Source: Draconibacterium orientale
GTDB lineage: Bacteria; Bacteroidota; Bacteroidia; Bacteroidales; Prolixibacteraceae
Assembly: GCF_000626635.1 (NCBI RefSeq)
Contig: NZ_CP007451.1
Coordinates: 1,860,001-1,924,000 of the forward strand
Reading direction: 5' to 3'
Length of the DNA stretch: 64,000 nucleotides
The notes under the pieces are model-generated. The model saw only the letters and a program-made list of their open reading frames with translations. It was not told the origin of the DNA and did no database searches. The position numbers and the translations under genes were made by a program. Below, one piece after another: positions 1 through 64,000 of this stretch; positions within the stretch are counted from its first letter, which is position 1; every line of letters starts with the position of its first letter.

Positions 1-1320
1 ATCAGCACCCTGGAAATTTTGCTGGGACAGGAGTTCGATGCTGTTAAAGGAATTACAAATCCTAACCTCATTCCCAATGAACTCCGAACGGGCAACTACA
101 ATGTTGTTATTCTCGATATGAATTTTCAGGCCGGTATAAACACCGGAAACGAAGGTTTATACTGGCTCGAACAGATAAAAAAGAGCTATCCTGATATTTC
201 GGTGGTGTTGATTACTGCCTACAGCGAAGTGGAACTGGCCGTAAAAGCACTGAAGCAGGGAGCTACCGATTTTGTACCAAAACCCTGGGATAACAGCAAA
301 CTGCTGGCTACGATAAAAGCAGCTGTTCAGCTGAATTTTTCGAAAACAGAAGTTGGTAAACTCAGGCAAAAAGAAGCCGGTTTAAAACAGGAACTCAACC
401 GCGACCAGCGTTTTATCATTGGCTCGTCGCCACAACTTACGCAGGTAATGAACATGGTGCGCAAAGTGGCTAAAACCAATGCCAATATTCTGATTACCGG
501 CGAAAACGGCACCGGTAAAGAACTGATTGCCCGCGAAATACACCGCCTGTCGCAGCGCCGAAACGAAGTAATGGTAAGTGTTGACATGGGCGCCATTAGC
601 GAAACCCTTTTTGAAAGCGAACTGTTTGGCCATGTAAAAGGGGCTTTTACCGATGCCCGCGAAAACCGCGCCGGTAAATTTGAAACCGCTCACAAGGGCA
701 CTCTTTTTCTCGACGAAATCGGGAACCTTTCCTTCCATTTACAAGCCAAATTACTGGCTGCCATTCAAAACCGCGAGTTTATGCGCCTGGGCTCCGACAA
801 GCCTATTCCTGTGGATATCCGATTGGTTTGTGCCACCAACAAAAAACTCGAAAATATGGTGGTCGAAGGTTTGTTTCGCGAAGATTTGCTGTACCGTATC
901 AACACCATCCAGATCGAGGTTCCGCCGCTGCGCGAAAGAGGAAACGACATTATTGTTTTGGCCGATTTCTTTTTGAAAAAATTTGCTACCAAATACGAAA
1001 AACACGGATTAAAAATTAACCAGTCTGCCCAGGACAAACTGCTAAAATACACCTGGCCCGGAAATATTCGTGAGCTGCAACACACCATCGAAAAAGCAGT
1101 TATTTTAAGCGATTCGATGGTTTTAAAACCCGAAGACTTTTTCTTTAAACAGGTATTTGCTTCGAAGTTTGAAGACGAACATCTGACCATTGACGAAATG
1201 GAAAAACGCATGATTCTTTCGGCCATCGATAAAAATGCCGGAAACATGAGTATGGCTGCCGAGAAGCTCGGAATTACACGCCAAACGCTGTATAACAAAA
1301 TTAAAAAATACGGGCTATGA
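1..1320 (+). CDS. Sigma-54-dependent response regulator (NtrC family), 5' end outside window
   Basis: The frame is open to the first base of the window, so the start codon and the beginning of the receiver domain are missing; the TTG at 19 is internal. The receiver keeps the phospho-acceptor Asp in LDMN (visible residue 39), a downstream TAYS and the Lys of PKPWD. The AAA+ domain follows, with Walker A GENGTGKE, a GAFTDA loop in place of the canonical GAFTGA, and Walker B LFLDEIGN. The C-terminus is a Fis-type helix-turn-helix (AAEKLGITRQTLYNKIKKYG). The protein should activate RNA polymerase carrying sigma-54 after phosphorylation by the kinase encoded next to it, whose ATG overlaps this stop by 4 bases. 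The regulon cannot be told from this window. Confidence 0.93.
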   Translation: MSTLEILLGQEFDAVKGITNPNLIPNELRTGNYNVVILDMNFQAGINTGNEGLYWLEQIKKSYPDISVVLITAYSEVELAVKALKQGATDFVPKPWDNSKLLATIKAAVQLNFSKTEVGKLRQKEAGLKQELNRDQRFIIGSSPQLTQVMNMVRKVAKTNANILITGENGTGKELIAREIHRLSQRRNEVMVSVDMGAISETLFESELFGHVKGAFTDARENRAGKFETAHKGTLFLDEIGNLSFHLQAKLLAAIQNREFMRLGSDKPIPVDIRLVCATNKKLENMVVEGLFREDLLYRINTIQIEVPPLRERGNDIIVLADFFLKKFATKYEKHGLKINQSAQDKLLKYTWPGNIRELQHTIEKAVILSDSMVLKPEDFFFKQVFASKFEDEHLTIDEMEKRMILSAIDKNAGNMSMAAEKLGITRQTLYNKIKKYGL

Positions 1321-2669
1321 TTAGTAAGAGTATCTATGTGAATATCCTTATCCGGGTTCTGCTATTACTAGCCGGTTCCCTGTTCTTAGGATGGCTAATC
1401 TTCCACCGGCAAGCTTATGTTTTTGCCATCATTCCCTCGCTGTTTATTTTGGGAGTTACCATAAATCTCATCTATTTCCTGAACCGCATCAACCGGCGAA
1501 TATTTTACTTTTTTGATGCGATAAAAAACGAAGATTCAACACTTCGGTTCCCCAATAATGTTAACAACAAAGTTATAAACGACCTGAACCAAAGCCTGCA
1601 AAAAGTAAACGCACAAATTCAGCAAATCTACCTCGAAAACCGGAAGCAGGAACAGTATTTCCAGGCCCTGCTTGAACACGCTGCCACCGGAATGTTCACC
1701 TTCAACGAGAAAGGATTTATTCTGCATTCAAACAACCTGGCCAGGCAACTTTTCGATATGGATGTGCTTACACACATCAACCAGCTGGACCGAATAGATC
1801 CGAAACTTTATCAGACCATAAAAGAAATTCAGCCAACGGAACAACGCCTTGTTACACTGCACCTGAAAAGCGGTGTTATTCAGCTGCTCATCAAGTCAAA
1901 TTCATTTATTTCCGAAAACAATTCGTTGATGTTGATTTCGGTCCACGACATAAAAAACCAGCTGGATGAAAAAGAGCTGGAATCGTGGCGTAAATTGATA
2001 CGTGTGATGATGCATGAGATTATGAACTCGATCACTCCTGTTACCTCATTGTCAGAAAGTCTGGCCGGTTACTTTTACAAAAACGGAGCAATGGTTTCGC
2101 CTGAAGATATTACTGTGAAAACGATAGAAACCACTATTCGCGGCCTGGAGGTTATACGCGAACAAGGCAAGGGACTGATTAATTTTGTGGAATCGTACCG
2201 GAAAATTACACGGCTTCCGGCTCCGGAAAAGAAAGTCTTTCAGGTGAAGAACCTGATCGATCACATCCGCATTCTCTCCTCTTCGTTTGAAAATGCCGGT
2301 CGCATTGAGTTTTCGTGTAATGTTACACCTTCTGAACTGGAATTACATGCCGACGAAAAGCAGATTTCACAAGTATTAATCAACCTCGTAAAAAATGCCT
2401 GTCAGGCCAATGAAGGCAATGAGAATGCAAAAATCCAGATTGAAGCAACAGTAAACGAAGCAGGCCGTGCTACCATTTCGGTTACCGACAACGGCCCGGG
2501 CATTTCGGACGAGCTGATGGACAAGATTTTTATTCCCTTTTTTACCACAAAAGACAATGGCTCGGGAATCGGGCTCAGCATTTCAAGGCAAATTATGCAA
2601 TTGCATGGCGGCAGCCTGAAAATGAGTTCAGTTCCCGAAAAATATACCTCGGCGGTTCTGGAATTTTAA
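1317..2669 (+). CDS. Membrane sensor histidine kinase (NtrB/NtrY-like)
   Basis: A 450-residue kinase. The N-terminus has two hydrophobic segments (about residues 8-28 and 34-54), followed by a linker with coiled-coil character and a PAS-like domain (about 110-215). The phospho-acceptor is His233 in the H-box MMHEIMNSITP. The ATPase domain shows the N-box NLVKNACQAN, G1 DNGPGI, F-box FIPFFTTK and G2 GSGIGLSIS. The start overlaps the stop of the response regulator (ATGA), so the two are translationally coupled and almost certainly a cognate pair. The short loop between the membrane segments suggests sensing in the membrane or cytoplasm rather than a large periplasmic domain. The signal is unknown. 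Confidence 0.93.
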   Translation: MISKSIYVNILIRVLLLLAGSLFLGWLIFHRQAYVFAIIPSLFILGVTINLIYFLNRINRRIFYFFDAIKNEDSTLRFPNNVNNKVINDLNQSLQKVNAQIQQIYLENRKQEQYFQALLEHAATGMFTFNEKGFILHSNNLARQLFDMDVLTHINQLDRIDPKLYQTIKEIQPTEQRLVTLHLKSGVIQLLIKSNSFISENNSLMLISVHDIKNQLDEKELESWRKLIRVMMHEIMNSITPVTSLSESLAGYFYKNGAMVSPEDITVKTIETTIRGLEVIREQGKGLINFVESYRKITRLPAPEKKVFQVKNLIDHIRILSSSFENAGRIEFSCNVTPSELELHADEKQISQVLINLVKNACQANEGNENAKIQIEATVNEAGRATISVTDNGPGISDELMDKIFIPFFTTKDNGSGIGLSISRQIMQLHGGSLKMSSVPEKYTSAVLEF

Positions 2670-2685
2670 GCCCGAAATCCTTTTT

Positions 2686-2846
2686 ATACCAAATTGACCA
2701 CAAAATGCCGCATATAAATTTGTTATTTTCCGTTTCTACTGTGTTGAAAAATTTTAACGTAGCTCGGCTATGCTAAAATTTTTCGCCTTGTACAAACGGA
2801 AAATAACCGGCATATCCAATACGGCATTTTATAATCAAATTGGTAT
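2686..2846. repeat. 161-bp long palindromic repeat element
   Basis: The left arm begins ATACCAAATTGACCACAAAA and the right arm ends with its near-exact complement, TTTTATAATCAAATTGGTAT. Inside, TTATTTTCCGTTT at about 2728 pairs with AAACGGAAAATAA at about 2796, and AAAATTTTAACGTAGC pairs with GCTATGCTAAAATTTT around a short loop at about 2770. Nearly the whole element can fold into one hairpin. It fills the gap between the kinase and the convergent doxX gene, whose stop codon lies at the element's edge. It may act as a bidirectional terminator or be a MITE-like or REP-like mobile repeat. A degraded half-copy is present at 44457-44500. Confidence 0.8.
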
Positions 2847-3256
2847 TATTTTTTGCTGATAATGCGGTCGCCCGAAAATTTACCGCTTCCCGACAGCAGC
2901 AAAACAACATAGCCTACCAGGTAAAGCAAGGCCATTTCTTTGCGACCAAACGGATCGGCACCATGAACAATAAAAGCTGCAACAGCCATGGTTACGATTG
3001 ATGGAATAGCAGCCAGGCGGGTTCCTAAACCAAGTACGATGAGAATGGAACAGACAACCTCGGCAAAAACTGTAAGTACCAGCGAAACTTCGGGGCCTAA
3101 TCCAATCGGATCGCCAAATTGCATTTCGCCGGCTAAAAGGCGCTGTAGTTTCGGAAATCCGTGGGTTAGCATAAAACCTCCTGTTGCCAAACGCAATAGC
3201 AACAGCGATAAATCAACACTCGTATTGTTTAATTTTGTTTGAAACAACTTCTTCAT
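2846..3256 (-). CDS. DoxX family membrane protein
   Basis: A 136-residue protein with four hydrophobic helices, the usual DoxX size and layout. Family features include the N-terminal LLLRLATGGFMLTHGFPKL and a later VVCSILIVLGLGTRLAAIPSI followed by a short GADPFGRKEMALLYL region. Some DoxX relatives are linked to thiosulfate:quinone oxidoreductase or redox stress, but most are uncharacterised, so no reaction is assigned. It stands alone on the minus strand, separated from the glycosidase operon upstream by a strong hairpin terminator. Confidence 0.85.
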   Translation of the reverse strand: MKKLFQTKLNNTSVDLSLLLLRLATGGFMLTHGFPKLQRLLAGEMQFGDPIGLGPEVSLVLTVFAEVVCSILIVLGLGTRLAAIPSIVTMAVAAFIVHGADPFGRKEMALLYLVGYVVLLLSGSGKFSGDRIISKK

Positions 3257-3326
3257 AGCTTCTGAATTTTATTTAACATCAAACAGCCACCTTCTGAAAT
3301 TGTTGAATCACTTTCCGAAATTATAA

Positions 3327-3362
3327 ATAAAAAGCCCGATAACCATAAGGCTACCAGGCTTT
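3327..3362 (-). terminator. Rho-independent terminator of the arabinoside-degrading operon
   Basis: On the minus strand AGCCTGGTAGCC, loop TTAT and GGTTATCGGGCT form a 12-bp stem with a few G-U pairs, followed by TTTTTAT. It lies 27 bases past the GH127 stop at 3388 and ends the four-gene minus-strand operon before doxX. Confidence 0.85.
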
Positions 3363-3387
3363 CCAACTCAATATATATCAACGTCTT

Positions 3388-5349
3388 CTAATCGATTTTC
3401 GAAAGCCAAACATCCATTTTATTGGCTCCACGGTTATTCCAAACGAAATATGGAATGGCCGTAAATGTTTCGGCTTTTGTCCTTCCCGATGCTTTAACCA
3501 CCTCAACACCTGCCAGCAAATCAGCGTCATAATTGCTTTCAAATTGTGTTTCTGCCGATACCTTAATCGATCCAATTTCAGGATTATCCTTTTCTTCCAC
3601 ACAATATACAATCGGGCCTCTTTCAAGAGCCACTTTTCCTTTGTCGGCTTCAACAAGCTCGCTGGCTTTTACCGTGCGCACCTGCATTGGCAAACTCAAT
3701 TCCACCTCATCGCCAGTGTTCCACTCACGATCTAAAACAGCATAACCCTGTTCCGTTTCGTAGCTTACCTTTTCGCCGTTCACTAAAATTTCTGGTTTTG
3801 CGGCCGGAGCATTTGTGTAACTATACAAATCGCCCGGCAGCGGCTGGTTTTGTGCCCATCCCGGAATACGAACACGCACTGCAAACTGTGATGCTTTTTC
3901 AGGCGTTACAGAGATTTTCACCTTTCCATCCCATGGATATTTTGTCTCCTGATCAATTTTCACTTCTGAACCGGCCATTTTTACTGAAGTGCTGCTCTGA
4001 ACGAACAGGTTCACGTAAATATCGTTGTCCTTTTGCGCGTAAATATATCCCGGTACCGACGGCATAAAACGACACATATTTGAAGGACAGCAGGAACAAT
4101 CGAACCACGGCTCGCGGGTAAGACTTCCACCGCTGTTGAAATGATAATGCATATCGCACGACAGTGGATTTGGGTAGAAGAAATTTGTTCCGTCGAGTGC
4201 CACTCCCGAAATCACTCCGTTGTACAAACTCCGCTCAAGCACATCGATATATTTCGAGTCGCCATGCAGCAAAAACATGCGGTAATTCCAGTATACATTT
4301 GCAATGGCAGCACAGGTTTCGTTATAAGCCGTAAGGTTTGGCAATTCGTAGTTTTCACCAAAAGCTTCACCATCGTGTTTCGCGCCAACTCCTCCGGTGA
4401 TATAAATCTTTTTATTCACCACATTGTTCCAAAGCTGATCAACCGCGTTTGAGTAAGCGGCATCTTTGTAAAGAGCGGCAATATCGGTCATTCCAGCGTA
4501 CATATAAACTGCACGCACCGCATGTCCAACTGCTTCATCCTGTTCAACAACCGGCACATGATCCTGATTATATGGCCCCCAAAGTTCGCGTTTGGTGCTA
4601 TCTCCCCTAAAATCGAGAAAATGCCTGGCCAGATCAAGGTATTCCTTTTTATCGGTAATCTGATAAAGCTTGATCAGGCCGGTTTCAACAATTTGATGGC
4701 CCGGCACCTGCGGATTTTTATCGGCTCCGAAAACAGCAACCAGCAAATCGGCATTTTTTGTGGCAATATCCAGGAAGTTCGTTTTTCCGGTTGCATGGTA
4801 ATGAGCTGCAGCAGCTTCATACATGTGGCCGGCATTGTAAAGCTCATGACTCCAGGCCAGTCCTTCCCAACGCTCTCCCGGAGGGCACCATTCGGCCGGC
4901 GAATGGGTCGGGTCAATTGTTTTCCAGGTAGTGAGGTACCCGTCTTCCTCCTGACCGATACCAATGATTTCAATCAGCGAATCAACGTAGGCATCCAGTT
5001 TCGGATCCGGAATGGTGGTCATTGAATATGAAGCACCTTCAATAATTTTATACACATCGGTATCGTCGAAGGGCATATCTCCGCGCACAGTGCCTTCCAT
5101 TTTGCCGCCGGCAATCAGGAAATTTTCGAGCCTTCCGGTCTCTTCACATTTCTGAAAAGACGCCGGAATAGTTGCTTTCCGATTGGTTTCAATCTTTGGC
5201 AACCAAAAAATATCATTCACCTGAACATCGCTAAACGACACCCCGTTTATGGGATATTCTGCGTGTTCCGGTTTTGCTTCTTTTGGCTGGGTTGAACAAC
5301 TCAACAAAAAAAGTGAGGCTATAATTGCCACAGAAAAAGTTAGTCTCAT
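3388..5349 (-). CDS. GH127 beta-L-arabinofuranosidase-type lipoprotein
   Basis: A 653-residue protein with a lipoprotein signal (LFLLSC, Cys at residue 18). It matches GH127 (DUF1680) in length and motifs. YNETCAAIAN supplies the Glu and Cys, and WFDCSCCPSNMCR the paired Cys, that in characterised family members bind zinc and provide the cysteine nucleophile. GH127 enzymes release L-arabinofuranose from beta-linked arabinosides such as those on hydroxyproline-rich glycoproteins; the exact substrate here is not readable. It is the last gene of an operon with GH27, a second GH127 and GH51, 7 bases after the GH51 stop. The two GH127 proteins differ greatly in sequence, so separate substrates are likely. 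Confidence 0.9.
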   Translation of the reverse strand: MRLTFSVAIIASLFLLSCSTQPKEAKPEHAEYPINGVSFSDVQVNDIFWLPKIETNRKATIPASFQKCEETGRLENFLIAGGKMEGTVRGDMPFDDTDVYKIIEGASYSMTTIPDPKLDAYVDSLIEIIGIGQEEDGYLTTWKTIDPTHSPAEWCPPGERWEGLAWSHELYNAGHMYEAAAAHYHATGKTNFLDIATKNADLLVAVFGADKNPQVPGHQIVETGLIKLYQITDKKEYLDLARHFLDFRGDSTKRELWGPYNQDHVPVVEQDEAVGHAVRAVYMYAGMTDIAALYKDAAYSNAVDQLWNNVVNKKIYITGGVGAKHDGEAFGENYELPNLTAYNETCAAIANVYWNYRMFLLHGDSKYIDVLERSLYNGVISGVALDGTNFFYPNPLSCDMHYHFNSGGSLTREPWFDCSCCPSNMCRFMPSVPGYIYAQKDNDIYVNLFVQSSTSVKMAGSEVKIDQETKYPWDGKVKISVTPEKASQFAVRVRIPGWAQNQPLPGDLYSYTNAPAAKPEILVNGEKVSYETEQGYAVLDREWNTGDEVELSLPMQVRTVKASELVEADKGKVALERGPIVYCVEEKDNPEIGSIKVSAETQFESNYDADLLAGVEVVKASGRTKAETFTAIPYFVWNNRGANKMDVWLSKID

Positions 5350-5356
5350 GGTTTAT

Positions 5357-7945
5357 TTATTGATTTTTAATTCGTATCACTGAAAATGAATAAGCCGGAA
5401 GTGTATAATCAAATTTTTCAGCAACGCTTATTATGCTTTCATCCGGTTTTGCTGTTTTAGAATCCGGGTTGCCTTTTAAAACAGATAATACAGCTTCTGA
5501 ATCTGAAACTTCAAAGGCAGAAAGATCGATTTTTGCGGCTACTTCAGCCGGAAGCAAATTCACCAGTTTTACGATAATATCGTTGGTTTTGCTGTCCTTC
5601 ACTACCGAAATGGCAACGCGTTTTCTAACGGCTTCGCTGTTATCCGAAAGTTTTACTTCAGAAGGAATATACGAATCGCCGGCGTTGTTGCCGTAAAGTT
5701 TCTGCACGTAATAGCCCACGGTTGGATGCACTTCCTCGTTGTTGAAATAAATCAGATCAGGATTCCACTGCGTAAAACCTTCTTTGGCCAGCAGCGGTGC
5801 ATATGTAGTCATGGTAACCACATCGGCATTTCGTTCAACAGCGGTTAAATACAAGGCTTCTGAAAGTGCTGTTTCAATATTGTTCGGGCGTCCCGGCAAG
5901 TGAGCTGCATATTCTCCGAGGTAAACTTTTGATTTGCTGCGGTCGTAACGATCGTAATAATCCTGGTTGTGAATAAACCAACCCGGCGGCTGATAGTAAT
6001 GCTCGTCAACCATCGGAACTTCAAGTTTTGTAGCCAGCTCCCAGCCTTCTTCATAATCGGTGCCGGTATAAAACGGGCCAACTGTCCCGATTACCGTAAT
6101 CTCAGGATATTGCTCGCGCACGGCATTGTAAATCATCGTAAAACGCTCTTCAAAAACATCGGTAATCAGGTCTTCGTTTCCAATGCCAATGTATTTCAGG
6201 TTGAAAGGCTCCGGGTGTCCGGCTTCGGCGCGTATTTTTCCCCATTTGGTGTTTTTATCGCCGTTTGCCCACTCAATCAAATCGAGCACTTCCTGCACAT
6301 AAGCATCCATTTCGCACATGGGAATTCCGCCCTGTTGACCATGACCTCCACACGACGAGTTCTGACAAGGTACACCAGCTGCTAAAACCGGTACCGGCTC
6401 CGCATCAATATCTTCGCAAAACTGGAAATACTCGTAATAACCCAATCCGGCGGTTTGATGGTAGTTCCAGATGTTTCGTTGCGGAACACGCGCTTCCAGT
6501 GGCCCCACCGTGTTGTTCCAGTGGTAAATATTTTCCAGTCCATCGCCATGCGCCACACAACCTCCGGGGAAACGCACAAAGCGGGGTTTCATATCGGCGA
6601 TTACCTGAGCCAGATCAGCACGTAAACCATTTTTGCGGTTTTTGAATGTATTCTCAGGGAAAAGAGAAATCATATCCAGAGCCACCTTCCCGGCTTCCTG
6701 AGGAATGACTTGCAACTTTGCTTTTGCGGTGGTCTTTGTTGCTGTTAATTGCGCTTCCAGCTTTTTCCAATTGCCGGAAAATGCTTTTGTTTTTACCTCC
6801 GTCAGCACTTCGCCGTTTTCATCAACCAGTGCTACACGCAAATTATTTTTTGCACCGTTCAGCATTTTGGCAAAAACCGAGAAGTTGTACTTTTCGCCCT
6901 GCTTAAGCGATATGCCGTTAAAGCCTTCGTTTACCAACGCAACACCCGGCTTTTCAATATCGAGCACTGCAAAATGTTTGTTGTTTTTATGAATTGGCGC
7001 AACGGTATCGATGGCAAAGCTTGCTTCGTCGTCCGATAAACTCCAGGCTTTTTTAGCAGTCCATGTCATATCGCTTCCTTTTCGATCGGAAAGCTGATAT
7101 TCAAAACCACGGTTTTGCACCAACTCGGCATACAAACCTCCATCGGCAGCGTAATTAATGTCTTCGAAAAATATCCCGATCAACATGTCGCTGATGGTTT
7201 TGCTGTTTTCAGGAAGAACCGAAATTTCTGCGTCAACAGTTTTTAAGTTCTTAAAACGTTCAGCATCCAGCGATGTATTGTCGGCCCGTTGCTGCTCGTG
7301 AAAACGGCTCCATTCGTTCCATTTAATCAGGGCATCAATTTCATTCCACGACAATTTGTTAATCACTCCGGTTTGCACTTCACCATCTACAAGAACCGTT
7401 TCGCGCAAATTCAGCCGATCAGCTTTTGTAGCTTCTTCTGTTGCCGAATAAGTTTTGAAATCGTTTGTAGTGGTCTTAAAGATCTTTTCGCTGCCGTTGT
7501 TTTCGTTCATCCAGGTAATTGTGTACTCCTTGTTTTGCTCATCGAAAGCAACTTCAATGTTGGCTACATTTCCGGCTTCGACTACTTCGGGGTACGACTG
7601 GCGTTTCCAGTTGTACAAGTCGGTTGAAGCGGCGTGTGCAAACTGTTGAATGTCATCGTTCAATGTCCACAGGCAGTGCCACAAACCATTATTATCCTGA
7701 AACAAAAACGGATTGAACATTTTCTTTTGCGATCCCCAGCTGCCAAAATCGCTTGCCAGAAACCGGAATTCGGGGCCGATGGCATGCCAGTTTTCACGAT
7801 CGACACTCCAGGCAAAATTCAGGCCGGCAGTGTTGTTGTTATTTCCGCAGGTGTACGAAAATACATAGGCTGAATCGGGCTCGTTGGCGCGTAACGAAAC
7901 GGTGGCCAGAAACAGCAAAAAAAAGGTTATAATGTTGATCTTCAT
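5357..7945 (-). CDS. GH51 alpha-L-arabinofuranosidase with an N-terminal GH43-like region
   Basis: An 862-residue secreted protein with an N-terminal signal peptide (about 1-20). Residues about 25-230 resemble part of a GH43/GH32-type beta-propeller (SVDRENWHAIGPEFR, FNPFLFQDNNGLWHCLWT, ASTDLYNWKRQ). The GH51 part starts near residue 250 with GIFFEDINYAADGGLYAEL, followed by a carbohydrate-binding beta-sandwich insertion and then the catalytic barrel. In the barrel, RFPGGCVAHG, the acid/base Glu in IGIGNEDL and the nucleophile Glu in YLGEYAAH are all present. It should remove alpha-linked L-arabinofuranose side chains from arabinan or arabinoxylan. The gaps to its neighbours are 7 and 27 bases, so it is in the operon. 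Confidence 0.92.
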   Translation of the reverse strand: MKINIITFFLLFLATVSLRANEPDSAYVFSYTCGNNNNTAGLNFAWSVDRENWHAIGPEFRFLASDFGSWGSQKKMFNPFLFQDNNGLWHCLWTLNDDIQQFAHAASTDLYNWKRQSYPEVVEAGNVANIEVAFDEQNKEYTITWMNENNGSEKIFKTTTNDFKTYSATEEATKADRLNLRETVLVDGEVQTGVINKLSWNEIDALIKWNEWSRFHEQQRADNTSLDAERFKNLKTVDAEISVLPENSKTISDMLIGIFFEDINYAADGGLYAELVQNRGFEYQLSDRKGSDMTWTAKKAWSLSDDEASFAIDTVAPIHKNNKHFAVLDIEKPGVALVNEGFNGISLKQGEKYNFSVFAKMLNGAKNNLRVALVDENGEVLTEVKTKAFSGNWKKLEAQLTATKTTAKAKLQVIPQEAGKVALDMISLFPENTFKNRKNGLRADLAQVIADMKPRFVRFPGGCVAHGDGLENIYHWNNTVGPLEARVPQRNIWNYHQTAGLGYYEYFQFCEDIDAEPVPVLAAGVPCQNSSCGGHGQQGGIPMCEMDAYVQEVLDLIEWANGDKNTKWGKIRAEAGHPEPFNLKYIGIGNEDLITDVFEERFTMIYNAVREQYPEITVIGTVGPFYTGTDYEEGWELATKLEVPMVDEHYYQPPGWFIHNQDYYDRYDRSKSKVYLGEYAAHLPGRPNNIETALSEALYLTAVERNADVVTMTTYAPLLAKEGFTQWNPDLIYFNNEEVHPTVGYYVQKLYGNNAGDSYIPSEVKLSDNSEAVRKRVAISVVKDSKTNDIIVKLVNLLPAEVAAKIDLSAFEVSDSEAVLSVLKGNPDSKTAKPDESIISVAEKFDYTLPAYSFSVIRIKNQ

Positions 7946-7972
7946 AATTAATATTTTTCAATAAGCTGATAA

Positions 7973-10351
7973 TTATTGAATTTCGTTTTTCGTGAGCAAC
8001 CGCACTTCGATTAGCTGCATACTCGCATTCTTGTCGGAAGCCTGCACCTTAAATACCAGTTCTTGTTTAGCAACTTCGCTATCGGGTATCGGGATTATTT
8101 TTTCCAGAATCGCATCTTCATCCCCGTTATTCAGCTTTATGGTACCTGCAGGTTTGTTGTTCACCAGAATTTCGGCCGAACGCGGATAAGCTGAATCAAA
8201 ATATTTAAGGTGTAAAAAACGACCTTTCTTATCCTGATTTTTCAGGTTGTAGCTAAAGAAATCGCTTGTTTCGCGGTAATGGTAATCATTAGCGTAACCG
8301 GTTCTTGATCGTTCAAATTTCACGAAGTGATCCGATTCGGGCTGCTGCTCGCCTGATTCAACTTTGTCAACAGTAATGGCATCTAATGCAATCCGGGCTT
8401 TTTCTTCTTCCTCAACCTGGCGAATCATATCGTTCAATTGTTCATCCGTTGCCTGCGACCAGTAGATGTTATAACGCGACTCGTGTATACGGTAGAACGG
8501 CAGCAGTTCCAGTCCATTTTCATATTTTTCAGGATATAAACCGCTTAGTTTGAATGCCAGCTTATCGCTGTCCTTTTTATCCAGCATCGACGGCAAATTA
8601 TCAGCCGGTGCCACAATTACCGGCCTATCTTTCAGCGGAATCATTTTACCATGTGCCACGTGTCCCATTCGGCTTGCATCGGCATATAATCCCTTCAAAT
8701 CTTCGGTGCCGGTTTTTGCTGCCAACACTATCGGTCCGTAATTGAACGCATAATTATTACTGCCGTCTTCCAACTGTTCCGTCGTAATTTTCATGGGTAA
8801 AACCAGCTCTACTTTATCGCCTTTTTCCCATTCGCGGTTAACAACAGCATATCCATTTTCCGACACCTGATATTTTGTTTCGCTTCCATTCACCAACACT
8901 TTCAAAGCACCCTCTTCAACCCACGACGGGTAACGCAGGTGCAATTCAAATTCCGTTTTTTCGCCCGGATTGATAGTTAGAAAAACCTTGTCCTCATCAG
9001 GGAACTTGGTTTCCAAAACAACCTCTGTGTTTTTTGCTTCCCAGTTCAGTACCGACGGAATGAACAGGTTTACATAAAGCGACTTATCGGTGTATGCATA
9101 AATCATTTCGCCATATTTTCCCGGATTTTCGATGCCCGACCCCACACAACACCAAAAACTGGTTTCGGGTTGCGAATACACGCGGTAATGGTTGGGGCGC
9201 ATGGGCGTAAAATAAACCAGGCCGCCGTTGTCGGGGTTAAGCGAGGCTAAAATATGGTTATAAAGAGTTTTCTCGTAATAGTCGATAAACTTGCTGTTGT
9301 TGCCAAAAGTAGGGTACAGCATTTTGGTCAGTTTCAGCATATTGTACGAATTGCAGGTTTCAGGCCCTTCAACCGATGAAATCATTTCCGAGAAATCGTG
9401 TTTTGGGTGAAAGTGCTCGCGAACGCTGTTTCCGCCAATCGCCACACTGCGGCCATTTACCACTTCATCCCAAAAATACAGGGCTGCATCCGACCAGGCC
9501 GAATCGCCACCCAGTTCGGCAATGCGCTGGTAACCGATAACTTTTGGAATTTGCGTGTTGGCATGTTTCCCGTTCAACTCATCGTGATGCCCGATTAAAG
9601 GATCAAGAATTTCGTGATGCGAAAACCGTTTGGCCAGCACGAGGTATTTCTCGTCGCCGGTAATTTCAGCTACATCGGCAAAGGTTTCATTCAATCCGCC
9701 GTGCTCACTTCTCAGCATGTCCTGAATTTGCTCATCGCTTAAGCCGGATACCAAATCCAGCATCCAGTCGGTCATGGCAATCAGCATTTGTTTTGCCGTT
9801 TCGTTGTGGGCGTACAACCACGCATCGCGCAAGCCGGCGTAAGTTTTATGAATGTTATACAGCGGCACCCATTTGCCATTCAGGCTGAAACCTCCGGCAC
9901 GGATATCGCCAACTTTTATCTCATCCCATGCAGTTTGTCCGCCGGGAACGCCGCCAATGTAACCGTTTCCGTTGGCATCCTGGCAACGTTTTAGTTCGGA
10001 AATCATGTCGTCGAGTCTTTCCTTCATTTCCGTATTGCCGGTTGAGGCGTACATCAGCGACAACGCCGTAAGGTAGTGCCCGCCAATGTGCCCGTCGAGG
10101 CCTGTGTTCTCCCAATTAGGGTAACTTTCTGCCTTGGTTTCCAAGCCGGCTTCGCGCAAAAACGGAGCTAATAAACGATCGGGGTCAAGCGCCATAAGGT
10201 AAGCAATGTCTTGCAGTTGTGCGTTTTTAAATTCACTATCCAGCAGTTTTACATCGCTAAGATTAAAATACTGCGCCGTCGAATTATCAACTTTTTTAAC
10301 ACATGAACTAAGGATGAAAACCAACGTAAAAATTAATGTTATATACTTCAT
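7973..10351 (-). CDS. GH127-family glycoside hydrolase, long form, lipoprotein
   Basis: A 792-residue protein with a lipoprotein signal (FILSSC, Cys at residue 17). The catalytic (alpha/alpha)6 region carries GPETCNSYNMLKLTKMLY and FWCCVGSGIENPGKYG, the Glu/Cys and Cys-Cys positions of GH127. After it come beta-sandwich domains and a C-terminal extension of about 200 residues (from about 590) that the shorter GH127 at 3388 lacks. GH127 includes beta-L-arabinofuranosidases and also members acting on other sugars, so the substrate is open. It sits between GH27 (11-base gap) and GH51 (27-base gap), in an operon aimed at arabinose-containing plant or algal glycans. Confidence 0.88.
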   Translation of the reverse strand: MKYITLIFTLVFILSSCVKKVDNSTAQYFNLSDVKLLDSEFKNAQLQDIAYLMALDPDRLLAPFLREAGLETKAESYPNWENTGLDGHIGGHYLTALSLMYASTGNTEMKERLDDMISELKRCQDANGNGYIGGVPGGQTAWDEIKVGDIRAGGFSLNGKWVPLYNIHKTYAGLRDAWLYAHNETAKQMLIAMTDWMLDLVSGLSDEQIQDMLRSEHGGLNETFADVAEITGDEKYLVLAKRFSHHEILDPLIGHHDELNGKHANTQIPKVIGYQRIAELGGDSAWSDAALYFWDEVVNGRSVAIGGNSVREHFHPKHDFSEMISSVEGPETCNSYNMLKLTKMLYPTFGNNSKFIDYYEKTLYNHILASLNPDNGGLVYFTPMRPNHYRVYSQPETSFWCCVGSGIENPGKYGEMIYAYTDKSLYVNLFIPSVLNWEAKNTEVVLETKFPDEDKVFLTINPGEKTEFELHLRYPSWVEEGALKVLVNGSETKYQVSENGYAVVNREWEKGDKVELVLPMKITTEQLEDGSNNYAFNYGPIVLAAKTGTEDLKGLYADASRMGHVAHGKMIPLKDRPVIVAPADNLPSMLDKKDSDKLAFKLSGLYPEKYENGLELLPFYRIHESRYNIYWSQATDEQLNDMIRQVEEEEKARIALDAITVDKVESGEQQPESDHFVKFERSRTGYANDYHYRETSDFFSYNLKNQDKKGRFLHLKYFDSAYPRSAEILVNNKPAGTIKLNNGDEDAILEKIIPIPDSEVAKQELVFKVQASDKNASMQLIEVRLLTKNEIQ

Positions 10352-10362
10352 GAGACCGGAGA

Positions 10363-11730
10363 TTATAGGTTAATTTTTAACAATACACTCTCGTGTGCCG
10401 AAAGACTTTTATCAATGGAACCGGAGAACGTTCCAAGGTCTTCTCCCGTCCACATGTTATTTGCCGAACATTCACCATCGATACCCAGTTCGGATAGTTC
10501 AACACCTACATTTAAAGGCTCTTCGCCATCAGAGATATTGAACAGTGCGAGGTAAATTTCTCCGGTATCCGGATTTTTTGATGTGATCGCCACTTTATTT
10601 TCATCCTGGAAAAGTTGTTTAACACCGGTGCTTTTGCGATGCATTTTCAGCACTTCTTCGTTGGTTAACAACGACAGCGTAAAATCGTCGTTACTAGGCA
10701 AGTCGCCGCCAAACATTAGTGGCGATTTAAAAATGGTAAACAGCGTCATTAACGAATATTGCTCATTTGGTGTAAGACGCGTCATGCGGTCTTCGCCACG
10801 TTCGCCACGAATTGAGATACGTCCGAGCGGAATCATATCGCAATCGGGCCAGGTGCCGGGCGCAATGTGCGGATACCATTGTTCGGCTACTTTTATCAGG
10901 TTGGCGAAATGGTGCCAGGTATCCCAAACATCATCAACCATGCGCCACATATTGGCATGTTCTTTTACGTGGTCGGCAGCCGTAATTGGCGTTGCGCCAG
11001 GCGATGTACTCAGTACGATCGGGCGGCCACAATTATCGATGGCGTTACGGATTAGTTCGATTTCCCCCTGATGATATGGTCGTGACAAATCGTCGATTTT
11101 AATAAAATCAACGCCCCAACCTGCGTACATATTCATAATCGAATTGTAATATTCCTGCGCACCGGGTTTGTCGGCAACAATGGTATAATTATCACGCAAC
11201 CAGGGGCACTGCAATTCAGTGGAGTAAATCTGATCGGCAGTAATTCCGTCGGTTCCCAGAATCGGCAATTTGTTTTCGACCGCCACTTTCGGAATACCGC
11301 GCATAATGTGGATACCAAATTTCAATCCTTTGCCGTGCACATAGTCGGCCAGCTCTTTAAAACCTTTTCCATCCGCAGCCGAAGGGAAACGGTTTACAGC
11401 AGGTTGGTAACGGCCGTATTCGTCGATTACATAACGCGGATCGGTTTGGTTGTAACCGCCGGCTTTGTCGTTTTCAACAAACCAACGGATATCAACAACA
11501 ATGTATTCCCAACCGTGTCCCTTAAGATTTTCGGCCATGTAATCGGCATTGGCCTTTACCTCGTGTTCCTCAACGGTTGGCCCGTAGCAGTCCCAGCTGT
11601 TCCAGCCCATGGGTGGCGTTTCGGCCCAGGTTTTAAACTCGCCTTTGGCAAACGGCTCGGGTTGTTTCTGATTGTTACATGCAAAAAGTGCAAAGAGAAT
11701 TGCAACAGATAGTAGTTTAAAGTTCTTCAT
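10363..11730 (-). CDS. GH27 family alpha-galactosidase / beta-L-arabinopyranosidase, lipoprotein
   Basis: A 455-residue protein with a lipoprotein signal (FALFAC). GH27 hallmarks are TPPMGWNSWDCYG near residue 38, DIRWFVEN, the nucleophile motif DFIKIDDLS and the acid/base region WRMVDDVWD. GH27 contains alpha-galactosidases, alpha-N-acetylgalactosaminidases and beta-L-arabinopyranosidases. The arabinose-directed neighbours make the last activity worth considering, but sequence alone does not decide. It is the first gene of the minus-strand operon, transcribed away from the GH43 gene across a 532-base intergenic region that should hold both promoters. Confidence 0.9.
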   Translation of the reverse strand: MKNFKLLSVAILFALFACNNQKQPEPFAKGEFKTWAETPPMGWNSWDCYGPTVEEHEVKANADYMAENLKGHGWEYIVVDIRWFVENDKAGGYNQTDPRYVIDEYGRYQPAVNRFPSAADGKGFKELADYVHGKGLKFGIHIMRGIPKVAVENKLPILGTDGITADQIYSTELQCPWLRDNYTIVADKPGAQEYYNSIMNMYAGWGVDFIKIDDLSRPYHQGEIELIRNAIDNCGRPIVLSTSPGATPITAADHVKEHANMWRMVDDVWDTWHHFANLIKVAEQWYPHIAPGTWPDCDMIPLGRISIRGERGEDRMTRLTPNEQYSLMTLFTIFKSPLMFGGDLPSNDDFTLSLLTNEEVLKMHRKSTGVKQLFQDENKVAITSKNPDTGEIYLALFNISDGEEPLNVGVELSELGIDGECSANNMWTGEDLGTFSGSIDKSLSAHESVLLKINL

Positions 11731-13879
<2,149 letters not shown>

Positions 13880-14095
13880 TTGAAACTTATATGTAATATG
13901 GTAATTTACATAAAAGCAAACACAAACATTAGCTTGCAGAAAATGCCTAACATAAAATTTTTGTGGCTAATTTTAACAACTCTAAAAAATTTAATAACAG
14001 TATGAAACGAGCATGTAAACTATTCACACCCAAGAGGATGACTAAAATAAATGCGAGTTCCATACGATACCTTAGTAACAAACAATTTTAATCGT

Positions 14096-14935
14096 ATGAA
14101 AAGAACACTTTTTCTTAAGGTAATGATATTGATGATTGTGGCTACCGGCGCAATACTCAATACCCAAGCGGCCAAAGTTCAACACTTAACAACTCACAGT
14201 CAGTCGATGGATAAAGACATAGAAACTGTGGTAATTACTCCGGAAGGTTATTCCGAAAACAATTCCTACCCGGTTCTTTACCTGCTTCACGGCTATAGTG
14301 GCAATCAAAACGACTGGATAAACAACGTACCTGAAATTAAAAACTATGCCGATTTGTATCAGTTTATTATCGTTTGCCCTGATGGCGCTTTTTCGAGCTG
14401 GTATTTTGATAGCCCGATTGACAACAGCATAAAATACGAAACCTATGTAGCGCATGAATTGGTTGATTGGGTGGACAATTCGTTTAGCACCATTGCCTCA
14501 CGCGAAGGACGTGCCATTACCGGACTAAGTATGGGTGGACACGGTGCCTTGTATCTGGCTTTCAGAAACCAGGATGTTTACGGTGCTGCTGGCAGTTTAA
14601 GCGGCGGAGTTGATATCCGGCCGTTTCCCAATAACTGGGATATTTCGAAACGACTGGGCACTTATGCTGAAAACAAGGGAAATTGGGAAGAAAACACAGT
14701 CATCAACCTGGTTTATAAACTAACGCCCGGAGCGCTTGAAATTGCCATTGATTGTGGTGTAGGCGACTTCTTTTACGGCGTTAACTGCAACTTACACGAA
14801 AAACTTCTTGAGCGAAATATTCCGCACGATTTTACCACACGCCCCGGAGGACACACCTGGGAATACTGGAAAAATGCGATTGCTTTTCAAAGTGTATTCT
14901 TTCACCACTTTTTTGAAAAAGGAAAGGAAGACTAA
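14096..14935 (+). CDS. Secreted CE1-type alpha/beta-hydrolase esterase
   Basis: A 279-residue protein. I choose the ATG at 14096 because it gives a clean signal peptide (MKRTLFLKVMILMIVATGAI); the in-frame ATG at 14051 would add 15 polar residues before it. The fold is of the esterase D / feruloyl or acetylxylan esterase kind: VLYLLHGYSGNQNDW oxyanion region, nucleophile Ser in GLSMGGHGA, Asp near CGVGDFFYG and His in GGHTWEYW. It probably removes acyl groups from arabinoxylan or pectic side chains so that the neighbouring glycosidases can act. It follows the broken GH43 gene by 216 bases and is ended by a clear terminator. Confidence 0.85.
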   Translation: MKRTLFLKVMILMIVATGAILNTQAAKVQHLTTHSQSMDKDIETVVITPEGYSENNSYPVLYLLHGYSGNQNDWINNVPEIKNYADLYQFIIVCPDGAFSSWYFDSPIDNSIKYETYVAHELVDWVDNSFSTIASREGRAITGLSMGGHGALYLAFRNQDVYGAAGSLSGGVDIRPFPNNWDISKRLGTYAENKGNWEENTVINLVYKLTPGALEIAIDCGVGDFFYGVNCNLHEKLLERNIPHDFTTRPGGHTWEYWKNAIAFQSVFFHHFFEKGKED

Positions 14936-14958
14936 AACGGATAAAACAGCAATTAAGA

Positions 14959-14992
14959 AGCCTGATACTCATTTTGAATATCAGGCTTTTTG
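14959..14992 (+). terminator. Rho-independent terminator after the esterase gene
   Basis: AGCCTGATA and TATCAGGCT form a 9-bp stem around an AT-rich loop, followed by TTTTT. It lies 24 bases after the esterase stop and immediately before repeat R1. Confidence 0.88.
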
Positions 14993-14993
14993 A

Positions 14994-15143
14994 TACTCGG
15001 ACGGGAATCGAATTACGCCCATAATGCACTCATAATCTACATGTTATTTCAACACAAATAGTGAGGTCTCGTTTTTGTCTCTCACTGGTTCATTTTCAAT
15101 ATTTTATAGCCTAAAAATACGAAAATGTAACCCCTTATTCAAA
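14994..15143. repeat. Direct repeat R1, left copy (island flank)
   Basis: About 150 bases closely match 26624-26773 in the same orientation. Nearly identical stretches include GTGAGGTCTCGTTTTTGTCT, CTCACTGGTTCATTTTCAAT and ATTTTATAGC. At its left end CGGGAATCGAATTACGCCC, read on the minus strand, resembles the T-arm and 3' end of a tRNA, and a hairpin precedes it just as a terminator follows the real tRNA-Leu at 45974. The motif AGGTCTCG also recurs beside the tyrosine recombinase at 45.7 kb. It may be an old attachment site. Confidence 0.8.
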
Positions 15144-15330
15144 TGTTGATTAATTCCCACGGATGTAGATGAAGAATATCTTTATAGTTCGAATATTTCA
15201 TATCATCAAGAGAAACAACATACTTTTCATAGTTATCTTTTATCTGTAAAAGGTTGCCAAATTCCCTGTTTATAACATTTTCGTTGTTTAATAAATAGCA
15301 TACCTGAATATTGAACCATCCAATTTTCGT
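15139..15330 (-). pseudogene. C-terminal remnant of a DUF4143-type ATPase
   Basis: The minus strand reads an open frame ending at TGA 15141-15139 with IQVCYLLNNENVINREFGNL, then KDNYEKYVVSLDDMKYSNYK and HPWELINI. This is the typical C-terminal nuclease-like end of ATP-binding proteins with a DUF4143 domain. Only about 60 residues survive; there is no AAA domain or start, and the sequence runs straight into repeat R2. It is not the same subfamily as the intact ATPase at 26869, whose C-terminus differs. Confidence 0.7.
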
Positions 15331-15339
15331 GGACGGACA

Positions 15340-15530
15340 CCTTTGTTAAATTGCCTCATATTTTATTACCATTTTTTAGACCAACGGGATGCTAAACTTG
15401 GGTTTTGGTCTGCCCAAAACATAAACTTGCTATCCTACCTCGAAAGGGTCTTTTTATGGAAATAAAGTTAGGTAACAGAACAGAGAAAGAAAACAGCAAA
15501 CAAGCTCAATTTCAACCAAATAAAATAAAT
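15340..15530. repeat. Direct repeat R2, left copy (island flank)
   Basis: About 190 bases match 28399-28589 in the same orientation, with long near-identical runs such as ATATTTTATTACCATTTTTT, AGACCAACGGGATGCTAAAC and GGAAATAAAGTTAGGTAACA. It contains the inverted motif TTTTGGTCTGCCCAAAA. I find no coding sequence. It lies on the 5' side of the ATPase remnant, as the right copy lies 5' of the intact ATPase. Confidence 0.85.
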
Positions 15531-15734
15531 CTTGCTATTTTTTAAATAACAATAATAAATTCGATTTTGTGCAATAAAATATCATGAAGTCTTCTCAATT
15601 TTACGCAATTATTAACACGACAGAAGTGCTGAAAACAGAAGCCTTTTACTCATTTTATCAATTAAATTGTTTAAAACTCCAAATTACATTGTATACATAA
15701 AAACACTAAACTTGTTTTGGATTATTGGTTTATC

Positions 15735-15905
15735 GTGTAGCAACGCTATCCGGTATGAAAAGGGAATCCTGTTAAAATCAGGAGCTGTACCCGCAGCTGT
15801 AAGTCCATAAATGTGTTTTTGAAAATCTTTTGCCACTGTTCGCCAATTGACGGATGGGAAGGCTTCAGAAACAGGACAAGCCAGAAGACCTGCCAAAATC
15901 ATTTT
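15735..15905 (+). promoter_or_regulatory. Cobalamin riboswitch 1 (controls nrdD operon)
   Basis: Cobalamin-aptamer landmarks appear in order: GGGAATCCTGTTAAAATCAG, GAGCTGTACCCGCAGCTGTAA, GCCACTG, GATGGGAAGGC, and the B12 box AGCCAGAAGACCTGCC at 15879-15894. The aptamer is followed by GCTTTCGGGAGTTGAAG, which may belong to the expression platform, and by a leader of about 170 bases to the nrdD start. In known cases the ligand-bound form shuts off expression, so the operon should be on when B12 is low. Confidence 0.93.
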
Positions 15906-16074
15906 TAATAATTAGGCTTTCGGGAGTTGAAGTCTGGTTCGTAAGTAAAATAATTTTCTCGTTTCGTACCATCAGCAGATAATTGTTTTGAATGCGCACC
16001 TCTTGGCTTCCGGTTAGATTTTTTAATCATAAAATACGAGCAAAACAGCATATTAAAAACAAAAAAACAATAGT

Positions 16075-18195
16075 ATGAGTAGTACGCAAATCTCAATCGT
16101 AAAAAGAGACGGAAAGCGGGTTCCGTTTTCTATGAATAAAATTAAAAATGCAATCAGGAAAGCTTTTCTTTCTGTAGGAAGTTTTGCAAGCGACGATGAC
16201 CTTACCAACATTCTGCACCGGGTAAATATTCAGGAAGATATGAATGTTGAAGAAGTTCAAAACCAGGTGGAGCGTTCGTTAATGGCCGAAAACTATTTTG
16301 CCGTGGCTAAATCATACATGCTCTACCGCCAGAAACATTCTGAAGACAGGGAAACCCGTGATCGTATTAAATTTCTGATTGAATATTGTGCTGCCGGAAA
16401 TGCTGCCAGTGGAAGTAAATTTGATGCCAATGCCAATGTCGATAAAAAAAACATTGCCACACTAATTGGAGAGCTTCCGAAAGGAAATTTTATCCGTTTA
16501 AACCGCCGATTGCTCACCGACCGCCTTTCGGATATGTTTGGGAAAGAGTTATCGAATAAATACCTTAATTTTTTAAGTCAACATTACATCTATAAAAACG
16601 ACGAAACCAGCCTGGCTCCCTATTGCGCCAGCATTACCATGTACCCCTGGTTGTTGGATGGCACCTCGAAAATTGGCGGAAATTCAACTGCACCAACCAA
16701 CTTAAAATCGTTTTGTGGTGGTTTTATCAACATGGTATTTATCGTTTCAAGTATGTTGAGCGGTGCTTGTGCAACACCCGAGTTTTTAATGTACATGAAC
16801 TATTTTGTGGCAAAAGAATATGGCAACGATTACCACAAACGCAGCCACGAAACCGCTGATTTATCGGCAAGGAAACGCTCGATTGATAAAGTGATTACTG
16901 ATTGTTTCGAGCAAATTGTTTATTCGCTTAATCAACCAACCGGAGCGCGAAATTTCCAGGCAGTATTCTGGAACATTGCCTATTACGATAAGTATTATTT
17001 TGAAAGTTTGTTTGGCGAATTTGTTTTCCCCGACGGAAGTAAACCTGAATGGGATTCGTTAAACTGGTTACAAAAACGTTTTATGCTTTGGTTTAACCAG
17101 GAGCGCACGAAAACCATGCTGACTTTCCCGGTAGAAACAATGGCAATGCTTACAGAAAACGGCGATACAAAAGATGAAGAATATGGCGAATTCACAGCAA
17201 AAATGTATGCCGATGGTCATTCGTTTTTCACCTATTTAAGCGATAATGCCGACAGTTTAAGTTCGTGCTGCCGTTTACGTAACGAAATTCAGGACAATGG
17301 TTTTAGTTACACACTGGGAGCAGGTGGCGTTTCAACCGGCTCGAAAAGTGTATTAACAATTAACCTGAACCGTTGCGTACAACAAGCTAAAAAGGAACGA
17401 ATTCCTTACATTAATTTCCTTGAAGAAGTGGTTGACCTGGTACACAAAGTACAATTGGGCTACAACGAAAATTTAAAAGAACTACAGGAAAAAGGCATGC
17501 TTCCGCTGTTTGATGCCGGTTATATAAACATGGGGCGCCAGTACCTTACCATTGGTGTAAACGGCCTGGTTGAAGCCGCAGAATTCCTTGGAATTGAAAT
17601 AAACGACAATCCTGATTACGCAGCATTTACCAGCGAAGTACTTGGTTTAATTGAAACATACAATAAAAAATACCGCACAAAAGACACCTTGTTCAATTGC
17701 GAAATGATTCCGGCCGAAAACGTGGGCGTAAAACATGCAAAATGGGATCGTGAAGATGGTTATTTTGTTCCGCGAGATTGTTACAACAGCTATTTCTATG
17801 TTGTAGAAGACGAGTCATTGAATGTAATTGATAGATTCAAGGTTCACGGGAAAAAATACATCGAACACCTAACCGGGGGCTCTGCATTACATATGAATTT
17901 AGAGGAACATTTAAGTGCTGCTCAATACCGCCAGTTAATTCGGGTAGCTGCCAAAGAAGGTTGCAATTATTTCACCTTTAATATTCCGAATACCATTTGC
18001 AATGAATGTGGCCATATCGACAAGCGGTATCTAAAAGAATGCCCAAATTGTAAGACTGAAAATATCGACTATTTAACCCGTATTATTGGTTACATGAAAA
18101 GAGTGAGCAGCTTCTCTGATGCACGCCAGAAAGAAGCTGCAAAACGCTATTACGCTCAAAAAAATAAGGAAGAAAAAGTGGAAGAATATGCTTAA
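16075..18195 (+). CDS. nrdD: Anaerobic (class III) ribonucleoside-triphosphate reductase
   Basis: A 706-residue oxygen-sensitive glycyl-radical enzyme that reduces ribonucleotides to deoxyribonucleotides. Residues about 5-95 form the ATP-cone (SIVKRDGKRVPFSMNKI). The catalytic part includes SSCCRLRNE and GAGGVSTGSKSVLTINLNR. Near the C-terminus is the zinc site CNECGHIDKRYLKECPNC, followed by the glycyl-radical motif RIIGYM (Gly near residue 672). Length and order fit NrdD. It is preceded by a cobalamin riboswitch and followed by its activase with an 8-base overlap. Class III enzymes need no B12, which explains the riboswitch: it would be made when the B12-dependent class II enzyme, expected elsewhere, cannot work. 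Confidence 0.96.
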   Translation: MSSTQISIVKRDGKRVPFSMNKIKNAIRKAFLSVGSFASDDDLTNILHRVNIQEDMNVEEVQNQVERSLMAENYFAVAKSYMLYRQKHSEDRETRDRIKFLIEYCAAGNAASGSKFDANANVDKKNIATLIGELPKGNFIRLNRRLLTDRLSDMFGKELSNKYLNFLSQHYIYKNDETSLAPYCASITMYPWLLDGTSKIGGNSTAPTNLKSFCGGFINMVFIVSSMLSGACATPEFLMYMNYFVAKEYGNDYHKRSHETADLSARKRSIDKVITDCFEQIVYSLNQPTGARNFQAVFWNIAYYDKYYFESLFGEFVFPDGSKPEWDSLNWLQKRFMLWFNQERTKTMLTFPVETMAMLTENGDTKDEEYGEFTAKMYADGHSFFTYLSDNADSLSSCCRLRNEIQDNGFSYTLGAGGVSTGSKSVLTINLNRCVQQAKKERIPYINFLEEVVDLVHKVQLGYNENLKELQEKGMLPLFDAGYINMGRQYLTIGVNGLVEAAEFLGIEINDNPDYAAFTSEVLGLIETYNKKYRTKDTLFNCEMIPAENVGVKHAKWDREDGYFVPRDCYNSYFYVVEDESLNVIDRFKVHGKKYIEHLTGGSALHMNLEEHLSAAQYRQLIRVAAKEGCNYFTFNIPNTICNECGHIDKRYLKECPNCKTENIDYLTRIIGYMKRVSSFSDARQKEAAKRYYAQKNKEEKVEEYA

Positions 18196-18649
18196 ATATT
18201 ACAACTACAATATCGTTTTTCAGGAAATTCCGAACGAAGTTACACTGGCAGTAAATATTACCAATTGCCCGAATCGGTGTAAAGGCTGCCACAGTCCGCA
18301 TTTGCAGAAAGATATTGGCGAAGAACTGAACGAAGTGCAAATCGTTTCCTTGATGGAAAAATACGCCTCATCTATCACCTGTTTTTGTTTTATGGGCGGA
18401 GATGGCGATCCTCAAAGAGTAGCAGAATTGGCTAATTTTATACGCCTTCATTACCCGGAAACTAAAACTGCGTGGTACTCGGGTTGTGCCAGGTTACCCG
18501 AAGCTTTTGACAGCACTAACTTTCAGTACATAAAACTGGGCGGATACGTAGAAAATTTAGGTAACTTAAAAAGCGATACAACTAACCAGCATTTATTCGA
18601 AATTCAGCAAGATGGTTTTATGAAAGATGTGAGTTATTTATTTCATTAA
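18188..18649 (+). CDS. nrdG: Anaerobic RNR activating enzyme (radical SAM)
   Basis: A 153-residue protein starting at ATG 18188, inside the last codons of nrdD; the longer open frame upstream overlaps nrdD further and has no family features. The radical-SAM cluster motif is CPNRCKGC (CxxxCxxC), followed by FMGGDGDP, the Gly-rich SAM-binding strand. It installs the glycyl radical on NrdD using a 4Fe-4S cluster and S-adenosylmethionine. The 8-base overlap implies translational coupling. Confidence 0.94.
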   Translation: MLKYYNYNIVFQEIPNEVTLAVNITNCPNRCKGCHSPHLQKDIGEELNEVQIVSLMEKYASSITCFCFMGGDGDPQRVAELANFIRLHYPETKTAWYSGCARLPEAFDSTNFQYIKLGGYVENLGNLKSDTTNQHLFEIQQDGFMKDVSYLFH

Positions 18650-18660
18650 AAAACAAACAA

Positions 18661-19176
18661 ACGAAAGGCTATACACAAGTTTACACCGGGAACGGAAAAG
18701 GCAAAACAACGGCTGCTTTTGGCCTGGCATTAAGAGCAGTTGGTGCCGGTAAAAAAGTATTCTTTGCCCAGTTTGTAAAAAGAAAAATCTATGCTGAAAT
18801 TGAAGCTGTGAACAAGTTTCTGCCCGATATTACCATTAAACAATATGGCCTGGGGTGTTTTATTGTGAAAAATCCAACACAAAAAGATATAGACGCGGCA
18901 CAAAAAGGTTTGGCAGAGGTCACAGAAATTATTCAATCGGGGCAATACGATGTGGTAATTCTCGACGAAGCCAACATCGCTTTGTATTACGAGCTTTTTC
19001 CGGTGAAATCACTATTGGAAACCATCAGGAAAAAACCGGAAAATACCGAGCTGATTATTACCGGTAGATATGCTCCGCAGGAAATTATTGATATTGCCGA
19101 CCTGGTAACCGAAATGAAGGAAATAAAACATTACTACCAAAACGGAGTTAATGCTCGAAAAGGAATTGAATTTTAA
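18661..19176 (+). CDS. Corrinoid adenosyltransferase (CobA/BtuR/CobO type) with ACG at the start position
   Basis: The frame from 18661 encodes a full-length 171-residue enzyme: KGYTQVYTGNGKGKTTAAFG (P-loop), VVILDEANIAL, LIITGRYAPQE, LVTEMKEIKHYYQNG, ARKGIEF. These are the signatures of ATP:cob(I)alamin adenosyltransferases, which make coenzyme B12. Family members begin MKGYTQVYTGNG; here the expected ATG is ACG, and no ATG, GTG or TTG lies upstream in frame before stop-free sequence overlapping nrdG. The next conventional start, GTG 18808, would lose the P-loop. Either ACG is used, which is rare, or a point mutation has silenced the gene. It is 11 bases after nrdG, in the riboswitch operon. 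Confidence 0.8.
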   Translation, partial: TKGYTQVYTGNGKGKTTAAFGLALRAVGAGKKVFFAQFVKRKIYAEIEAVNKFLPDITIKQYGLGCFIVKNPTQKDIDAAQKGLAEVTEIIQSGQYDVVILDEANIALYYELFPVKSLLETIRKKPENTELIITGRYAPQEIIDIADLVTEMKEIKHYYQNGVNARKGIEF

Positions 19177-19186
19177 CAACTAAGAA

Positions 19187-19756
19187 ATGAAAAAGAACCT
19201 TGGAGACATGATGTGCCTCGATATCTACCTGTCGAGTCTTTCGAAGGCTGAGTTAGAAAAAGTAAAAAAAGATATAAAACCACCAAAAAGGCTTGCGCCT
19301 CCTCTTATGTGCTGGGAATTTTATTATCCCAAATACCAACAAAATTTAAAGGAAGCCGAAAGAGAAACAGAACTTAAAACACTTCATAAATATTCTGGTA
19401 AGTTTAACTGGAAAACAGATCTAAAAAAGGTATTAAAAACTTATCCATACAAAGCATTAATATTAACCAACGAAACCAAAAGAATTTTATGGGTTAACGA
19501 TGGTTTTTCAGAGATGACGGGATATCCGAAATCATATGCCATAAACCGGAGTCCCATATTTTTGCAAGGCGAAAATACTTCGGAAGCAGTAAAACTCAGA
19601 ATAAATGAAAAAATTGAACAAAACAAACCTTTCAAAGAAGTGGTAGTTAATTACCGAAAAAACGGAGAAATGTATAATTGCGAAATTCAAATCTTTCCGC
19701 TTACAGGCAATAATAATTCAATACATTTTTTAGCATTGGAAAGAGAGGTTGCATAA
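19187..19756 (+). CDS. Small PAS/LOV-like domain protein in the nrdDG operon
   Basis: A 189-residue soluble protein. Residues 1-85 are charged and helical with no recognised family. Residues about 88-187 form a PAS domain: ALILTNETKRILWVNDGFSEMTGYPKSYAI with FLQGENTSEA and a later YRKNGEMYNCEIQIFPL. The FLQGENT segment aligns with the LOV-type GxNCRFLQG motif, but the adduct-forming Cys position is Ser-Pro, so classical LOV photochemistry is not expected. There is no output domain. It is 10 bases after the adenosyltransferase and likely cotranscribed. A ligand- or redox-sensing partner protein is possible; its function is unknown. Confidence 0.8.
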   Translation: MKKNLGDMMCLDIYLSSLSKAELEKVKKDIKPPKRLAPPLMCWEFYYPKYQQNLKEAERETELKTLHKYSGKFNWKTDLKKVLKTYPYKALILTNETKRILWVNDGFSEMTGYPKSYAINRSPIFLQGENTSEAVKLRINEKIEQNKPFKEVVVNYRKNGEMYNCEIQIFPLTGNNNSIHFLALEREVA

Positions 19757-19784
19757 ACAAATAATGCCAATTTAGATCTTAGCG

Positions 19785-20143
19785 TGTTTCATTTATGGCT
19801 AATCATCCATTTCGTTCTATACCACAACCCTGGCCAGCTCACGCTGGAAAAACCTTAGCCAAATTAATGAAGCCGGAAATCATGCAATCGGTTTATTTCC
19901 CGGTGTTACGTTTTGGGCAAATAACTGGCGCAAAAACGGGCTGGCTCAACGCAAATCGAAATCATCTGCGAATACGATTTTTACCGCCAACAATATTGCG
20001 GCTGCAAATATAGTTTGCGCGGCCCGGCAAAGGTTCAAAATTTGGATAATAATTCAACAGTACTCCTCTTATCAACACGCCAATCCATTGTCATACTGAC
20101 CAATAACCCATCGGTGTTAAAATCTCGCTGCAACAAGTATTAA
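19785..20143 (+). pseudogene. queH: Remnant of epoxyqueuosine reductase queH (frameshifted, 5' part lost)
   Basis: One frame from 19803 reads ISFYTTTLASSRWKNLSQIN, then EAGNHAIGLFPGVTFW and NWRKNGLAQRKS. At about 19957 the reading shifts to the next frame and continues EIICEYDFYRQQYCGCKYSL. Joined, these match the C-terminal half of QueH (DUF208): the SRWKN helix, NWRKxGL and the closing YCGC cysteine motif. A stop at 19800-19802 and the loss of everything upstream show decay. QueH makes queuosine without B12, replacing the cobalamin enzyme QueG, which fits the riboswitch-controlled setting. Identification is from motif memory and should be confirmed by a search. Confidence 0.7.
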
Positions 20144-20159
20144 GTTGCTAATGTTCATT

Positions 20160-20336
20160 GTAAACAATGAAATGAAAATGATGCAAGGGAATGCTGTGTA
20201 AATCAGCAACTGTACCCGCAGCCGTAATCCCGCAATTACCGCAAGGTAATACATGTTTTCAGTACATAGCCACTGGTCCAATTCTCTCGACTGGGAAGGC
20301 GCTGAAAATCGGGAAAGTCGGAAGACCTATCATTTT
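20160..20336 (+). promoter_or_regulatory. Cobalamin riboswitch 2 (controls nrdAB)
   Basis: The aptamer is recognisable from AAGGGAATGCTGTGTAAATC, AGCAACTGTACCCGCAGCCG, GCCACTGGTCC, GACTGGGAAGGCGC and the B12 box AAGTCGGAAGACCTATC near 20316-20332. It is followed by AGCTTTCGGGAATAAAAGCT, a short hairpin likely belonging to the expression platform. The nrdA start lies 107 bases downstream. Repression by B12 of a B12-independent reductase is the expected logic. Confidence 0.93.
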
Positions 20337-20442
20337 TTGATTGTTTCGTAGCTTTCGGGAATAAAAGCTTGGAAAAGTCAACCTATTACTTTTCTCTAAT
20401 TTTATCCTATTTGCTACCATTAATTATTTAAACTCTTTATTA

Positions 20443-22791
20443 ATGGAACAAATTAATGTAGTAAAACGCGATGGTTCGAAGGCCCCCATCGACCTATCAA
20501 TGATTCACGAAGCCGTTGAATGGGCTTGCAACGGTTACGAAAATGTTTCGGTATCCGATATTGAAATTAACTCCAATCTTCAGTTTTACGAAGGGATCAC
20601 AACTGCCGAAATTCAAAAGGTGATGATTCGCTCGGCCGCCGATCTGATTTCAGAAAAACAACCCAATTACCAGTATGTGGCGGCCCGCCTGCTATTAATG
20701 GATTTGCGAAAACAAGTTTACAAACAGTTAAATCCCATTCCGTTTGAATATCTTGTGAAGAATAACATTTACCGGGGTGTTTACGACAAAGTATTGCTGG
20801 AAAAATACAATCAGCAGGATTTAGTGTACTTCAGCAAACATATCAACTACGACAGGGATTTTAAGTTCTCTTTTGCCGGAATGAGCCAAATGGTAGACAA
20901 ATACCTTTTGCAAGACAGAATTACCGGCGAACTATACGAAACCCCGCAAGAAGCATTTATGCTTATAGGCATGTTCATGTTTATGAACTATGAAAAAAAG
21001 CAACGCAAAGAGTACGTTGTAAAATTGTATGATGCGCTATCAACTTTCAAAATAAGTTTACCAACTCCAATTATGTCAGGAGTGCGCACTCCTTTGCGCC
21101 AGTTTAGTTCCTGCTGCTTAATTGATGTTGGCGATTCGCTGGAATCCATCATGAATTCGAATACAGCCGTTGGTTACTACACCGCACACCGCGCCGGTAT
21201 TGGTTTAAATTTTGGGCGAATACGCGGTATCGATGCACAAATTCGAAATGGCGAAGTAGTGCATACCGGCCTTGTTCCTTTTCTGAAAATATTTGAAGCT
21301 TCAACGAAAGGGTTTACGCAAAACTCGGTGCGCGGCGGAGGCTCTACTTCTACCCTGCCATTTTTCCATTGGGAAATTGAAACTTTTATCCAGCTGAAAA
21401 ACAACAAAGGAAACGATGAAAACCGTGTTCGCCGCATGGATTACTCCATAGCTTTAAATAAGTTGTTTCGCGAACGAGTTAAAAACAATGAGAACATCAC
21501 CCTTTTTTCAAGTGAAGAAACCCGTGAACTGTACGAGCTTTTTTATAGTTCCGATTACGAAGGTTTTGAAGAGCTTTACCTGTTGCTCGAAAACAACCAG
21601 AACATTCGCAAAAAAAGTATCAATGCCCGCGAATTTTATTTAGCCTTGCTTAAAGAACGCTACGAAACGGGGCGAATTTATATATTGAATGCCGACCATG
21701 TAAACAAGCACAGTTCGTTTAAGGACAACATTTACATGAGTAACCTGTGTCAGGAAATTACACTCCCAACAGCTCCTTTAGAAGACATAAACAAAGGCGA
21801 TGGCGAAATTGCCATGTGCATATTAAGCAATATCAACTTAGGGAAACTGGACGATGTTAGCGAGCTGGATAGTTTAACCGAATTGTTGGTGCGCTTTCTC
21901 GATGAATTGATCGATTACCAGGAATACCCGGTTAAAGCTGCTGAGATATCGACAAAAAGGAGACGTAGTTTAGGTATTGGAGTTTCTGATGTGTTTAATT
22001 TTCTGGCAAAAAACAACCTGCGTTTCGACAAAGAAGATGGACTTAAAACAATGCACCTTCACATGGAGCGCTTTCAGTTCGGATTGATAAAAGCATCGGC
22101 AAATCTGGCAAAAGAAAAAGGAGCCTGTGCCTATTTTAACCGTACCAAATATTCCGACGGCATTTTACCGATAGATACCTATGAGAAAAATGTAGATGAA
22201 ATTACTCCAAACGATTTAACCCTTAATTGGGGCGAACTCCGGGAACTGGTAAAACAGCATGGATTGCGTAACTCGGCATTAAGTGCCATTCCTCCTGCTG
22301 CTTCAAGTTCTATTGTGTCTAATTCAACTGCCGGAATCGATCCGGTACGCAAACTTCTGATTGCCAAAATGAGCAAATTTGGCCCATTAAAACAACTTGT
22401 TCCCGGCTTTGAAACCTACAAAGAAAATTACCAGCTGGCATGGGACATTGACAACGAAGCATATCTGAAATTTGTCGCTGTATTCCAGAAATTTGTGGAT
22501 CAAAGTATCAGTACCAACCTGTATTACGATATATCGAAATACGAAGACAACAAAGTTCCGATTGGTAATTTAATACGCCACGAAAGTTTAGCCTACAAAT
22601 ACGGATTAAAAACGCTGTACTACCTAAATAGCAACGATAATTCGGGTGAGGCATCGCAGGAAGCAGCACAAAAAAGAGATGTTGAAAAAACAATAATTGT
22701 TGAAGACACCACACAACAAGAAAAAGAACAAAGCCGTGAAATCTCGGAAGTAGAATTAGATGCCTGCGAAGGCGGTGCTTGTTCTGTGTAA
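20443..22791 (+). CDS. nrdA: Class Ia ribonucleotide reductase large (alpha) subunit
   Basis: A 782-residue protein. It has an N-terminal ATP-cone (INVVKRDGSKAPIDLSMIHE) and a catalytic barrel with FSSCCLID (first redox Cys), the active-site NLCQEITLP (Asn, thiyl Cys, Glu) and MCILSNINLG (second redox Cys). The C-terminal tail ends DACEGGACSV, the mobile Cys pair that is re-reduced by thioredoxin or glutaredoxin. Length and motifs agree with class Ia NrdA. It requires the di-iron subunit encoded next and oxygen for radical formation. It has its own cobalamin riboswitch, separate from the nrdD operon. Confidence 0.97.
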   Translation: MEQINVVKRDGSKAPIDLSMIHEAVEWACNGYENVSVSDIEINSNLQFYEGITTAEIQKVMIRSAADLISEKQPNYQYVAARLLLMDLRKQVYKQLNPIPFEYLVKNNIYRGVYDKVLLEKYNQQDLVYFSKHINYDRDFKFSFAGMSQMVDKYLLQDRITGELYETPQEAFMLIGMFMFMNYEKKQRKEYVVKLYDALSTFKISLPTPIMSGVRTPLRQFSSCCLIDVGDSLESIMNSNTAVGYYTAHRAGIGLNFGRIRGIDAQIRNGEVVHTGLVPFLKIFEASTKGFTQNSVRGGGSTSTLPFFHWEIETFIQLKNNKGNDENRVRRMDYSIALNKLFRERVKNNENITLFSSEETRELYELFYSSDYEGFEELYLLLENNQNIRKKSINAREFYLALLKERYETGRIYILNADHVNKHSSFKDNIYMSNLCQEITLPTAPLEDINKGDGEIAMCILSNINLGKLDDVSELDSLTELLVRFLDELIDYQEYPVKAAEISTKRRRSLGIGVSDVFNFLAKNNLRFDKEDGLKTMHLHMERFQFGLIKASANLAKEKGACAYFNRTKYSDGILPIDTYEKNVDEITPNDLTLNWGELRELVKQHGLRNSALSAIPPAASSSIVSNSTAGIDPVRKLLIAKMSKFGPLKQLVPGFETYKENYQLAWDIDNEAYLKFVAVFQKFVDQSISTNLYYDISKYEDNKVPIGNLIRHESLAYKYGLKTLYYLNSNDNSGEASQEAAQKRDVEKTIIVEDTTQQEKEQSREISEVELDACEGGACSV

Positions 22792-22838
22792 AGAGTTTAT
22801 CAAAAAAAATAGTAGTAAAAAGTTTAATAAGTATTATA

Positions 22839-23954
22839 ATGAGCACACATAAACCAAGTATATATAACGGAAATAAAATTGATTTTCTGAACGAAAAAAT
22901 GTTCCTAGGCGAAGGGAAAAATGTACAACGCTACGATATCCAAAAGTACCCGTTTTACGAGAAGCTATCGCAACGAATGCTGAGCTTCTTTTGGCGTCCG
23001 GAAGAAATTTCGCTGACAAAAGACATAAATGATTTTAACACGTTAAGCGACCAGGAGAAATTTATCTTCACCGAAAACCTGAAATACCAGGTGCTGCTCG
23101 ACAGTGTTCAGGGGCGCTCGCCATTTATTACCTTCGGACAGATGGTAACCTTGCCCGAAGTGGAGGAAGCCATTATTATCTGGGATTTTTTCGAAACCAT
23201 CCACTCCATGAGCTATTCCTACATCATAAAAAACGTTTATGCCGAACCTAATAAAATTTTCGACGATATTATGTCGAACGAAATGATTATGGAGCGTGCC
23301 GGTTCGGTTACCGACCAATACAACGATTTTTACCACTACCTGATTCAATACCAGGCGCAACAACTGGGTACAACATTAAAGAATGAAATTGATGAAGATA
23401 CCTTAAAGAAAAAGCTTTATATGGCGTTGGTGTCGGTAAATATTCTGGAAGGTGTACGCTTTTATGTGTCGTTTGCCTGTTCGTTTGCTTTTGCTGAAAA
23501 CAAAAAGATGGAAGGCAATGCTAAAATTATCAAGTTTATTGCCCGCGACGAAAACGAACATCTTGCCATTACCCAACGAATGATTCACGATTTGCGTCAC
23601 AATAAAAACGAAGGATTTTCAGAGATTATTGAAAGCCTCGACGATGAAGTGTACGCGCTCTACAAAGATGCTGCCGAACAAGAAATGCGCTGGGCTGAAT
23701 ATCTGTTCGAAAACGGTTCGATGATTGGACTGAATGCCAAATTACTGATAAAATACATGAAATACATGACTGATAAACGATTGAAAGGAATCGGGCTTAA
23801 ACCTATATACAACGAAAAAAACAATCCTTTATCGTGGATGGACCATTGGCTACGCAACGACAGTGTTGAAGTTTTACCTCAGGAAACTGAAATCACATCG
23901 TATGTTGTCGGTGGTATCGATATGAATGCAAAAGACGAAGACTTTGATTTTTAA
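22839..23954 (+). CDS. nrdB: Class Ia ribonucleotide reductase small (beta) subunit
   Basis: A 371-residue di-iron/tyrosyl-radical protein. I choose ATG 22839 (MSTHKPSIYNGN); the longer frame from 22779 overlaps the nrdA tail. Metal ligands and radical site are in LLDSVQGR (Asp), WDFFETIHSMSYSYII (Glu, His, radical Tyr), NILEGVRFYVSF (Glu) and IARDENEHLA (Glu, His). The C-terminus DEDFDF is the docking tail that binds NrdA. It is 47 bases after nrdA and shares its riboswitch leader. Confidence 0.96.
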   Translation: MSTHKPSIYNGNKIDFLNEKMFLGEGKNVQRYDIQKYPFYEKLSQRMLSFFWRPEEISLTKDINDFNTLSDQEKFIFTENLKYQVLLDSVQGRSPFITFGQMVTLPEVEEAIIIWDFFETIHSMSYSYIIKNVYAEPNKIFDDIMSNEMIMERAGSVTDQYNDFYHYLIQYQAQQLGTTLKNEIDEDTLKKKLYMALVSVNILEGVRFYVSFACSFAFAENKKMEGNAKIIKFIARDENEHLAITQRMIHDLRHNKNEGFSEIIESLDDEVYALYKDAAEQEMRWAEYLFENGSMIGLNAKLLIKYMKYMTDKRLKGIGLKPIYNEKNNPLSWMDHWLRNDSVEVLPQETEITSYVVGGIDMNAKDEDFDF

Positions 23955-24007
23955 CTGCCTTTCCGTTTTCGAGGAAATAAAACACTTCGGAAACGGAAAG
24001 CTTTTAC

Positions 24008-24505
24008 TTACTTCTCATTTAAAGGAATCGCATAGGAATTCTTAATCTCTCCCATCACAAAAAGACTTTGTAAATTACCAATGCTGTCAATTTCGCCCAA
24101 AGTGTTTAATACAAAATCCTGATAGCGTTGCATGCTTTCAACATGAATTTTCAGCATAAAATCGTAATCGCCCGAAATGTTGTAGCATTCCGTTATTTCC
24201 TCAATCGGCATTATTGCTTCTGTAAACTTTTTTCCCAACTCTTTTGAGTGGTGTTTAAGACGTACATTGCAAATAACCACAAAACCACGGCTCAATTTCT
24301 CGGCATCTAAAACCGCACAATATTTTTTGATGTACCCATTTTTTTCAAGGCGTTTTATGCGTTCAAATACTGGTGTTGGCGATAAATTAACCTTTGAGGC
24401 CACTTCTTTTGTAGTAAGCGACGAATCGTTTTGTAGGATTTCCAGGATCGCCAGATCGGTATGATCCGGAAACCCGACAGATGATTTTTCTGTTTTAACA
24501 GACAT
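24008..24505 (-). CDS. Lrp/AsnC family transcriptional regulator
   Basis: A 165-residue protein with an N-terminal helix-turn-helix (ILEILQNDSSLTTKEVASKVNLSPTPVFERIKRLEKNGYI) and a C-terminal RAM ligand-binding domain (about 80-155, including ECYNISGDYDFMLKI). It is convergent with nrdB and divergent from the methionine synthase-like gene across 135 bases, so control of that gene and of itself in response to an amino acid such as methionine is plausible. The amino acid is inferred from context only. Confidence 0.92.
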   Translation of the reverse strand: MSVKTEKSSVGFPDHTDLAILEILQNDSSLTTKEVASKVNLSPTPVFERIKRLEKNGYIKKYCAVLDAEKLSRGFVVICNVRLKHHSKELGKKFTEAIMPIEEITECYNISGDYDFMLKIHVESMQRYQDFVLNTLGEIDSIGNLQSLFVMGEIKNSYAIPLNEK

Positions 24506-24601
24506 TTCTTGTTCTATTTAGTGTTTATTCCCTTAAAAATAGCAAATATAGATTTATATTCCCATTTAACCCTCCTATACATTTTTATATTCTACTTTAT
24601 A

Positions 24602-24609
24602 TAACTTTG
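24602..24609 (+). promoter_or_regulatory. Candidate -7 element of the methionine synthase-like gene
   Basis: TAACTTTG fits the Bacteroidota -7 consensus TAnnTTTG and lies 31 bases before the ATG at 24641. I do not see a clear TTG at the -33 position. The surrounding AT-rich 135 bases also separate the divergent lrp-type regulator, so an operator for it would be expected here. Confidence 0.45.
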
Positions 24610-24640
24610 CCAGAATTATAATCTAAATAAAATTAAATAT

Positions 24641-25765
24641 ATGTGTACAAATAGTTCATTTCACAAAGCCGATTTGGTGGGGAGTTTTTTACGTCCTGAA
24701 AAATTGAAAGAGGCGCGCGAAAATTATGAAGCAGGTAAAATTAATCTCGAAGAATTAACAGCCGTTGAAGATGAAGCAATTCTTTACATCATTACCAAAC
24801 AAAAAGAATTAGGCTACAAAGCCATCAGCGATGGCGAGTTTCGCAGAAGCTACTGGCACCTCGATTTCTTTTGGGGATTCAATGGTGTAGATCATGTAAA
24901 CATGGGACAAGGTTATATGTTTCATGGTGAAGAAACCCGCGATGATTCGGCGCGTTTAAGCGGAAAAATCAATTTCTCGGATAACCACCCATTTCTTGCC
25001 CATTTTAAATTCTTAAAAGAAAATGTTGGCGACAATGCTGAAGCGCGTTTAAGTATTCCGTCTCCATCGCAATTATATGCCGAATTGGTTCGTGGTGTGA
25101 ATGAAGATAAAGTAAAAGATATTTATCCCAACCAAACCGATTTTGTAAATGATATAGCAAAAGCTTATCGTGATTCAATTCTTGCATTTTATGATTTAGG
25201 TTGCCGCAATTTAAAACTCGATGATTGCACCTGGGGAATGCTTTGCGATACCGAATTCTGGAAAACAATGGCCGGTCCTAATTTTGATACAAAAGTATTG
25301 GAAGACCTCTACCTGAAACTAAACAACAAAGCCCTGGAAAATTTACCCGCCGACTTAAAATTATCGACACACGTTTGCCGAGGTAACTACCACTCTACAT
25401 ACGCAACTTCTGGTGGTTACGAACCGGTTGCAGAAAGCCTCTTTGCCAAAGAAAACGTTGAAACTTACTTTCTGGAATACGACGATGAACGCTCGGGTGA
25501 TTTCGAGCCGTTACGTTTTGTACCTAAAGATAAAAAAGTAGTGCTCGGTTTGGTAACCAGCAAAACACCACAACTCGAAGAAAAAGAAACAATAAAAAGC
25601 CGAATCTTGGAAGCAGCTAAATATATCGATTTGGAGCGTTTATCTTTAAGCACGCAATGTGGTTTTGCATCAACTGAAGAAGGAAATATTCTTACTGAAG
25701 AAGACCAATGGAAAAAAATACAATTGGTACAGGAAATTTCGAAAGAAGTATGGCCACAATCATAA
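24641..25765 (+). CDS. Cobalamin-independent methionine synthase-like protein (MetE C-terminal domain only)
   Basis: A 374-residue protein corresponding to the catalytic C-terminal barrel of MetE, as in the YxjG/YxjH group, and lacking the N-terminal half of full MetE. It begins KADLVGSFLRP and has SDGEFRRSYWHLDFFW. The zinc ligands fit STHVCRGNYHST (His, Cys) and LSTQCGFAST (second Cys), with a Glu in FLEYDDERSG. These enzymes transfer a methyl group to homocysteine without B12; the methyl donor of short forms is often not methylfolate, so the donor is left open. It completes the B12-independent set of the island and is divergent from an Lrp-type regulator. Confidence 0.87.
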   Translation: MCTNSSFHKADLVGSFLRPEKLKEARENYEAGKINLEELTAVEDEAILYIITKQKELGYKAISDGEFRRSYWHLDFFWGFNGVDHVNMGQGYMFHGEETRDDSARLSGKINFSDNHPFLAHFKFLKENVGDNAEARLSIPSPSQLYAELVRGVNEDKVKDIYPNQTDFVNDIAKAYRDSILAFYDLGCRNLKLDDCTWGMLCDTEFWKTMAGPNFDTKVLEDLYLKLNNKALENLPADLKLSTHVCRGNYHSTYATSGGYEPVAESLFAKENVETYFLEYDDERSGDFEPLRFVPKDKKVVLGLVTSKTPQLEEKETIKSRILEAAKYIDLERLSLSTQCGFASTEEGNILTEEDQWKKIQLVQEISKEVWPQS

Positions 25766-25917
25766 CAAATGACACTCAGAAGTGAATTAACATCGGTTAG
25801 CGAAGTAAATCATTACTTTGTTTACCTGTGAATCCTCTGTTGCAAATAACTTTATATGCATGGCTGACAACTAATAGGCAAAGACTATTAACACAAAAGT
25901 GATGTAATCCATATACT

Positions 25918-25948
25918 TTGGTTCAGATTAAACTTTATTTTACCTTTG
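25918..25948 (+). promoter_or_regulatory. Strong Bacteroidota-type promoter ahead of riboswitch 3
   Basis: TTG at 25918-25920 and TACCTTTG at 25941-25948 are separated by 20 bases, matching the TTG-N19/20-TAnnTTTG consensus. Transcription would begin just before the third cobalamin aptamer, so the orphan leader is likely to be transcribed. Confidence 0.65.
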
Positions 25949-25977
25949 CCATCACGTTCATCAATTTTATTGAAATA

Positions 25978-26136
25978 AGATACCCGGTAAAACGGGTTTA
26001 ATAGGGAATCACGTGTAAATCGTGAGCTGTCGCGCAACTGTAAAGTCCAATTCAGTTTTGCAACCTAATGCCACTGTTCCAAATCATTGGAGCGGGAAGG
26101 CGTTGTAAAACGGACAAGCCAGGAGACCTGTCTTAA
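25978..26136 (+). promoter_or_regulatory. Cobalamin riboswitch 3 (orphan, no gene downstream)
   Basis: Aptamer landmarks: ATAGGGAATCACGTGTAAATC, GAGCTGTCGCGCAACTGTAA, GCCACTG, GGAGCGGGAAGGCG and the B12 box AAGCCAGGAGACCTGT at 26116-26131. The core is complete and paired segments are kept (TCACG with CGTGA, for example). Unlike riboswitches 1 and 2 it is not followed by a coding sequence; the next gene is on the opposite strand. Confidence 0.9.
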
Positions 26137-26458
26137 TTTTTATGAACGGCAATTGCTTTCGCGGTATAAGGCATAGTCGAGGAACGAATCGAAAACCCTT
26201 CTTTCGTACTCACACTATTTAATTATTCGCGTAAGTGTTCAGGTTTAATTTTAAAATTAAAAATGCTGTATGCTTACACAATGTTTTCACTTCTCCTTTA
26301 CTGGTTATTTAGCCGGTAGAAATCGTTGGATAACTCCGTTTTTCGATATCGAAAAGGAAACCCGGTACGGAATTAAAAAAACAATTAAAAATATGATTCA
26401 TGCAGCAATTCGTATGAGGGAAGCGATACCTCCTCAATAGAATTGCTATCGGTTGCTC
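26137..26458 (+). ncRNA. Structured leader RNA after riboswitch 3, no real ORF
   Basis: This stretch joins the third riboswitch to a terminator. AGCAATTC at about 26404 pairs with GAATTGCT at about 26439, enclosing GAGGGAAGCGATACCTCCTC. That CCTCCT could instead pair with AGGAGGAAA of the terminator, an arrangement like an antiterminator switch. The only small frame is a 15-codon ORF from 26393 (MIHAAIRMREAIPPQ). Either a downstream gene was lost at the island edge, or the riboswitch controls a small RNA or peptide. Confidence 0.5.
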
Positions 26459-26490
26459 AGGAGGAAATCATAAGTGGTTTCCTCCTTTTT
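26459..26490 (+). terminator. Rho-independent terminator of the orphan riboswitch transcript
   Basis: AGGAGGAAA and TTTCCTCCT form a perfect 9-bp stem followed by TTTT. With the promoter at 25918 it delimits a transcript of roughly 535 bases without a conventional gene. Confidence 0.85.
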
Positions 26491-26623
26491 ATGCAAACAA
26501 AAATCACTAACATATGGAATTATTAAAATTATTTTGGAAAGGGTCAAAACCATTTTTGTATCCTATTTGTATCCCAAAAAACAAAAACGCTTGATAATCA
26601 ATCGACTATCAAGCGTTCTATGT

Positions 26624-26773
26624 ACCCGGGGCGGGAATCGAACCACCCCGATAATACGCTTATAATCAATGTGTTATTCCAATACAAATTGTGAGGTCTC
26701 GTTTTTGTCTCTCACTGGTTCATTTTCAATATTTTATAGCTTAAAAATACAAAATTTTGCGTTCTTATTCAAA
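26624..26773. repeat. Direct repeat R1, right copy (island flank)
   Basis: Partner of 14994-15143. Its left end, TACCCGGGGCGGGAATCGAAC, is identical over at least 20 bases to the complement of the 3' end of tRNA-Leu at 45974; after that the tRNA similarity is lost. A hairpin, AACGCTTGATA with TATCAAGCGTT, precedes it at about 26587-26618, in the place a tRNA terminator would have. This looks like a tRNA-end fragment left by a site-specific integration. The sequence from 26774 to the ATPase gene shows nothing further. Confidence 0.82.
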
Positions 26774-26868
26774 CATATAATGGGATATGAATGCATGCCG
26801 CTCATTTTTCAATCCTATTTGAAATTTTGTTGCTAAATAGAATTTTTTCAAATACACCTGAATTTTTT

Positions 26869-28173
26869 CTAATCAACTATTTCAGATAAATAATTTATTG
26901 CATACAAAGGAACATTAAACAACCAATCTTCTTCTCTGTAATCTGACATCGATGTCCGAACTGCAATTGAATCCGGATATCGTCCTTTGAACGACTTTAA
27001 ACTTTTCGCTTGTAAATTTTCAGCTGCTTTTACTTCAATTGGTACAACATTACTCAGGTGTTGAATAACAAAATCGATTTCAGCATTAGCTTTATCTGCA
27101 GACCAATAATAAATAGGAATATTAGGTATCGTTTTTAATTGCTGTAATGCATATTGCTCTGTAAGCGCTCCTTTAAACTCTTCAAAAATTGTGTTTCCGT
27201 CAAGTAACGTTTTTACATCAAGACTGCCCATGGCAGCTAATAAACCAACATCAACAATAAACAGTTTAAAAGCATCCATATCTTCATAAGCTTTCAGTGG
27301 AAGACCAGCTTTATTTATTCTATTGACTTTATAAATCAAGCCACTATCAATTAACCAGGATAAAGAAAATTCGAAATCTTTTGCTCTCGCTCCTTTTTTA
27401 ACAGCACTGTAAATGAACTTTTTGTTTTCTTTTGCTAATTGTGCAAGGGTAGAATTCCAAAGCATTCTAATTCGGGGCACTATCTCTGCAGGAGCATGTT
27501 TTGAAAAGTCTTGTTCATAGGCCAACAGGATATTATTTTGAATCTGACGAACATCAGTATAATCCATATTTTGCCTAAAAGACATTACCACCTCCGGCAT
27601 CCCTCCCGTATAGTAATACTGTCTTAAAAGTTCAATAAATCTCGTTTTGAAATTACGCATAAGGTCCCAATCTCTGGACTCAATTAATTGTAATAAAGAC
27701 TCTTGATTCAACGCCTTAAGGAACTCTGGAAAACTCAACGGATACAAATCCAGGAAATCAACCTTCCCTACAGGGAAAGATGTGTGTTGATGAAGTGATA
27801 CCCCTAATAAAGATCCTGCTGCAATCACATGATATTCCGGAGTGTTTTCATAAAAATACTTCAACGAAGTAATTCCACCTTCTGCTTCCTGAATTTCATC
27901 CAATACGATTAAGGTATCTTCGGCATTAATTTTTACACCGGTTTCAATCTGAATGGCATTGATGATTCGGGTTATATTATAATCTTCAGAAAATAAATCC
28001 TTTAGAATTCTGGAACTTTCAAAATTCACATAAGCAGTTTGAGCATATTCTTTCTTTCCAAATTCTTTCATAAGCCAGGTTTTACCCACCTGACGGGCAC
28101 CTCTTATTATAAGAGGTTTTCTATTCTCTTTATTCTTCCAATCATAAAGATATGCTATTGCTGTCCTTTCCAT
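26869..28173 (-). CDS. AAA ATPase with DUF4143 domain
   Basis: A 434-residue protein. The N-terminal AAA_14 domain has Walker A RGARQVGKTW, Walker B TLIVLDEIQEAE and the sensor AAGSLLGV. The DUF4143 domain (about 200-400) ends in a restriction-nuclease-like fold with AEIDFVIQ and PIEVKAAE, matching the Asp...Glu-x-Lys pattern of PD-(D/E)XK nucleases. Such genes are common, often multicopy, in Bacteroidota and are of unknown function; links to mobile elements or defence are speculative. It is alone on the minus strand with R2 upstream and R1 downstream, and its promoter region has three 32-bp tandem repeats. Confidence 0.88.
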   Translation of the reverse strand: MERTAIAYLYDWKNKENRKPLIIRGARQVGKTWLMKEFGKKEYAQTAYVNFESSRILKDLFSEDYNITRIINAIQIETGVKINAEDTLIVLDEIQEAEGGITSLKYFYENTPEYHVIAAGSLLGVSLHQHTSFPVGKVDFLDLYPLSFPEFLKALNQESLLQLIESRDWDLMRNFKTRFIELLRQYYYTGGMPEVVMSFRQNMDYTDVRQIQNNILLAYEQDFSKHAPAEIVPRIRMLWNSTLAQLAKENKKFIYSAVKKGARAKDFEFSLSWLIDSGLIYKVNRINKAGLPLKAYEDMDAFKLFIVDVGLLAAMGSLDVKTLLDGNTIFEEFKGALTEQYALQQLKTIPNIPIYYWSADKANAEIDFVIQHLSNVVPIEVKAAENLQAKSLKSFKGRYPDSIAVRTSMSDYREEDWLFNVPLYAINYLSEIVD

Positions 28174-28208
28174 AGTAATTTATTTTGTATCTTCTTCAAT
28201 ACAAAAAT

Positions 28209-28304
28209 ACACTTTTCCGAACGACTTTTTGCGATTTTCCACACTTTTTCGAACGACTTTTCGTGAATTGACACATTTTTTCGAATGACTTTTGGTGCCA
28301 ATGA
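28209..28304. repeat. Three tandem 32-bp repeats upstream of the ATPase gene
   Basis: Copies start at 28209, 28241 and 28273, each containing a version of ACACTTTTTCGAACGACTTTT; the third is the most diverged. They lie 36-131 bases upstream of the ATPase start. The constant period of about three helical turns suits repeated binding of a protein on one face of the DNA, possibly an autoregulatory operator or iteron-like sites. Confidence 0.75.
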
Positions 28305-28398
28305 AAAGAAAAATATTCCCATTTTCATTCATTTCGCAAAGCTATCCTTCATCCCAAATCGTATCATCTTCTAGGCAGCCATTTTTTAGAGCCATCCG

Positions 28399-28589
28399 CC
28401 TTTGTTAAATTGTACCATATTTTATTACCATTTTTTAGACCAACGGGATGCTAAACAGGGGTTTTGGTCTGCCCAAAACATAAACTTGCTATCCTACCTC
28501 GAAGGGTTTTTTTTATGGAAATAAAGTTAGGTAACAGAACACAAAAAGAAAACAGCAAACAAGCTCAATATCAACCAAATAAAATGAAT
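28399..28589. repeat. Direct repeat R2, right copy (island flank)
   Basis: Partner of 15340-15530, same orientation, about 190 bases with only scattered differences. It lies on the 5' side of the intact ATPase gene. No ORF is present; the near-identity suggests recent copying or a functional constraint. Confidence 0.85.
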
Positions 28590-28615
28590 TTGACATCACT
28601 ATAAAAGAGATAGCC

Positions 28616-28640
28616 AAAAAGCCCGTCGTTTCCGCCGGGC
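28616..28640 (-). terminator. Terminator at the end of the fructan/galactoside operon
   Basis: On the minus strand GCCCGGCG, a GAAA tetraloop and CGACGGGC form a stem with one mismatch, followed by TTTTT. It lies about 125 bases past the GH36 stop and would end the seven-gene operon before the island flank. Confidence 0.75.
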
Positions 28641-28763
28641 CATTCATCTAACCAAACTTAACACTATGGTTATTAAATGGAATGAAATCTCGGAAATTCT
28701 GCCTTAACGATTTATTCAATTCCATTTATTGAATATCTTAATTACAAGCTGAATAACAGTCGT

Positions 28764-30980
28764 TTAACCCACTACTTTCAGCATAAATAATGCACTATCG
28801 TACTGATCGGCTATTTTTAGTTCCACTCCAACATTCATCAGGTAGTCGGCCGAAAATGTTTGTCCGTCGCCCCAAAAACGGCTTTTTCCATTTTTATTGA
28901 TTTCTTTGATCTGATAGTTTTTATTCGGATCCAATCCGTTCAGTTTTATCGTTGGATAAATACCCCGCAAATGCGGCTCTAAACTAAAAGTATAAAACAC
29001 TGCTGACTCCTTGCTTTTTGCTACAAATAGTTGCGATGCCCAGCCACCTTCATCGTATGGTGATTTTAAGCGATACAAATCACCGTGTGTTACCAAAGGC
29101 CGTATAAACTCTTTGTAATTTTTAATGGCTTCTTCAGCAAAAATGCGATCGTCTCCCTGAATATCTTTTGGTTGCAGTTCCATTCCCAAACGGCCTGTCA
29201 TTGCCACATCAAAACGAAATTTTAGCGGTGTCATTCGTTGCGTTTGGTGGTTCGGACTGGTTGACACATGCGATGCTGCTCCAACAGGTGGATAAATCAA
29301 TGTTGTTCCATATTGAATGAATATTCGCGACAAAGGATCGGTATTATCAGAAGTCCAGTATTCGTTGTGGTATTTTAATGCTCCGTAATCCAGGCGGCCA
29401 CCTCCCGACGCACAATCCTGAATCACAAAATCAGGATATTTGGCACGAATCCGATCGTAAACAGAATATAATCCCCGGGTGTAAGCTACCCAAAAATGCG
29501 TCTGTTCTGAGTCTGATAAGTAAGTGGATCCTGCCTGTTCTACATGACGGTTGGCATCCCATTTTACGTACTCAATTCCCGGATGTGTTGTAAGCAGGCT
29601 GTCGAAAACATTGTAGACAAAATCCTGTACTTTTGGGTTCGACAAGTCAAGCAACAACTGGTTTCGCCAGGTAATTTTTTCACGACCGTTACTTTGTACG
29701 ATCCACTCCGGGTGATTCTCTGCCAGTTCACTTTCCGGATTCACCATTTCCGGCTCAATCCACAGTCCAAATTTTAAGCCTTTCGAATGTGCATAATCGA
29801 TTAGGTAATCCAGTCCCCGTGGTAACTTTTTGGTATTCGTTTGCCAGTCACCCAATCCTGCATCATCATTATTTCTTGGGTATTTATTACCAAACCAACC
29901 ATCATCCAGAACGAAAGTTTCGATGCCCATTTCTGCTGCGTCATTCATCATTCCGGACAGTGTATTTTCATCAAAAGTAAAGTACGCGCCTTCCCAGCTA
30001 TTAAGCACGATATCATAGATTTCGGTTCCTCCAGTCATTCCATATTTGCGTCCCCAATCGTGTAAATTTCGCGAAACCTGACCGCGTCCTTCGTTGCTGA
30101 AAGTGTATATCATTTCGGGAGTGGAAAAACTTTCACCCGGTTTCAGACTCCAGGCCGAAAGGAAAGGATTAATACCGCTTACTACATTCAAGGTTCGCCA
30201 TTCATCAACCTGAAAAGCCAGTCGGTAATTCCCCGACCAGGCTAACGCTCCGCCATAACATTCGCCGGAATTCTCCAATGAAGGATGATTCAAACTTAAA
30301 ATAAACGAGGCATTTTCTGTCTGTGTGGTACGAACACCTTTTTTACATTCAATTACTTTAATTCCATTTTCCAGTTTCTCTTCGGCCACGCTCATTTCAC
30401 CGGCCCATGCACCGTAAAAATGCGTCAGATAGTAACTCTCGGCTTTCAGTGGCAGAAACGATGAGGCAAAATTGTTCAGTTTTACCGCACCATTTTCGTT
30501 GTTTTCAATTACAGTCCACTGCGTAATCACATCCTCATTAAAATAGGCTTTGGTGTGCAATTCTACGGCAAAATCGTAAACACGGTCTTTTAAATGAATT
30601 ACAGTTTCTGTAAAATCTGAATTACTAATAGATTCAACGGTTTCAAAAGCCAGTTCTGTATTTAGGCTTCCATCGGAATGAATAACAGCCAAAGCCGGCT
30701 CGTTAATATTTCCCAATCCAAATGTTGGATATGCTTCGTACGAAAAATCGCGGTCGGTATCCGGTTTTGAATATGCTTGCTGCACTCTGAAATTCGCAGC
30801 TGCTTCTACTTTCTTTCCGTAATATTGAAAGATGAGTCGACTACTTTGATCAACGGCATAAACCAACGAGGTTGATTTAGTATTTATTTCGATTACTTCC
30901 GAGTTTTGTGCTAATGACGCGGAGCCGAGCAAAACGATCTGCAATAGGCTGAAAAGTATTGTTTTGATATAGTTATTCAT
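28764..30980 (-). CDS. GH36 alpha-galactosidase
   Basis: A 738-residue protein with a signal peptide (about 1-24). It has the N-terminal beta-supersandwich, a catalytic barrel and a C-terminal beta domain. The nucleophile Asp is in YVKWDANRH and the acid/base Asp in DCASGGGRLDYG; also characteristic are FVLDDGWFG and LKFGLWIEPEMVNPES. It removes terminal alpha-1,6-galactose, as in melibiose, raffinose and stachyose. Next to the GH32, fructokinase and SusCD genes this points to raffinose-family oligosaccharides. It is the last gene of the operon, 10 bases after GH32. Confidence 0.93.
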   Translation of the reverse strand: MNNYIKTILFSLLQIVLLGSASLAQNSEVIEINTKSTSLVYAVDQSSRLIFQYYGKKVEAAANFRVQQAYSKPDTDRDFSYEAYPTFGLGNINEPALAVIHSDGSLNTELAFETVESISNSDFTETVIHLKDRVYDFAVELHTKAYFNEDVITQWTVIENNENGAVKLNNFASSFLPLKAESYYLTHFYGAWAGEMSVAEEKLENGIKVIECKKGVRTTQTENASFILSLNHPSLENSGECYGGALAWSGNYRLAFQVDEWRTLNVVSGINPFLSAWSLKPGESFSTPEMIYTFSNEGRGQVSRNLHDWGRKYGMTGGTEIYDIVLNSWEGAYFTFDENTLSGMMNDAAEMGIETFVLDDGWFGNKYPRNNDDAGLGDWQTNTKKLPRGLDYLIDYAHSKGLKFGLWIEPEMVNPESELAENHPEWIVQSNGREKITWRNQLLLDLSNPKVQDFVYNVFDSLLTTHPGIEYVKWDANRHVEQAGSTYLSDSEQTHFWVAYTRGLYSVYDRIRAKYPDFVIQDCASGGGRLDYGALKYHNEYWTSDNTDPLSRIFIQYGTTLIYPPVGAASHVSTSPNHQTQRMTPLKFRFDVAMTGRLGMELQPKDIQGDDRIFAEEAIKNYKEFIRPLVTHGDLYRLKSPYDEGGWASQLFVAKSKESAVFYTFSLEPHLRGIYPTIKLNGLDPNKNYQIKEINKNGKSRFWGDGQTFSADYLMNVGVELKIADQYDSALFMLKVVG

Positions 30981-30990
30981 GTCTTATATT

Positions 30991-32568
30991 TTACCAGATG
31001 GAATTTATATTGACCGCTTTCGCGCTTATTAGTGTTATGGATTGCCCATTCGCAAAAACCTTCAATTTGCTGAAAGGTTGAGAGTTGAAAAAGATCTCGG
31101 TCATTACCAGATCACCGCCATCCACAAAAACTTCGGCAGATGCGGCATCCACAAAAATTTCAAGTTTTACAGTCGATCCGATTTTGTATGGAGCAACCGA
31201 AATTCCTGAGAACTTATCTGAAAAGCTCATGTCACCTGATTGGTTTCTATCAAACTGAAATTGCTTGTCAGCAGTTGAATAGCTGAATTTGACATTTTCG
31301 CCCAGTTCATTTTCAAGCAGAATTCCAAATGATTCAGGCAGCGTTTCACCCACCTGTAATTCCAGCGTTAGGTGACTCTGATTCAAGGTTACTTCTCCCA
31401 AATTCAATGTCATTTCTCCTGAAATCTCAACAGTTTCAATGTCTGCTTTAGTTGAGTTGTCTGTTATCAGCTCTGTTTCTTTTACAGGAGTTGATTTCAA
31501 AACATATTGATCATTCTTTTTAACCAACGAAAGTGTGCGGGGCAAAGTCATGGCACTGCGCCATTCTTCAGTTGGCACAACATTCGCATATGCCCAGTTA
31601 CTCATCCAGCCCAGGAAAATCCTGCGGCCATCTTCTTTTGGCACATCGCTCCAGGTTACGCCGGCATAATTATCGCGACCCCAGTCTACCCAACTCGTGT
31701 CTTTCGAGTCAGCAATAAACTGGTGTCCATCAAAGTCGCCCAAAAAGTATTGCGTTCCGGAACCACCATTCGGCCCACCGGGATTGATATTCACGATCAA
31801 CACCCATTTCGTTTCATTTGTTCCCTCAACTTTCAAAGGAAATAAATCAGGGCATTCCCAAACACCGTCGTGTGTGCCGGCATCAATGCCAAAATCACTT
31901 TCGTGTTTCCAGTTTTTCAGATCATCAGAAGTATAAATCTGGACATGATCGTGAGCAGAAAGTACCAGGTTCCATTGCTGAATTTCTTCATTCCAAATCA
32001 CATTCGGATCACGAAAATCCTGGTTACCATCATTCGGAATAACCGGGTTTCCATCATATTTTGTCCAGCTTCGTCCTTTATCCAGGCTGTAGGCAATGGC
32101 TTGCGATTCAACATCAACTCCACCGGCCTCTACAATTTTTGGATCGTGGTAAGTAAATATTGCTACCAATGGCGGATTTTCTGCTGAGCCAAATCCGGTA
32201 GTATTATTCCAGTCGACCACAGCACTTCCGGAGAAAATGAAGCCCAAACTGTCGGGATATAATGCAATGGGCATGTGTTGCCAGTGCATCAGATCGGTGC
32301 TTATGGCGTGTCCCCAGTGCATAGGTCCCCAAACTGTACTGTCGGGGTAATATTGATAGAATAAATGGTATTCACCATCGTAATAAACCATCCCGTTGGG
32401 GTCGTTCATCCATGCCGAATCCGGTGAGAAATGGAATTGCGGGCGGTACTTTTCGGTAAATGGTTTTGCCTCTTCTATAGGTTCTGTCGTTTTGGTTGGA
32501 CCTGAAGAACAAGCCACTGCGAAAAACAGTAGTAGCATGGCCAGGATATTAAAATTCTTGTGGTTCAT
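30991..32568 (-). CDS. GH32 fructan hydrolase (levanase/inulinase/invertase type), lipoprotein
   Basis: A 525-residue protein with a lipoprotein signal (Cys20). All three GH32 catalytic signatures are intact: WMNDPNG (nucleophile Asp56), the FRDPNV transition-state Asp and WECPDLF (acid/base Glu). A C-terminal beta-sandwich follows. It cleaves beta-linked fructose from fructans or sucrose-containing oligosaccharides; linkage specificity (2,1 or 2,6) is not readable. Fructose released would pass to the MFS transporter and fructokinase encoded upstream. The neighbouring GH32-like gene at 32599 is a diverged paralogue that has lost the catalytic residues. Confidence 0.94.
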   Translation of the reverse strand: MNHKNFNILAMLLLFFAVACSSGPTKTTEPIEEAKPFTEKYRPQFHFSPDSAWMNDPNGMVYYDGEYHLFYQYYPDSTVWGPMHWGHAISTDLMHWQHMPIALYPDSLGFIFSGSAVVDWNNTTGFGSAENPPLVAIFTYHDPKIVEAGGVDVESQAIAYSLDKGRSWTKYDGNPVIPNDGNQDFRDPNVIWNEEIQQWNLVLSAHDHVQIYTSDDLKNWKHESDFGIDAGTHDGVWECPDLFPLKVEGTNETKWVLIVNINPGGPNGGSGTQYFLGDFDGHQFIADSKDTSWVDWGRDNYAGVTWSDVPKEDGRRIFLGWMSNWAYANVVPTEEWRSAMTLPRTLSLVKKNDQYVLKSTPVKETELITDNSTKADIETVEISGEMTLNLGEVTLNQSHLTLELQVGETLPESFGILLENELGENVKFSYSTADKQFQFDRNQSGDMSFSDKFSGISVAPYKIGSTVKLEIFVDAASAEVFVDGGDLVMTEIFFNSQPFSKLKVFANGQSITLISAKAVNINSIW

Positions 32569-32598
32569 TTGTATATGTTTAAATGGTTTAATAATCGT

Positions 32599-34071
32599 TT
32601 AAAATTCAGTTATTGATCCTGTCTGTAAATTAACTTTTCCTTGCTCGCCAAATAATTGAAGCTGCACTGAATTGCTTTTAAAATCGAATTTCTTTGATAC
32701 CGAAACCAATCCGTTCATGGCAAATAATTCTGCCGAATTTTGGTCGATAATCAAGGTCATATCCAATTGTGGCTCGTTGGTTACATAAGGCGCGTAATAG
32801 AAACCATCCCAGCTATCAGGGAAATCGCGCTGTATCGAAGGATCGGCGATATAGAAATATCTTCGCTCAGCCTGGTATCCCATAATTAACTCCTTGCCTT
32901 CCTTTGTTTTAATAGTGACGCCAAAAGATTCCGCCATACCCAGATATAAACGACTGTTAACATCAAATGTCAGATCGATTCGTGCTGGCAGATTCAAATT
33001 CTTTTCTATCGATTTGCCATCTGATAATTCAGTTTCGTTAATTGTTTCCGTATTCAGTTTCTCATTGGCTTGTACGGGGCCTGCAATTAAATAGTAATCG
33101 TAGAATTTTTCTTTCAACGTCAACTTTCGGGGAAGCGAAAATTGAGTTGGGGAATTATTGGGGATACTAAATTTTTCGTAGATGGAACTGTATAAAGTTC
33201 CGATTAAAACAGGTGATTTGGCAACCATCCGGTAATCGGATAAAACAACGGCCTGGTAAAGATCGCTTCCATGATCGATCCATTTGGGTTTATTGTGTGA
33301 TGCCTGGTAAACATAGCCATCGAAATTACCAACAAAATACTGAACACCGCTGCCCTCATTGGGCGAGCCGCTATCGGCACTGATAAAAAGTACCCACTTT
33401 GTTTCGTTGGTCTCAGCCATTTCCATCGGGAAAAAATCAATGCTTGTCCATTGCCCTGATTTCAAGGCAACCTCATCACCAAACCGACTTAAGTACTCCC
33501 AGTTTTTCAAGTCCGGAGATGAATAAAAGCGCACTTCATAACCTGAAAGAGTCAACATCATCCAGTTCTGTGTTTCGTCGTTCCAAAACACTTTCAGGTC
33601 TTGAATGGGTTCATAAAAATCGGTAAGAACAACTGTGTTTTCGGTGTCCTGTTGCCACGTTGAGCCATCATTAGCACTATATAAAACTGTCAATTTCCCG
33701 GGTTGGTCAGCAACTGTTGCGAAAGCGATTAGTGCTGAAACGTCGACACTGTATTCAGTTGTTTGACTCCAATCCTTTACGACGGTTTTTATATTTTGAT
33801 TTCCAGCTTCTTCCGACTCAAATTTTGTTGGTTTATTGCTCCAATTTACCAAGTCCTTGCTTTCAGCTAGTCCACACTTTTTTTGCCCGTCAACAGTGCA
33901 GTCGAAAAACAATTGATAACTGCCTTCTGCATAGATTAAAGCAATCGGATTCTCTAGCACTGAATCTTTCAGACTGAAATGTAAAGAATCAGCAACTTCC
34001 TGTTTTTTGCTTTCTGTGCATCCCCAGAAAACAACCAATATCAGCAATAAAATTGTGGCCGGACTTTTCAT
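32599..34071 (-). CDS. GH32-fold lipoprotein lacking catalytic residues (candidate fructan-binding protein)
   Basis: A 490-residue protein with a lipoprotein signal (Cys18). It aligns along its length with the GH32 enzyme at 30991, for example NETKWVL, GSGVQYFVGNFDG and SSPDLKNWEY. At the catalytic sites WMNDPNG becomes VLENPIA (nucleophile Asp to Asn41), FRDPNV becomes IQDLKV (Asp kept, Arg and Pro lost), and WECPD becomes WTSID (acid/base Glu to Thr). Hydrolysis is therefore not expected. The gene is immediately downstream of susD, where such loci normally encode a SusE-like surface glycan-binding lipoprotein, so a binding role is the best inference. The frame is intact with no sign of decay. 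Confidence 0.85.
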   Translation of the reverse strand: MKSPATILLLILVVFWGCTESKKQEVADSLHFSLKDSVLENPIALIYAEGSYQLFFDCTVDGQKKCGLAESKDLVNWSNKPTKFESEEAGNQNIKTVVKDWSQTTEYSVDVSALIAFATVADQPGKLTVLYSANDGSTWQQDTENTVVLTDFYEPIQDLKVFWNDETQNWMMLTLSGYEVRFYSSPDLKNWEYLSRFGDEVALKSGQWTSIDFFPMEMAETNETKWVLFISADSGSPNEGSGVQYFVGNFDGYVYQASHNKPKWIDHGSDLYQAVVLSDYRMVAKSPVLIGTLYSSIYEKFSIPNNSPTQFSLPRKLTLKEKFYDYYLIAGPVQANEKLNTETINETELSDGKSIEKNLNLPARIDLTFDVNSRLYLGMAESFGVTIKTKEGKELIMGYQAERRYFYIADPSIQRDFPDSWDGFYYAPYVTNEPQLDMTLIIDQNSAELFAMNGLVSVSKKFDFKSNSVQLQLFGEQGKVNLQTGSITEF

Positions 34072-34149
34072 GTTCTTTAAGTTTTGTTCGAATTTAAAAA
34101 CAGATCATGGCGGGGAGAATGTCCCCCAACCATGATCTTGATTTATTTA

Positions 34150-35892
34150 TTAATAACCAACATTTTGTTCGTACAAACCTTTGGTAAAGTCGATTTCACG
34201 CTGCGGAATCGGGAAATATTCATCTCTTCCGGCAGTAAAATGTGCTTCGTTCAGGAAGTCTTTTCTGGTTTTCTCTTTTTCCAGGTAAGCATTTAAAACA
34301 GGCTCTGCAATTCCCCAGCGAACCAGGTCGAAGAAACGCGGGCTTTCCAAAGCAAATTCCAAACGACGTTCCCATTGTAAAGCTTTGCGCGCGTTATCCT
34401 GTGTCCATGCTAAATTCGATCCGTCGTATTCCGAAATCATGTAATTTGATGGTGCAGTACCATCGGCAAATCGAGTTTTGTCGGTACTTTCTGAAGCACG
34501 TTTACGTACCTCATTGATCAGCGGACGGGCCATATCTTGCTGTCCAAGTTCGATGTACGCTTCAGCCTGCATCAACAACACATCGGCATAACGAATAATA
34601 TCGATGTTTTTTGATACGCCCATAAAAGGACCTTGCTTTTTGTAGCACGAACAATCGGCAGCCTGCTGTTCTTTCATACTTTGGAAGTAACCGTAAACAC
34701 CCGGATCGCGTACCCAGCTGTTGCTGAAAATATAAGCATCTTCGTTGCGATATTTGTACGGGTGACCGTCGATACCAACAGTGTGGTCGATACGCGGGTC
34801 AACAGGCACACCATCAGGAGTAATATCGGCAGCACTCAGCTCAACATCGTTAAAAGTGTCGAACTTTGGTAAACCATTGGCATCTGTGGCAAAAGCATTC
34901 ACCATATTCTGACTTGGCTGGTGGAATCCGCAACATCCGTATTGTGGCGCACCGTGTGGGTAGTTCAAACCGGTCTCAAAGTTCAAACGGCCGGCAGTAG
35001 TTCCGTCGCTAATCGAGAATTGGATGGCAAAAACAGACTCAGGACCATTGTCATATCCGCCTGTAAAGTTCTCGCCAAAATCGGCTTGCAAACTGTATTG
35101 ACCTGATGAAATTACCATTTCGCAAAGGTCAACCACTTCCTGCAAACGGCTTTGATTAATATTTACAACCTGGTTGTTCTCATCCTGTTCGTAGGCCTGA
35201 TACAATCTCAGTTTTGCCAGGTAGGCAGCGGCAGCATATTTATTTGCTCTACCAACCTGCGATTGAGATTCCGGCAGATTATTCATTGCAAATTCAAAGT
35301 CTTCTGCGATTTTGTTCCACAATTCGTCGTTTGAATATTCGCGGTTTGAAGTTTGAAGGATCTCTTCGTTGCTCAGATTTTCGTCGATATATGGAACGTA
35401 TTTGAACAATACTTTCAGCATAAAATGCGAATGTCCTCTAAGGAAACGAGCTTCAGCAATTCTTGTCTGACGCAGGTCAAAGTCTTCATCAGTCAATTCA
35501 TTTAGTGTACGCAATGCCGAATTGGCACGCGAAATTGCACGGTAATAATTTTCCCAGGTGTAAGGCAAACCAGCCAACCAACTTTGGAAAGGTTGCGTAA
35601 GGTTGTATTGCTCGTAAAAGTTGTAAGGCTCAACGTCCGAAACACCACCGCCTCCTTTGTAAGCATCGTCAGAACGTACACTACCGTAAACCCACATGCT
35701 GGCAATAGGGCCAATCATATCGTTATTACCAATTCCGGCATACGCCGCGGTAACCAAACCTTCAGCGCCTTCGGCCGTTGGGCTTCCGGCAGAGATAAAT
35801 CCTTGCGGCTCAGTCTCCAGGTAATTATCGCACGAAACAGCGAACAGCGTTATCAGTGCAATTATATATGTTTTAATATTTTTCAATTTCAT
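34150..35892 (-). CDS. SusD/RagB family glycan-binding lipoprotein
   Basis: A 580-residue protein with a lipoprotein signal (FAVSC, Cys at residue 21) followed by DNYLETEPQG, the typical SusD start. TPR-like helices carry ARFLRGHSHFMLKVLF. The C-terminal part has DVLLMQAEAYIELGQ, WERRLEFALESPRFFDLVRWG and ends YFPIPQREIDF. It forms the lid of the SusC transporter on the cell surface and binds the target glycan, here probably fructan or a fructosyl-galactoside. It is 20 bases downstream of susC. Confidence 0.96.
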   Translation of the reverse strand: MKLKNIKTYIIALITLFAVSCDNYLETEPQGFISAGSPTAEGAEGLVTAAYAGIGNNDMIGPIASMWVYGSVRSDDAYKGGGGVSDVEPYNFYEQYNLTQPFQSWLAGLPYTWENYYRAISRANSALRTLNELTDEDFDLRQTRIAEARFLRGHSHFMLKVLFKYVPYIDENLSNEEILQTSNREYSNDELWNKIAEDFEFAMNNLPESQSQVGRANKYAAAAYLAKLRLYQAYEQDENNQVVNINQSRLQEVVDLCEMVISSGQYSLQADFGENFTGGYDNGPESVFAIQFSISDGTTAGRLNFETGLNYPHGAPQYGCCGFHQPSQNMVNAFATDANGLPKFDTFNDVELSAADITPDGVPVDPRIDHTVGIDGHPYKYRNEDAYIFSNSWVRDPGVYGYFQSMKEQQAADCSCYKKQGPFMGVSKNIDIIRYADVLLMQAEAYIELGQQDMARPLINEVRKRASESTDKTRFADGTAPSNYMISEYDGSNLAWTQDNARKALQWERRLEFALESPRFFDLVRWGIAEPVLNAYLEKEKTRKDFLNEAHFTAGRDEYFPIPQREIDFTKGLYEQNVGY

Positions 35893-35912
35893 GATATTTT
35901 AAGTTTTATTGA

Positions 35913-38900
35913 TTAGAATGAAACATTTACACCAACGGAGAAAGTTCTCGGAATTGGTATTGCATTTACGTCGGTACGCTCCGGATCCGGTCCCTGAAAT
36001 TCATTGGTTTTAATCCAGAAAAGGTTTTCAGCCATTACGTAAAAGCGCAGTTTGTCCATATGAATTCTTTCCGTTACGTTTGATGGCAGTGAGTAACCTA
36101 ACTGCACATTACGCAATTTGAAATAAGAAGCATTTACGTTCAAATAGCTTGAAGTACGTGTTTCGTTGTTGCTGTCAGACAATGTTAAAGCCGGTACGTT
36201 TGAATCCGGATTTTGTGAAGTCCAGGCGTCGAAAACACCGGGTCCAACGTTGTCGCGGCCACGAATAAAGTCGTTGTAGAAAGTATAAGGATCGTAACCG
36301 GTTTTTCCGGCAACACCCGAACCAAATATCGAAAGATCGAAATCTTTGTAATTCATATCAACGCGCATGCTATACTCCAATTTTGGAAGTAATGTTCCCA
36401 GAAATTTCTGGTCGAGCGAGTTAATTTCACCGTCATCATTCAAATCGGCCCAGCGAATACGCCCCGCAGCAGCACCAACCTGGCTGGCGTGTGCGTCAAC
36501 TTCCGACTGGCTTTTGAAAATACCGTCGGCAACATATCCGAAAATTGAAAGCTCAGAATGACCAAGAACGGTTTGTTCCGAGTTACCCGGATAAGCGGTT
36601 CTAACTTCTTCAGGAAGTTCAGTGATTTTATCGGCAAAGTGGCTGGCACTACCTGCAACTTCGTAAGAGAAATCGCTGTTCACTTGTTTTCTGTAACTCA
36701 ACGCAAATTCCCATCCTGTATTTTTCTTGGTGGCTCCGTTCAGGAACTGTAATTGTCCTTCACCTAAAGCCGAAGCTACCGGTGGCTGAATCAAAATATC
36801 GGTTGTTTTACGTGTATACCAATCGAATGCTCCTACCAACTGACTATCGAAAAATCCGAAATCGATACCCAGGTTCAATTCATCTGTTGTTTCCCATCTC
36901 AAGGCAGGGTTTCCGGCTTGCACAGAAACAAAACCAGAAGGCAGGTTTCCTGAATCCTGACCATCTAAAGCATAAGCTGAACCAACATTCCAGTAGTCAT
37001 CAAAAAAGTCGTTGTGGAATATACCATCAACCTGGCTGGCCACTGCTCCGTAACGAGGTTCAAACAATCCAAGACTGGCAAAATCACCAACATCCTGGTT
37101 ACCAACACGACCAACACCGGCACGGAATTTCAGGTTCGAAAGCTTTTCCATGTCTGCCATAAATGATTCCTGGCTCAAACGCCATCCGAAAGTAGCTGCA
37201 GGGAAGAAGCCGTAACGGTTATCAGCTCCGAATCGTGAAGAACCATCGCGACGTAATGTCAAGGAGGCTAAAAAGCGCTCGTCATAGTTATAATCGATTT
37301 TACCGAATTGAGAGAATAAACGACTGCTGGTGGCAGTTCCAAAGCTGTTACCATTGCTGGTTCCGGCGCTCAGCACAAAGAAGTCTTCTGTTTGTGTTGA
37401 AAAACCTTCTTTGTAACCTCTAAAGTCCTGGAAATTGTCGCTAACAGCTTCAATACCAAACAGGAAGTTAAACTTGCTTTTGTCCAGATTAAGTTGATAT
37501 TGCGCTGTATTCGACCAGGTTACGCTGGTAAAATCGCTGTTATAGATACTTAAATTGTTAACCGATCGTGCAATAAAACCATTGGTAAATGCAGGCTCGA
37601 TATCCTTGTCTTTCACCATGGAATAATCGATACCTAAAGTCGTGCGTAAAACCAGGTTCTTAACAGGTTCAACCTGTGCAAAAACACTTCCGAACAAGTA
37701 TCGTCTGTTGGTATTGTCCCACCGGTTGATATCCTGCATCATAACCGGGTTATTACGGTCGGAATAACCTGATCCGAGAGGGCCACCATAATTGCCGTTT
37801 GAATCGTACAACGGAATTGTTGGAGCCAAAGTAATTGCCAGTCCAGGCGTTGGAGCACTACCAAGGTCGGGAGTTTCCAAAGTTTCGTTCGACGAAACAA
37901 CCTGTGCATTGATACCAAACTTCACCTTGTCATCCAGCATGCTGGTTTGTCCGTTAATACGGGCTGTAACACGGTCGTAGTTGGTATACTTCAGCATACC
38001 GGTATTTTTGATGTAACCCACATTCATTAATACCGATGACTTTTCCGTTCCACCGGAAACAGTCAGGTCGTTATTGATTACAAAACCAGTTTCATAAGTT
38101 GCATCCTGCCAATCGGTATCGCCCGCGGGAACGTTCATATCTCCTCCAACATAAGGCTGAACGGTTACGCCATTCAGAACAGGATTGTTATAATCACCAT
38201 TCCAGTCGAAGTTGTATATTTCGCCGTATCCGCTCGTTGGATCAACACCATCGTTTACCGATGCCTGCCACAAAGCCCGGCCACGATCAACAGCATTCAG
38301 CATATCATATCGTTGCGATTTTTCGCTTTGAACCGAAAAGTTAGAGTTAAACTGAACATTCACTTCGCCTTTTTTATCCGATCCGTTTTTGGTGGTAACA
38401 ATTACAACACCGTTTGATGCACGTGCTCCATAAATTGAAGAAGCTGACGCATCTTTCAATACCTGCACAGAAACAATTGAACCGGCGCTCAGTCCCTGAA
38501 ACACCTCTGGTCTTTTGGTTGGTACTCCATCGATAATATACAATGGGTTGTTATCTCCCAGCGTATTTACTCCACGAATAAGAATTCGACTGCTGGTTGC
38601 ACTTGGAGTACCGGTTTTTTCAATATAAAGTCCCGGAACATGTCCTTGCAAAGCCTGCATCGGGTTACCCGAACTTAAACTCACATTTTCAATTGCGTCC
38701 ATTTGAACCACTTCAACGGCACCCGTTAAATCGGCTTTTCGCTGAACGCTATAACCAACGGCTACAACTTCTGCCAAACCAATGGTTTCGTCCTCCATGC
38801 TAATATTGATGGTTGTTCTTCCTGATACTTCTATTTCCTGTGATTTCATTCCAATAAAAGAAATCTGCAGTACCGCATCGGCACTCGCTACCTCGATAGT

Positions 38901-39101
38901 GTACACACCATCAACATCGGTAATGGTACCGTTCGTTGTTCCTTTTTCAACAATTGTTACACCAGGCAATGCCATGCCCGAGGCGTCTTTCACAGTACCC
39001 GAAACCGAAATTTCCTGGGCAAATGCGATTGTTGAAAACAAACTAAGCAGAATGAAAAACATTCCCTTAGTCGCATTTTTAAGTTTGATCCTTTTTACCA
39101 T
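35913..39101 (-). CDS. SusC/RagA family TonB-dependent outer-membrane transporter
   Basis: A 1062-residue protein. After a signal peptide come a CarboxypepD-like domain (VSGTVKDASGMALPGVTIV), the TonB-box region, a plug domain (LIRGVNTLGDNNPLYIIDGV with VLKDASASSIYGARASNGVV) and a 22-strand type barrel. No N-terminal STN domain is seen, so the locus should be controlled by the hybrid two-component system rather than by a sigma/anti-sigma pair. It imports oligosaccharides bound by the partner SusD. It starts 12 bases after the fructokinase stop. Confidence 0.96.
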   Translation of the reverse strand: MVKRIKLKNATKGMFFILLSLFSTIAFAQEISVSGTVKDASGMALPGVTIVEKGTTNGTITDVDGVYTIEVASADAVLQISFIGMKSQEIEVSGRTTINISMEDETIGLAEVVAVGYSVQRKADLTGAVEVVQMDAIENVSLSSGNPMQALQGHVPGLYIEKTGTPSATSSRILIRGVNTLGDNNPLYIIDGVPTKRPEVFQGLSAGSIVSVQVLKDASASSIYGARASNGVVIVTTKNGSDKKGEVNVQFNSNFSVQSEKSQRYDMLNAVDRGRALWQASVNDGVDPTSGYGEIYNFDWNGDYNNPVLNGVTVQPYVGGDMNVPAGDTDWQDATYETGFVINNDLTVSGGTEKSSVLMNVGYIKNTGMLKYTNYDRVTARINGQTSMLDDKVKFGINAQVVSSNETLETPDLGSAPTPGLAITLAPTIPLYDSNGNYGGPLGSGYSDRNNPVMMQDINRWDNTNRRYLFGSVFAQVEPVKNLVLRTTLGIDYSMVKDKDIEPAFTNGFIARSVNNLSIYNSDFTSVTWSNTAQYQLNLDKSKFNFLFGIEAVSDNFQDFRGYKEGFSTQTEDFFVLSAGTSNGNSFGTATSSRLFSQFGKIDYNYDERFLASLTLRRDGSSRFGADNRYGFFPAATFGWRLSQESFMADMEKLSNLKFRAGVGRVGNQDVGDFASLGLFEPRYGAVASQVDGIFHNDFFDDYWNVGSAYALDGQDSGNLPSGFVSVQAGNPALRWETTDELNLGIDFGFFDSQLVGAFDWYTRKTTDILIQPPVASALGEGQLQFLNGATKKNTGWEFALSYRKQVNSDFSYEVAGSASHFADKITELPEEVRTAYPGNSEQTVLGHSELSIFGYVADGIFKSQSEVDAHASQVGAAAGRIRWADLNDDGEINSLDQKFLGTLLPKLEYSMRVDMNYKDFDLSIFGSGVAGKTGYDPYTFYNDFIRGRDNVGPGVFDAWTSQNPDSNVPALTLSDSNNETRTSSYLNVNASYFKLRNVQLGYSLPSNVTERIHMDKLRFYVMAENLFWIKTNEFQGPDPERTDVNAIPIPRTFSVGVNVSF

Positions 39102-39113
39102 AATCAGATTAGT

Positions 39114-40046
39114 TTAATTAATTTGAATATTATTTCTTTCGATAGTTGGTTGGTCATTCGATAGGATTTCCTCAATTTCATCCATGTCGTATTTTGGAGT
39201 TGCACCGGCTTTCGATGCCACAAATGCGCCGGTTGCACAAGCAAAAGCCAATGCGTCGGCAGATTCTTTTTTATTTAACAGAGAGGCAATTAGTCCGGCA
39301 AGAAATGCATCGCCGGCACCAACTGTATCCACTGCATTTACTTTAAAACCGGGGTGTTCGTAGAATTTGCCGTTGCAATACAACAAAGCACCTTTTTCGC
39401 CTTTGGTTACACATAACATTCCGATGTTATAGTGTTTTACAAACCATTCCATGAGCTTGTGCTCGTCAGAACTGGGGCGGTTGTACCATCCTGCAAAAAC
39501 CTGCAGTTCTTCGTCGTTGAGTTTTACCACATCCGTTTTTTCCAGAAGCTTTTCAACTACTTCCTGCGAATCATATGGCTTACGAAAATTTACATCAATC
39601 AATTTCAGTCCATCGTAATCCAGCAGATTCATCAGTGTTTCGCGGGTTAAAGGATTGCGCGAAGCCAGTGATCCGTAAATCAGCAAACCTGCCTGCCTGG
39701 CCTTTTTCATTAGCGAATCAGTTAGTTGAATATTATCCCAGGCTACGGGTTCACAAATTTCGTAGGTAGCGTTGTTGTTTTCATCCAAATGCACCAGTAC
39801 TTCACTGGTAGGCAGATTATCATCGGTTTGAATGTATGCGGTAGACATTCCCGAATCTTCAAGGAATTTTTTTAGTTCTGCTCCCGGTTCGTCGTTTCCA
39901 ACACTGCTGGCAATGGTAGCATCCAAACCGATAGCATTGAGGTGAAGCGCCACATTCATGGGAGCACCTCCGGCTTTCGCGCCCGATGGCAAACGATCCC
40001 AAAGCACCTCACCAAAACACAATATTTCGTTGTTCTTAATTTCCAT
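39114..40046 (-). CDS. PfkB-family fructokinase
   Basis: A 310-residue ribokinase-fold protein. It has the first PfkB region GAKAGGAPMNVALHL and the second DTVGAGDAFLAGL, with the catalytic Asp and anion hole. Converting fructose to fructose 6-phosphate is the expected reaction given GH32 in the operon; ribokinase-like alternatives are less likely in this context. It is between the MFS gene (12-base gap) and susC (12-base gap). Confidence 0.92.
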   Translation of the reverse strand: MEIKNNEILCFGEVLWDRLPSGAKAGGAPMNVALHLNAIGLDATIASSVGNDEPGAELKKFLEDSGMSTAYIQTDDNLPTSEVLVHLDENNNATYEICEPVAWDNIQLTDSLMKKARQAGLLIYGSLASRNPLTRETLMNLLDYDGLKLIDVNFRKPYDSQEVVEKLLEKTDVVKLNDEELQVFAGWYNRPSSDEHKLMEWFVKHYNIGMLCVTKGEKGALLYCNGKFYEHPGFKVNAVDTVGAGDAFLAGLIASLLNKKESADALAFACATGAFVASKAGATPKYDMDEIEEILSNDQPTIERNNIQIN

Positions 40047-40058
40047 GTTTGTTTAGTA

Positions 40059-41402
40059 TTATTTGATTCGTTTTTTCATTTCCTGTTGTATTTCCTCCAA
40101 CGACTTGCCTTTGGTTTCGGGAAGAACTTTCCAGGCAAAGAAGAAGTGCAGCACCATCATTGCCGCGAAAAAGCCAAAGGATATACCGCCACCGACAGTG
40201 TTGTTCAATACCGGGAATCCCCAGATAAGAGCTGCGGCAAAAATCCAGTGGGTAAAACTTCCCAGCGCCTGTCCCTTTGAGCGTACTTTATTGGGGAATA
40301 TCTCGGAAATTACGACCCAAAGCACAGCTCCTTGTGAGAAGGCAAAAAAGGCAATGAAACCCATCAGATAGATCATTACTCCGTAACCGCCAAAATCGGA
40401 GTAGTTATTGGTAAAAAATGACTTTGAAAGCAGACCCAGGAAAATGACCATCCCAACTGATCCGGCCATAAGAAGTGTTCTTCGCCCGTATTTATCGATG
40501 AGGAAAAGTGCCACGAAAGTGAACACCAAATTGGTAGCTCCTACTGAAATAGACTGAAGTAGCGAAGCATTGGTTCCAAATCCTGCCATTTCGAATACCC
40601 GTGGAGCATAAATCATAATAGCATTTATACCCGCCAACTGGTTAAAGGCAGCAATCAAAAAGGCAATCATTATTGGAAAACGGTAAGCTTTTACAAACAA
40701 CTTTCCGTGACCCATAGCTTCCTCTTCTTCTACCGATTGTTTCACAATGCGTACTTCTTCCTTTGGATTTTCAGCCTTAATGCGCTGAAATACAGCCAAT
40801 GCCTCATCGGTATGTCCCTGATTTACCAACCAACGCGGACTTTCAGGAACCAGGTTCAGCAATAAAAAGAAGGTTGCAGCGGGAATAGCTTCCACACCGA
40901 TCATCCAGCGCCACGATCCACTCTCGAAAATATTTGCCAAAAGGTAATTTACAGCAAAAGCCAGAAAGATGGCAGTAACCACAAAAAACTGGTTTAACAA
41001 AACCAGCTGTCCGCGCTTTTTTGCAGGCGATATTTCGGCTATAAACATTGGGGTAACCACCGAAATACAACCCAAAAGAACTCCGGTTATAAAACGGCAG
41101 GCCAGCAACATTCCCCAATTAATGGCAAATGCACTTCCCAAAGTTGATAGTGCAAAAAGACCGGATAATACGATTAATGATTTGCGGCGCCCAAATTTTT
41201 CAGCCGGTTTACCTATTATAACAGTACCAACGATTGTACCCATAATGGCAACAGCAACTGTAAATCCCAGCCAAAAACTATTTAAGTCGAATAAGGTTTC
41301 CAGTTGCGATGTGGTACCCGACATCATAGCAATGTCGTAACCAAAAAGAAAGCCGCCAAGAGCGATTATTATGGCAACTGAAAATACGTTTTGTGTCTTC
41401 AT
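40059..41402 (-). CDS. MFS sugar porter (fructose/hexose:H+ type)
   Basis: A 447-residue inner-membrane protein with 12 predicted helices. Sugar-porter signatures: GGFLFGYDIAMMSG, GRRKSLI, PESPRWLVNQGH, QLAGINAIMIYAPRVFE, DKYGRRTLL and the C-terminal PETKGKSLEEIQ. It would bring the monosaccharide released in the periplasm, probably fructose, into the cytoplasm for the kinase. It is the first gene of the operon, divergent from the hybrid sensor across 268 bases that should hold the regulator's binding site. Confidence 0.92.
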   Translation of the reverse strand: MKTQNVFSVAIIIALGGFLFGYDIAMMSGTTSQLETLFDLNSFWLGFTVAVAIMGTIVGTVIIGKPAEKFGRRKSLIVLSGLFALSTLGSAFAINWGMLLACRFITGVLLGCISVVTPMFIAEISPAKKRGQLVLLNQFFVVTAIFLAFAVNYLLANIFESGSWRWMIGVEAIPAATFFLLLNLVPESPRWLVNQGHTDEALAVFQRIKAENPKEEVRIVKQSVEEEEAMGHGKLFVKAYRFPIMIAFLIAAFNQLAGINAIMIYAPRVFEMAGFGTNASLLQSISVGATNLVFTFVALFLIDKYGRRTLLMAGSVGMVIFLGLLSKSFFTNNYSDFGGYGVMIYLMGFIAFFAFSQGAVLWVVISEIFPNKVRSKGQALGSFTHWIFAAALIWGFPVLNNTVGGGISFGFFAAMMVLHFFFAWKVLPETKGKSLEEIQQEMKKRIK

Positions 41403-41670
41403 TTCGATTCAGAATTATTGGTTTAAAACTCTGAATCAAAGGTATGGGGGCAGCCGTTCTTCTGCTTTAAACAATGTTACCGAGTGTTAAAAACATGTAA
41501 CATTATCAGCCTAAATATCAATACGTTTATACTTATGTAACATCATTATCAACTATGATACACGTTAAAAAATTAAATGGCAGTTTTCTTTCACGTTATC
41601 ACGTAAATTGAGACATTGGTTATTTGAAATTTATTACTTTCACAAAAGTATATTAATCAGACTAAGCTAT

Positions 41671-44457
41671 ATGACGAAGAAACTAACGATACTATTTCTA
41701 TTCGTACTCCTATTCTCCTTCTTTAGTCTTTCGTCAAAAGAAAAATACAAAATTGGATTTTCGCAATGCACCACAGGCGATGACTGGCGCAAATCGATGC
41801 ACCGCGAAATGATGATAGAACTGGCTTTTTACCCCGATTTTGAACTGGTAATTAAAGACGCCAACGACAATAGCGAACAACAAATAAACGACATCAGGCA
41901 ATTGCTGGATGAAGAAATCGACCTTTTAATTGTTTCTCCCAACGAATCGGAACCAATTACACCAATTGTTGAAGAGGTATATAATAGCGGAATTCCTGTT
42001 ATCGTTATCGACAGGCAAATAGCCTCGGAGGCTTATACTGCCTATGTTGGTGCCAACAATTATTTAATTGGAAAAGAAGCCGGAGATTATGCCGTAAAAT
42101 TGTTAAATGGCAAAGGTAAAATCGTTGAAATTACCGGGCTGCAAGGTTCATCTCCTGCAATTAACAGGCACAATGGTTTTATGGAAGTGATTTCGCAATA
42201 TCCCGATATTGAGTTGGTTGCTTCAGAATCGGGCAAATGGAATTATAGCGACAGTAAAACGGTTATGCAAAATTTTCTTGACCAAAAACTGGACTTCGAT
42301 CTTGTTTTTTCGCATAATGACCGGATTGCCAGAGCAGCTTACGAAATAATTGATGCAAATAACATTGGTGAGAAATTTATCCTGGGTATCGATGGATTAT
42401 TGGGAGATGACGGTGGAATAGAAGATGTGATCGATGGTAAAATTGATGCTACCTTTCTATATCCTACCGGTGGTGCTGAGGCCATTCAACTGGCTGCTAA
42501 AATTCTGAACAAGCAGCCTTTTGATCGTATCAATATTCTTGAAACGGTGGTTATTGATAACAATAATGCCAAAATATTAAAACTTCAATACGAGGCAGTT
42601 GACGATCTGCAGGGAAAAATAGAAGACCAAAAATCCGTTCTTGAAAACCAGATCGCCCGTTTTAAAAGTCAACGGAGTTTTTTAATAGTTGTATTGGTTT
42701 TGCTGGCAGCCATTGTTATTCTGGTTATTCAAACCTTCAGAGCCTATCAAAACAAACGTGCGGCCAACCAAAAACTGGAGCTTCAAAAACTCGAAATAGA
42801 AAAAAGAAATCAGGAAATTATAAAACAAAGAGACCAACTTATTGAAGTTTCGGAAAAACTGGAGGAGGCCACACAAACCAAACTTCGCTTTTTCACCAAT
42901 ATGTCGCATGAGTTTAGAACGCCTCTTACACTCATCATTGGTCCGTTAGAGGATATGATCGAATCAGCAGATATTCCTGAACGTTTTAAGAAGCAGGTGT
43001 CCATGATGCACCAGAATTCACTTCGCCTGCTGCACATGATTAACCAGCTGATGGATTTCAGGAAAATTGAAAACAATAAAATGCAGTTGCAAGCCACCAA
43101 TTACGACATTGTTGGTTTTCTTAAAGATATTGTAATGCCCTTTTATGATCTGGCGGAGAAAAAGCATATATCAATTGTTTGGGAAGCAGAAAAAAGTCAT
43201 TTAAATGCATGGTTCGACCTTAACAAACTTGATAAAGTTATATTCAACCTGCTCTCAAATGCCATTAAATTCACTCCTGTTAATGGCACTATTCAAATTA
43301 CTCTAAAAGTAATTAAACCTTTAGCAAAGAAGATTTGGGATGAAGAAGTTGAAATTAAAGTTTCCGATACCGGCAATGGAATTCCAACGGATCAGATTGA
43401 CCATATTTTTGATCGTTTTTATCAGGCAGAAAGCTCACGTGGTTTTATGGGAACAGGACTGGGACTTTCGCTTTCGAAAGAATTTGTTGACCTGCACCAC
43501 GGAGAAATTGAGGTTAAAAGCAACATAGGAGAAGGAACCACTTTCACTATTCATTTGCCAACTGGAAACGCCCATCTTAGCGCATCTGAAAAAATTGAAA
43601 CACCGATAAACGAGACGAAAAAGAAGCAGATTCAACGAAACAACGAAATCCATATCAATCCGGTTTTAGATACCGGAGAAAAGAAAATTGAGACAAATTT
43701 TGAGGAAAAACCGACGGTTCTTTTGGTTGAGGATGAGAACGATGTTCGTGAATATATAAAAGACAGTTTGTTTAATCATTATCATATTCTGGAAGCAGAA
43801 AATGGAAGACTGGCGCTGGATATAATCAGGGAAAACGAACCCGACCTTATTGTTAGCGATATTATGATGCCGAAAATGGATGGGCTGGAACTTACCCGCA
43901 CTTTAAAAACTGATATAAAAACCTGCCATATTCCAATCATCCTTCTAACAGCAAAAGCTTCGCAAGAGCAGAAATTTGAAGGTCTGGAAGAAGGAGCCGA
44001 TTCATACATTCCGAAACCTTTTAACAGCAGGCATCTGCAAATTAGGGTGAAGAAATTGCTCGAACTCAGAAAGAAAATGCAGGAACGCTACAAAGGTCAG
44101 CTACTTATTGCCGAAGACGACAAAGATCTTTCACGCCTTGACAGAAAATTCCTGAACAAGATTTCGCAAATTGTGGAAGAACACCTTGAAAAAGAGGAAT
44201 TAACAGTTGAAGAACTGAGCCAGTTATTAGGTCTTTCGCGCGTTCATGTTTACCGAAAAATTAAAAAGCTGACAGGAATGTCAGTCAGCGAATTTGTGCG
44301 CTCCGTGAAATTGAAACTCTCATTGAACCTGATTAAAACCAACGGTAAAACCATTGCTGAAATTGCCTACGAAGTTGGTTTTTCGTCACCATCGTATTTC
44401 ACAAAATGTTTTAAAGCTCAATTTGGGATATCGCCGAGTGAATTTGGGAAAAATTAG
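41671..44457 (+). CDS. Hybrid two-component system regulator with periplasmic sugar-binding domain
   Basis: A 928-residue protein. I start at ATG 41671, which gives a signal sequence (MTKKLTILFLFVLLFSFF); the longer frame from 41608 adds 21 residues before it. Residues about 25-310 are a periplasmic binding protein of the LacI/ribose type (KIGFSQCTTGDDWR). A membrane helix (about 333-352) and a coiled coil precede the kinase (NMSHEFRTPLTLI; GTGLGLSLS), a receiver (VSDIMMPKMDG, Asp) and an AraC helix-turn-helix (GFSSPSYFTKCFKAQFG). The architecture is that of the fructose-sensing BT1754 of Bacteroides thetaiotaomicron, so fructose as signal is a fair inference. It should activate the divergent operon. 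Confidence 0.95.
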   Translation: MTKKLTILFLFVLLFSFFSLSSKEKYKIGFSQCTTGDDWRKSMHREMMIELAFYPDFELVIKDANDNSEQQINDIRQLLDEEIDLLIVSPNESEPITPIVEEVYNSGIPVIVIDRQIASEAYTAYVGANNYLIGKEAGDYAVKLLNGKGKIVEITGLQGSSPAINRHNGFMEVISQYPDIELVASESGKWNYSDSKTVMQNFLDQKLDFDLVFSHNDRIARAAYEIIDANNIGEKFILGIDGLLGDDGGIEDVIDGKIDATFLYPTGGAEAIQLAAKILNKQPFDRINILETVVIDNNNAKILKLQYEAVDDLQGKIEDQKSVLENQIARFKSQRSFLIVVLVLLAAIVILVIQTFRAYQNKRAANQKLELQKLEIEKRNQEIIKQRDQLIEVSEKLEEATQTKLRFFTNMSHEFRTPLTLIIGPLEDMIESADIPERFKKQVSMMHQNSLRLLHMINQLMDFRKIENNKMQLQATNYDIVGFLKDIVMPFYDLAEKKHISIVWEAEKSHLNAWFDLNKLDKVIFNLLSNAIKFTPVNGTIQITLKVIKPLAKKIWDEEVEIKVSDTGNGIPTDQIDHIFDRFYQAESSRGFMGTGLGLSLSKEFVDLHHGEIEVKSNIGEGTTFTIHLPTGNAHLSASEKIETPINETKKKQIQRNNEIHINPVLDTGEKKIETNFEEKPTVLLVEDENDVREYIKDSLFNHYHILEAENGRLALDIIRENEPDLIVSDIMMPKMDGLELTRTLKTDIKTCHIPIILLTAKASQEQKFEGLEEGADSYIPKPFNSRHLQIRVKKLLELRKKMQERYKGQLLIAEDDKDLSRLDRKFLNKISQIVEEHLEKEELTVEELSQLLGLSRVHVYRKIKKLTGMSVSEFVRSVKLKLSLNLIKTNGKTIAEIAYEVGFSSPSYFTKCFKAQFGISPSEFGKN

Positions 44458-44500
44458 ATACCAACAAAATGCACTCTTTATTTTCCCGTTTCCACTAAAT
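44457..44500. repeat. Degraded half-copy of the 161-bp palindromic element
   Basis: ATACCAACAAAATGCACTCT followed by TTATTTTCCCGTTTCCACTA matches the left arm at 2686-2740 after a short deletion. The right arm is absent; the sequence passes directly into the 3' end of the recombinase gene, whose stop is at 44495-44497. The element may have been cut when the recombinase arrived. Confidence 0.55.
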
Positions 44501-45691
44501 TATTTTCACCTTCTTCATATCTTCTGAAATTTTATAATCTAAAATCCGAGCATAAATTTGCGTCGTTTTCAGGGAATTATGTCCAAGTATCTTAGAAACA
44601 GTTTCAATAGGCACACCATTGTTTAATGTTATTGTAGTAGCAAATGTATGCCGAGCCACATGCATTGACAAATTTTTTGTGATTCCGCAAATATCTGAGA
44701 TTTCTTTTAAATATGCATTCATTTTTTGGTTTGAATTCACAGGAAGCAATAATCCTTTTGAAACATTTATGGGATAGTTTTTATAACGTTTTAATATGTT
44801 TTTAGCGAATGGCAATAAAGGGACTCTACATCTTGATCCATTTTTTGTTCGATCAATAATAATCCATTTTTTACCATCATTCCCAGTTCTGATGTGATGT
44901 TTGGCCAGCTTTGAAATATCAGCATAAGACAGTCCGGTATAACAGGCAAAAAGAAAGATGTCTCTCACAATAGCAAGCCGTTCTATTTCTATCTTCTTTT
45001 TCCTTATTTTTTTTAATTCCTTTTGAGTTAAAAATTCACGTTTAGGTTGTTCTGTTTTTACCTGAAACTTTAGATACGGATTCGTTGAAAGATAATCCAT
45101 TGCAACTGCAATATTCAATACCTTTTTCATGTGTTTATGGTAACACCAGGCCGTATTTACACTGTTGTTGTATTTGGATTTTAGGTACACATCAAAATCA
45201 TTAATAAACTTATAACCTATGTTGCCAAGTTTCCACTCCTTCTTCCCATAAACGTCAGATAAAAAATTTAGAAGCCGGTTTTTTGAGGTTTTATAATGTT
45301 TGAGCGTTGTAGCGGAGAACCCTTTGCCAATATTTGATTCAATCGTGTTCATATAAACACCAAACATTTCAACTATTCCATGCTCTTCTTCTATGCCGCA
45401 AAGTTTGTTTTTAATATCAACTACATCAAACTTTTTGTTTTGAGCTTCAAACTGATTATAAATATCAAGAATATTAGAAGCTACTTTATCAAGTCGATTA
45501 TTAGTTGTCTTCGCTAAACTTGATGAGCCAGTCATTCTTTCTTTTGATATATCCCAGGAATTCTGATCAACAAATATCTTTGTCGATAATTCAGCACGTT
45601 TTCCATTGAGCGTAAACCTGACATAAACGGGGTAAGTTCTGTCTTCACGCTTCTTTGATTTTTTAAGTAAAAATGCAATTGTAATCCTCAT
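44495..45691 (-). CDS. Tyrosine recombinase (phage/transposon-type integrase)
   Basis: A 398-residue protein with an arm-binding N-terminal domain (RITIAFLLKKSKKREDRTYP), a SAM-like core-binding domain (about 105-200) and a catalytic domain. The catalytic HVARHTFAT (HxxR), LGHNSLKTTQIYARI (His and the nucleophile Tyr) are present. The first Arg position reads CYTGLSYADI, a Ser replacing Arg, as known for IntDOT of CTnDOT and common in Bacteroidota. It is adjacent to tRNA-Leu, a normal integration target, but no other mobile-element genes are nearby, so it may be a remnant. Its coding end lies in a truncated repeat. Confidence 0.93.
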   Translation of the reverse strand: MRITIAFLLKKSKKREDRTYPVYVRFTLNGKRAELSTKIFVDQNSWDISKERMTGSSSLAKTTNNRLDKVASNILDIYNQFEAQNKKFDVVDIKNKLCGIEEEHGIVEMFGVYMNTIESNIGKGFSATTLKHYKTSKNRLLNFLSDVYGKKEWKLGNIGYKFINDFDVYLKSKYNNSVNTAWCYHKHMKKVLNIAVAMDYLSTNPYLKFQVKTEQPKREFLTQKELKKIRKKKIEIERLAIVRDIFLFACYTGLSYADISKLAKHHIRTGNDGKKWIIIDRTKNGSRCRVPLLPFAKNILKRYKNYPINVSKGLLLPVNSNQKMNAYLKEISDICGITKNLSMHVARHTFATTITLNNGVPIETVSKILGHNSLKTTQIYARILDYKISEDMKKVKII

Positions 45692-45973
45692 AATCCATAA
45701 ATTTTAACAATTTAGGTCTCGCTCACTGTCTAAAAATACATTATAAATGCCACTTTTAAAACAGTAAAACGAACCAAATTAAACTAATTAAAATGAAATG
45801 AATCAGCGAGTTACAGCGTTTAGCGAGACCTATCGGATCTATTTAACCATAGGTCTCGATTTTGTCGCATTTTAGATGCTTTTAAAGCACTTTTTTTGAT
45901 ATTTATGCTAAATAAAAAAGCGCTTAAATCATTGATTTTAAGCGCTTTTAATGTTTTTTGGTATTTCACCTAG
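45692..45973. other. Candidate attachment region between integrase and tRNA-Leu
   Basis: About 280 bases without a gene. AGGTCTCG occurs at about 45713 and 45850 and its complement CGAGACCT at about 45824, with GCTCACTG beside the first. The same AGGTCTCG with CTCACTGG occurs in both R1 repeats. Spaced copies of one motif near the integrase start are typical of arm-type binding sites. The region also holds the tRNA terminator. Confidence 0.5.
45914..45950 (-). terminator. Terminator downstream of tRNA-Leu
   Basis: AAAAGCGCTTAAA and TTTAAGCGCTTTT form a long perfect stem around a short loop (ATCATTGAT). On the minus strand it ends in a T-run 24 bases past the tRNA. It could work in both directions. 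Confidence 0.8.
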
Positions 45974-46057
45974 TACCCGGGGCGGGAATCGAACCCGCAC
46001 TCCGTTGCCAGAACTGGATTTTGAATCCAGCGCGTCTACCAATTCCGCCACCCGGGC
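45974..46057 (-). tRNA. tRNA-Leu (anticodon CAA)
   Basis: The minus strand begins GCCCGGGTGGCGGAATTGGT, giving acceptor stem GCCCGGG paired with CCCGGGT, a D-arm with GGTAGACG, and anticodon arm CTGGA-TTCAAAA-TCCAG with CAA at 34-36. A long variable arm (TTCTGGCAACGGAGT region) marks a class II tRNA, and the T-arm is GCGGG-TTCGATT-CCCGC. Length is 84 bases, discriminator A; CCA is not encoded. Its 3' end is the likely target of the adjacent recombinase and is echoed in repeat R1. Confidence 0.96.
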
Positions 46058-46244
46058 AAACTTCCTTTGTGGAAAATTGGTTTGCAAAACTAATTATTTA
46101 ACCCGAATCAGCAAAATAAAAATTAAAAACTATTTATATTTTATTCTATCGCTCTGTAAAAGCGCTGATAACCGGTGTATTCTCATTTATTTTTGGCCGT
46201 AAAAAGCAGAAATTCTAAACAGTTATTCAGGTTACAATCTAAGA

Positions 46245-46268
46245 GATCCCTCGACTTCGCTCGGGATC
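46245..46268. repeat. Small inverted repeat upstream of the POT transporter 3' end
   Basis: GATCCCTCG and its complement CGGGATC with GCTCGGGATC form a hairpin around ACTTCG. It lies 10 bases past the stop of the POT gene. With no T-run it is a weak terminator candidate; hairpins of this kind recur as dispersed elements in related genomes. Confidence 0.5.
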
Positions 46269-46277
46269 AGCAAAATA

Positions 46278-47657
46278 TTAGTTCAAAATTTCTTTTTTAC
46301 GGTCGATGTATTTTACCACTTTTCCATAAACAATCAATGATATTGCTGATACAGAAGCAATTCCCACAAAGTAAAACCAGATATAATGTGCATTAACCGA
46401 TGCAGCTTCCCACTCAGCGTGCGTGTTAAACAGTAAAGGATCGGGGCAATATTTGGTAAGCAACCAACCCGAAAGGCCAAAACCAAGGATAGAAGACAGG
46501 AACGAGTGCAGATGGCTAAACCCAAGATACAGGCCCTCTTCGCCTTTTGGTGCCTGCAACGAAAAATACTCCAGGTAGCGCGGCGAAATAAAGGTTTCAG
46601 CCAGTCCCTGGAAAACGATACCCACAATCATCATAAAAGCAACGGGATGAAGGCCTAAAATAGGATCGCTGCCCATTAAATGCCCCGAGGCCATACAAAG
46701 CGCCGAAACAGGCATGATAAACATTCCCACGGTCATTGAAAACAGCGATGTTTTATTGCGCATCAACTGCGTTACAAAACCAACGGTAAGAAAAACTACC
46801 AGCGGGTTTACGTTGGCAAACCACGAAATAGCACTCCCCTCGCCTGCAAGCCGCAATACGTATTTTGGCATGGTAGCATACAACTGGTGTTGTACCATCC
46901 AAAACCCGGTAATAATGATGATAAGTATTATTAAACGCGCATTGGAGAGCACTTTAATCAATGCATCGAATATCTGCGTAAAGCTTTTTGATTCTTCGTG
47001 TAAACGGTTTGCCTTATAAAACAAGGCCACCAAAATTACAGCCAAAAGGGTAATTCCTCCTGCGAAGTAGTTAAGCGTAACCAATCCTTCGTTACCCATG
47101 GCGTCGCGCAATGGCTTTACAATGGTTTTCCCTGAGAAAGCACCGATGTTTACCATCATATAAAAAATGGAGTAGCCTTGCGCGCGGGTTTCCTTAGTGG
47201 TTTCGCGAGCTACGGTTCCGGTAATACACGATTTTATGAACGATCCGCCAATCATAATCACAATCATAATCGGTACGATAATCCATTTCAAATTGCTTTC
47301 GCGAAGTCCGTTAAACTGGGTGGTTTTGGTATATTCTACCAGTCCCGACGATTCGAGCATTGTTGGTAATACTCCCATCGAAAAATAGCCGACAGAAAGT
47401 AATGTAAAAGCAATCAGCAACGATTTTTTAAAGCCAATTTTATCGGCAACTGCACCGGCAAATGTGGGTAAGAAATAAAGGCCTGCCGAAAACGAACCGG
47501 CCAGCATTGCAGCCTGAAAATCGTTAAATCCTAAAATTCGCGACAAATAAAGTGTGATAACAATAAACACCCCATAATACGCAGCCCGCTCTAATAACTC
47601 CACTGCATTAGCCACCCAAAAAGCCTTCGGGAACTTCACTTTTACTTTCTTTTCCAT
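46278..47657 (-). CDS. POT/PTR2 family (proton-dependent oligopeptide) transporter
   Basis: A 459-residue inner-membrane protein with about 12 helices. The N-terminal motif ELLERAAYYGVF matches the ExxERFxYYG proton-coupling motif of POT transporters, and GGSFIKSCITGTVAR with YMMVNIGAF matches their central signature. It should import di- or tripeptides with protons, although family members can carry other solutes. It is a single gene on the minus strand, divergent from the ECF sigma operon. Confidence 0.85.
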   Translation of the reverse strand: MEKKVKVKFPKAFWVANAVELLERAAYYGVFIVITLYLSRILGFNDFQAAMLAGSFSAGLYFLPTFAGAVADKIGFKKSLLIAFTLLSVGYFSMGVLPTMLESSGLVEYTKTTQFNGLRESNLKWIIVPIMIVIMIGGSFIKSCITGTVARETTKETRAQGYSIFYMMVNIGAFSGKTIVKPLRDAMGNEGLVTLNYFAGGITLLAVILVALFYKANRLHEESKSFTQIFDALIKVLSNARLIILIIIITGFWMVQHQLYATMPKYVLRLAGEGSAISWFANVNPLVVFLTVGFVTQLMRNKTSLFSMTVGMFIMPVSALCMASGHLMGSDPILGLHPVAFMMIVGIVFQGLAETFISPRYLEYFSLQAPKGEEGLYLGFSHLHSFLSSILGFGLSGWLLTKYCPDPLLFNTHAEWEAASVNAHYIWFYFVGIASVSAISLIVYGKVVKYIDRKKEILN

Positions 47658-47928
47658 GCTTGTTTAATGATAATTAAGGTCAGCAAAAATAGCCACTTAA
47701 TCGAAAGCACAAAATGACACCGATCTTACAACTAAATGTCGCCATCTTTCACTTTGTTTATACGGCTACTTTATTGTAGCATCGGCATTAACGATTGTAA
47801 ATACAAAATTTGCATTTGCTGCATTTTGAATACAATTCGTATCACATAAATTTTTTAAACATAATTTCAATCTTTTACAAAGAATTTCTTTTTCATACCT
47901 TCGCAACTACCGTTAGAACTATTTGTAC

Positions 47929-48510
47929 ATGAACTCATTCGAAGAAAATAATCTTTTCATAAATATTCAGCAGGGCGATGAAAAAGCTTTTGAAAAGCTA
48001 TTTAAACTGTATTACGGATACCTGTGCAATTTTGCCACTAAAATAATTGCCGACGATGTGGCTGCCGAAGAAATCGTTCAGGAATTTTTTGTGAAATTTT
48101 GGGAGCGCAGGGCCGATCTTTCTGTAGAATCGTCGCTAAAAAACTACCTCTTCCGATCGGTAAAAAACCTTTGCCTGAATTACATTAAACATAACAATAT
48201 AAAATTACAGCATGCGCAAAAGGTGATTGCCGAATCGGAAACGAGTAATTTCAATAACGATTATATTGAAGTTGATCTGGCAGCCGACATTGCCAAAAGC
48301 ATTGAGGAACTGCCCAAAAAACGCCGCGAAATATTCCGGTTAAGCCGCGAAGAGGGACTAAAATACCGCGAAATTGCCGAAAAATTAAATATTTCAATTA
48401 AAACAGTTGAAGCACAAATGAGTTTGGCAATCAAGTCATTACGAGATAAATTGAAAAAATATAACACCTTCATATTCTACTTTTTTGTTAGCAGAGCGAA
48501 AAAGGCTTAA
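47929..48510 (+). CDS. ECF RNA polymerase sigma factor
   Basis: A 193-residue sigma-70 family protein. I use ATG 47929 (MNSFEENNLF); an in-frame TTG lies two codons upstream. Region 2 spans about 20-85 (FEKLFKLYYGYLCNFATKII, EEIVQEFFVKFWERR), and region 4 spans about 125-180 (LPKKRREIFRLSREEGLKYREIAEKLNISIKTVEAQMSLAIKSL). It matches the Bacteroidota FecI-like group, usually controlled by the FecR anti-sigma encoded next. The FecR gene follows by 34 bases. Confidence 0.94.
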   Translation: MNSFEENNLFINIQQGDEKAFEKLFKLYYGYLCNFATKIIADDVAAEEIVQEFFVKFWERRADLSVESSLKNYLFRSVKNLCLNYIKHNNIKLQHAQKVIAESETSNFNNDYIEVDLAADIAKSIEELPKKRREIFRLSREEGLKYREIAEKLNISIKTVEAQMSLAIKSLRDKLKKYNTFIFYFFVSRAKKA

Positions 48511-48544
48511 GGGTAAATTAATTGTGTATTGTCATTTAAACGAG

Positions 48545-49597
48545 ATGGGAAAAATGGAGAACATAGAAAAATTTGATTGGGAACTGGTTACCAAATATTT
48601 GAATAAAGAAACCAGTTTACAGGAAAATGACGAGGTGGAGACCTGGATTAATCAATCTGATAAAAACCGGGCGGAGTTTGAGCAGTATAAAAACATGCTC
48701 ACCAAAGTAGATTCCTATTACCAGGCAAAAAAATTCGATAACGAAACGGCCTGGAAATCTGTACATACACAATTACACCCTGCTAAAGTTCGATCTATTC
48801 AGCTACAAAAAACAAGAAAGGAGGTTATTGCACAATTTTACAAATATGCTGCAATAGTTGTTATCGCACTTTTATTGGGTTCAGTTGCATATTACCTTGG
48901 TTTCCGCAACCCGGACAAGGCCTATTACAGCGAAACGATCTCGGCCAAAGATCAGGTGCTGAACGAATATGTTTTACCCGATGGTTCGGTGGTTACCTTA
49001 AACAACGATTCGAAACTGCTGTTTCCGAAAAAGTTTAAAGGCAACACCCGCGAAGTTACCATCATTGGCGAAGCATTTTTCGATGTTCAGCGTAATCCCG
49101 AAAAACCGTTTGTAATTAATGCCGGCAATGCACAGGTTAAAGTTTTAGGTACCTCTTTTAACGTAAGTGCATACCCCGACGCAGAAACCGTTGAGGTTAT
49201 TGTTGAAACAGGCAAAGTTCAGGTAATCAGTAAAAACGATAATCCTGAACTGGAAAGCCGCGAGGTATTTTTGTCTCCCGGCGAAAAAGGAACGCTGCAT
49301 TTGTCGAATCTCGATTTGATGAAAACAGTAAACAGCGATCCGAATTTCCTGGCCTGGAAAACACACGACCTCATTTTCAACACTGTTCCGTTACACGAAG
49401 TGGTTGAATGTCTTGAAAAAGCTTACCACATTGATATCGACGTGATGGAACCGGAGCTAAACGACCTCTTATACGAAGGTCATTTCGATCAGAAACCGGT
49501 TGATTTCGTGTTAAATGTAATTCGGCTCACATTTGATCTGGATTTATCGGTTGAAGGCAAACATTACACTTTAATGAGCCGTACAAACAATCAGTAA
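48545..49597 (+). CDS. FecR-family anti-sigma factor
   Basis: A 350-residue protein from ATG 48545; an alternative ATG at 48554 gives MENIEKF, and the longer frame from 48485 overlaps the sigma gene. The cytoplasmic N-terminal domain (DWELVTKYLNKETSLQENDE) should hold the sigma factor. A single membrane helix follows (about 100-120, YAAIVVIALLLGSVAYYLGF), then the periplasmic FecR domain (VLPDGSVVTLNNDSKLLFP, GEAFFDVQRNPEKPFVI) and a C-terminal DUF4974 domain (FNTVPLHEVVECLEKAYHI). Normally an STN domain of a SusC-type receptor contacts it; here two other STN proteins follow. Confidence 0.94.
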   Translation: MGKMENIEKFDWELVTKYLNKETSLQENDEVETWINQSDKNRAEFEQYKNMLTKVDSYYQAKKFDNETAWKSVHTQLHPAKVRSIQLQKTRKEVIAQFYKYAAIVVIALLLGSVAYYLGFRNPDKAYYSETISAKDQVLNEYVLPDGSVVTLNNDSKLLFPKKFKGNTREVTIIGEAFFDVQRNPEKPFVINAGNAQVKVLGTSFNVSAYPDAETVEVIVETGKVQVISKNDNPELESREVFLSPGEKGTLHLSNLDLMKTVNSDPNFLAWKTHDLIFNTVPLHEVVECLEKAYHIDIDVMEPELNDLLYEGHFDQKPVDFVLNVIRLTFDLDLSVEGKHYTLMSRTNNQ

Positions 49598-49609
49598 AGC
49601 TTTAAAGTC

Positions 49610-51178
49610 ATGAAACCAATAAAATGGAATAAAATAAAAATTATTGTCCTAATGGCCTTACTGGCTTTGTTAGTGGTACCTAACACCAGTTTTGCCCAGG
49701 ATACAAAAAGCCAGGCGCTCGATCAAAACATCAGTATTTATGCTGAAGACGAGCCACTTTCAGATGTAATTGAAAAGATCTGTAAATACCTGGACATCGA
49801 TTACTCGTACAACGCCGATATGGTTGCAGATAAGAAAATCAGTTTAAACGTATCGAACAAGCCTTTAAAATATGTGCTCGATAAGCTGATGAAAGATTTT
49901 TACCTGCTATTTGAAATTGAAGATAACCTGCTGGTGGTGCGCGATTACGTTCCCATCGATGAAAGTATGGAATACGAAAATACCACGCAACAATTTGCCA
50001 GTACTAACCGTGGATTCCTGTTCGATAATCCGCGTGATAAACAAATCACCATAAAATTTAAATCGGCCAGTAACTTAATTATCATTCCGGTAAATATTAA
50101 CGATTCGGATACGTTGAATTTTATTCTCGACACCGGTGTTCGTTTCCCGATTATCACCGAGCTTCCTTTTATTAATAAGCTGAATTTGAACTACATGATG
50201 CCGGTTAAGGTAAAAGGACTTGGCGAGGGAGAATCATTAACAGCTTATCGCTCGGGGAATAACGTAATGCACATCAACGGGTTAACAGCGCGTAACCAGG
50301 AAGTACAAATGATCATCGACGAAAACTTCCAGATTTCGCACATGCTGGGTATTCCGGTTCACGGATTAATCGGCTTTAACCTGTTTAAAGATTACATTGT
50401 AAAAGTTGATTACCTGAATGAAAAACTGACCTTGTACAAACCGGAATATTACAAGTACCGCGACCGCAACAAAGACATTATTATGCCTTTGCATTTTGAT
50501 GGAAACAAACCCTTTGTGCGCACTACAATTGTTACCGACGAAATAAAAGAAGTTCCGGTAAAACTATTGGTTGACACCGGTGCCAGCGATGCGCTTTGGT
50601 TATCAGAAAGTTCAGACGAACGTATCAATCTGCCGCAAAATCACATTGAAGCATTTTTGGGCCGTGGTTTAAATGGCGATCTGTACGGAACAAAAGGACG
50701 TATTGATGCCATTTGGGTTGGAACGCTACTGCTTACAAAACCAATTGTAGCCTTTCCTAACTCAAAAAATATCGATAGCCTGATTTCGGTGAACGGCAGA
50801 AACGGAACCATTGGTGCAGAAATTCTTAGGCGTTTTTATGTTACAATCGATTACCGGAATAGCCGTCTAACACTACGACCGAATCATAAAATTAAAGAAG
50901 ACTTTAATTACAATATGAGTGGAATGGAAGTTACCAATCCGATGCCCGGCCTGCCCATTTTCACCATTGCCGATATACGCGAAAATTCGCCGGCACACAT
51001 TGCCGGGTTACAGGAAAACGACCAGATTATTCGTATTAACAGCAGTAATCATCAGTCGCTGGAGTTAAACGATATTAACCTGCTGCTTCAAAGCCGCGAA
51101 GACAAAAAAATTAAACTCACCGTATTACGCAACGGCGAAGAGTTTAAAACTTCTTTTGAGCTGAAAAAGATGTTTTAA
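49610..51178 (+). CDS. Secreted STN - double aspartyl protease - PDZ protein
   Basis: A 522-residue protein with a signal peptide ending near FAQ (30). Residues about 35-112 form an STN domain (ISIYAEDEPLSDVIEKICKY, ISLNVSNKPLKYVLDKLM). Two retropepsin-like segments follow: LDTG at 174 with GLIGFNLFKDYIVKVDY, and VDTGAS at 322 with GTIGAEILRRFYVTIDYRN. A PDZ domain occupies about 435-522 (ENSPAHIAGLQENDQIIRI). Both catalytic Asp-Thr-Gly motifs are intact, so a single-chain two-lobed protease is possible. It is 12 bases after fecR and overlaps the next gene by one base. A role in processing an anti-sigma or envelope signal is inference. Confidence 0.85.
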   Translation: MKPIKWNKIKIIVLMALLALLVVPNTSFAQDTKSQALDQNISIYAEDEPLSDVIEKICKYLDIDYSYNADMVADKKISLNVSNKPLKYVLDKLMKDFYLLFEIEDNLLVVRDYVPIDESMEYENTTQQFASTNRGFLFDNPRDKQITIKFKSASNLIIIPVNINDSDTLNFILDTGVRFPIITELPFINKLNLNYMMPVKVKGLGEGESLTAYRSGNNVMHINGLTARNQEVQMIIDENFQISHMLGIPVHGLIGFNLFKDYIVKVDYLNEKLTLYKPEYYKYRDRNKDIIMPLHFDGNKPFVRTTIVTDEIKEVPVKLLVDTGASDALWLSESSDERINLPQNHIEAFLGRGLNGDLYGTKGRIDAIWVGTLLLTKPIVAFPNSKNIDSLISVNGRNGTIGAEILRRFYVTIDYRNSRLTLRPNHKIKEDFNYNMSGMEVTNPMPGLPIFTIADIRENSPAHIAGLQENDQIIRINSSNHQSLELNDINLLLQSREDKKIKLTVLRNGEEFKTSFELKKMF

Positions 51179-52698
51179 TGAAACAAGTAAAACAACTGAT
51201 CATATTTATTACCATCCTGTTGCTATCTTTTACTACAAAAGGCCAGCAACAGGATGGCTCTATTTTCGAGCGCCGCATAAGTATCAATCAAACCAATCAG
51301 CCGCTCGATTTTGTTTTTGAACAGATCAGTTGGCAGGCTAACGTATTTTTTTCGTACGATGCCACTATTTTTAATGCCGCCCAAAAAGTAAATATTTCGG
51401 CCCAGGATAAGTCGCTGTACACCGTTCTGAATACTTTGCTCGATACCTCTCAATATCGTTTTAGCGAGTTGCAAAACCAGGTAATTATTACCCGAAAATC
51501 GGAATATAATGAGTTTTCGGCAGCACCGGATTCGGTTCCTGTTAAGTATTTTTTCCTGTCGGGTAAATTAATCGAAATCCGCAAAGGGCGACCCGTTCCT
51601 TTTGCATCGGTTTCCATTTTAGATAAACCAATTGGTACCATCAGCAATTCCGATGGCGAATTTCTGTTGAAAGTTCATCCATCGTATATCGCTGATACCA
51701 TTGTAATTTCGTGCATGGGATACGAGCAAAAGTTATTGCCGGCCAATCAATTACTCGACGAAGATCTTTTTATTCTGGAACCGGCTTCAATACAGATTAA
51801 GGAGATAAAAGTTACTGCAATCACACCCGAAAAATTGTTAAAGAATATGCGGGCCAATTACGAAAAGAATTATACGCCATCAAGCAAACTAATGACAGCT
51901 TTTTACCGTGAAACTGTTAAACAGGATAAAAATTATATAAGTCTTTCGGAGGCGGTAATAGAAGTGTTAAAAGCACCTTATATTGGCACCTCCCGAGGCG
52001 ATTTGGTGCGCTTATTAAAGGGTCGAAAAAGCCGCGATGTACAACCATTTAAGTGGCTGAATTTTAAATTAATGGGCGGTCCTTTTACTATTACCGAACT
52101 GGATGCGGTAAAAACCGTTGAAACCTTTATTGATCCCGAGTATGAGCATGTGTATGAATACCAGATCAGCGATGTGGTATGGTATGAAAACCAACCGGTT
52201 TATGTGGTAAATTTTCGTGCTGAACCCGGCGAATTTTACCCGCCTTTTGAAGGAGAAATGTATGTTCACCGTGAAACATTTGCCCTGGTGCATGCCAGTT
52301 ACCATTTAAATAAAGCAGGATTAAAACAGGCCGAAGAAATCATGATTAAAAAGAAACCACGCAAAGTTAAAGCGCGACCAACCTATGTGCATTACCAGGT
52401 AAATTACCGCCAATACCAGGGAAAATGGCACCTGGCATCGGCAAAAGCATCGGTTAAATTTAAAGTACGAAGCAAACGAGACCGCATAAACTCCGAGTTT
52501 CACAGCGTTTCCGACCTGCTAATCACCAATATTCAACCCACCGGTTTAAAGCGTTTCAACAAAGACGAACGTTTTAACCGCAACGATATTTTTGTGGAAG
52601 TTTTAGGTGCTTACGACGAAGATTTCTGGGAAAACTACAACATTATAAAACCCAACGAAAGCCTGCGAAATGCTTTCAAACAATCGCTGTTGAACTGA
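51178..52698 (+). CDS. STN and CarboxypepD-like domain protein, no TonB barrel
   Basis: A 506-residue secreted protein; its ATG shares the last A of the protease stop (TAATG). The signal peptide is about 1-22. An STN domain spans about 30-105 (ISINQTNQPLDFVFEQISWQ, YTVLNTLLDTSQYRF), and a CarboxypepD-regulatory domain about 120-200 (GRPVPFASVSILDKPIGTIS, VISCMGYEQ). The rest (about 210-506, TPSSKLMTAFYRETVKQDKN, VYVVNFRAEPGEFYPPFEGE) is a beta-rich region of the kind found in surface-exposed proteins with CarboxypepD domains, and no 22-stranded barrel follows. It may be a structural or sensory partner of the protease. Function unknown. Confidence 0.8.
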   Translation: MKQVKQLIIFITILLLSFTTKGQQQDGSIFERRISINQTNQPLDFVFEQISWQANVFFSYDATIFNAAQKVNISAQDKSLYTVLNTLLDTSQYRFSELQNQVIITRKSEYNEFSAAPDSVPVKYFFLSGKLIEIRKGRPVPFASVSILDKPIGTISNSDGEFLLKVHPSYIADTIVISCMGYEQKLLPANQLLDEDLFILEPASIQIKEIKVTAITPEKLLKNMRANYEKNYTPSSKLMTAFYRETVKQDKNYISLSEAVIEVLKAPYIGTSRGDLVRLLKGRKSRDVQPFKWLNFKLMGGPFTITELDAVKTVETFIDPEYEHVYEYQISDVVWYENQPVYVVNFRAEPGEFYPPFEGEMYVHRETFALVHASYHLNKAGLKQAEEIMIKKKPRKVKARPTYVHYQVNYRQYQGKWHLASAKASVKFKVRSKRDRINSEFHSVSDLLITNIQPTGLKRFNKDERFNRNDIFVEVLGAYDEDFWENYNIIKPNESLRNAFKQSLLN

Positions 52699-52766
52699 TT
52701 TAGACCAATTTTAATGACGAATGAGCGTTAATAATGGTATTATCTTACTATTCCAAGGTTTTTGCG

Positions 52767-52774
52767 TAATTTTG
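52767..52774 (+). promoter_or_regulatory. Candidate -7 element for rbfA
   Basis: TAATTTTG fits TAnnTTTG and lies 19 bases before the rbfA ATG. No convincing TTG is seen at the -33 position, so support is moderate at best. Confidence 0.35.
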
Positions 52775-52793
52775 TGGCTTATAATCAGAAACA

Positions 52794-53138
52794 ATGAAAC
52801 AATACAGTACAAGACAGAATAAAATCTCGAGGCTCATTCAACGCGAAATGGCCGATATTCTTTTAAAAGTAAATAAAGAACGTTTCCCGGGTAAATTGCT
52901 TAGCGTAACCGGAGTACGCATTACAAAAGATCTTTCCATTGCGCGCATTCACCTCAGCATTTTCCCGTCGGAATTTGCCAACGATATTTTGGAAGAAATC
53001 AAACTTTCGGGCAAACAATTGCGTGGCGAACTGGGCCGGAAAACCGGAAAAAGCCTGCGTGTTATTCCTGACCTGGAATTTTACATTGACGACAGCCTCG
53101 ATTATATCGACAATATTGATAACCTGCTGAAAAAATAG
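52794..53138 (+). CDS. rbfA: Ribosome-binding factor A
   Basis: A 114-residue protein of normal RbfA length. The KH-like fold is recognisable from STRQNKISRLIQREMADIL at the start and LLSVTGVRITKDLSIARIHL in the middle, ending RVIPDLEFYIDDSLDYIDNIDNLL. It binds the 30S subunit during 16S rRNA 5'-end maturation. It is followed 38 bases later by the LolC/E-type permease, a gene order common in Bacteroidota. Confidence 0.93.
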   Translation: MKQYSTRQNKISRLIQREMADILLKVNKERFPGKLLSVTGVRITKDLSIARIHLSIFPSEFANDILEEIKLSGKQLRGELGRKTGKSLRVIPDLEFYIDDSLDYIDNIDNLLKK

Positions 53139-53176
53139 TTTCTGAAACTTTTCGTTTTCAAACAAAACACCGGCGT

Positions 53177-54409
53177 TTGAACTTACCATTTTTCATAGCA
53201 AAACGATACCTGTTCTCGAAAAAGAAACAAAATATTATTAACATAATATCATGGATTTCGATGGCCGGAATTGTGGTGGGTACCATGGCCATCATCATCA
53301 TCGTTTCGGTGTTAAACGGTTTTACCGATTTGATTGGTGTGTTTTACAGCGACTTCGATCCCGACATTAAAATATCGTCGGTTGAAGGGAAAATGTTTGA
53401 TCCCAATACGATTGATATTGAACAAATTAAAACCTTGCCCGATGTGGTTTCGTATGCCGAAGTGGTTGAAGAAGTGGCCTTGCTACGCTACGGAAAACGC
53501 CAGTTTGCAGCTACCATTAAAGGCGTTCCCGATAATTATCCGGATTATACCAACATCGATAAACTGCTGATTGAAGGCGAATATTACCTGAAAAAAGACG
53601 GCATTGATTACGCTGTGGTAGGGCGCGGAATTGCCAATAATCTTGGCGTTGGCGTATCTTTTCTCGATCCGCTGCATATTTATGTGCCCAAAAAAGGAAA
53701 ACAGGTATCGTTGAATCCATCGCGAGCTTTTAACCACAGTTATCTGTTTCCGTCGGCAGTGTTTGCTGTGCTCGAAGATGTGGATGCCAAATACATGCTG
53801 GTATCGAAAGCGTTTGCCACAGAGCTTTTTGACAGTGGAAACGACATTTCTGCGATTGAACTGGCCATTACCGATGGGGCTGATGTTGATGCCATTCAGG
53901 ATAAACTGGAAGAAATTGTGGGAGCCGGGTTCCACGTGAAAAACAAAGAGCAGCAGCACGACCTGGTTTTTAAAACCATGAAATCAGAAAAATGGGCCGT
54001 ATATTTCATCCTCGTCTTTATTTTGCTGCTGGCTTCCGGAAATATGATCGGCAACCTAACAATGCTTTATATCGATAAAAAAGAGGATATTGCTATTTTG
54101 GGTAGCATGGGACTTCCGGCACAACAAATCAACCGGATTTTTCTCTACGAAGGCTGGCTAATTTCATTGGCTGGAGGTGTTTTAGGTACCATTCTGGGCG
54201 TATTTGTATGCTGGCTTCAAATTACGTTCGAGTTGGTAAAATTACCCGGTGCCGGTGGTTCCTTTGTTATTTCGGCTTACCCGGTCCATATCATTTTTAC
54301 CGACATCATTTTGGCATTCGCTGCCGTATTAATCATCGGATTTATTGCCTCATGGTACCCGGTTAAATTCATGTCGAACAAACAATTAGCACCTTCAAAT
54401 ATCAGCTAA
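53177..54409 (+). CDS. LolC/LolE-family lipoprotein-releasing ABC transporter permease
   Basis: A 410-residue protein starting at TTG 53177: the next residues NLPFFIAKRYLFSKKKQNIINIISW are the conserved LolC/E beginning, so TTG is well supported. It has one N-terminal helix (about 22-45), a large periplasmic MacB-like domain (about 50-265) and three C-terminal helices with the FtsX motif (DIAILGSMGLPAQQINRIFLYEG). It would move lipoproteins from the inner membrane to the LolA carrier. The matching ATPase is not in this window. A parS-like sequence (14 of 16) falls inside the gene at 53928. Confidence 0.92.
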   Translation: MNLPFFIAKRYLFSKKKQNIINIISWISMAGIVVGTMAIIIIVSVLNGFTDLIGVFYSDFDPDIKISSVEGKMFDPNTIDIEQIKTLPDVVSYAEVVEEVALLRYGKRQFAATIKGVPDNYPDYTNIDKLLIEGEYYLKKDGIDYAVVGRGIANNLGVGVSFLDPLHIYVPKKGKQVSLNPSRAFNHSYLFPSAVFAVLEDVDAKYMLVSKAFATELFDSGNDISAIELAITDGADVDAIQDKLEEIVGAGFHVKNKEQQHDLVFKTMKSEKWAVYFILVFILLLASGNMIGNLTMLYIDKKEDIAILGSMGLPAQQINRIFLYEGWLISLAGGVLGTILGVFVCWLQITFELVKLPGAGGSFVISAYPVHIIFTDIILAFAAVLIIGFIASWYPVKFMSNKQLAPSNIS

Positions 54410-54501
54410 CTCACGATTTTTCAAAACTGACTTTCCTTAGATTTTCGCGCGTATTTTTGTTTTAACTTGCACCTGATAACAGCTAACAAGTTATATGTAA
54501 A

Positions 54502-55530
54502 ATGAAAGCGATTGTAAAAAGTAAACCTGAAAAAGGCATTTGGATGGAAGATGTTCCGATGCCAACTGTCGGACCCAACGATATTCTTCTGAAAGTACGA
54601 AAATCAGCCATTTGCGGCACCGATTTGCACATTTATAAATGGGACGAATGGGCGCAACAAACCATTAAAACGCCGGTAACTATTGGCCACGAATACATGG
54701 GAACTGTTGTTGAAGTAGGCTCGGAAGTTGACCGCGTAAAAGTGGGTGAGCGCGTTACCGTTGAAGGCCATATTTCGTGTGGTTTTTGCCGGAATTGCCG
54801 ACGCGGCCGCCAACATATTTGCGACAATACCATTGGTATTGGTGTAAACCGCGATGGTGGTTTTGCCGAATATATTTCTGTTCCGGCGAAGAACGTTCTG
54901 CACATCGATCAACGAATTTCGGATGAAATGATGGCCATTATGGATCCGCTGGGCAATGCCACACACACGGCACTTTCGTTTCCTCTGTTGGGCGAAGATG
55001 TATTAATTACCGGAATTGGCGGGCCAATTGGAGCCATGGCTGCTGCCATTTGCAAATTTGCCGGTGCACGCAACATTATTGGTACCGATTTAAGTAAATA
55101 CCGCCGCGATCTGGCCCGAAAAATGGGAGTTACGCGTGTTATCGATCCTACCAAAGAAAGCATTAAAGAAGCCATGGAAGTACATCACATGGTAAGTGGT
55201 TTTGATATTGGTTTGGAATGTTCGGGTTCGCCAATTGCCTTTACCGACATGGTAAACCACATGTACAACGGCGGAAAGATAAGTTTGCTTGGTTTGCTGC
55301 CCGAACGCACTCAAATCAACTGGAGTAAGCTCATTTTTAAAGGATTAACATTAAAAGGAATTTATGGCCGCGAAATGTACGAAACCTGGTACCACATGGA
55401 AATGATGCTGACCACCGGCCTCGATATTTCGCCCGTTATTACCCACCGTTTTAAAGCCGACGATTACCAGGAAGCCTTTGAAATTATGGAATCAGGCGAC
55501 TGCGGAAAGATCATTTTGGATTGGGAATAA
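54502..55530 (+). CDS. tdh: L-threonine 3-dehydrogenase
   Basis: A 342-residue zinc-dependent medium-chain dehydrogenase. The catalytic zinc Cys is in CGTDLHIYKWDEWAQ, the motif specific for Tdh, with GHEYMGTVVEVG. The structural zinc is bound by CGFCRNCRRGRQHIC. The NAD site is GIGGPIGAMAA, followed by IGTDLSKYRRDLARKMG. It oxidises threonine to 2-amino-3-oxobutyrate, then cleaved to glycine and acetyl-CoA by a ligase not present here. It appears to be a single-gene unit, with TATTTTTG at 54452 as possible -7 element. Confidence 0.95.
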   Translation: MKAIVKSKPEKGIWMEDVPMPTVGPNDILLKVRKSAICGTDLHIYKWDEWAQQTIKTPVTIGHEYMGTVVEVGSEVDRVKVGERVTVEGHISCGFCRNCRRGRQHICDNTIGIGVNRDGGFAEYISVPAKNVLHIDQRISDEMMAIMDPLGNATHTALSFPLLGEDVLITGIGGPIGAMAAAICKFAGARNIIGTDLSKYRRDLARKMGVTRVIDPTKESIKEAMEVHHMVSGFDIGLECSGSPIAFTDMVNHMYNGGKISLLGLLPERTQINWSKLIFKGLTLKGIYGREMYETWYHMEMMLTTGLDISPVITHRFKADDYQEAFEIMESGDCGKIILDWE

Positions 55531-55539
55531 AAGAATGAT

Positions 55540-55638
55540 GAATGATGATTAACGAATGATGATTTCGGAAGTAAAGAGTCAGTACATAAACTCTGCACGT
55601 ATTTCAATTCTTAAATCAAAAATCGTTAATCATCATTC
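55540..55638. repeat. Spaced inverted repeat after tdh
   Basis: GAATGATGATTAACGA at 55540 is complementary to TCGTTAATCATCATTC at 55623-55638, a 16-base perfect arm separated by about 67 bases. It may fold in the tdh 3' untranslated region or be a small repeat element. A second ATGATGATTT copy lies between the arms. Confidence 0.6.
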
Positions 55639-55650
55639 GATATTCTAATT

Positions 55651-55666
55651 TGTTCCACGTGAAAAA
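55651..55666. promoter_or_regulatory. parS-like site (15 of 16)
   Basis: TGTTCCACGTGAAAAA differs from the canonical parS TGTTCCACGTGAAACA at one position. It is intergenic, 69 bases before rsgA. ParB nucleation is plausible given the perfect site at 63105. Confidence 0.6.
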
Positions 55667-55734
55667 TCATCAGGTGTTTCGGGAAATTTCCTGATAAACA
55701 GCAGAAAAACTACCTTTGCAGAAAATTAAACAAT

Positions 55735-56685
55735 TTGAAAGAAGGATTAGTAATAAAATCGACCGGTAGCTGGTACACCGTTGAGGATGAAAACGGAAAT
55801 ACCTACGAATGCAAAATAAAGGGCAAATTTCGCATTAAAGGAATTCGGAACACAAACCCCGTTGCCGTTGGCGATCGTGTGGGATTCACGCTCCAAAACG
55901 TTTCTGCCGACGAAAATGTGGCGCAGGTTGGTTTGATTACCAAAATCAACGAACGCAAAAATTACATTATCCGGCGTTCTATTAATCTTTCGAAACAGGC
56001 ACATATTATTGCTGCCAATATCGACCAGGCTGTTCTGGTAGTAACCATGCAATACCCGGTTACCACTACCACTTTCATCGATCGTTACCTGGCATCAGCA
56101 GAGGCCTATCGCATTCCGGTAATGATTGTGTTTAACAAAGCTGACCGCTATAACGAAGACGAAACAGAAGAGATGGACCTGTTGATGCAGATCTATCGAA
56201 ATATCGGCTATAAATGCCTTAAAACGTCGGCTAAAGAAGGAACCGGTATCGATGAACTTAAGGAAGCTTTAAAAGATAAAACCAACGTAATAAACGGCCA
56301 TAGTGGCGTTGGTAAATCAACACTCATCAACCTTATTCAGCCGGGTTTGAATCTGAGAACCATGGAAATTTCCGATTCGCACAAAACCGGAAAACACACC
56401 ACAACCTATTCGCAACTGTTTAAGCTGAATTTTGGCGGGTACATTATCGATACGCCGGGAATTAAAGCTTTTGGTGTTCTGGAAATGGAACCCTGGGAGA
56501 TTTCACATTATTTTGTTGAGATATTTAAATTTTCGGAGCACTGCCAGTACAACAATTGCTCGCACACGCACGAACCCGGTTGTGCCGTTAAAGAGGCCGT
56601 GGAAAACTATCAGATCGCCCCTTCCCGATTCAGAAGTTATTTAGGCTTACTGGAACCGGATGATAAACACCGACCGGCATTTTAA
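55735..56685 (+). CDS. rsgA: Ribosome small subunit-dependent GTPase A
   Basis: A 316-residue protein starting at TTG 55735 (KEGLVIKSTGSWYTVEDENG follows). It has an OB-fold N-terminal domain and a circularly permuted GTPase with motif order G4 NKAD, G1 GHSGVGKST, G3 DTPG, and a C-terminal zinc domain with CQYNNCSHTHEPGC. It checks late 30S subunit assembly. TACCTTTG at 55711-55718 is a good -7 promoter candidate 17 bases upstream. Confidence 0.95.
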   Translation: MKEGLVIKSTGSWYTVEDENGNTYECKIKGKFRIKGIRNTNPVAVGDRVGFTLQNVSADENVAQVGLITKINERKNYIIRRSINLSKQAHIIAANIDQAVLVVTMQYPVTTTTFIDRYLASAEAYRIPVMIVFNKADRYNEDETEEMDLLMQIYRNIGYKCLKTSAKEGTGIDELKEALKDKTNVINGHSGVGKSTLINLIQPGLNLRTMEISDSHKTGKHTTTYSQLFKLNFGGYIIDTPGIKAFGVLEMEPWEISHYFVEIFKFSEHCQYNNCSHTHEPGCAVKEAVENYQIAPSRFRSYLGLLEPDDKHRPAF

Positions 56686-56695
56686 GCCAAAAAGA

Positions 56696-56724
56696 AAGGC
56701 GCAGGTTGAATCAACGAGCGCCTT
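56696..56724. terminator. Hairpin between convergent rsgA and GH43 genes
   Basis: AAGGCGC with GCGCCTT, continued by GGTTG with CAAC, forms a strong stem. On the minus strand it is followed by TCTTTTT, so it most likely terminates the GH43 gene and perhaps also rsgA. Confidence 0.75.
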
Positions 56725-56748
56725 CAGCAAAATATTTTTATTCTTCTT

Positions 56749-58197
56749 TTAGTGATCTCTAAAATTCCATTTAGAATTGTCGCTGTTAAAATCAAATTCA
56801 GCAAGTGTAGGTGTACTGTCTCCTGAAGAAACCAACGCCAACTTCTTAGTTGAATTTGGAACCACCTTAGGCATTATTCTGTAGGTTCCGTCAATTAATT
56901 GCTCAATTCTCCACAATTGCTCGTCGGCACCCGTAAATTCCGGAACGGCAATTACTTCTGCTTCTGCTGTAGCTGCCAGGGCGCGTTCTGTACCTTCAAT
57001 AACTATTTTATAGTATGGCCCGCCCAGGTATCCGCCGGCTTCTGGTACGGCTGTAATGGTCCATCGCTGGTGCGGACGGAACATGTAATCACCAATTCTT
57101 ACGCCAATATCTCCTGCTGGCCAGGTGTCAATCACATCTTCTAAAGTTTGCGATGGAATGGGTTCAACCGGTTTATCTGCATCTTCCCAAAACCGGTGTG
57201 TTCCACGTGGCATACGTACAAAATCAACCACCAACTCCAAAGCATAACCTCTTCTTTCCGATTCAATTTCGTAAGTTCCTTCTTTGAACGGATCGCCGGC
57301 AACCGGCCAGTCGTTTTTCCAAAGTAACGGGCGAATACCCAGTACACTGCGGCCACTCCGATCTAAATCAGCTTCAAAATGGCACGACATTTTTTGCACG
57401 CCTTCATCAATATTTATTAATCCGAAATGCCCCGGACCGGTAACTCTTCCGCCTGCAGCAATAACCATTTTACCACCACCTTTAAGCATTTCCCGTCCCA
57501 TATTATCAACATAAGGGCCGGTAACTTTTTTCGAACGGCCAACTACGATATTGTAGGTAGAATTGGCACCATCGCAGCAGGTTCCGTGAGTACCCAGCAG
57601 GTAATACCACCCGTTTCGGTACATCATTGTGGTGGCCTCACAGTCGATGGCAATATCTATTGCTTCATTGCCTTCAACGCGCTTCCCGGTTTCGGGATCA
57701 AGCTCGATTAGGCGAATAAAGCCAAAATAAGTTCCGTACGAGCACCATAAGCGCCCTGTGGTTGGATCGAGCAACAAGCCCGGATCAATGGCATCATTAT
57801 CTTCCATTCCTTCCGAGCGAACCACTTCAATAGGCTCTGAATATTCAAAATCAGGAGAATTTGGATCGAGTGTTTTGTTCCACATGGTCAGAATTCGTCC
57901 GTTGTGTCCACCTCCCAGGCCACCACCGGTTGCACCATAAACTACCAAGTAACGATCGCCGATTTTCATGGCATCAGGAGCAGCACCGCCACCGGGGCGA
58001 ACTCCCCCACCGTTCCATACCCAGCCATCTTCGGATATTAAACCGCCTCTACCTGTTCCAAAAGTATAATACTTTCCGTCGCATTCCATTATTGTTGAAG
58101 GATCGTGTATATATGGTTTCCCTACTTGTGCCATTACTATTTCGCAGAATAACAGCGATAAAAGAGCTATTGAGCCCAATATTTTGATTTGTTTCAT
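56749..58197 (-). CDS. GH43 arabinanase-type enzyme with C-terminal ricin-like domain
   Basis: A 482-residue secreted protein. I use ATG 58197 (MKQIKILGSIALLSLLF), giving a signal peptide; the longer frame from 58245 adds 16 charged residues. The five-bladed propeller starts YIHDPSTIMECDGKYYTFGT (catalytic base Asp), has NDAIDPGLLLDPTTGRLWCSYG (pKa Asp) and IAIDCEATTMMYRNGWYYL (acid Glu). It has GRVTGPGHFGL near the end of the propeller, as in endo-arabinanases. Residues about 340-482 contain RWTITAVPEAGGYLGGP and QLWRIEQLIDGTYRIMP, a QxW-type carbohydrate-binding region. It would cut or bind arabinan outside the cell, away from the main cluster at 3-15 kb. Confidence 0.87.
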   Translation of the reverse strand: MKQIKILGSIALLSLLFCEIVMAQVGKPYIHDPSTIMECDGKYYTFGTGRGGLISEDGWVWNGGGVRPGGGAAPDAMKIGDRYLVVYGATGGGLGGGHNGRILTMWNKTLDPNSPDFEYSEPIEVVRSEGMEDNDAIDPGLLLDPTTGRLWCSYGTYFGFIRLIELDPETGKRVEGNEAIDIAIDCEATTMMYRNGWYYLLGTHGTCCDGANSTYNIVVGRSKKVTGPYVDNMGREMLKGGGKMVIAAGGRVTGPGHFGLINIDEGVQKMSCHFEADLDRSGRSVLGIRPLLWKNDWPVAGDPFKEGTYEIESERRGYALELVVDFVRMPRGTHRFWEDADKPVEPIPSQTLEDVIDTWPAGDIGVRIGDYMFRPHQRWTITAVPEAGGYLGGPYYKIVIEGTERALAATAEAEVIAVPEFTGADEQLWRIEQLIDGTYRIMPKVVPNSTKKLALVSSGDSTPTLAEFDFNSDNSKWNFRDH

Positions 58198-58363
58198 CTG
58201 TTTAAATTTTTTTGATTTCTGAATGTTCAAAAAATTTGAATACATTCAGGAACTCACATAAATTTTAATCATTCTTGTTTGTGAATTTAGAATGAGGAAA
58301 ATTCATGTTCGTTTCATAATAATTTCGATTCAATTAAGATTTAACTTGTTTGACTAAACAGTT

Positions 58364-59101
58364 TTATTCACAGGTAATTGTGATGTTTTTGATTGGTTCG
58401 CCCTTTTCATCGAGGAAACGAACACAAAAATCGCTCATTCCCGGACCGTTGATTACAACGCCGCGAACAATATTTTTCCCCTTTTTAAGTGTTAGTCGCG
58501 GCGATACAGCATCGTCCATCACCATACGTCGGTCGCCCGAAAGCAGTAATGTTTCTTCGCCGTTTAACCACCACATCGATGCTGAGTTTGAGCCCACTGC
58601 CATGCGCACATTTTCCATGTCCTCAGGCGCGTTAACAACGGTTACAGCCCAAAATACCACTCCGTAAATGGGTTTGCTTAATCCATAAGCAAAACGGAAT
58701 AATTTAACGTTAAAAAGTTTACTGTCCAAAGCATGCCAGGCCAGTTCTGTATCGCCAACTTTTACAATGTCTCCATCCTCAGGAAGAATTGTAAACTGAT
58801 TGGGAAAATAAAGCGTATCGAAAGCTGCACGAAGGTAACTGTCGGTAAAAACCGTATTGCTACGATTTGGCTTGCTAATTGGCTCTAACAGTAACCAACG
58901 TTGAATGAATCCATCAGCATCCGGGATACTTTTTTCAAGCGATACCGGAGAAAAATAAGCATCAATACTTCTTCCTGTAGTATCGGTTAAAGCCGGATCG
59001 TCCATTTGACGTCCAATACTTCCTGGCTGGGCTTTTAATTCGGAACCAACCAAAATAAAAAGGCTGAGCGCCAATAGAAATGTTTTTTGTTTAAAGTTCA
59101 T
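58364..59101 (-). CDS. Uncharacterised secreted beta-sandwich protein
   Basis: A 245-residue protein with a signal peptide (about 1-24). The region from about 65 to 245 (FIQRWLLLEPISKPNRSNTV, YGVVFWAVTVVNAPEDMENV, GSNSASMWWLNGEETLLLSG, LTLKKGKNIVRGVVINGPG) has the form of a galactose-binding-like jelly roll, seen as an accessory domain in bacterial esterases and glycosidases. No catalytic domain follows. It is 166 bases upstream of the GH43 gene in the same direction and may be cotranscribed. A carbohydrate-binding role is inference. Confidence 0.65.
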   Translation of the reverse strand: MNFKQKTFLLALSLFILVGSELKAQPGSIGRQMDDPALTDTTGRSIDAYFSPVSLEKSIPDADGFIQRWLLLEPISKPNRSNTVFTDSYLRAAFDTLYFPNQFTILPEDGDIVKVGDTELAWHALDSKLFNVKLFRFAYGLSKPIYGVVFWAVTVVNAPEDMENVRMAVGSNSASMWWLNGEETLLLSGDRRMVMDDAVSPRLTLKKGKNIVRGVVINGPGMSDFCVRFLDEKGEPIKNITITCE

Positions 59102-59615
59102 AATTACATTTTTACTTAGTTTAAGATTTATTTTTTTTATTAATCAATTTCGCGAATGGTCATTATTCCATTACTCCATATTTTCAAGTATGGAAACAGA
59201 GTACTTTTTTTTCAAAATTAAGACGATGTCAGTTTTGGGATTTTAGTTTTTGAATATTTGATTTCTATTTTTACACATATTTCGTCATTTCCGGGAACAA
59301 AAAGACGCTTTGACACTGCAAACTGAATAACTGACTATTGCCAATCGAACCATTTAAATAATCCTCCACCGAAAACGGAGAATAATCATTCTCTCGCTTT
59401 TGATTAATAGATATTAAATCGAATTTACTATTTATAAAAACAGAAGTTTAATCGTATTAACATAAAATTTAGGAATTGCTCTAAACCCAATTGTGTCTTA
59501 ACAAATCATATCGAAGAAAACTTTTTCTGAATCTTGAGGGTGGTTATTGCAGTTGTAAACAAAATCTGATTCTTTAAAGAATCTGTACCTGATCGGAATT
59601 TCTAATAGATAATAT
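59102..59615. other. 514-base intergenic region without recognised features
   Basis: AT-rich sequence between the secreted-protein start and the mnmA stop. I find no gene, tRNA, riboswitch or repeat; only a short palindrome ATTCTTTAAAGAAT near 59571 stands out. It should contain the promoter of the 58364 gene. Confidence 0.6.
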
Positions 59616-60665
59616 CTATTCTGCTGCCTTTATAAATCCACCACCCACCAATCTGTCGTTATGATAAAAAACTGCGGTTTGTCCGGGTGCAATCATAGCC
59701 TCAGGTTCTAATAATTCGACCTCAGCCACAGTGTCGTTTAAAATATGCAAATTACAGCGGGTTTCCTGAAGCCTGTAACGTACCTTTACTATCAATTCTT
59801 CACTAGAGCCAACTATCTCTCTATCATGTATATAGTAATTTTCAAGAAGGAGTTTGGAGCGATATAAATCATCGTATTTTGCCAACACAATTTCGTTGTC
59901 ATCTAGACGAAATTCGGCCACAAATAGCGGAAAATTCAGATTTAGGCCCAATCCGCGACGTTGTCCGATGGTGTAATTGAAAATTCCCTTATGCTTGCCC
60001 AAAATGTTCCCGGTTTGATCAACAAAATTTCCGGGTTGCGATTTTATGCCTCTCTTTTTTAAAAATTGCCGGTAGTCATTTCCCTCAATAAAACATATTC
60101 CCTGGCTGTCTTTTTTTTCCGACAAGGATAAAAAACCTTTTTCCCTGGCAATATTCCGGATCTCCGTTTTTTTAAATTTACCTAAGGGGAAAATCAGTTT
60201 ATCGATTATTTCGAGAGGTAATCCCCATAGAAAAAACGACTGATCCTTTTCCGGATCTTCACCCTGAAAAAGATATTTCTGACCATTATAAATTCCGGTT
60301 TTCACATAATGGCCGGTAGCGATTGAATCGCAATTCATGGCATTCGCGTATTTATCCAGGTATTTAAATTTCAGGTTAGGATTACAATACGCACACGGAA
60401 AAGGTGTGCGTCCGTTTATATATTCGTCGATAAAATATTGAATTACGTATTCTTCAAACTCACTGCGCAGATCAACAGTAATGTGTTGAATGTTCAGGCG
60501 ATCAGCTAAATCCCTTGCCTCTTTTAAAAAGTGATGATTTTGATCATCGGTACCACTAAAAAGAAAGGTAACTCCAATTACCGTATAGCCCTGTTCCTGC
60601 AAAAGCATCGCTGAAACAGAACTATCAATTCCCCCACTCATCCCCAGCAAAACACGTTTATTCAT
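59616..60665 (-). CDS. mnmA: tRNA-specific 2-thiouridylase
   Basis: A 349-residue protein with PP-loop GMSGGIDSSVSAMLL, the first catalytic Cys in FPCAYCNPNLKF, the second in SQGICFIEG and IGQRRGLGL. It adds sulfur to uridine 34 of tRNA Lys, Glu and Gln. The paired modification enzyme MnmG is encoded at the window end in the same orientation, three genes upstream. The gap to uvrC is 83 bases. Confidence 0.95.
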   Translation of the reverse strand: MNKRVLLGMSGGIDSSVSAMLLQEQGYTVIGVTFLFSGTDDQNHHFLKEARDLADRLNIQHITVDLRSEFEEYVIQYFIDEYINGRTPFPCAYCNPNLKFKYLDKYANAMNCDSIATGHYVKTGIYNGQKYLFQGEDPEKDQSFFLWGLPLEIIDKLIFPLGKFKKTEIRNIAREKGFLSLSEKKDSQGICFIEGNDYRQFLKKRGIKSQPGNFVDQTGNILGKHKGIFNYTIGQRRGLGLNLNFPLFVAEFRLDDNEIVLAKYDDLYRSKLLLENYYIHDREIVGSSEELIVKVRYRLQETRCNLHILNDTVAEVELLEPEAMIAPGQTAVFYHNDRLVGGGFIKAAE

Positions 60666-60748
60666 TTCAATTGAATTGTAAATCTTTAATGGTATTCAAT
60701 AAACTCACTAATAAGTATTGGTTTGATTAAGTGATTGAATTCGTTGTA

Positions 60749-62572
60749 TTATTCCTTTTCTTTCTGAAAATAATCGTACACAACCCGTGCTTTGGCCTTC
60801 CCAATTGAAGCTTCCAAAGCGTCGAGCTTTTGTAGTTTTATCTGCTTTACTGATTTGAAATCCTTCAATAATTTTTCTGTAGTCTTCTCCCCTATTCCAT
60901 TTATATTACCTAATTCGGATTTTATAAATGATTTGGAGCGTTTATCGCGGTGAAAAGTAATTCCAAAACGGTGCGCTTCATCTCTTAAATGCTGAATTAC
61001 TTTTAAGGTTTCGGAGTTTTTATTGATGTACAGCGGAACTGAGTCGCCCGGAAAATAGATTTCCTCCAGTCGTTTTGCAATACCAATAACCGTTATTTTA
61101 CCACGTAGTTCCAGCTTATCCATAGCTTTCATTGTAGCCGATAACTGGCCCTTTCCGCCATCAACAACAATAAGATTGGGCAATGGTTTGTTTTCTTCTT
61201 TCAAACGCCTGTAACGCCGGTAAACCACCTCCTCCATCGAGGCAAAATCGTTTGGCCCTTCAACAGTTTTGATGTTAAAATGCCGGTATTCCTTTTTTGC
61301 AGGTTTAGCATTTTTAAACACCACGCACGCTGCAACAGGGTTTGTTCCTTGCAGGTTGCTGTTATCAAAACATTCAATTCGCTCGGGTAATTCCTTTAAT
61401 TGTAAATCCTTTTTTATGGTATTTAATATACGATCAGTTCTGACTTGAGGATTTTTAAGCACAGCTTGTTTGTCCTTTTCCAGACGAAAATACTTTGCAT
61501 TACGCTTCGAAAGGTCTAATAATTGCTTCTTCTCCCCTCTTTGCGGCACCCTGAAAGTGACGTTTTCAATCACATTTTCCAGTTTAAAAGGCACCAAAAT
61601 TTCGCGTGCGTTACTAAATATTTTCTGCCTTATTTCAATAATTCCAGCCAAAAGAAGCTCTTCCGTATTCTCATCCAAACCCTTTTTTATCTCCAAAGTA
61701 AAGGTTTGTATAATGGCACCTTTTATAATCTTCAGGTAATTGATAAAGGCGAAGTTTTCATCCTCCTCAATAGAATAAACATCAACATCTGTAATAACAG
61801 GAGAAACAACCGTTGATCGGCTCTGATAGCGCTTCAGCGAATCGTACTTTTCTTTGATTGCGGCAGCTTCCTCGAAATTTAAATTTTCCGCCATATCGGC
61901 CATCATTCCTTCCAGATGCTTAATAACACCCGAAATATTTCCCTTTAAAATATCAGCAATATCAGCAATTCCCTGGTCATATTCATCTACTGAAACATAC
62001 CCTTCACATGGTCCTTTACAATTACCAATATGATATTCCAAACACACTTTATACTTTCCTGACGCAATATTTTCGGGTGATAAATTGTAATTACAGGTGC
62101 GTAATTTATATTCCGACTTAAATAATTCCAGCAGTGTTCTAACGGTATAAATTGAGGTGTATGGACCAAAATATTTTGAACCATCGCGAACCAGATTTCT
62201 GGTTTTAAAAACGCGTGGAAAAGCTTCGTTTTTGATACAAATCCACGGATAACTTTTATCGTCTTTTAAGCGGATATTGTAACGTGGCTGATATTTTTTA
62301 ATCAGGTTGTTTTCCAACAGCAAAGCATCCTGCTCGCTTTCCACCACCATGTGCTTTATATCGGCGATATTGCGCACCAATAAAGCTGTTTTCCGGTGAT
62401 CGTGATTCTTTGTAAAATACGAAGAAACCCGCTTTCGCAGGTTTTTCGCTTTTCCGATGTAGATTATAGTATTCGTTTGATCTAAATACTGATAAATACC
62501 GGGCTTATTCGGCAACACCGATATAAGCGTTTTTAAGTGATCAATATTCTTATTTTCGGTCTTATATTTCAA
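60749..62572 (-). CDS. uvrC: Excinuclease ABC subunit C
   Basis: A 607-residue protein. The GIY-YIG domain (LPNKPGIYQYLDQTNTIIYI), the Cys cluster CNYNLSPENIA...CLEYHIGNCKGPCEG, a UVR motif, the RNase H-like endonuclease (IECFDNSNLQGTNPVAACVV, FHRDKRSKSF) and a C-terminal HhH pair (INGIGEKTTEKLLKDFKSV) are all present. It makes both incisions in nucleotide excision repair. Its ATG directly abuts the apt stop, so it is cotranscribed with apt and mnmG. Confidence 0.97.
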   Translation of the reverse strand: MKYKTENKNIDHLKTLISVLPNKPGIYQYLDQTNTIIYIGKAKNLRKRVSSYFTKNHDHRKTALLVRNIADIKHMVVESEQDALLLENNLIKKYQPRYNIRLKDDKSYPWICIKNEAFPRVFKTRNLVRDGSKYFGPYTSIYTVRTLLELFKSEYKLRTCNYNLSPENIASGKYKVCLEYHIGNCKGPCEGYVSVDEYDQGIADIADILKGNISGVIKHLEGMMADMAENLNFEEAAAIKEKYDSLKRYQSRSTVVSPVITDVDVYSIEEDENFAFINYLKIIKGAIIQTFTLEIKKGLDENTEELLLAGIIEIRQKIFSNAREILVPFKLENVIENVTFRVPQRGEKKQLLDLSKRNAKYFRLEKDKQAVLKNPQVRTDRILNTIKKDLQLKELPERIECFDNSNLQGTNPVAACVVFKNAKPAKKEYRHFNIKTVEGPNDFASMEEVVYRRYRRLKEENKPLPNLIVVDGGKGQLSATMKAMDKLELRGKITVIGIAKRLEEIYFPGDSVPLYINKNSETLKVIQHLRDEAHRFGITFHRDKRSKSFIKSELGNINGIGEKTTEKLLKDFKSVKQIKLQKLDALEASIGKAKARVVYDYFQKEKE

Positions 62573-63094
62573 TTACTGATATTTTACCAATACCTGAGTT
62601 TCGTATTCTTTAAGTATTGATTTATTAGGTGTATTAATAAATTCCAGATCGCAAATAAAGCTAAAGTAAATATTTTCAACACCACATCTTTTTGCCAGAT
62701 TTAATGCCGCAACAGCAGTTCCCCCGGTTGCCAGCAAATCATCGTGAATCAAAACCACATCGTTTTTCTCCAACGCATCGCTGTGCATTTCTACACTGTC
62801 AACACCATATTCCAGCTCGTAAGATTCACTTAAAACGGTACTTGGCAATTTTCCTTTTTTACGTATCGGAACAAAACCAGCATCGAGACGATCTGCAATT
62901 GCTCCGCCAAAAACAAAACCACGGGCTTCAAGACCAACAACTTTTGTAATCCCTTTCTCTTTAAAATTCTCTACGATTGTATTAGTAACAAACCTTACCG
63001 CTTCTTTATTTTTAAAAAGCGTTGTCACATCTTTAAAACTTATCCCCTCTTTCGGATAATCTGGAATTTCGCGTATTTCTCTTTTTAAATCCAT
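62573..63094 (-). CDS. apt: Adenine phosphoribosyltransferase
   Basis: A 173-residue protein from ATG 63094 (MDLKREIREIPDYPKEGISF), matching the usual Apt start; the frame also opens at ATG 63121, but the nine extra codons (MFHVEQFCK) are simply the translated parS site. The PRPP-binding region is VLIHDDLLATGGTA, and GLEARGFVFGGAIA is the flexible-loop region. It converts adenine and PRPP to AMP. It sits between mnmG and uvrC with almost no gap. Confidence 0.94.
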   Translation of the reverse strand: MDLKREIREIPDYPKEGISFKDVTTLFKNKEAVRFVTNTIVENFKEKGITKVVGLEARGFVFGGAIADRLDAGFVPIRKKGKLPSTVLSESYELEYGVDSVEMHSDALEKNDVVLIHDDLLATGGTAVAALNLAKRCGVENIYFSFICDLEFINTPNKSILKEYETQVLVKYQ

Positions 63095-63104
63095 TTTACA
63101 AAAT

Positions 63105-63120
63105 TGTTCCACGTGAAACA
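63105..63120. promoter_or_regulatory. parS centromere site
   Basis: TGTTCCACGTGAAACA is identical to the 16-bp parS consensus defined in Bacillus subtilis. It lies exactly in the short gap between the mnmG stop (63121) and the probable apt start (63094). ParB binds parS and organises the replication-origin region, so oriC may be near. Confidence 0.85.
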
Positions 63121-64000
63121 TTATCGCCCCAAAAGAACCAATAAAACGTTTATATCAGCTGGTGACACACCTGATATTCGTTTTGCCTGTCCTATTGTTT
63201 TTGGTTTTATTTTATCTAGCTTTTGACGTGCTTCTGTGGAAATTGATTTTAACTCGTTATAATTAAATTTATTTTCAATATTTATATTTTCAAATTTATC
63301 CAACTTTTCTGCCAGTTGCTTTTCGCGATTAATATATCCTTCGTATTTAATCACAATTTCGGCTCCTTCTATAATTTCTGTTTTTCTGGCCTCCGTAACC
63401 CGTTCCAGAAATGTTTTAAACGGGGTGATTACTTCAATCAAATCAAATATTGAAATCTGAGGGCGTAAAATAAGGTCGAATAATTTAACTCCCTGCTTTA
63501 ATTCAGAAGTACCTTTTTCTGTAAGTAATTGATTTACAAAGCGTGGCTTAACCGAAAAATCTTTTGCGTAAGCAATAATTTCCTGAATTAAGGCTGTTTT
63601 TTCCTGCAACAAATTAAGACGTTCTAGCGAAGCCAGACCCAATTTATACGATTTTTCGGTTAAACGGATGTCAGCATTGTCTTGACGGAGTAAAATTCTA
63701 AATTCTGCCCTACTGGTAAACATTCGGTAAGGTTCATCTACTCCTTTTGTTACAAGATCGTCAATCAATACTCCAATGTAGGCTTCGTTTCTTTTTAAAA
63801 CAAAAGTATCGTTATTTCCTGCCGATTTTAAATGCGCGTTTATACCGGCCATTATTCCTTGCGCCCCTGCTTCCTCATATCCGGTTGTTCCGTTAATTTG
63901 TCCTGCGAAAAACAAATTGTCGATAATTTTGGTTTCCAGGGTATGATTTAATTGAGTAGGATCGAAATAATCGTATTCAATTGCATAACCAGGACGGAAT
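63121..64000 (-). CDS. mnmG: tRNA uridine 34 carboxymethylaminomethyl modification enzyme, C-terminal part
   Basis: The frame runs off the right edge, so only about 292 C-terminal residues are visible. [38 protein letters not shown] (FAD-binding) and [20 protein letters not shown] are MnmG/GidA signatures; the C-terminal helical domain ends [18 protein letters not shown]. With MnmE it makes the 5-substituent on wobble uridines using FAD and methylenetetrahydrofolate. Its stop overlaps the longest apt frame by one base. mnmG is often near oriC, in keeping with the adjacent parS. Confidence 0.96.

Follow-up and report, generated by a model that had tools for sequence, protein, structure and literature searches.

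A GH32-fold protein without two of its catalytic residues as a putative accessory subunit of a fructan-type SusCD importer

The gene next to susD in a putative fructan PUL of Draconibacterium orientale encodes a protein of the GH32 fold, here termed pseudo-GH32 (pGH32), in which the catalytic nucleophile and the acid/base residue have been replaced and which, judged by its residues, is inactive. On balance, pGH32 probably serves a fructan SusCD importer as a lipid-anchored accessory subunit that has no catalytic role and works through its C-terminal beta-sandwich. This reading is favoured because catalysis has been lost, the protein is tied to one SusCD lineage, it stands in the slot of a surface glycan-binding protein (SGBP), and its sandwich is held under tighter constraint. 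It is often unclear where the additional lipoproteins of SusCD importers come from; here the origin of one SusCD-linked lipoprotein can be traced to a member of an enzyme family, in which catalysis was lost once and which has stayed beside a single transporter lineage across 23 genomes.

The fructan-type locus

The window, the whole 64,000-nucleotide stretch of DNA that was analysed, carries pGH32 at 32599..34071 on the minus strand (all coordinates are those of the window, and features lie on the minus strand unless otherwise stated). An open frame of 490 codons, with no internal stops, runs from an ATG at 34071 to the stop at 32599 and encodes a lipoprotein-like protein of 490 amino acids. 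It belongs to a co-directional row that reads, in order, an MFS sugar porter (40059..41402; TIGR00879, 3.2e-106), a fructokinase-like PfkB sugar kinase (39114..40046; PF00294, 2.5e-43, with fructokinase as the best NCBIfam match, below cut-off), a SusC-like TonB-dependent transporter (35913..39101; TIGR04056, 7e-238), a SusD-like lipoprotein (34150..35892; PF07980, 8.8e-40), pGH32, a lipoprotein-like GH32 with an intact triad (30991..32568; MNDPNG, FRDPNV and VWECPD), and a GH36 alpha-galactosidase-like protein (28764..30980; PF02065, 1.8e-117). Divergent from this row, on the plus strand, is a hybrid two-component regulator (41608..44457) with a periplasmic sugar-binding sensor (PF13407, 1.7e-46), HisKA, a response regulator and an AraC HTH; the B. 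thetaiotaomicron fructan regulator BT1754 is reported to bind fructose (PMC11501099).

The PUL of the window has the gene set of the fructan type, namely SusC, SusD, a fructokinase-like kinase, a porter, a GH32 and a hybrid two-component regulator, and across 23 loci with pGH32 the SusC is present in 22, the kinase in 21, the MFS porter in 20 and the regulator in 18, in counts that include truncated contigs or stretches. By gene content the pGH32 PUL is of the fructan type, fructan being the putative substrate. The GH36 gene is an optional neighbour, present in 11 of the 23 loci, which suggests raffinose-type sugars as a possible substrate of some of these PULs.

A GH32 fold with lost catalytic residues

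Both Pfam profiles of the family match pGH32 above their curated cut-offs (Glyco_hydro_32N, 1.1e-34; Glyco_hydro_32C, 2.1e-9), and together with the AlphaFold2 model (pLDDT 89.2, pTM 0.88) they give a predicted five-bladed propeller followed by a C-terminal beta-sandwich. The best PDB match of the model in Foldseek is the exo-inulinase 1y4w (TM 0.80, E 1.2e-30). Because the Pfam GH32 models score well above their cut-offs, a domain-based count would call pGH32 a fructan-degrading enzyme, and the protein is in this respect an annotation warning for domain-based GH32 counts. A preliminary description of this DNA had taken fold, frame and signal to be intact. For the predicted fold and the frame this stands; the signal (residues 1-18, 34018..34071), which ends in LVVFWGC, is lipoprotein-like with its cysteine but is not a textbook lipobox. 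A lenient home-made pattern finds a lipobox-like Cys in 23/23 clade members.

The replacements are evident from alignment with the adjacent GH32, to which pGH32 is 29% identical. The nucleophile motif WMNDPNG has become VLENPIA, with Asn41 (33949..33951) in place of the Asp, and the acid/base motif WECPD has become WTSID, with Thr209 (33445..33447) in place of the Glu. In the transition-state stabiliser motif, FRDPNV has become IQDLKV, so that RDP reads QDL: Arg is changed to Gln and Pro to Leu, while the Asp is kept as Asp158 (33598..33600). Both catalytic exchanges and the altered stabiliser motif had been claimed in the preliminary description and proved correct, and the nucleophile and the acid/base are both replaced in all 23 pGH32 loci, which speaks against a chance change in one genome. 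In the conservation set of 22, from which locus L101 was left out as a near-copy of L086, the nucleophile Asp and the acid/base Glu each occur in 0/22, whereas the stabiliser motif retains its Asp in 17/22, its Arg in 2/22 and its Pro in 0/22.

Origin of pGH32

The 23 pGH32s form one clade (SH-aLRT 99) in a tree of 112 GH32s. These were drawn from 157: sequences that were neither inactive nor SusD-adjacent were thinned where more than 75% alike, and the other sequences from 14 loci, most of them of other phyla, were taken out. The 13 pGH32s used in a careful tree of 55 GH32s are likewise one clade (support 100/99). The active paralogue proposed earlier does adjoin pGH32, with its triad intact, but the accompanying proposal, that pGH32 arose by duplication of this neighbouring enzyme, is unsupported because the adjacent GH32 groups elsewhere and the forced grouping is rejected. 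Forcing pGH32 into a clade with the group of this neighbour costs 64 log-likelihood units (AU p 2.3e-16), in a test whose eight neighbour-type rows were picked after the trees had been seen and in which long branches are in play. Instead, pGH32 would have descended from a GH32 fructosidase other than the adjacent one; its active site would have been lost once, and the protein then fixed beside one SusCD lineage.

The closest relative of the clade is a GH32 of locus L223 (L223_9064), in which the stabiliser region is altered and the catalytic Asp and Glu are kept. Next closest are intact-triad GH32s of other fructan PULs, those of L049 and L052, where DUF4960 holds the slot next to SusD, and that of L224, where the slot holds an unclassified gene. 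The L223 gene (L223:9064-10623, genome G105), like those of L141-L143, has SDAIG, CKYP and WEYVD for NDPNG, RDP and ECPD, so that the stabiliser Asp is lost while nucleophile and acid/base remain; the L223 copy sits in a DUF4960-type PUL. The L223 type is a possible half-way form toward pGH32.

Distribution in relatives

Searches covered 101 relatives' genomes, 140 genomes of the family, and genome contigs by two peptide patterns, with neighbourhoods of at most 21.5 kb. Loci L077-L085, which overlap or duplicate others, were dropped from the counts, as were GH32s of fewer than 400 or more than 640 amino acids; gene neighbours were ORFs of at least 150-200 amino acids, a limit that smaller genes escape; one example is a small ORF that separates SusD from GH32 in L195. 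Within this scope, 23 genomes carry pGH32 behind a SusC-SusD pair of one and the same kind; they include Draconibacterium, Sunxiuqinia, Mangrovibacterium, two Plebeiobacterium species (Marinilabiliaceae) and G073, from another family of the order. A profile search of 393 genomes of the order and 395 of the phylum (E<=1e-70) found pGH32, among the loci read, only in G073 and in the window's own genome; misses are possible because at most three or four candidates per genome were scored.

Other altered GH32s were met along the way. A partial GH32-like ORF (L309:49-1029, G436) has WHKAT for WECPD and lies directly upstream of an intact GH32, at the point where its contig begins. In another GH32 (L074:9724-11172, G059) all three catalytic motifs are altered (MGEPTG, AIAPRV, FRGSPE), and no SusD was classified in the stretch read; this inactive GH32 falls outside the pGH32 clade and was left out of the counts.

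Linkage to SusD and the place of the SGBP

In 23/23 loci pGH32 adjoins susD, across gaps of 8-115 bp except in L215 (340 bp), L047 (496 bp) and L218 (1153 bp). A tree of 81 SusDs, which left out those of L076, L106, L108 and L234, unites the 23 SusDs beside it in a single clade (SH-aLRT 98). A census of SusDs independent of pGH32, taking all those at E<=1e-150 in the 140 family genomes, found 40. Beside the close SusDs (75-100% identity) pGH32 is the next classified gene in 20 of 21, the exception being G119, where the SusD gene runs off the end of its contig, whereas beside the distant SusDs (49-53% identity) the next gene encodes DUF4960 in 18 of 19 and pGH32 in 0/19. A DUF4960 member matches the SGBP of the levan utilisome (8a9y_T), and in an independent screen a DUF4960 protein is reported to have bound levan (PMC10076258). 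From the census, therefore, pGH32 occupies the place of the SGBP in sister PULs, as the preliminary description had surmised.

The one remaining distant SusD (G044:C18, L267:4191-5696) is followed by another GH32-like gene, with an apparently altered acid/base (DISCADFF); this gene keeps FDPNG and has low scores against the models used. Several Draconibacterium genomes also have another fructan PUL (L049-L051, L053-L056) with a DUF4960 protein and a 753-amino-acid GH32, and in L049, the one scanned, this GH32 has a Por secretion tail.

A home-built model found DUF4960 in 0/23 pGH32 loci over the fetched stretches, some of them cut by contig ends, and in pGH32 itself Pfam yields GH32 domains only. 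The SusDs nearest outside the pGH32-linked clade also have no DUF4960 next to them. SusD is followed by an intact GH32 in L196, L197 and L198, by a small ORF and then GH32s in L195, and by a BT1760-like GH32 and then a weak DUF4960 match in L199. Because the nearest outside SusDs lack DUF4960 as a neighbour, its loss probably preceded or accompanied the entry of pGH32 into the slot, and the "replacement" of DUF4960 is a comparison between lineages, not one demonstrated event.

Selection and a shift of constraint

Among 10 Draconibacterium orthologues, compared by pairwise Nei-Gojobori dN/dS for pairs with dS of 0.05-1.5, pGH32 is under purifying selection, with a median dN/dS of 0.14 (36 pairs). 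The medians are lower in the active neighbour, at 0.081 (37 pairs), and in SusD, at 0.033 (36 pairs). The constraint is unevenly distributed. In the first propeller blades (residues 31-155, 33607..33981) it is relaxed, dN/dS being 0.203 in pGH32 and 0.026 in the active neighbour, and pair identity across the 10 species 0.67-0.70 and 0.91-0.96, respectively. It is also looser than in the neighbour in residues 156-235 (0.075 versus 0.023), residues 286-335 (0.172 versus 0.071) and the last sandwich strands, residues 456-490 (0.287 versus 0.154), and it equals that of the neighbour in the propeller stretch of residues 236-285 (33217..33366; 0.062 versus 0.065, mean pair identity 0.93 versus 0.91). 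Tighter constraint than in the active enzyme is confined to residues 361-455 of the C-terminal beta-sandwich (32707..32991), with dN/dS of 0.039 versus 0.123 and mean pair identity of 0.87-0.93 versus 0.78-0.87. R404, Y405 and Y426, in the sandwich, are specific to the clade. The region borders for dN/dS and entropy were set around the identity result, and the pairs are interdependent, so that p values are nominal; entropy in wider sets, of which the active one is more diverse than that of pGH32, shows the same regional pattern. The loosening of one end together with the tightening of the other is not as decay or plain relaxation predict, and the opposite patterns of pGH32 and its active neighbour name the region to test.

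Function and alternative explanations

As an accessory subunit of the importer, pGH32 would stand where sister PULs carry the DUF4960 SGBP, with the C-terminal beta-sandwich, and no longer the pocket of the propeller, as its working surface. The sandwich would either hold fructan chains for SusD or dock on SusC, SusD or the active GH32, such that substrate reaches the transporter. A narrower version, in which a dead fructosidase replaced the levan-binding SGBP in one SusCD lineage and captures the chain or hands it on by way of a new binding face on the sandwich, is put forward tentatively. What counts against the main reading is that most GH32 pocket residues are lost, that only residues 361-455 are under tighter constraint, that neither the C-domain of BT1760 (PMC6560043) nor the impaired BT1284 (PMC11180146) is reported to bind a glycan, and also that the post-cysteine signal of pGH32 is less acidic than that of SusD or DUF4960.

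The strongest competitor, though on the whole an unlikely one, makes pGH32 a scaffold or regulator of the adjacent active GH32, which it would steady, anchor or activate via the C-terminal beta-sandwich, itself binding no fructan. Of the 22 loci with a visible gene downstream of pGH32, 17 have an intact GH32 as the next one classified and four more have it further on, and most of the sandwich is the most constrained part of pGH32. There are precedents: Nin88, a defective invertase of plants, reportedly has an indirect activating effect on active invertases (PMC3713406), and BT1284 is described as having no measurable glycan binding (PMC11180146). Against such a partnership, pGH32 follows the SusD lineage, whereas the position of the GH32 varies, with GH36 in between in L048, L086 and L101 and three genes in between in L219. 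In L058, moreover, the GH32 of the pGH32 locus (L058:7460-9126; G073:C126:21480-22931) has one in-frame TGA, whereas pGH32 is open there.

A second competitor, about which we are somewhat more doubtful, concerns location and overlaps with the first because a scaffold may be periplasmic: pGH32 might be a lipoprotein of the periplasm rather than of the surface, assisting in an accessory role once import has taken place. Acidic residues after the lipoprotein cysteine direct export to the surface, and by this rule, which is uncalibrated for the pGH32 family, the mean number at positions +2 to +6 is 0.74 for pGH32 (23/23 readable), well under the 1.85 of SusD (20/23) and the 2.50 of DUF4960 (4/8). 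The value nevertheless exceeds that of the neighbour GH32 (0.00; 17/21), and the SusD-next slot is held in sister PULs by a surface protein type.

The preliminary description had a probable fructan-binding protein in mind; read directly, the old active-site funnel would still hold fructan, with cleavage gone. The kept (predicted) fold and the SGBP slot would suit this, and catalytically dead mutants of BT1760 are reported to bind levan (PMC7618045; PMC6560043). The pocket itself speaks otherwise. One hundred columns conserved in at least 95% of 99 active GH32s were compared, these enzymes having been picked by the NDP motif, so that the invariance of Asp56 is by construction. In 20 columns that we take to be active-site motif positions, the active residue is kept in a median of 2% of 22 pGH32s, against 84% for the other 80 (p 9e-6, nominal since columns are interdependent). 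In neighbour numbering, the pocket residues W53, N55, N58, F112 and W325 occur in 0/22, whereas the scaffold residues W96, W220, W255, D295, D299 and R344 occur in 22/22; among the 20 motif columns, P57 (21/22), N324 (19/22) and D187 (17/22) survive, and the first blades rank with the regions of highest variability in the protein. The old pocket is therefore not what selection keeps.

BT1760 offers a residue-level comparison. Its W318, the change of which to Ala is reported to have weakened levan binding 25-30 fold (PMC7618045), aligns with S307 of pGH32. With most of the active-site motif residues gone, including this equivalent, the old pocket is an unlikely fructan-binding site, and we regard the funnel as improbable. 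BT1760 also has a secondary levan site at some distance from its catalytic centre, where a change of W217 had a 6-fold effect and F243A is described as without effect on binding (PMC7618045); in a distant alignment W217, F243 and Y437 correspond to K204, E239 and a gap in pGH32, a comparison that tells little because the active kin of pGH32 also lack these aromatics and mostly have His or Thr, and Gly, in their place.

More improbable still is catalysis by pGH32, whether in a rebuilt active site or of some other kind. Such an enzyme could draw on Asp158 and Asp212 (each kept in 17/22), on acidic replacements in three members (L219 has Glu at the nucleophile position, and L220 and L221 have Asp at the acid/base position) or on the clade-specific acids D370 (18/22) and D437 (19/22), which are located in the sandwich. 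Yet neither original residue persists in any member, the replacements differ (Asn, Ala, Ile, Tyr, Met, Lys, Ser or Glu at the nucleophile position; Thr, Asp, Ala, Leu or Asn at the acid/base position), and most of the surrounding pocket is gone. A decaying pseudogene, finally, can be dismissed: pGH32 evolves faster than SusD, but dN/dS is far below 1 and falls to its lowest in residues 361-455, the frames are open and the lipobox-like Cys is present in 23/23, and the orthologues have neither a dN/dS near 1 nor frequent stops.

Relation to known systems

PULs are already known to encode inactive hydrolases, and plants to have inactive GH32s. Among the open-licence papers listed on inactive GH32s and inactive PUL hydrolases, none describes a protein of GH32 descent in the place of the SGBP. 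The occupant of that slot in the levan utilisome of B. thetaiotaomicron, BT1761 (SGBP-lev, DUF4960), resembles pGH32 in that its lipoprotein gene lies next to susD in a fructan PUL, and the two PULs share fructokinase, sugar porter, GH32 and hybrid two-component regulator. The folds are unrelated, BT1761 being described as two Ig-like domains with a ThuA-like levan-binding domain (PMC7618045), whereas pGH32 is a GH32 propeller with a beta-sandwich. BT1760 (GH-lev), the surface GH32 endo-levanase, is like pGH32 a GH32-fold lipoprotein of a fructan SusCD system, but it is active.

With regard to the sandwich, known examples point in both directions. The C-domain of BT1760 is reported not to bind levan, its proposed role being stabilisation of the protein, whereas the C-terminal beta-sandwiches of levan fructotransferase and of SacC (CBM66) bind levan (PMC6560043). 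The latter are, as in pGH32, beta-sandwiches C-terminal to a GH32 catalytic domain; the likeness is one of architecture, and levan binding has been demonstrated for them (PMC6560043).

Plant defective invertases, such as tobacco Nin88, share with pGH32 a GH32 fold without invertase activity and have a role attributed to them (PMC3713406). They are defined by an intact triad with loss of sucrose-stabilising residues, and the triad is described as never affected (PMC3713406). pGH32 lacks two or, in some members, all three of these residues and falls outside this definition. The nearest analogue of pGH32 is the catalytically impaired GH18-like BT1284, which, like the B. faecium GH18-like proteins, is an impaired hydrolase encoded in a SusCD locus together with an active enzyme of the same family and conserved across species (PMC11180146). 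It differs in belonging to GH18 and to an N-glycan PUL, and in the glycan-binding result cited above (PMC11180146).
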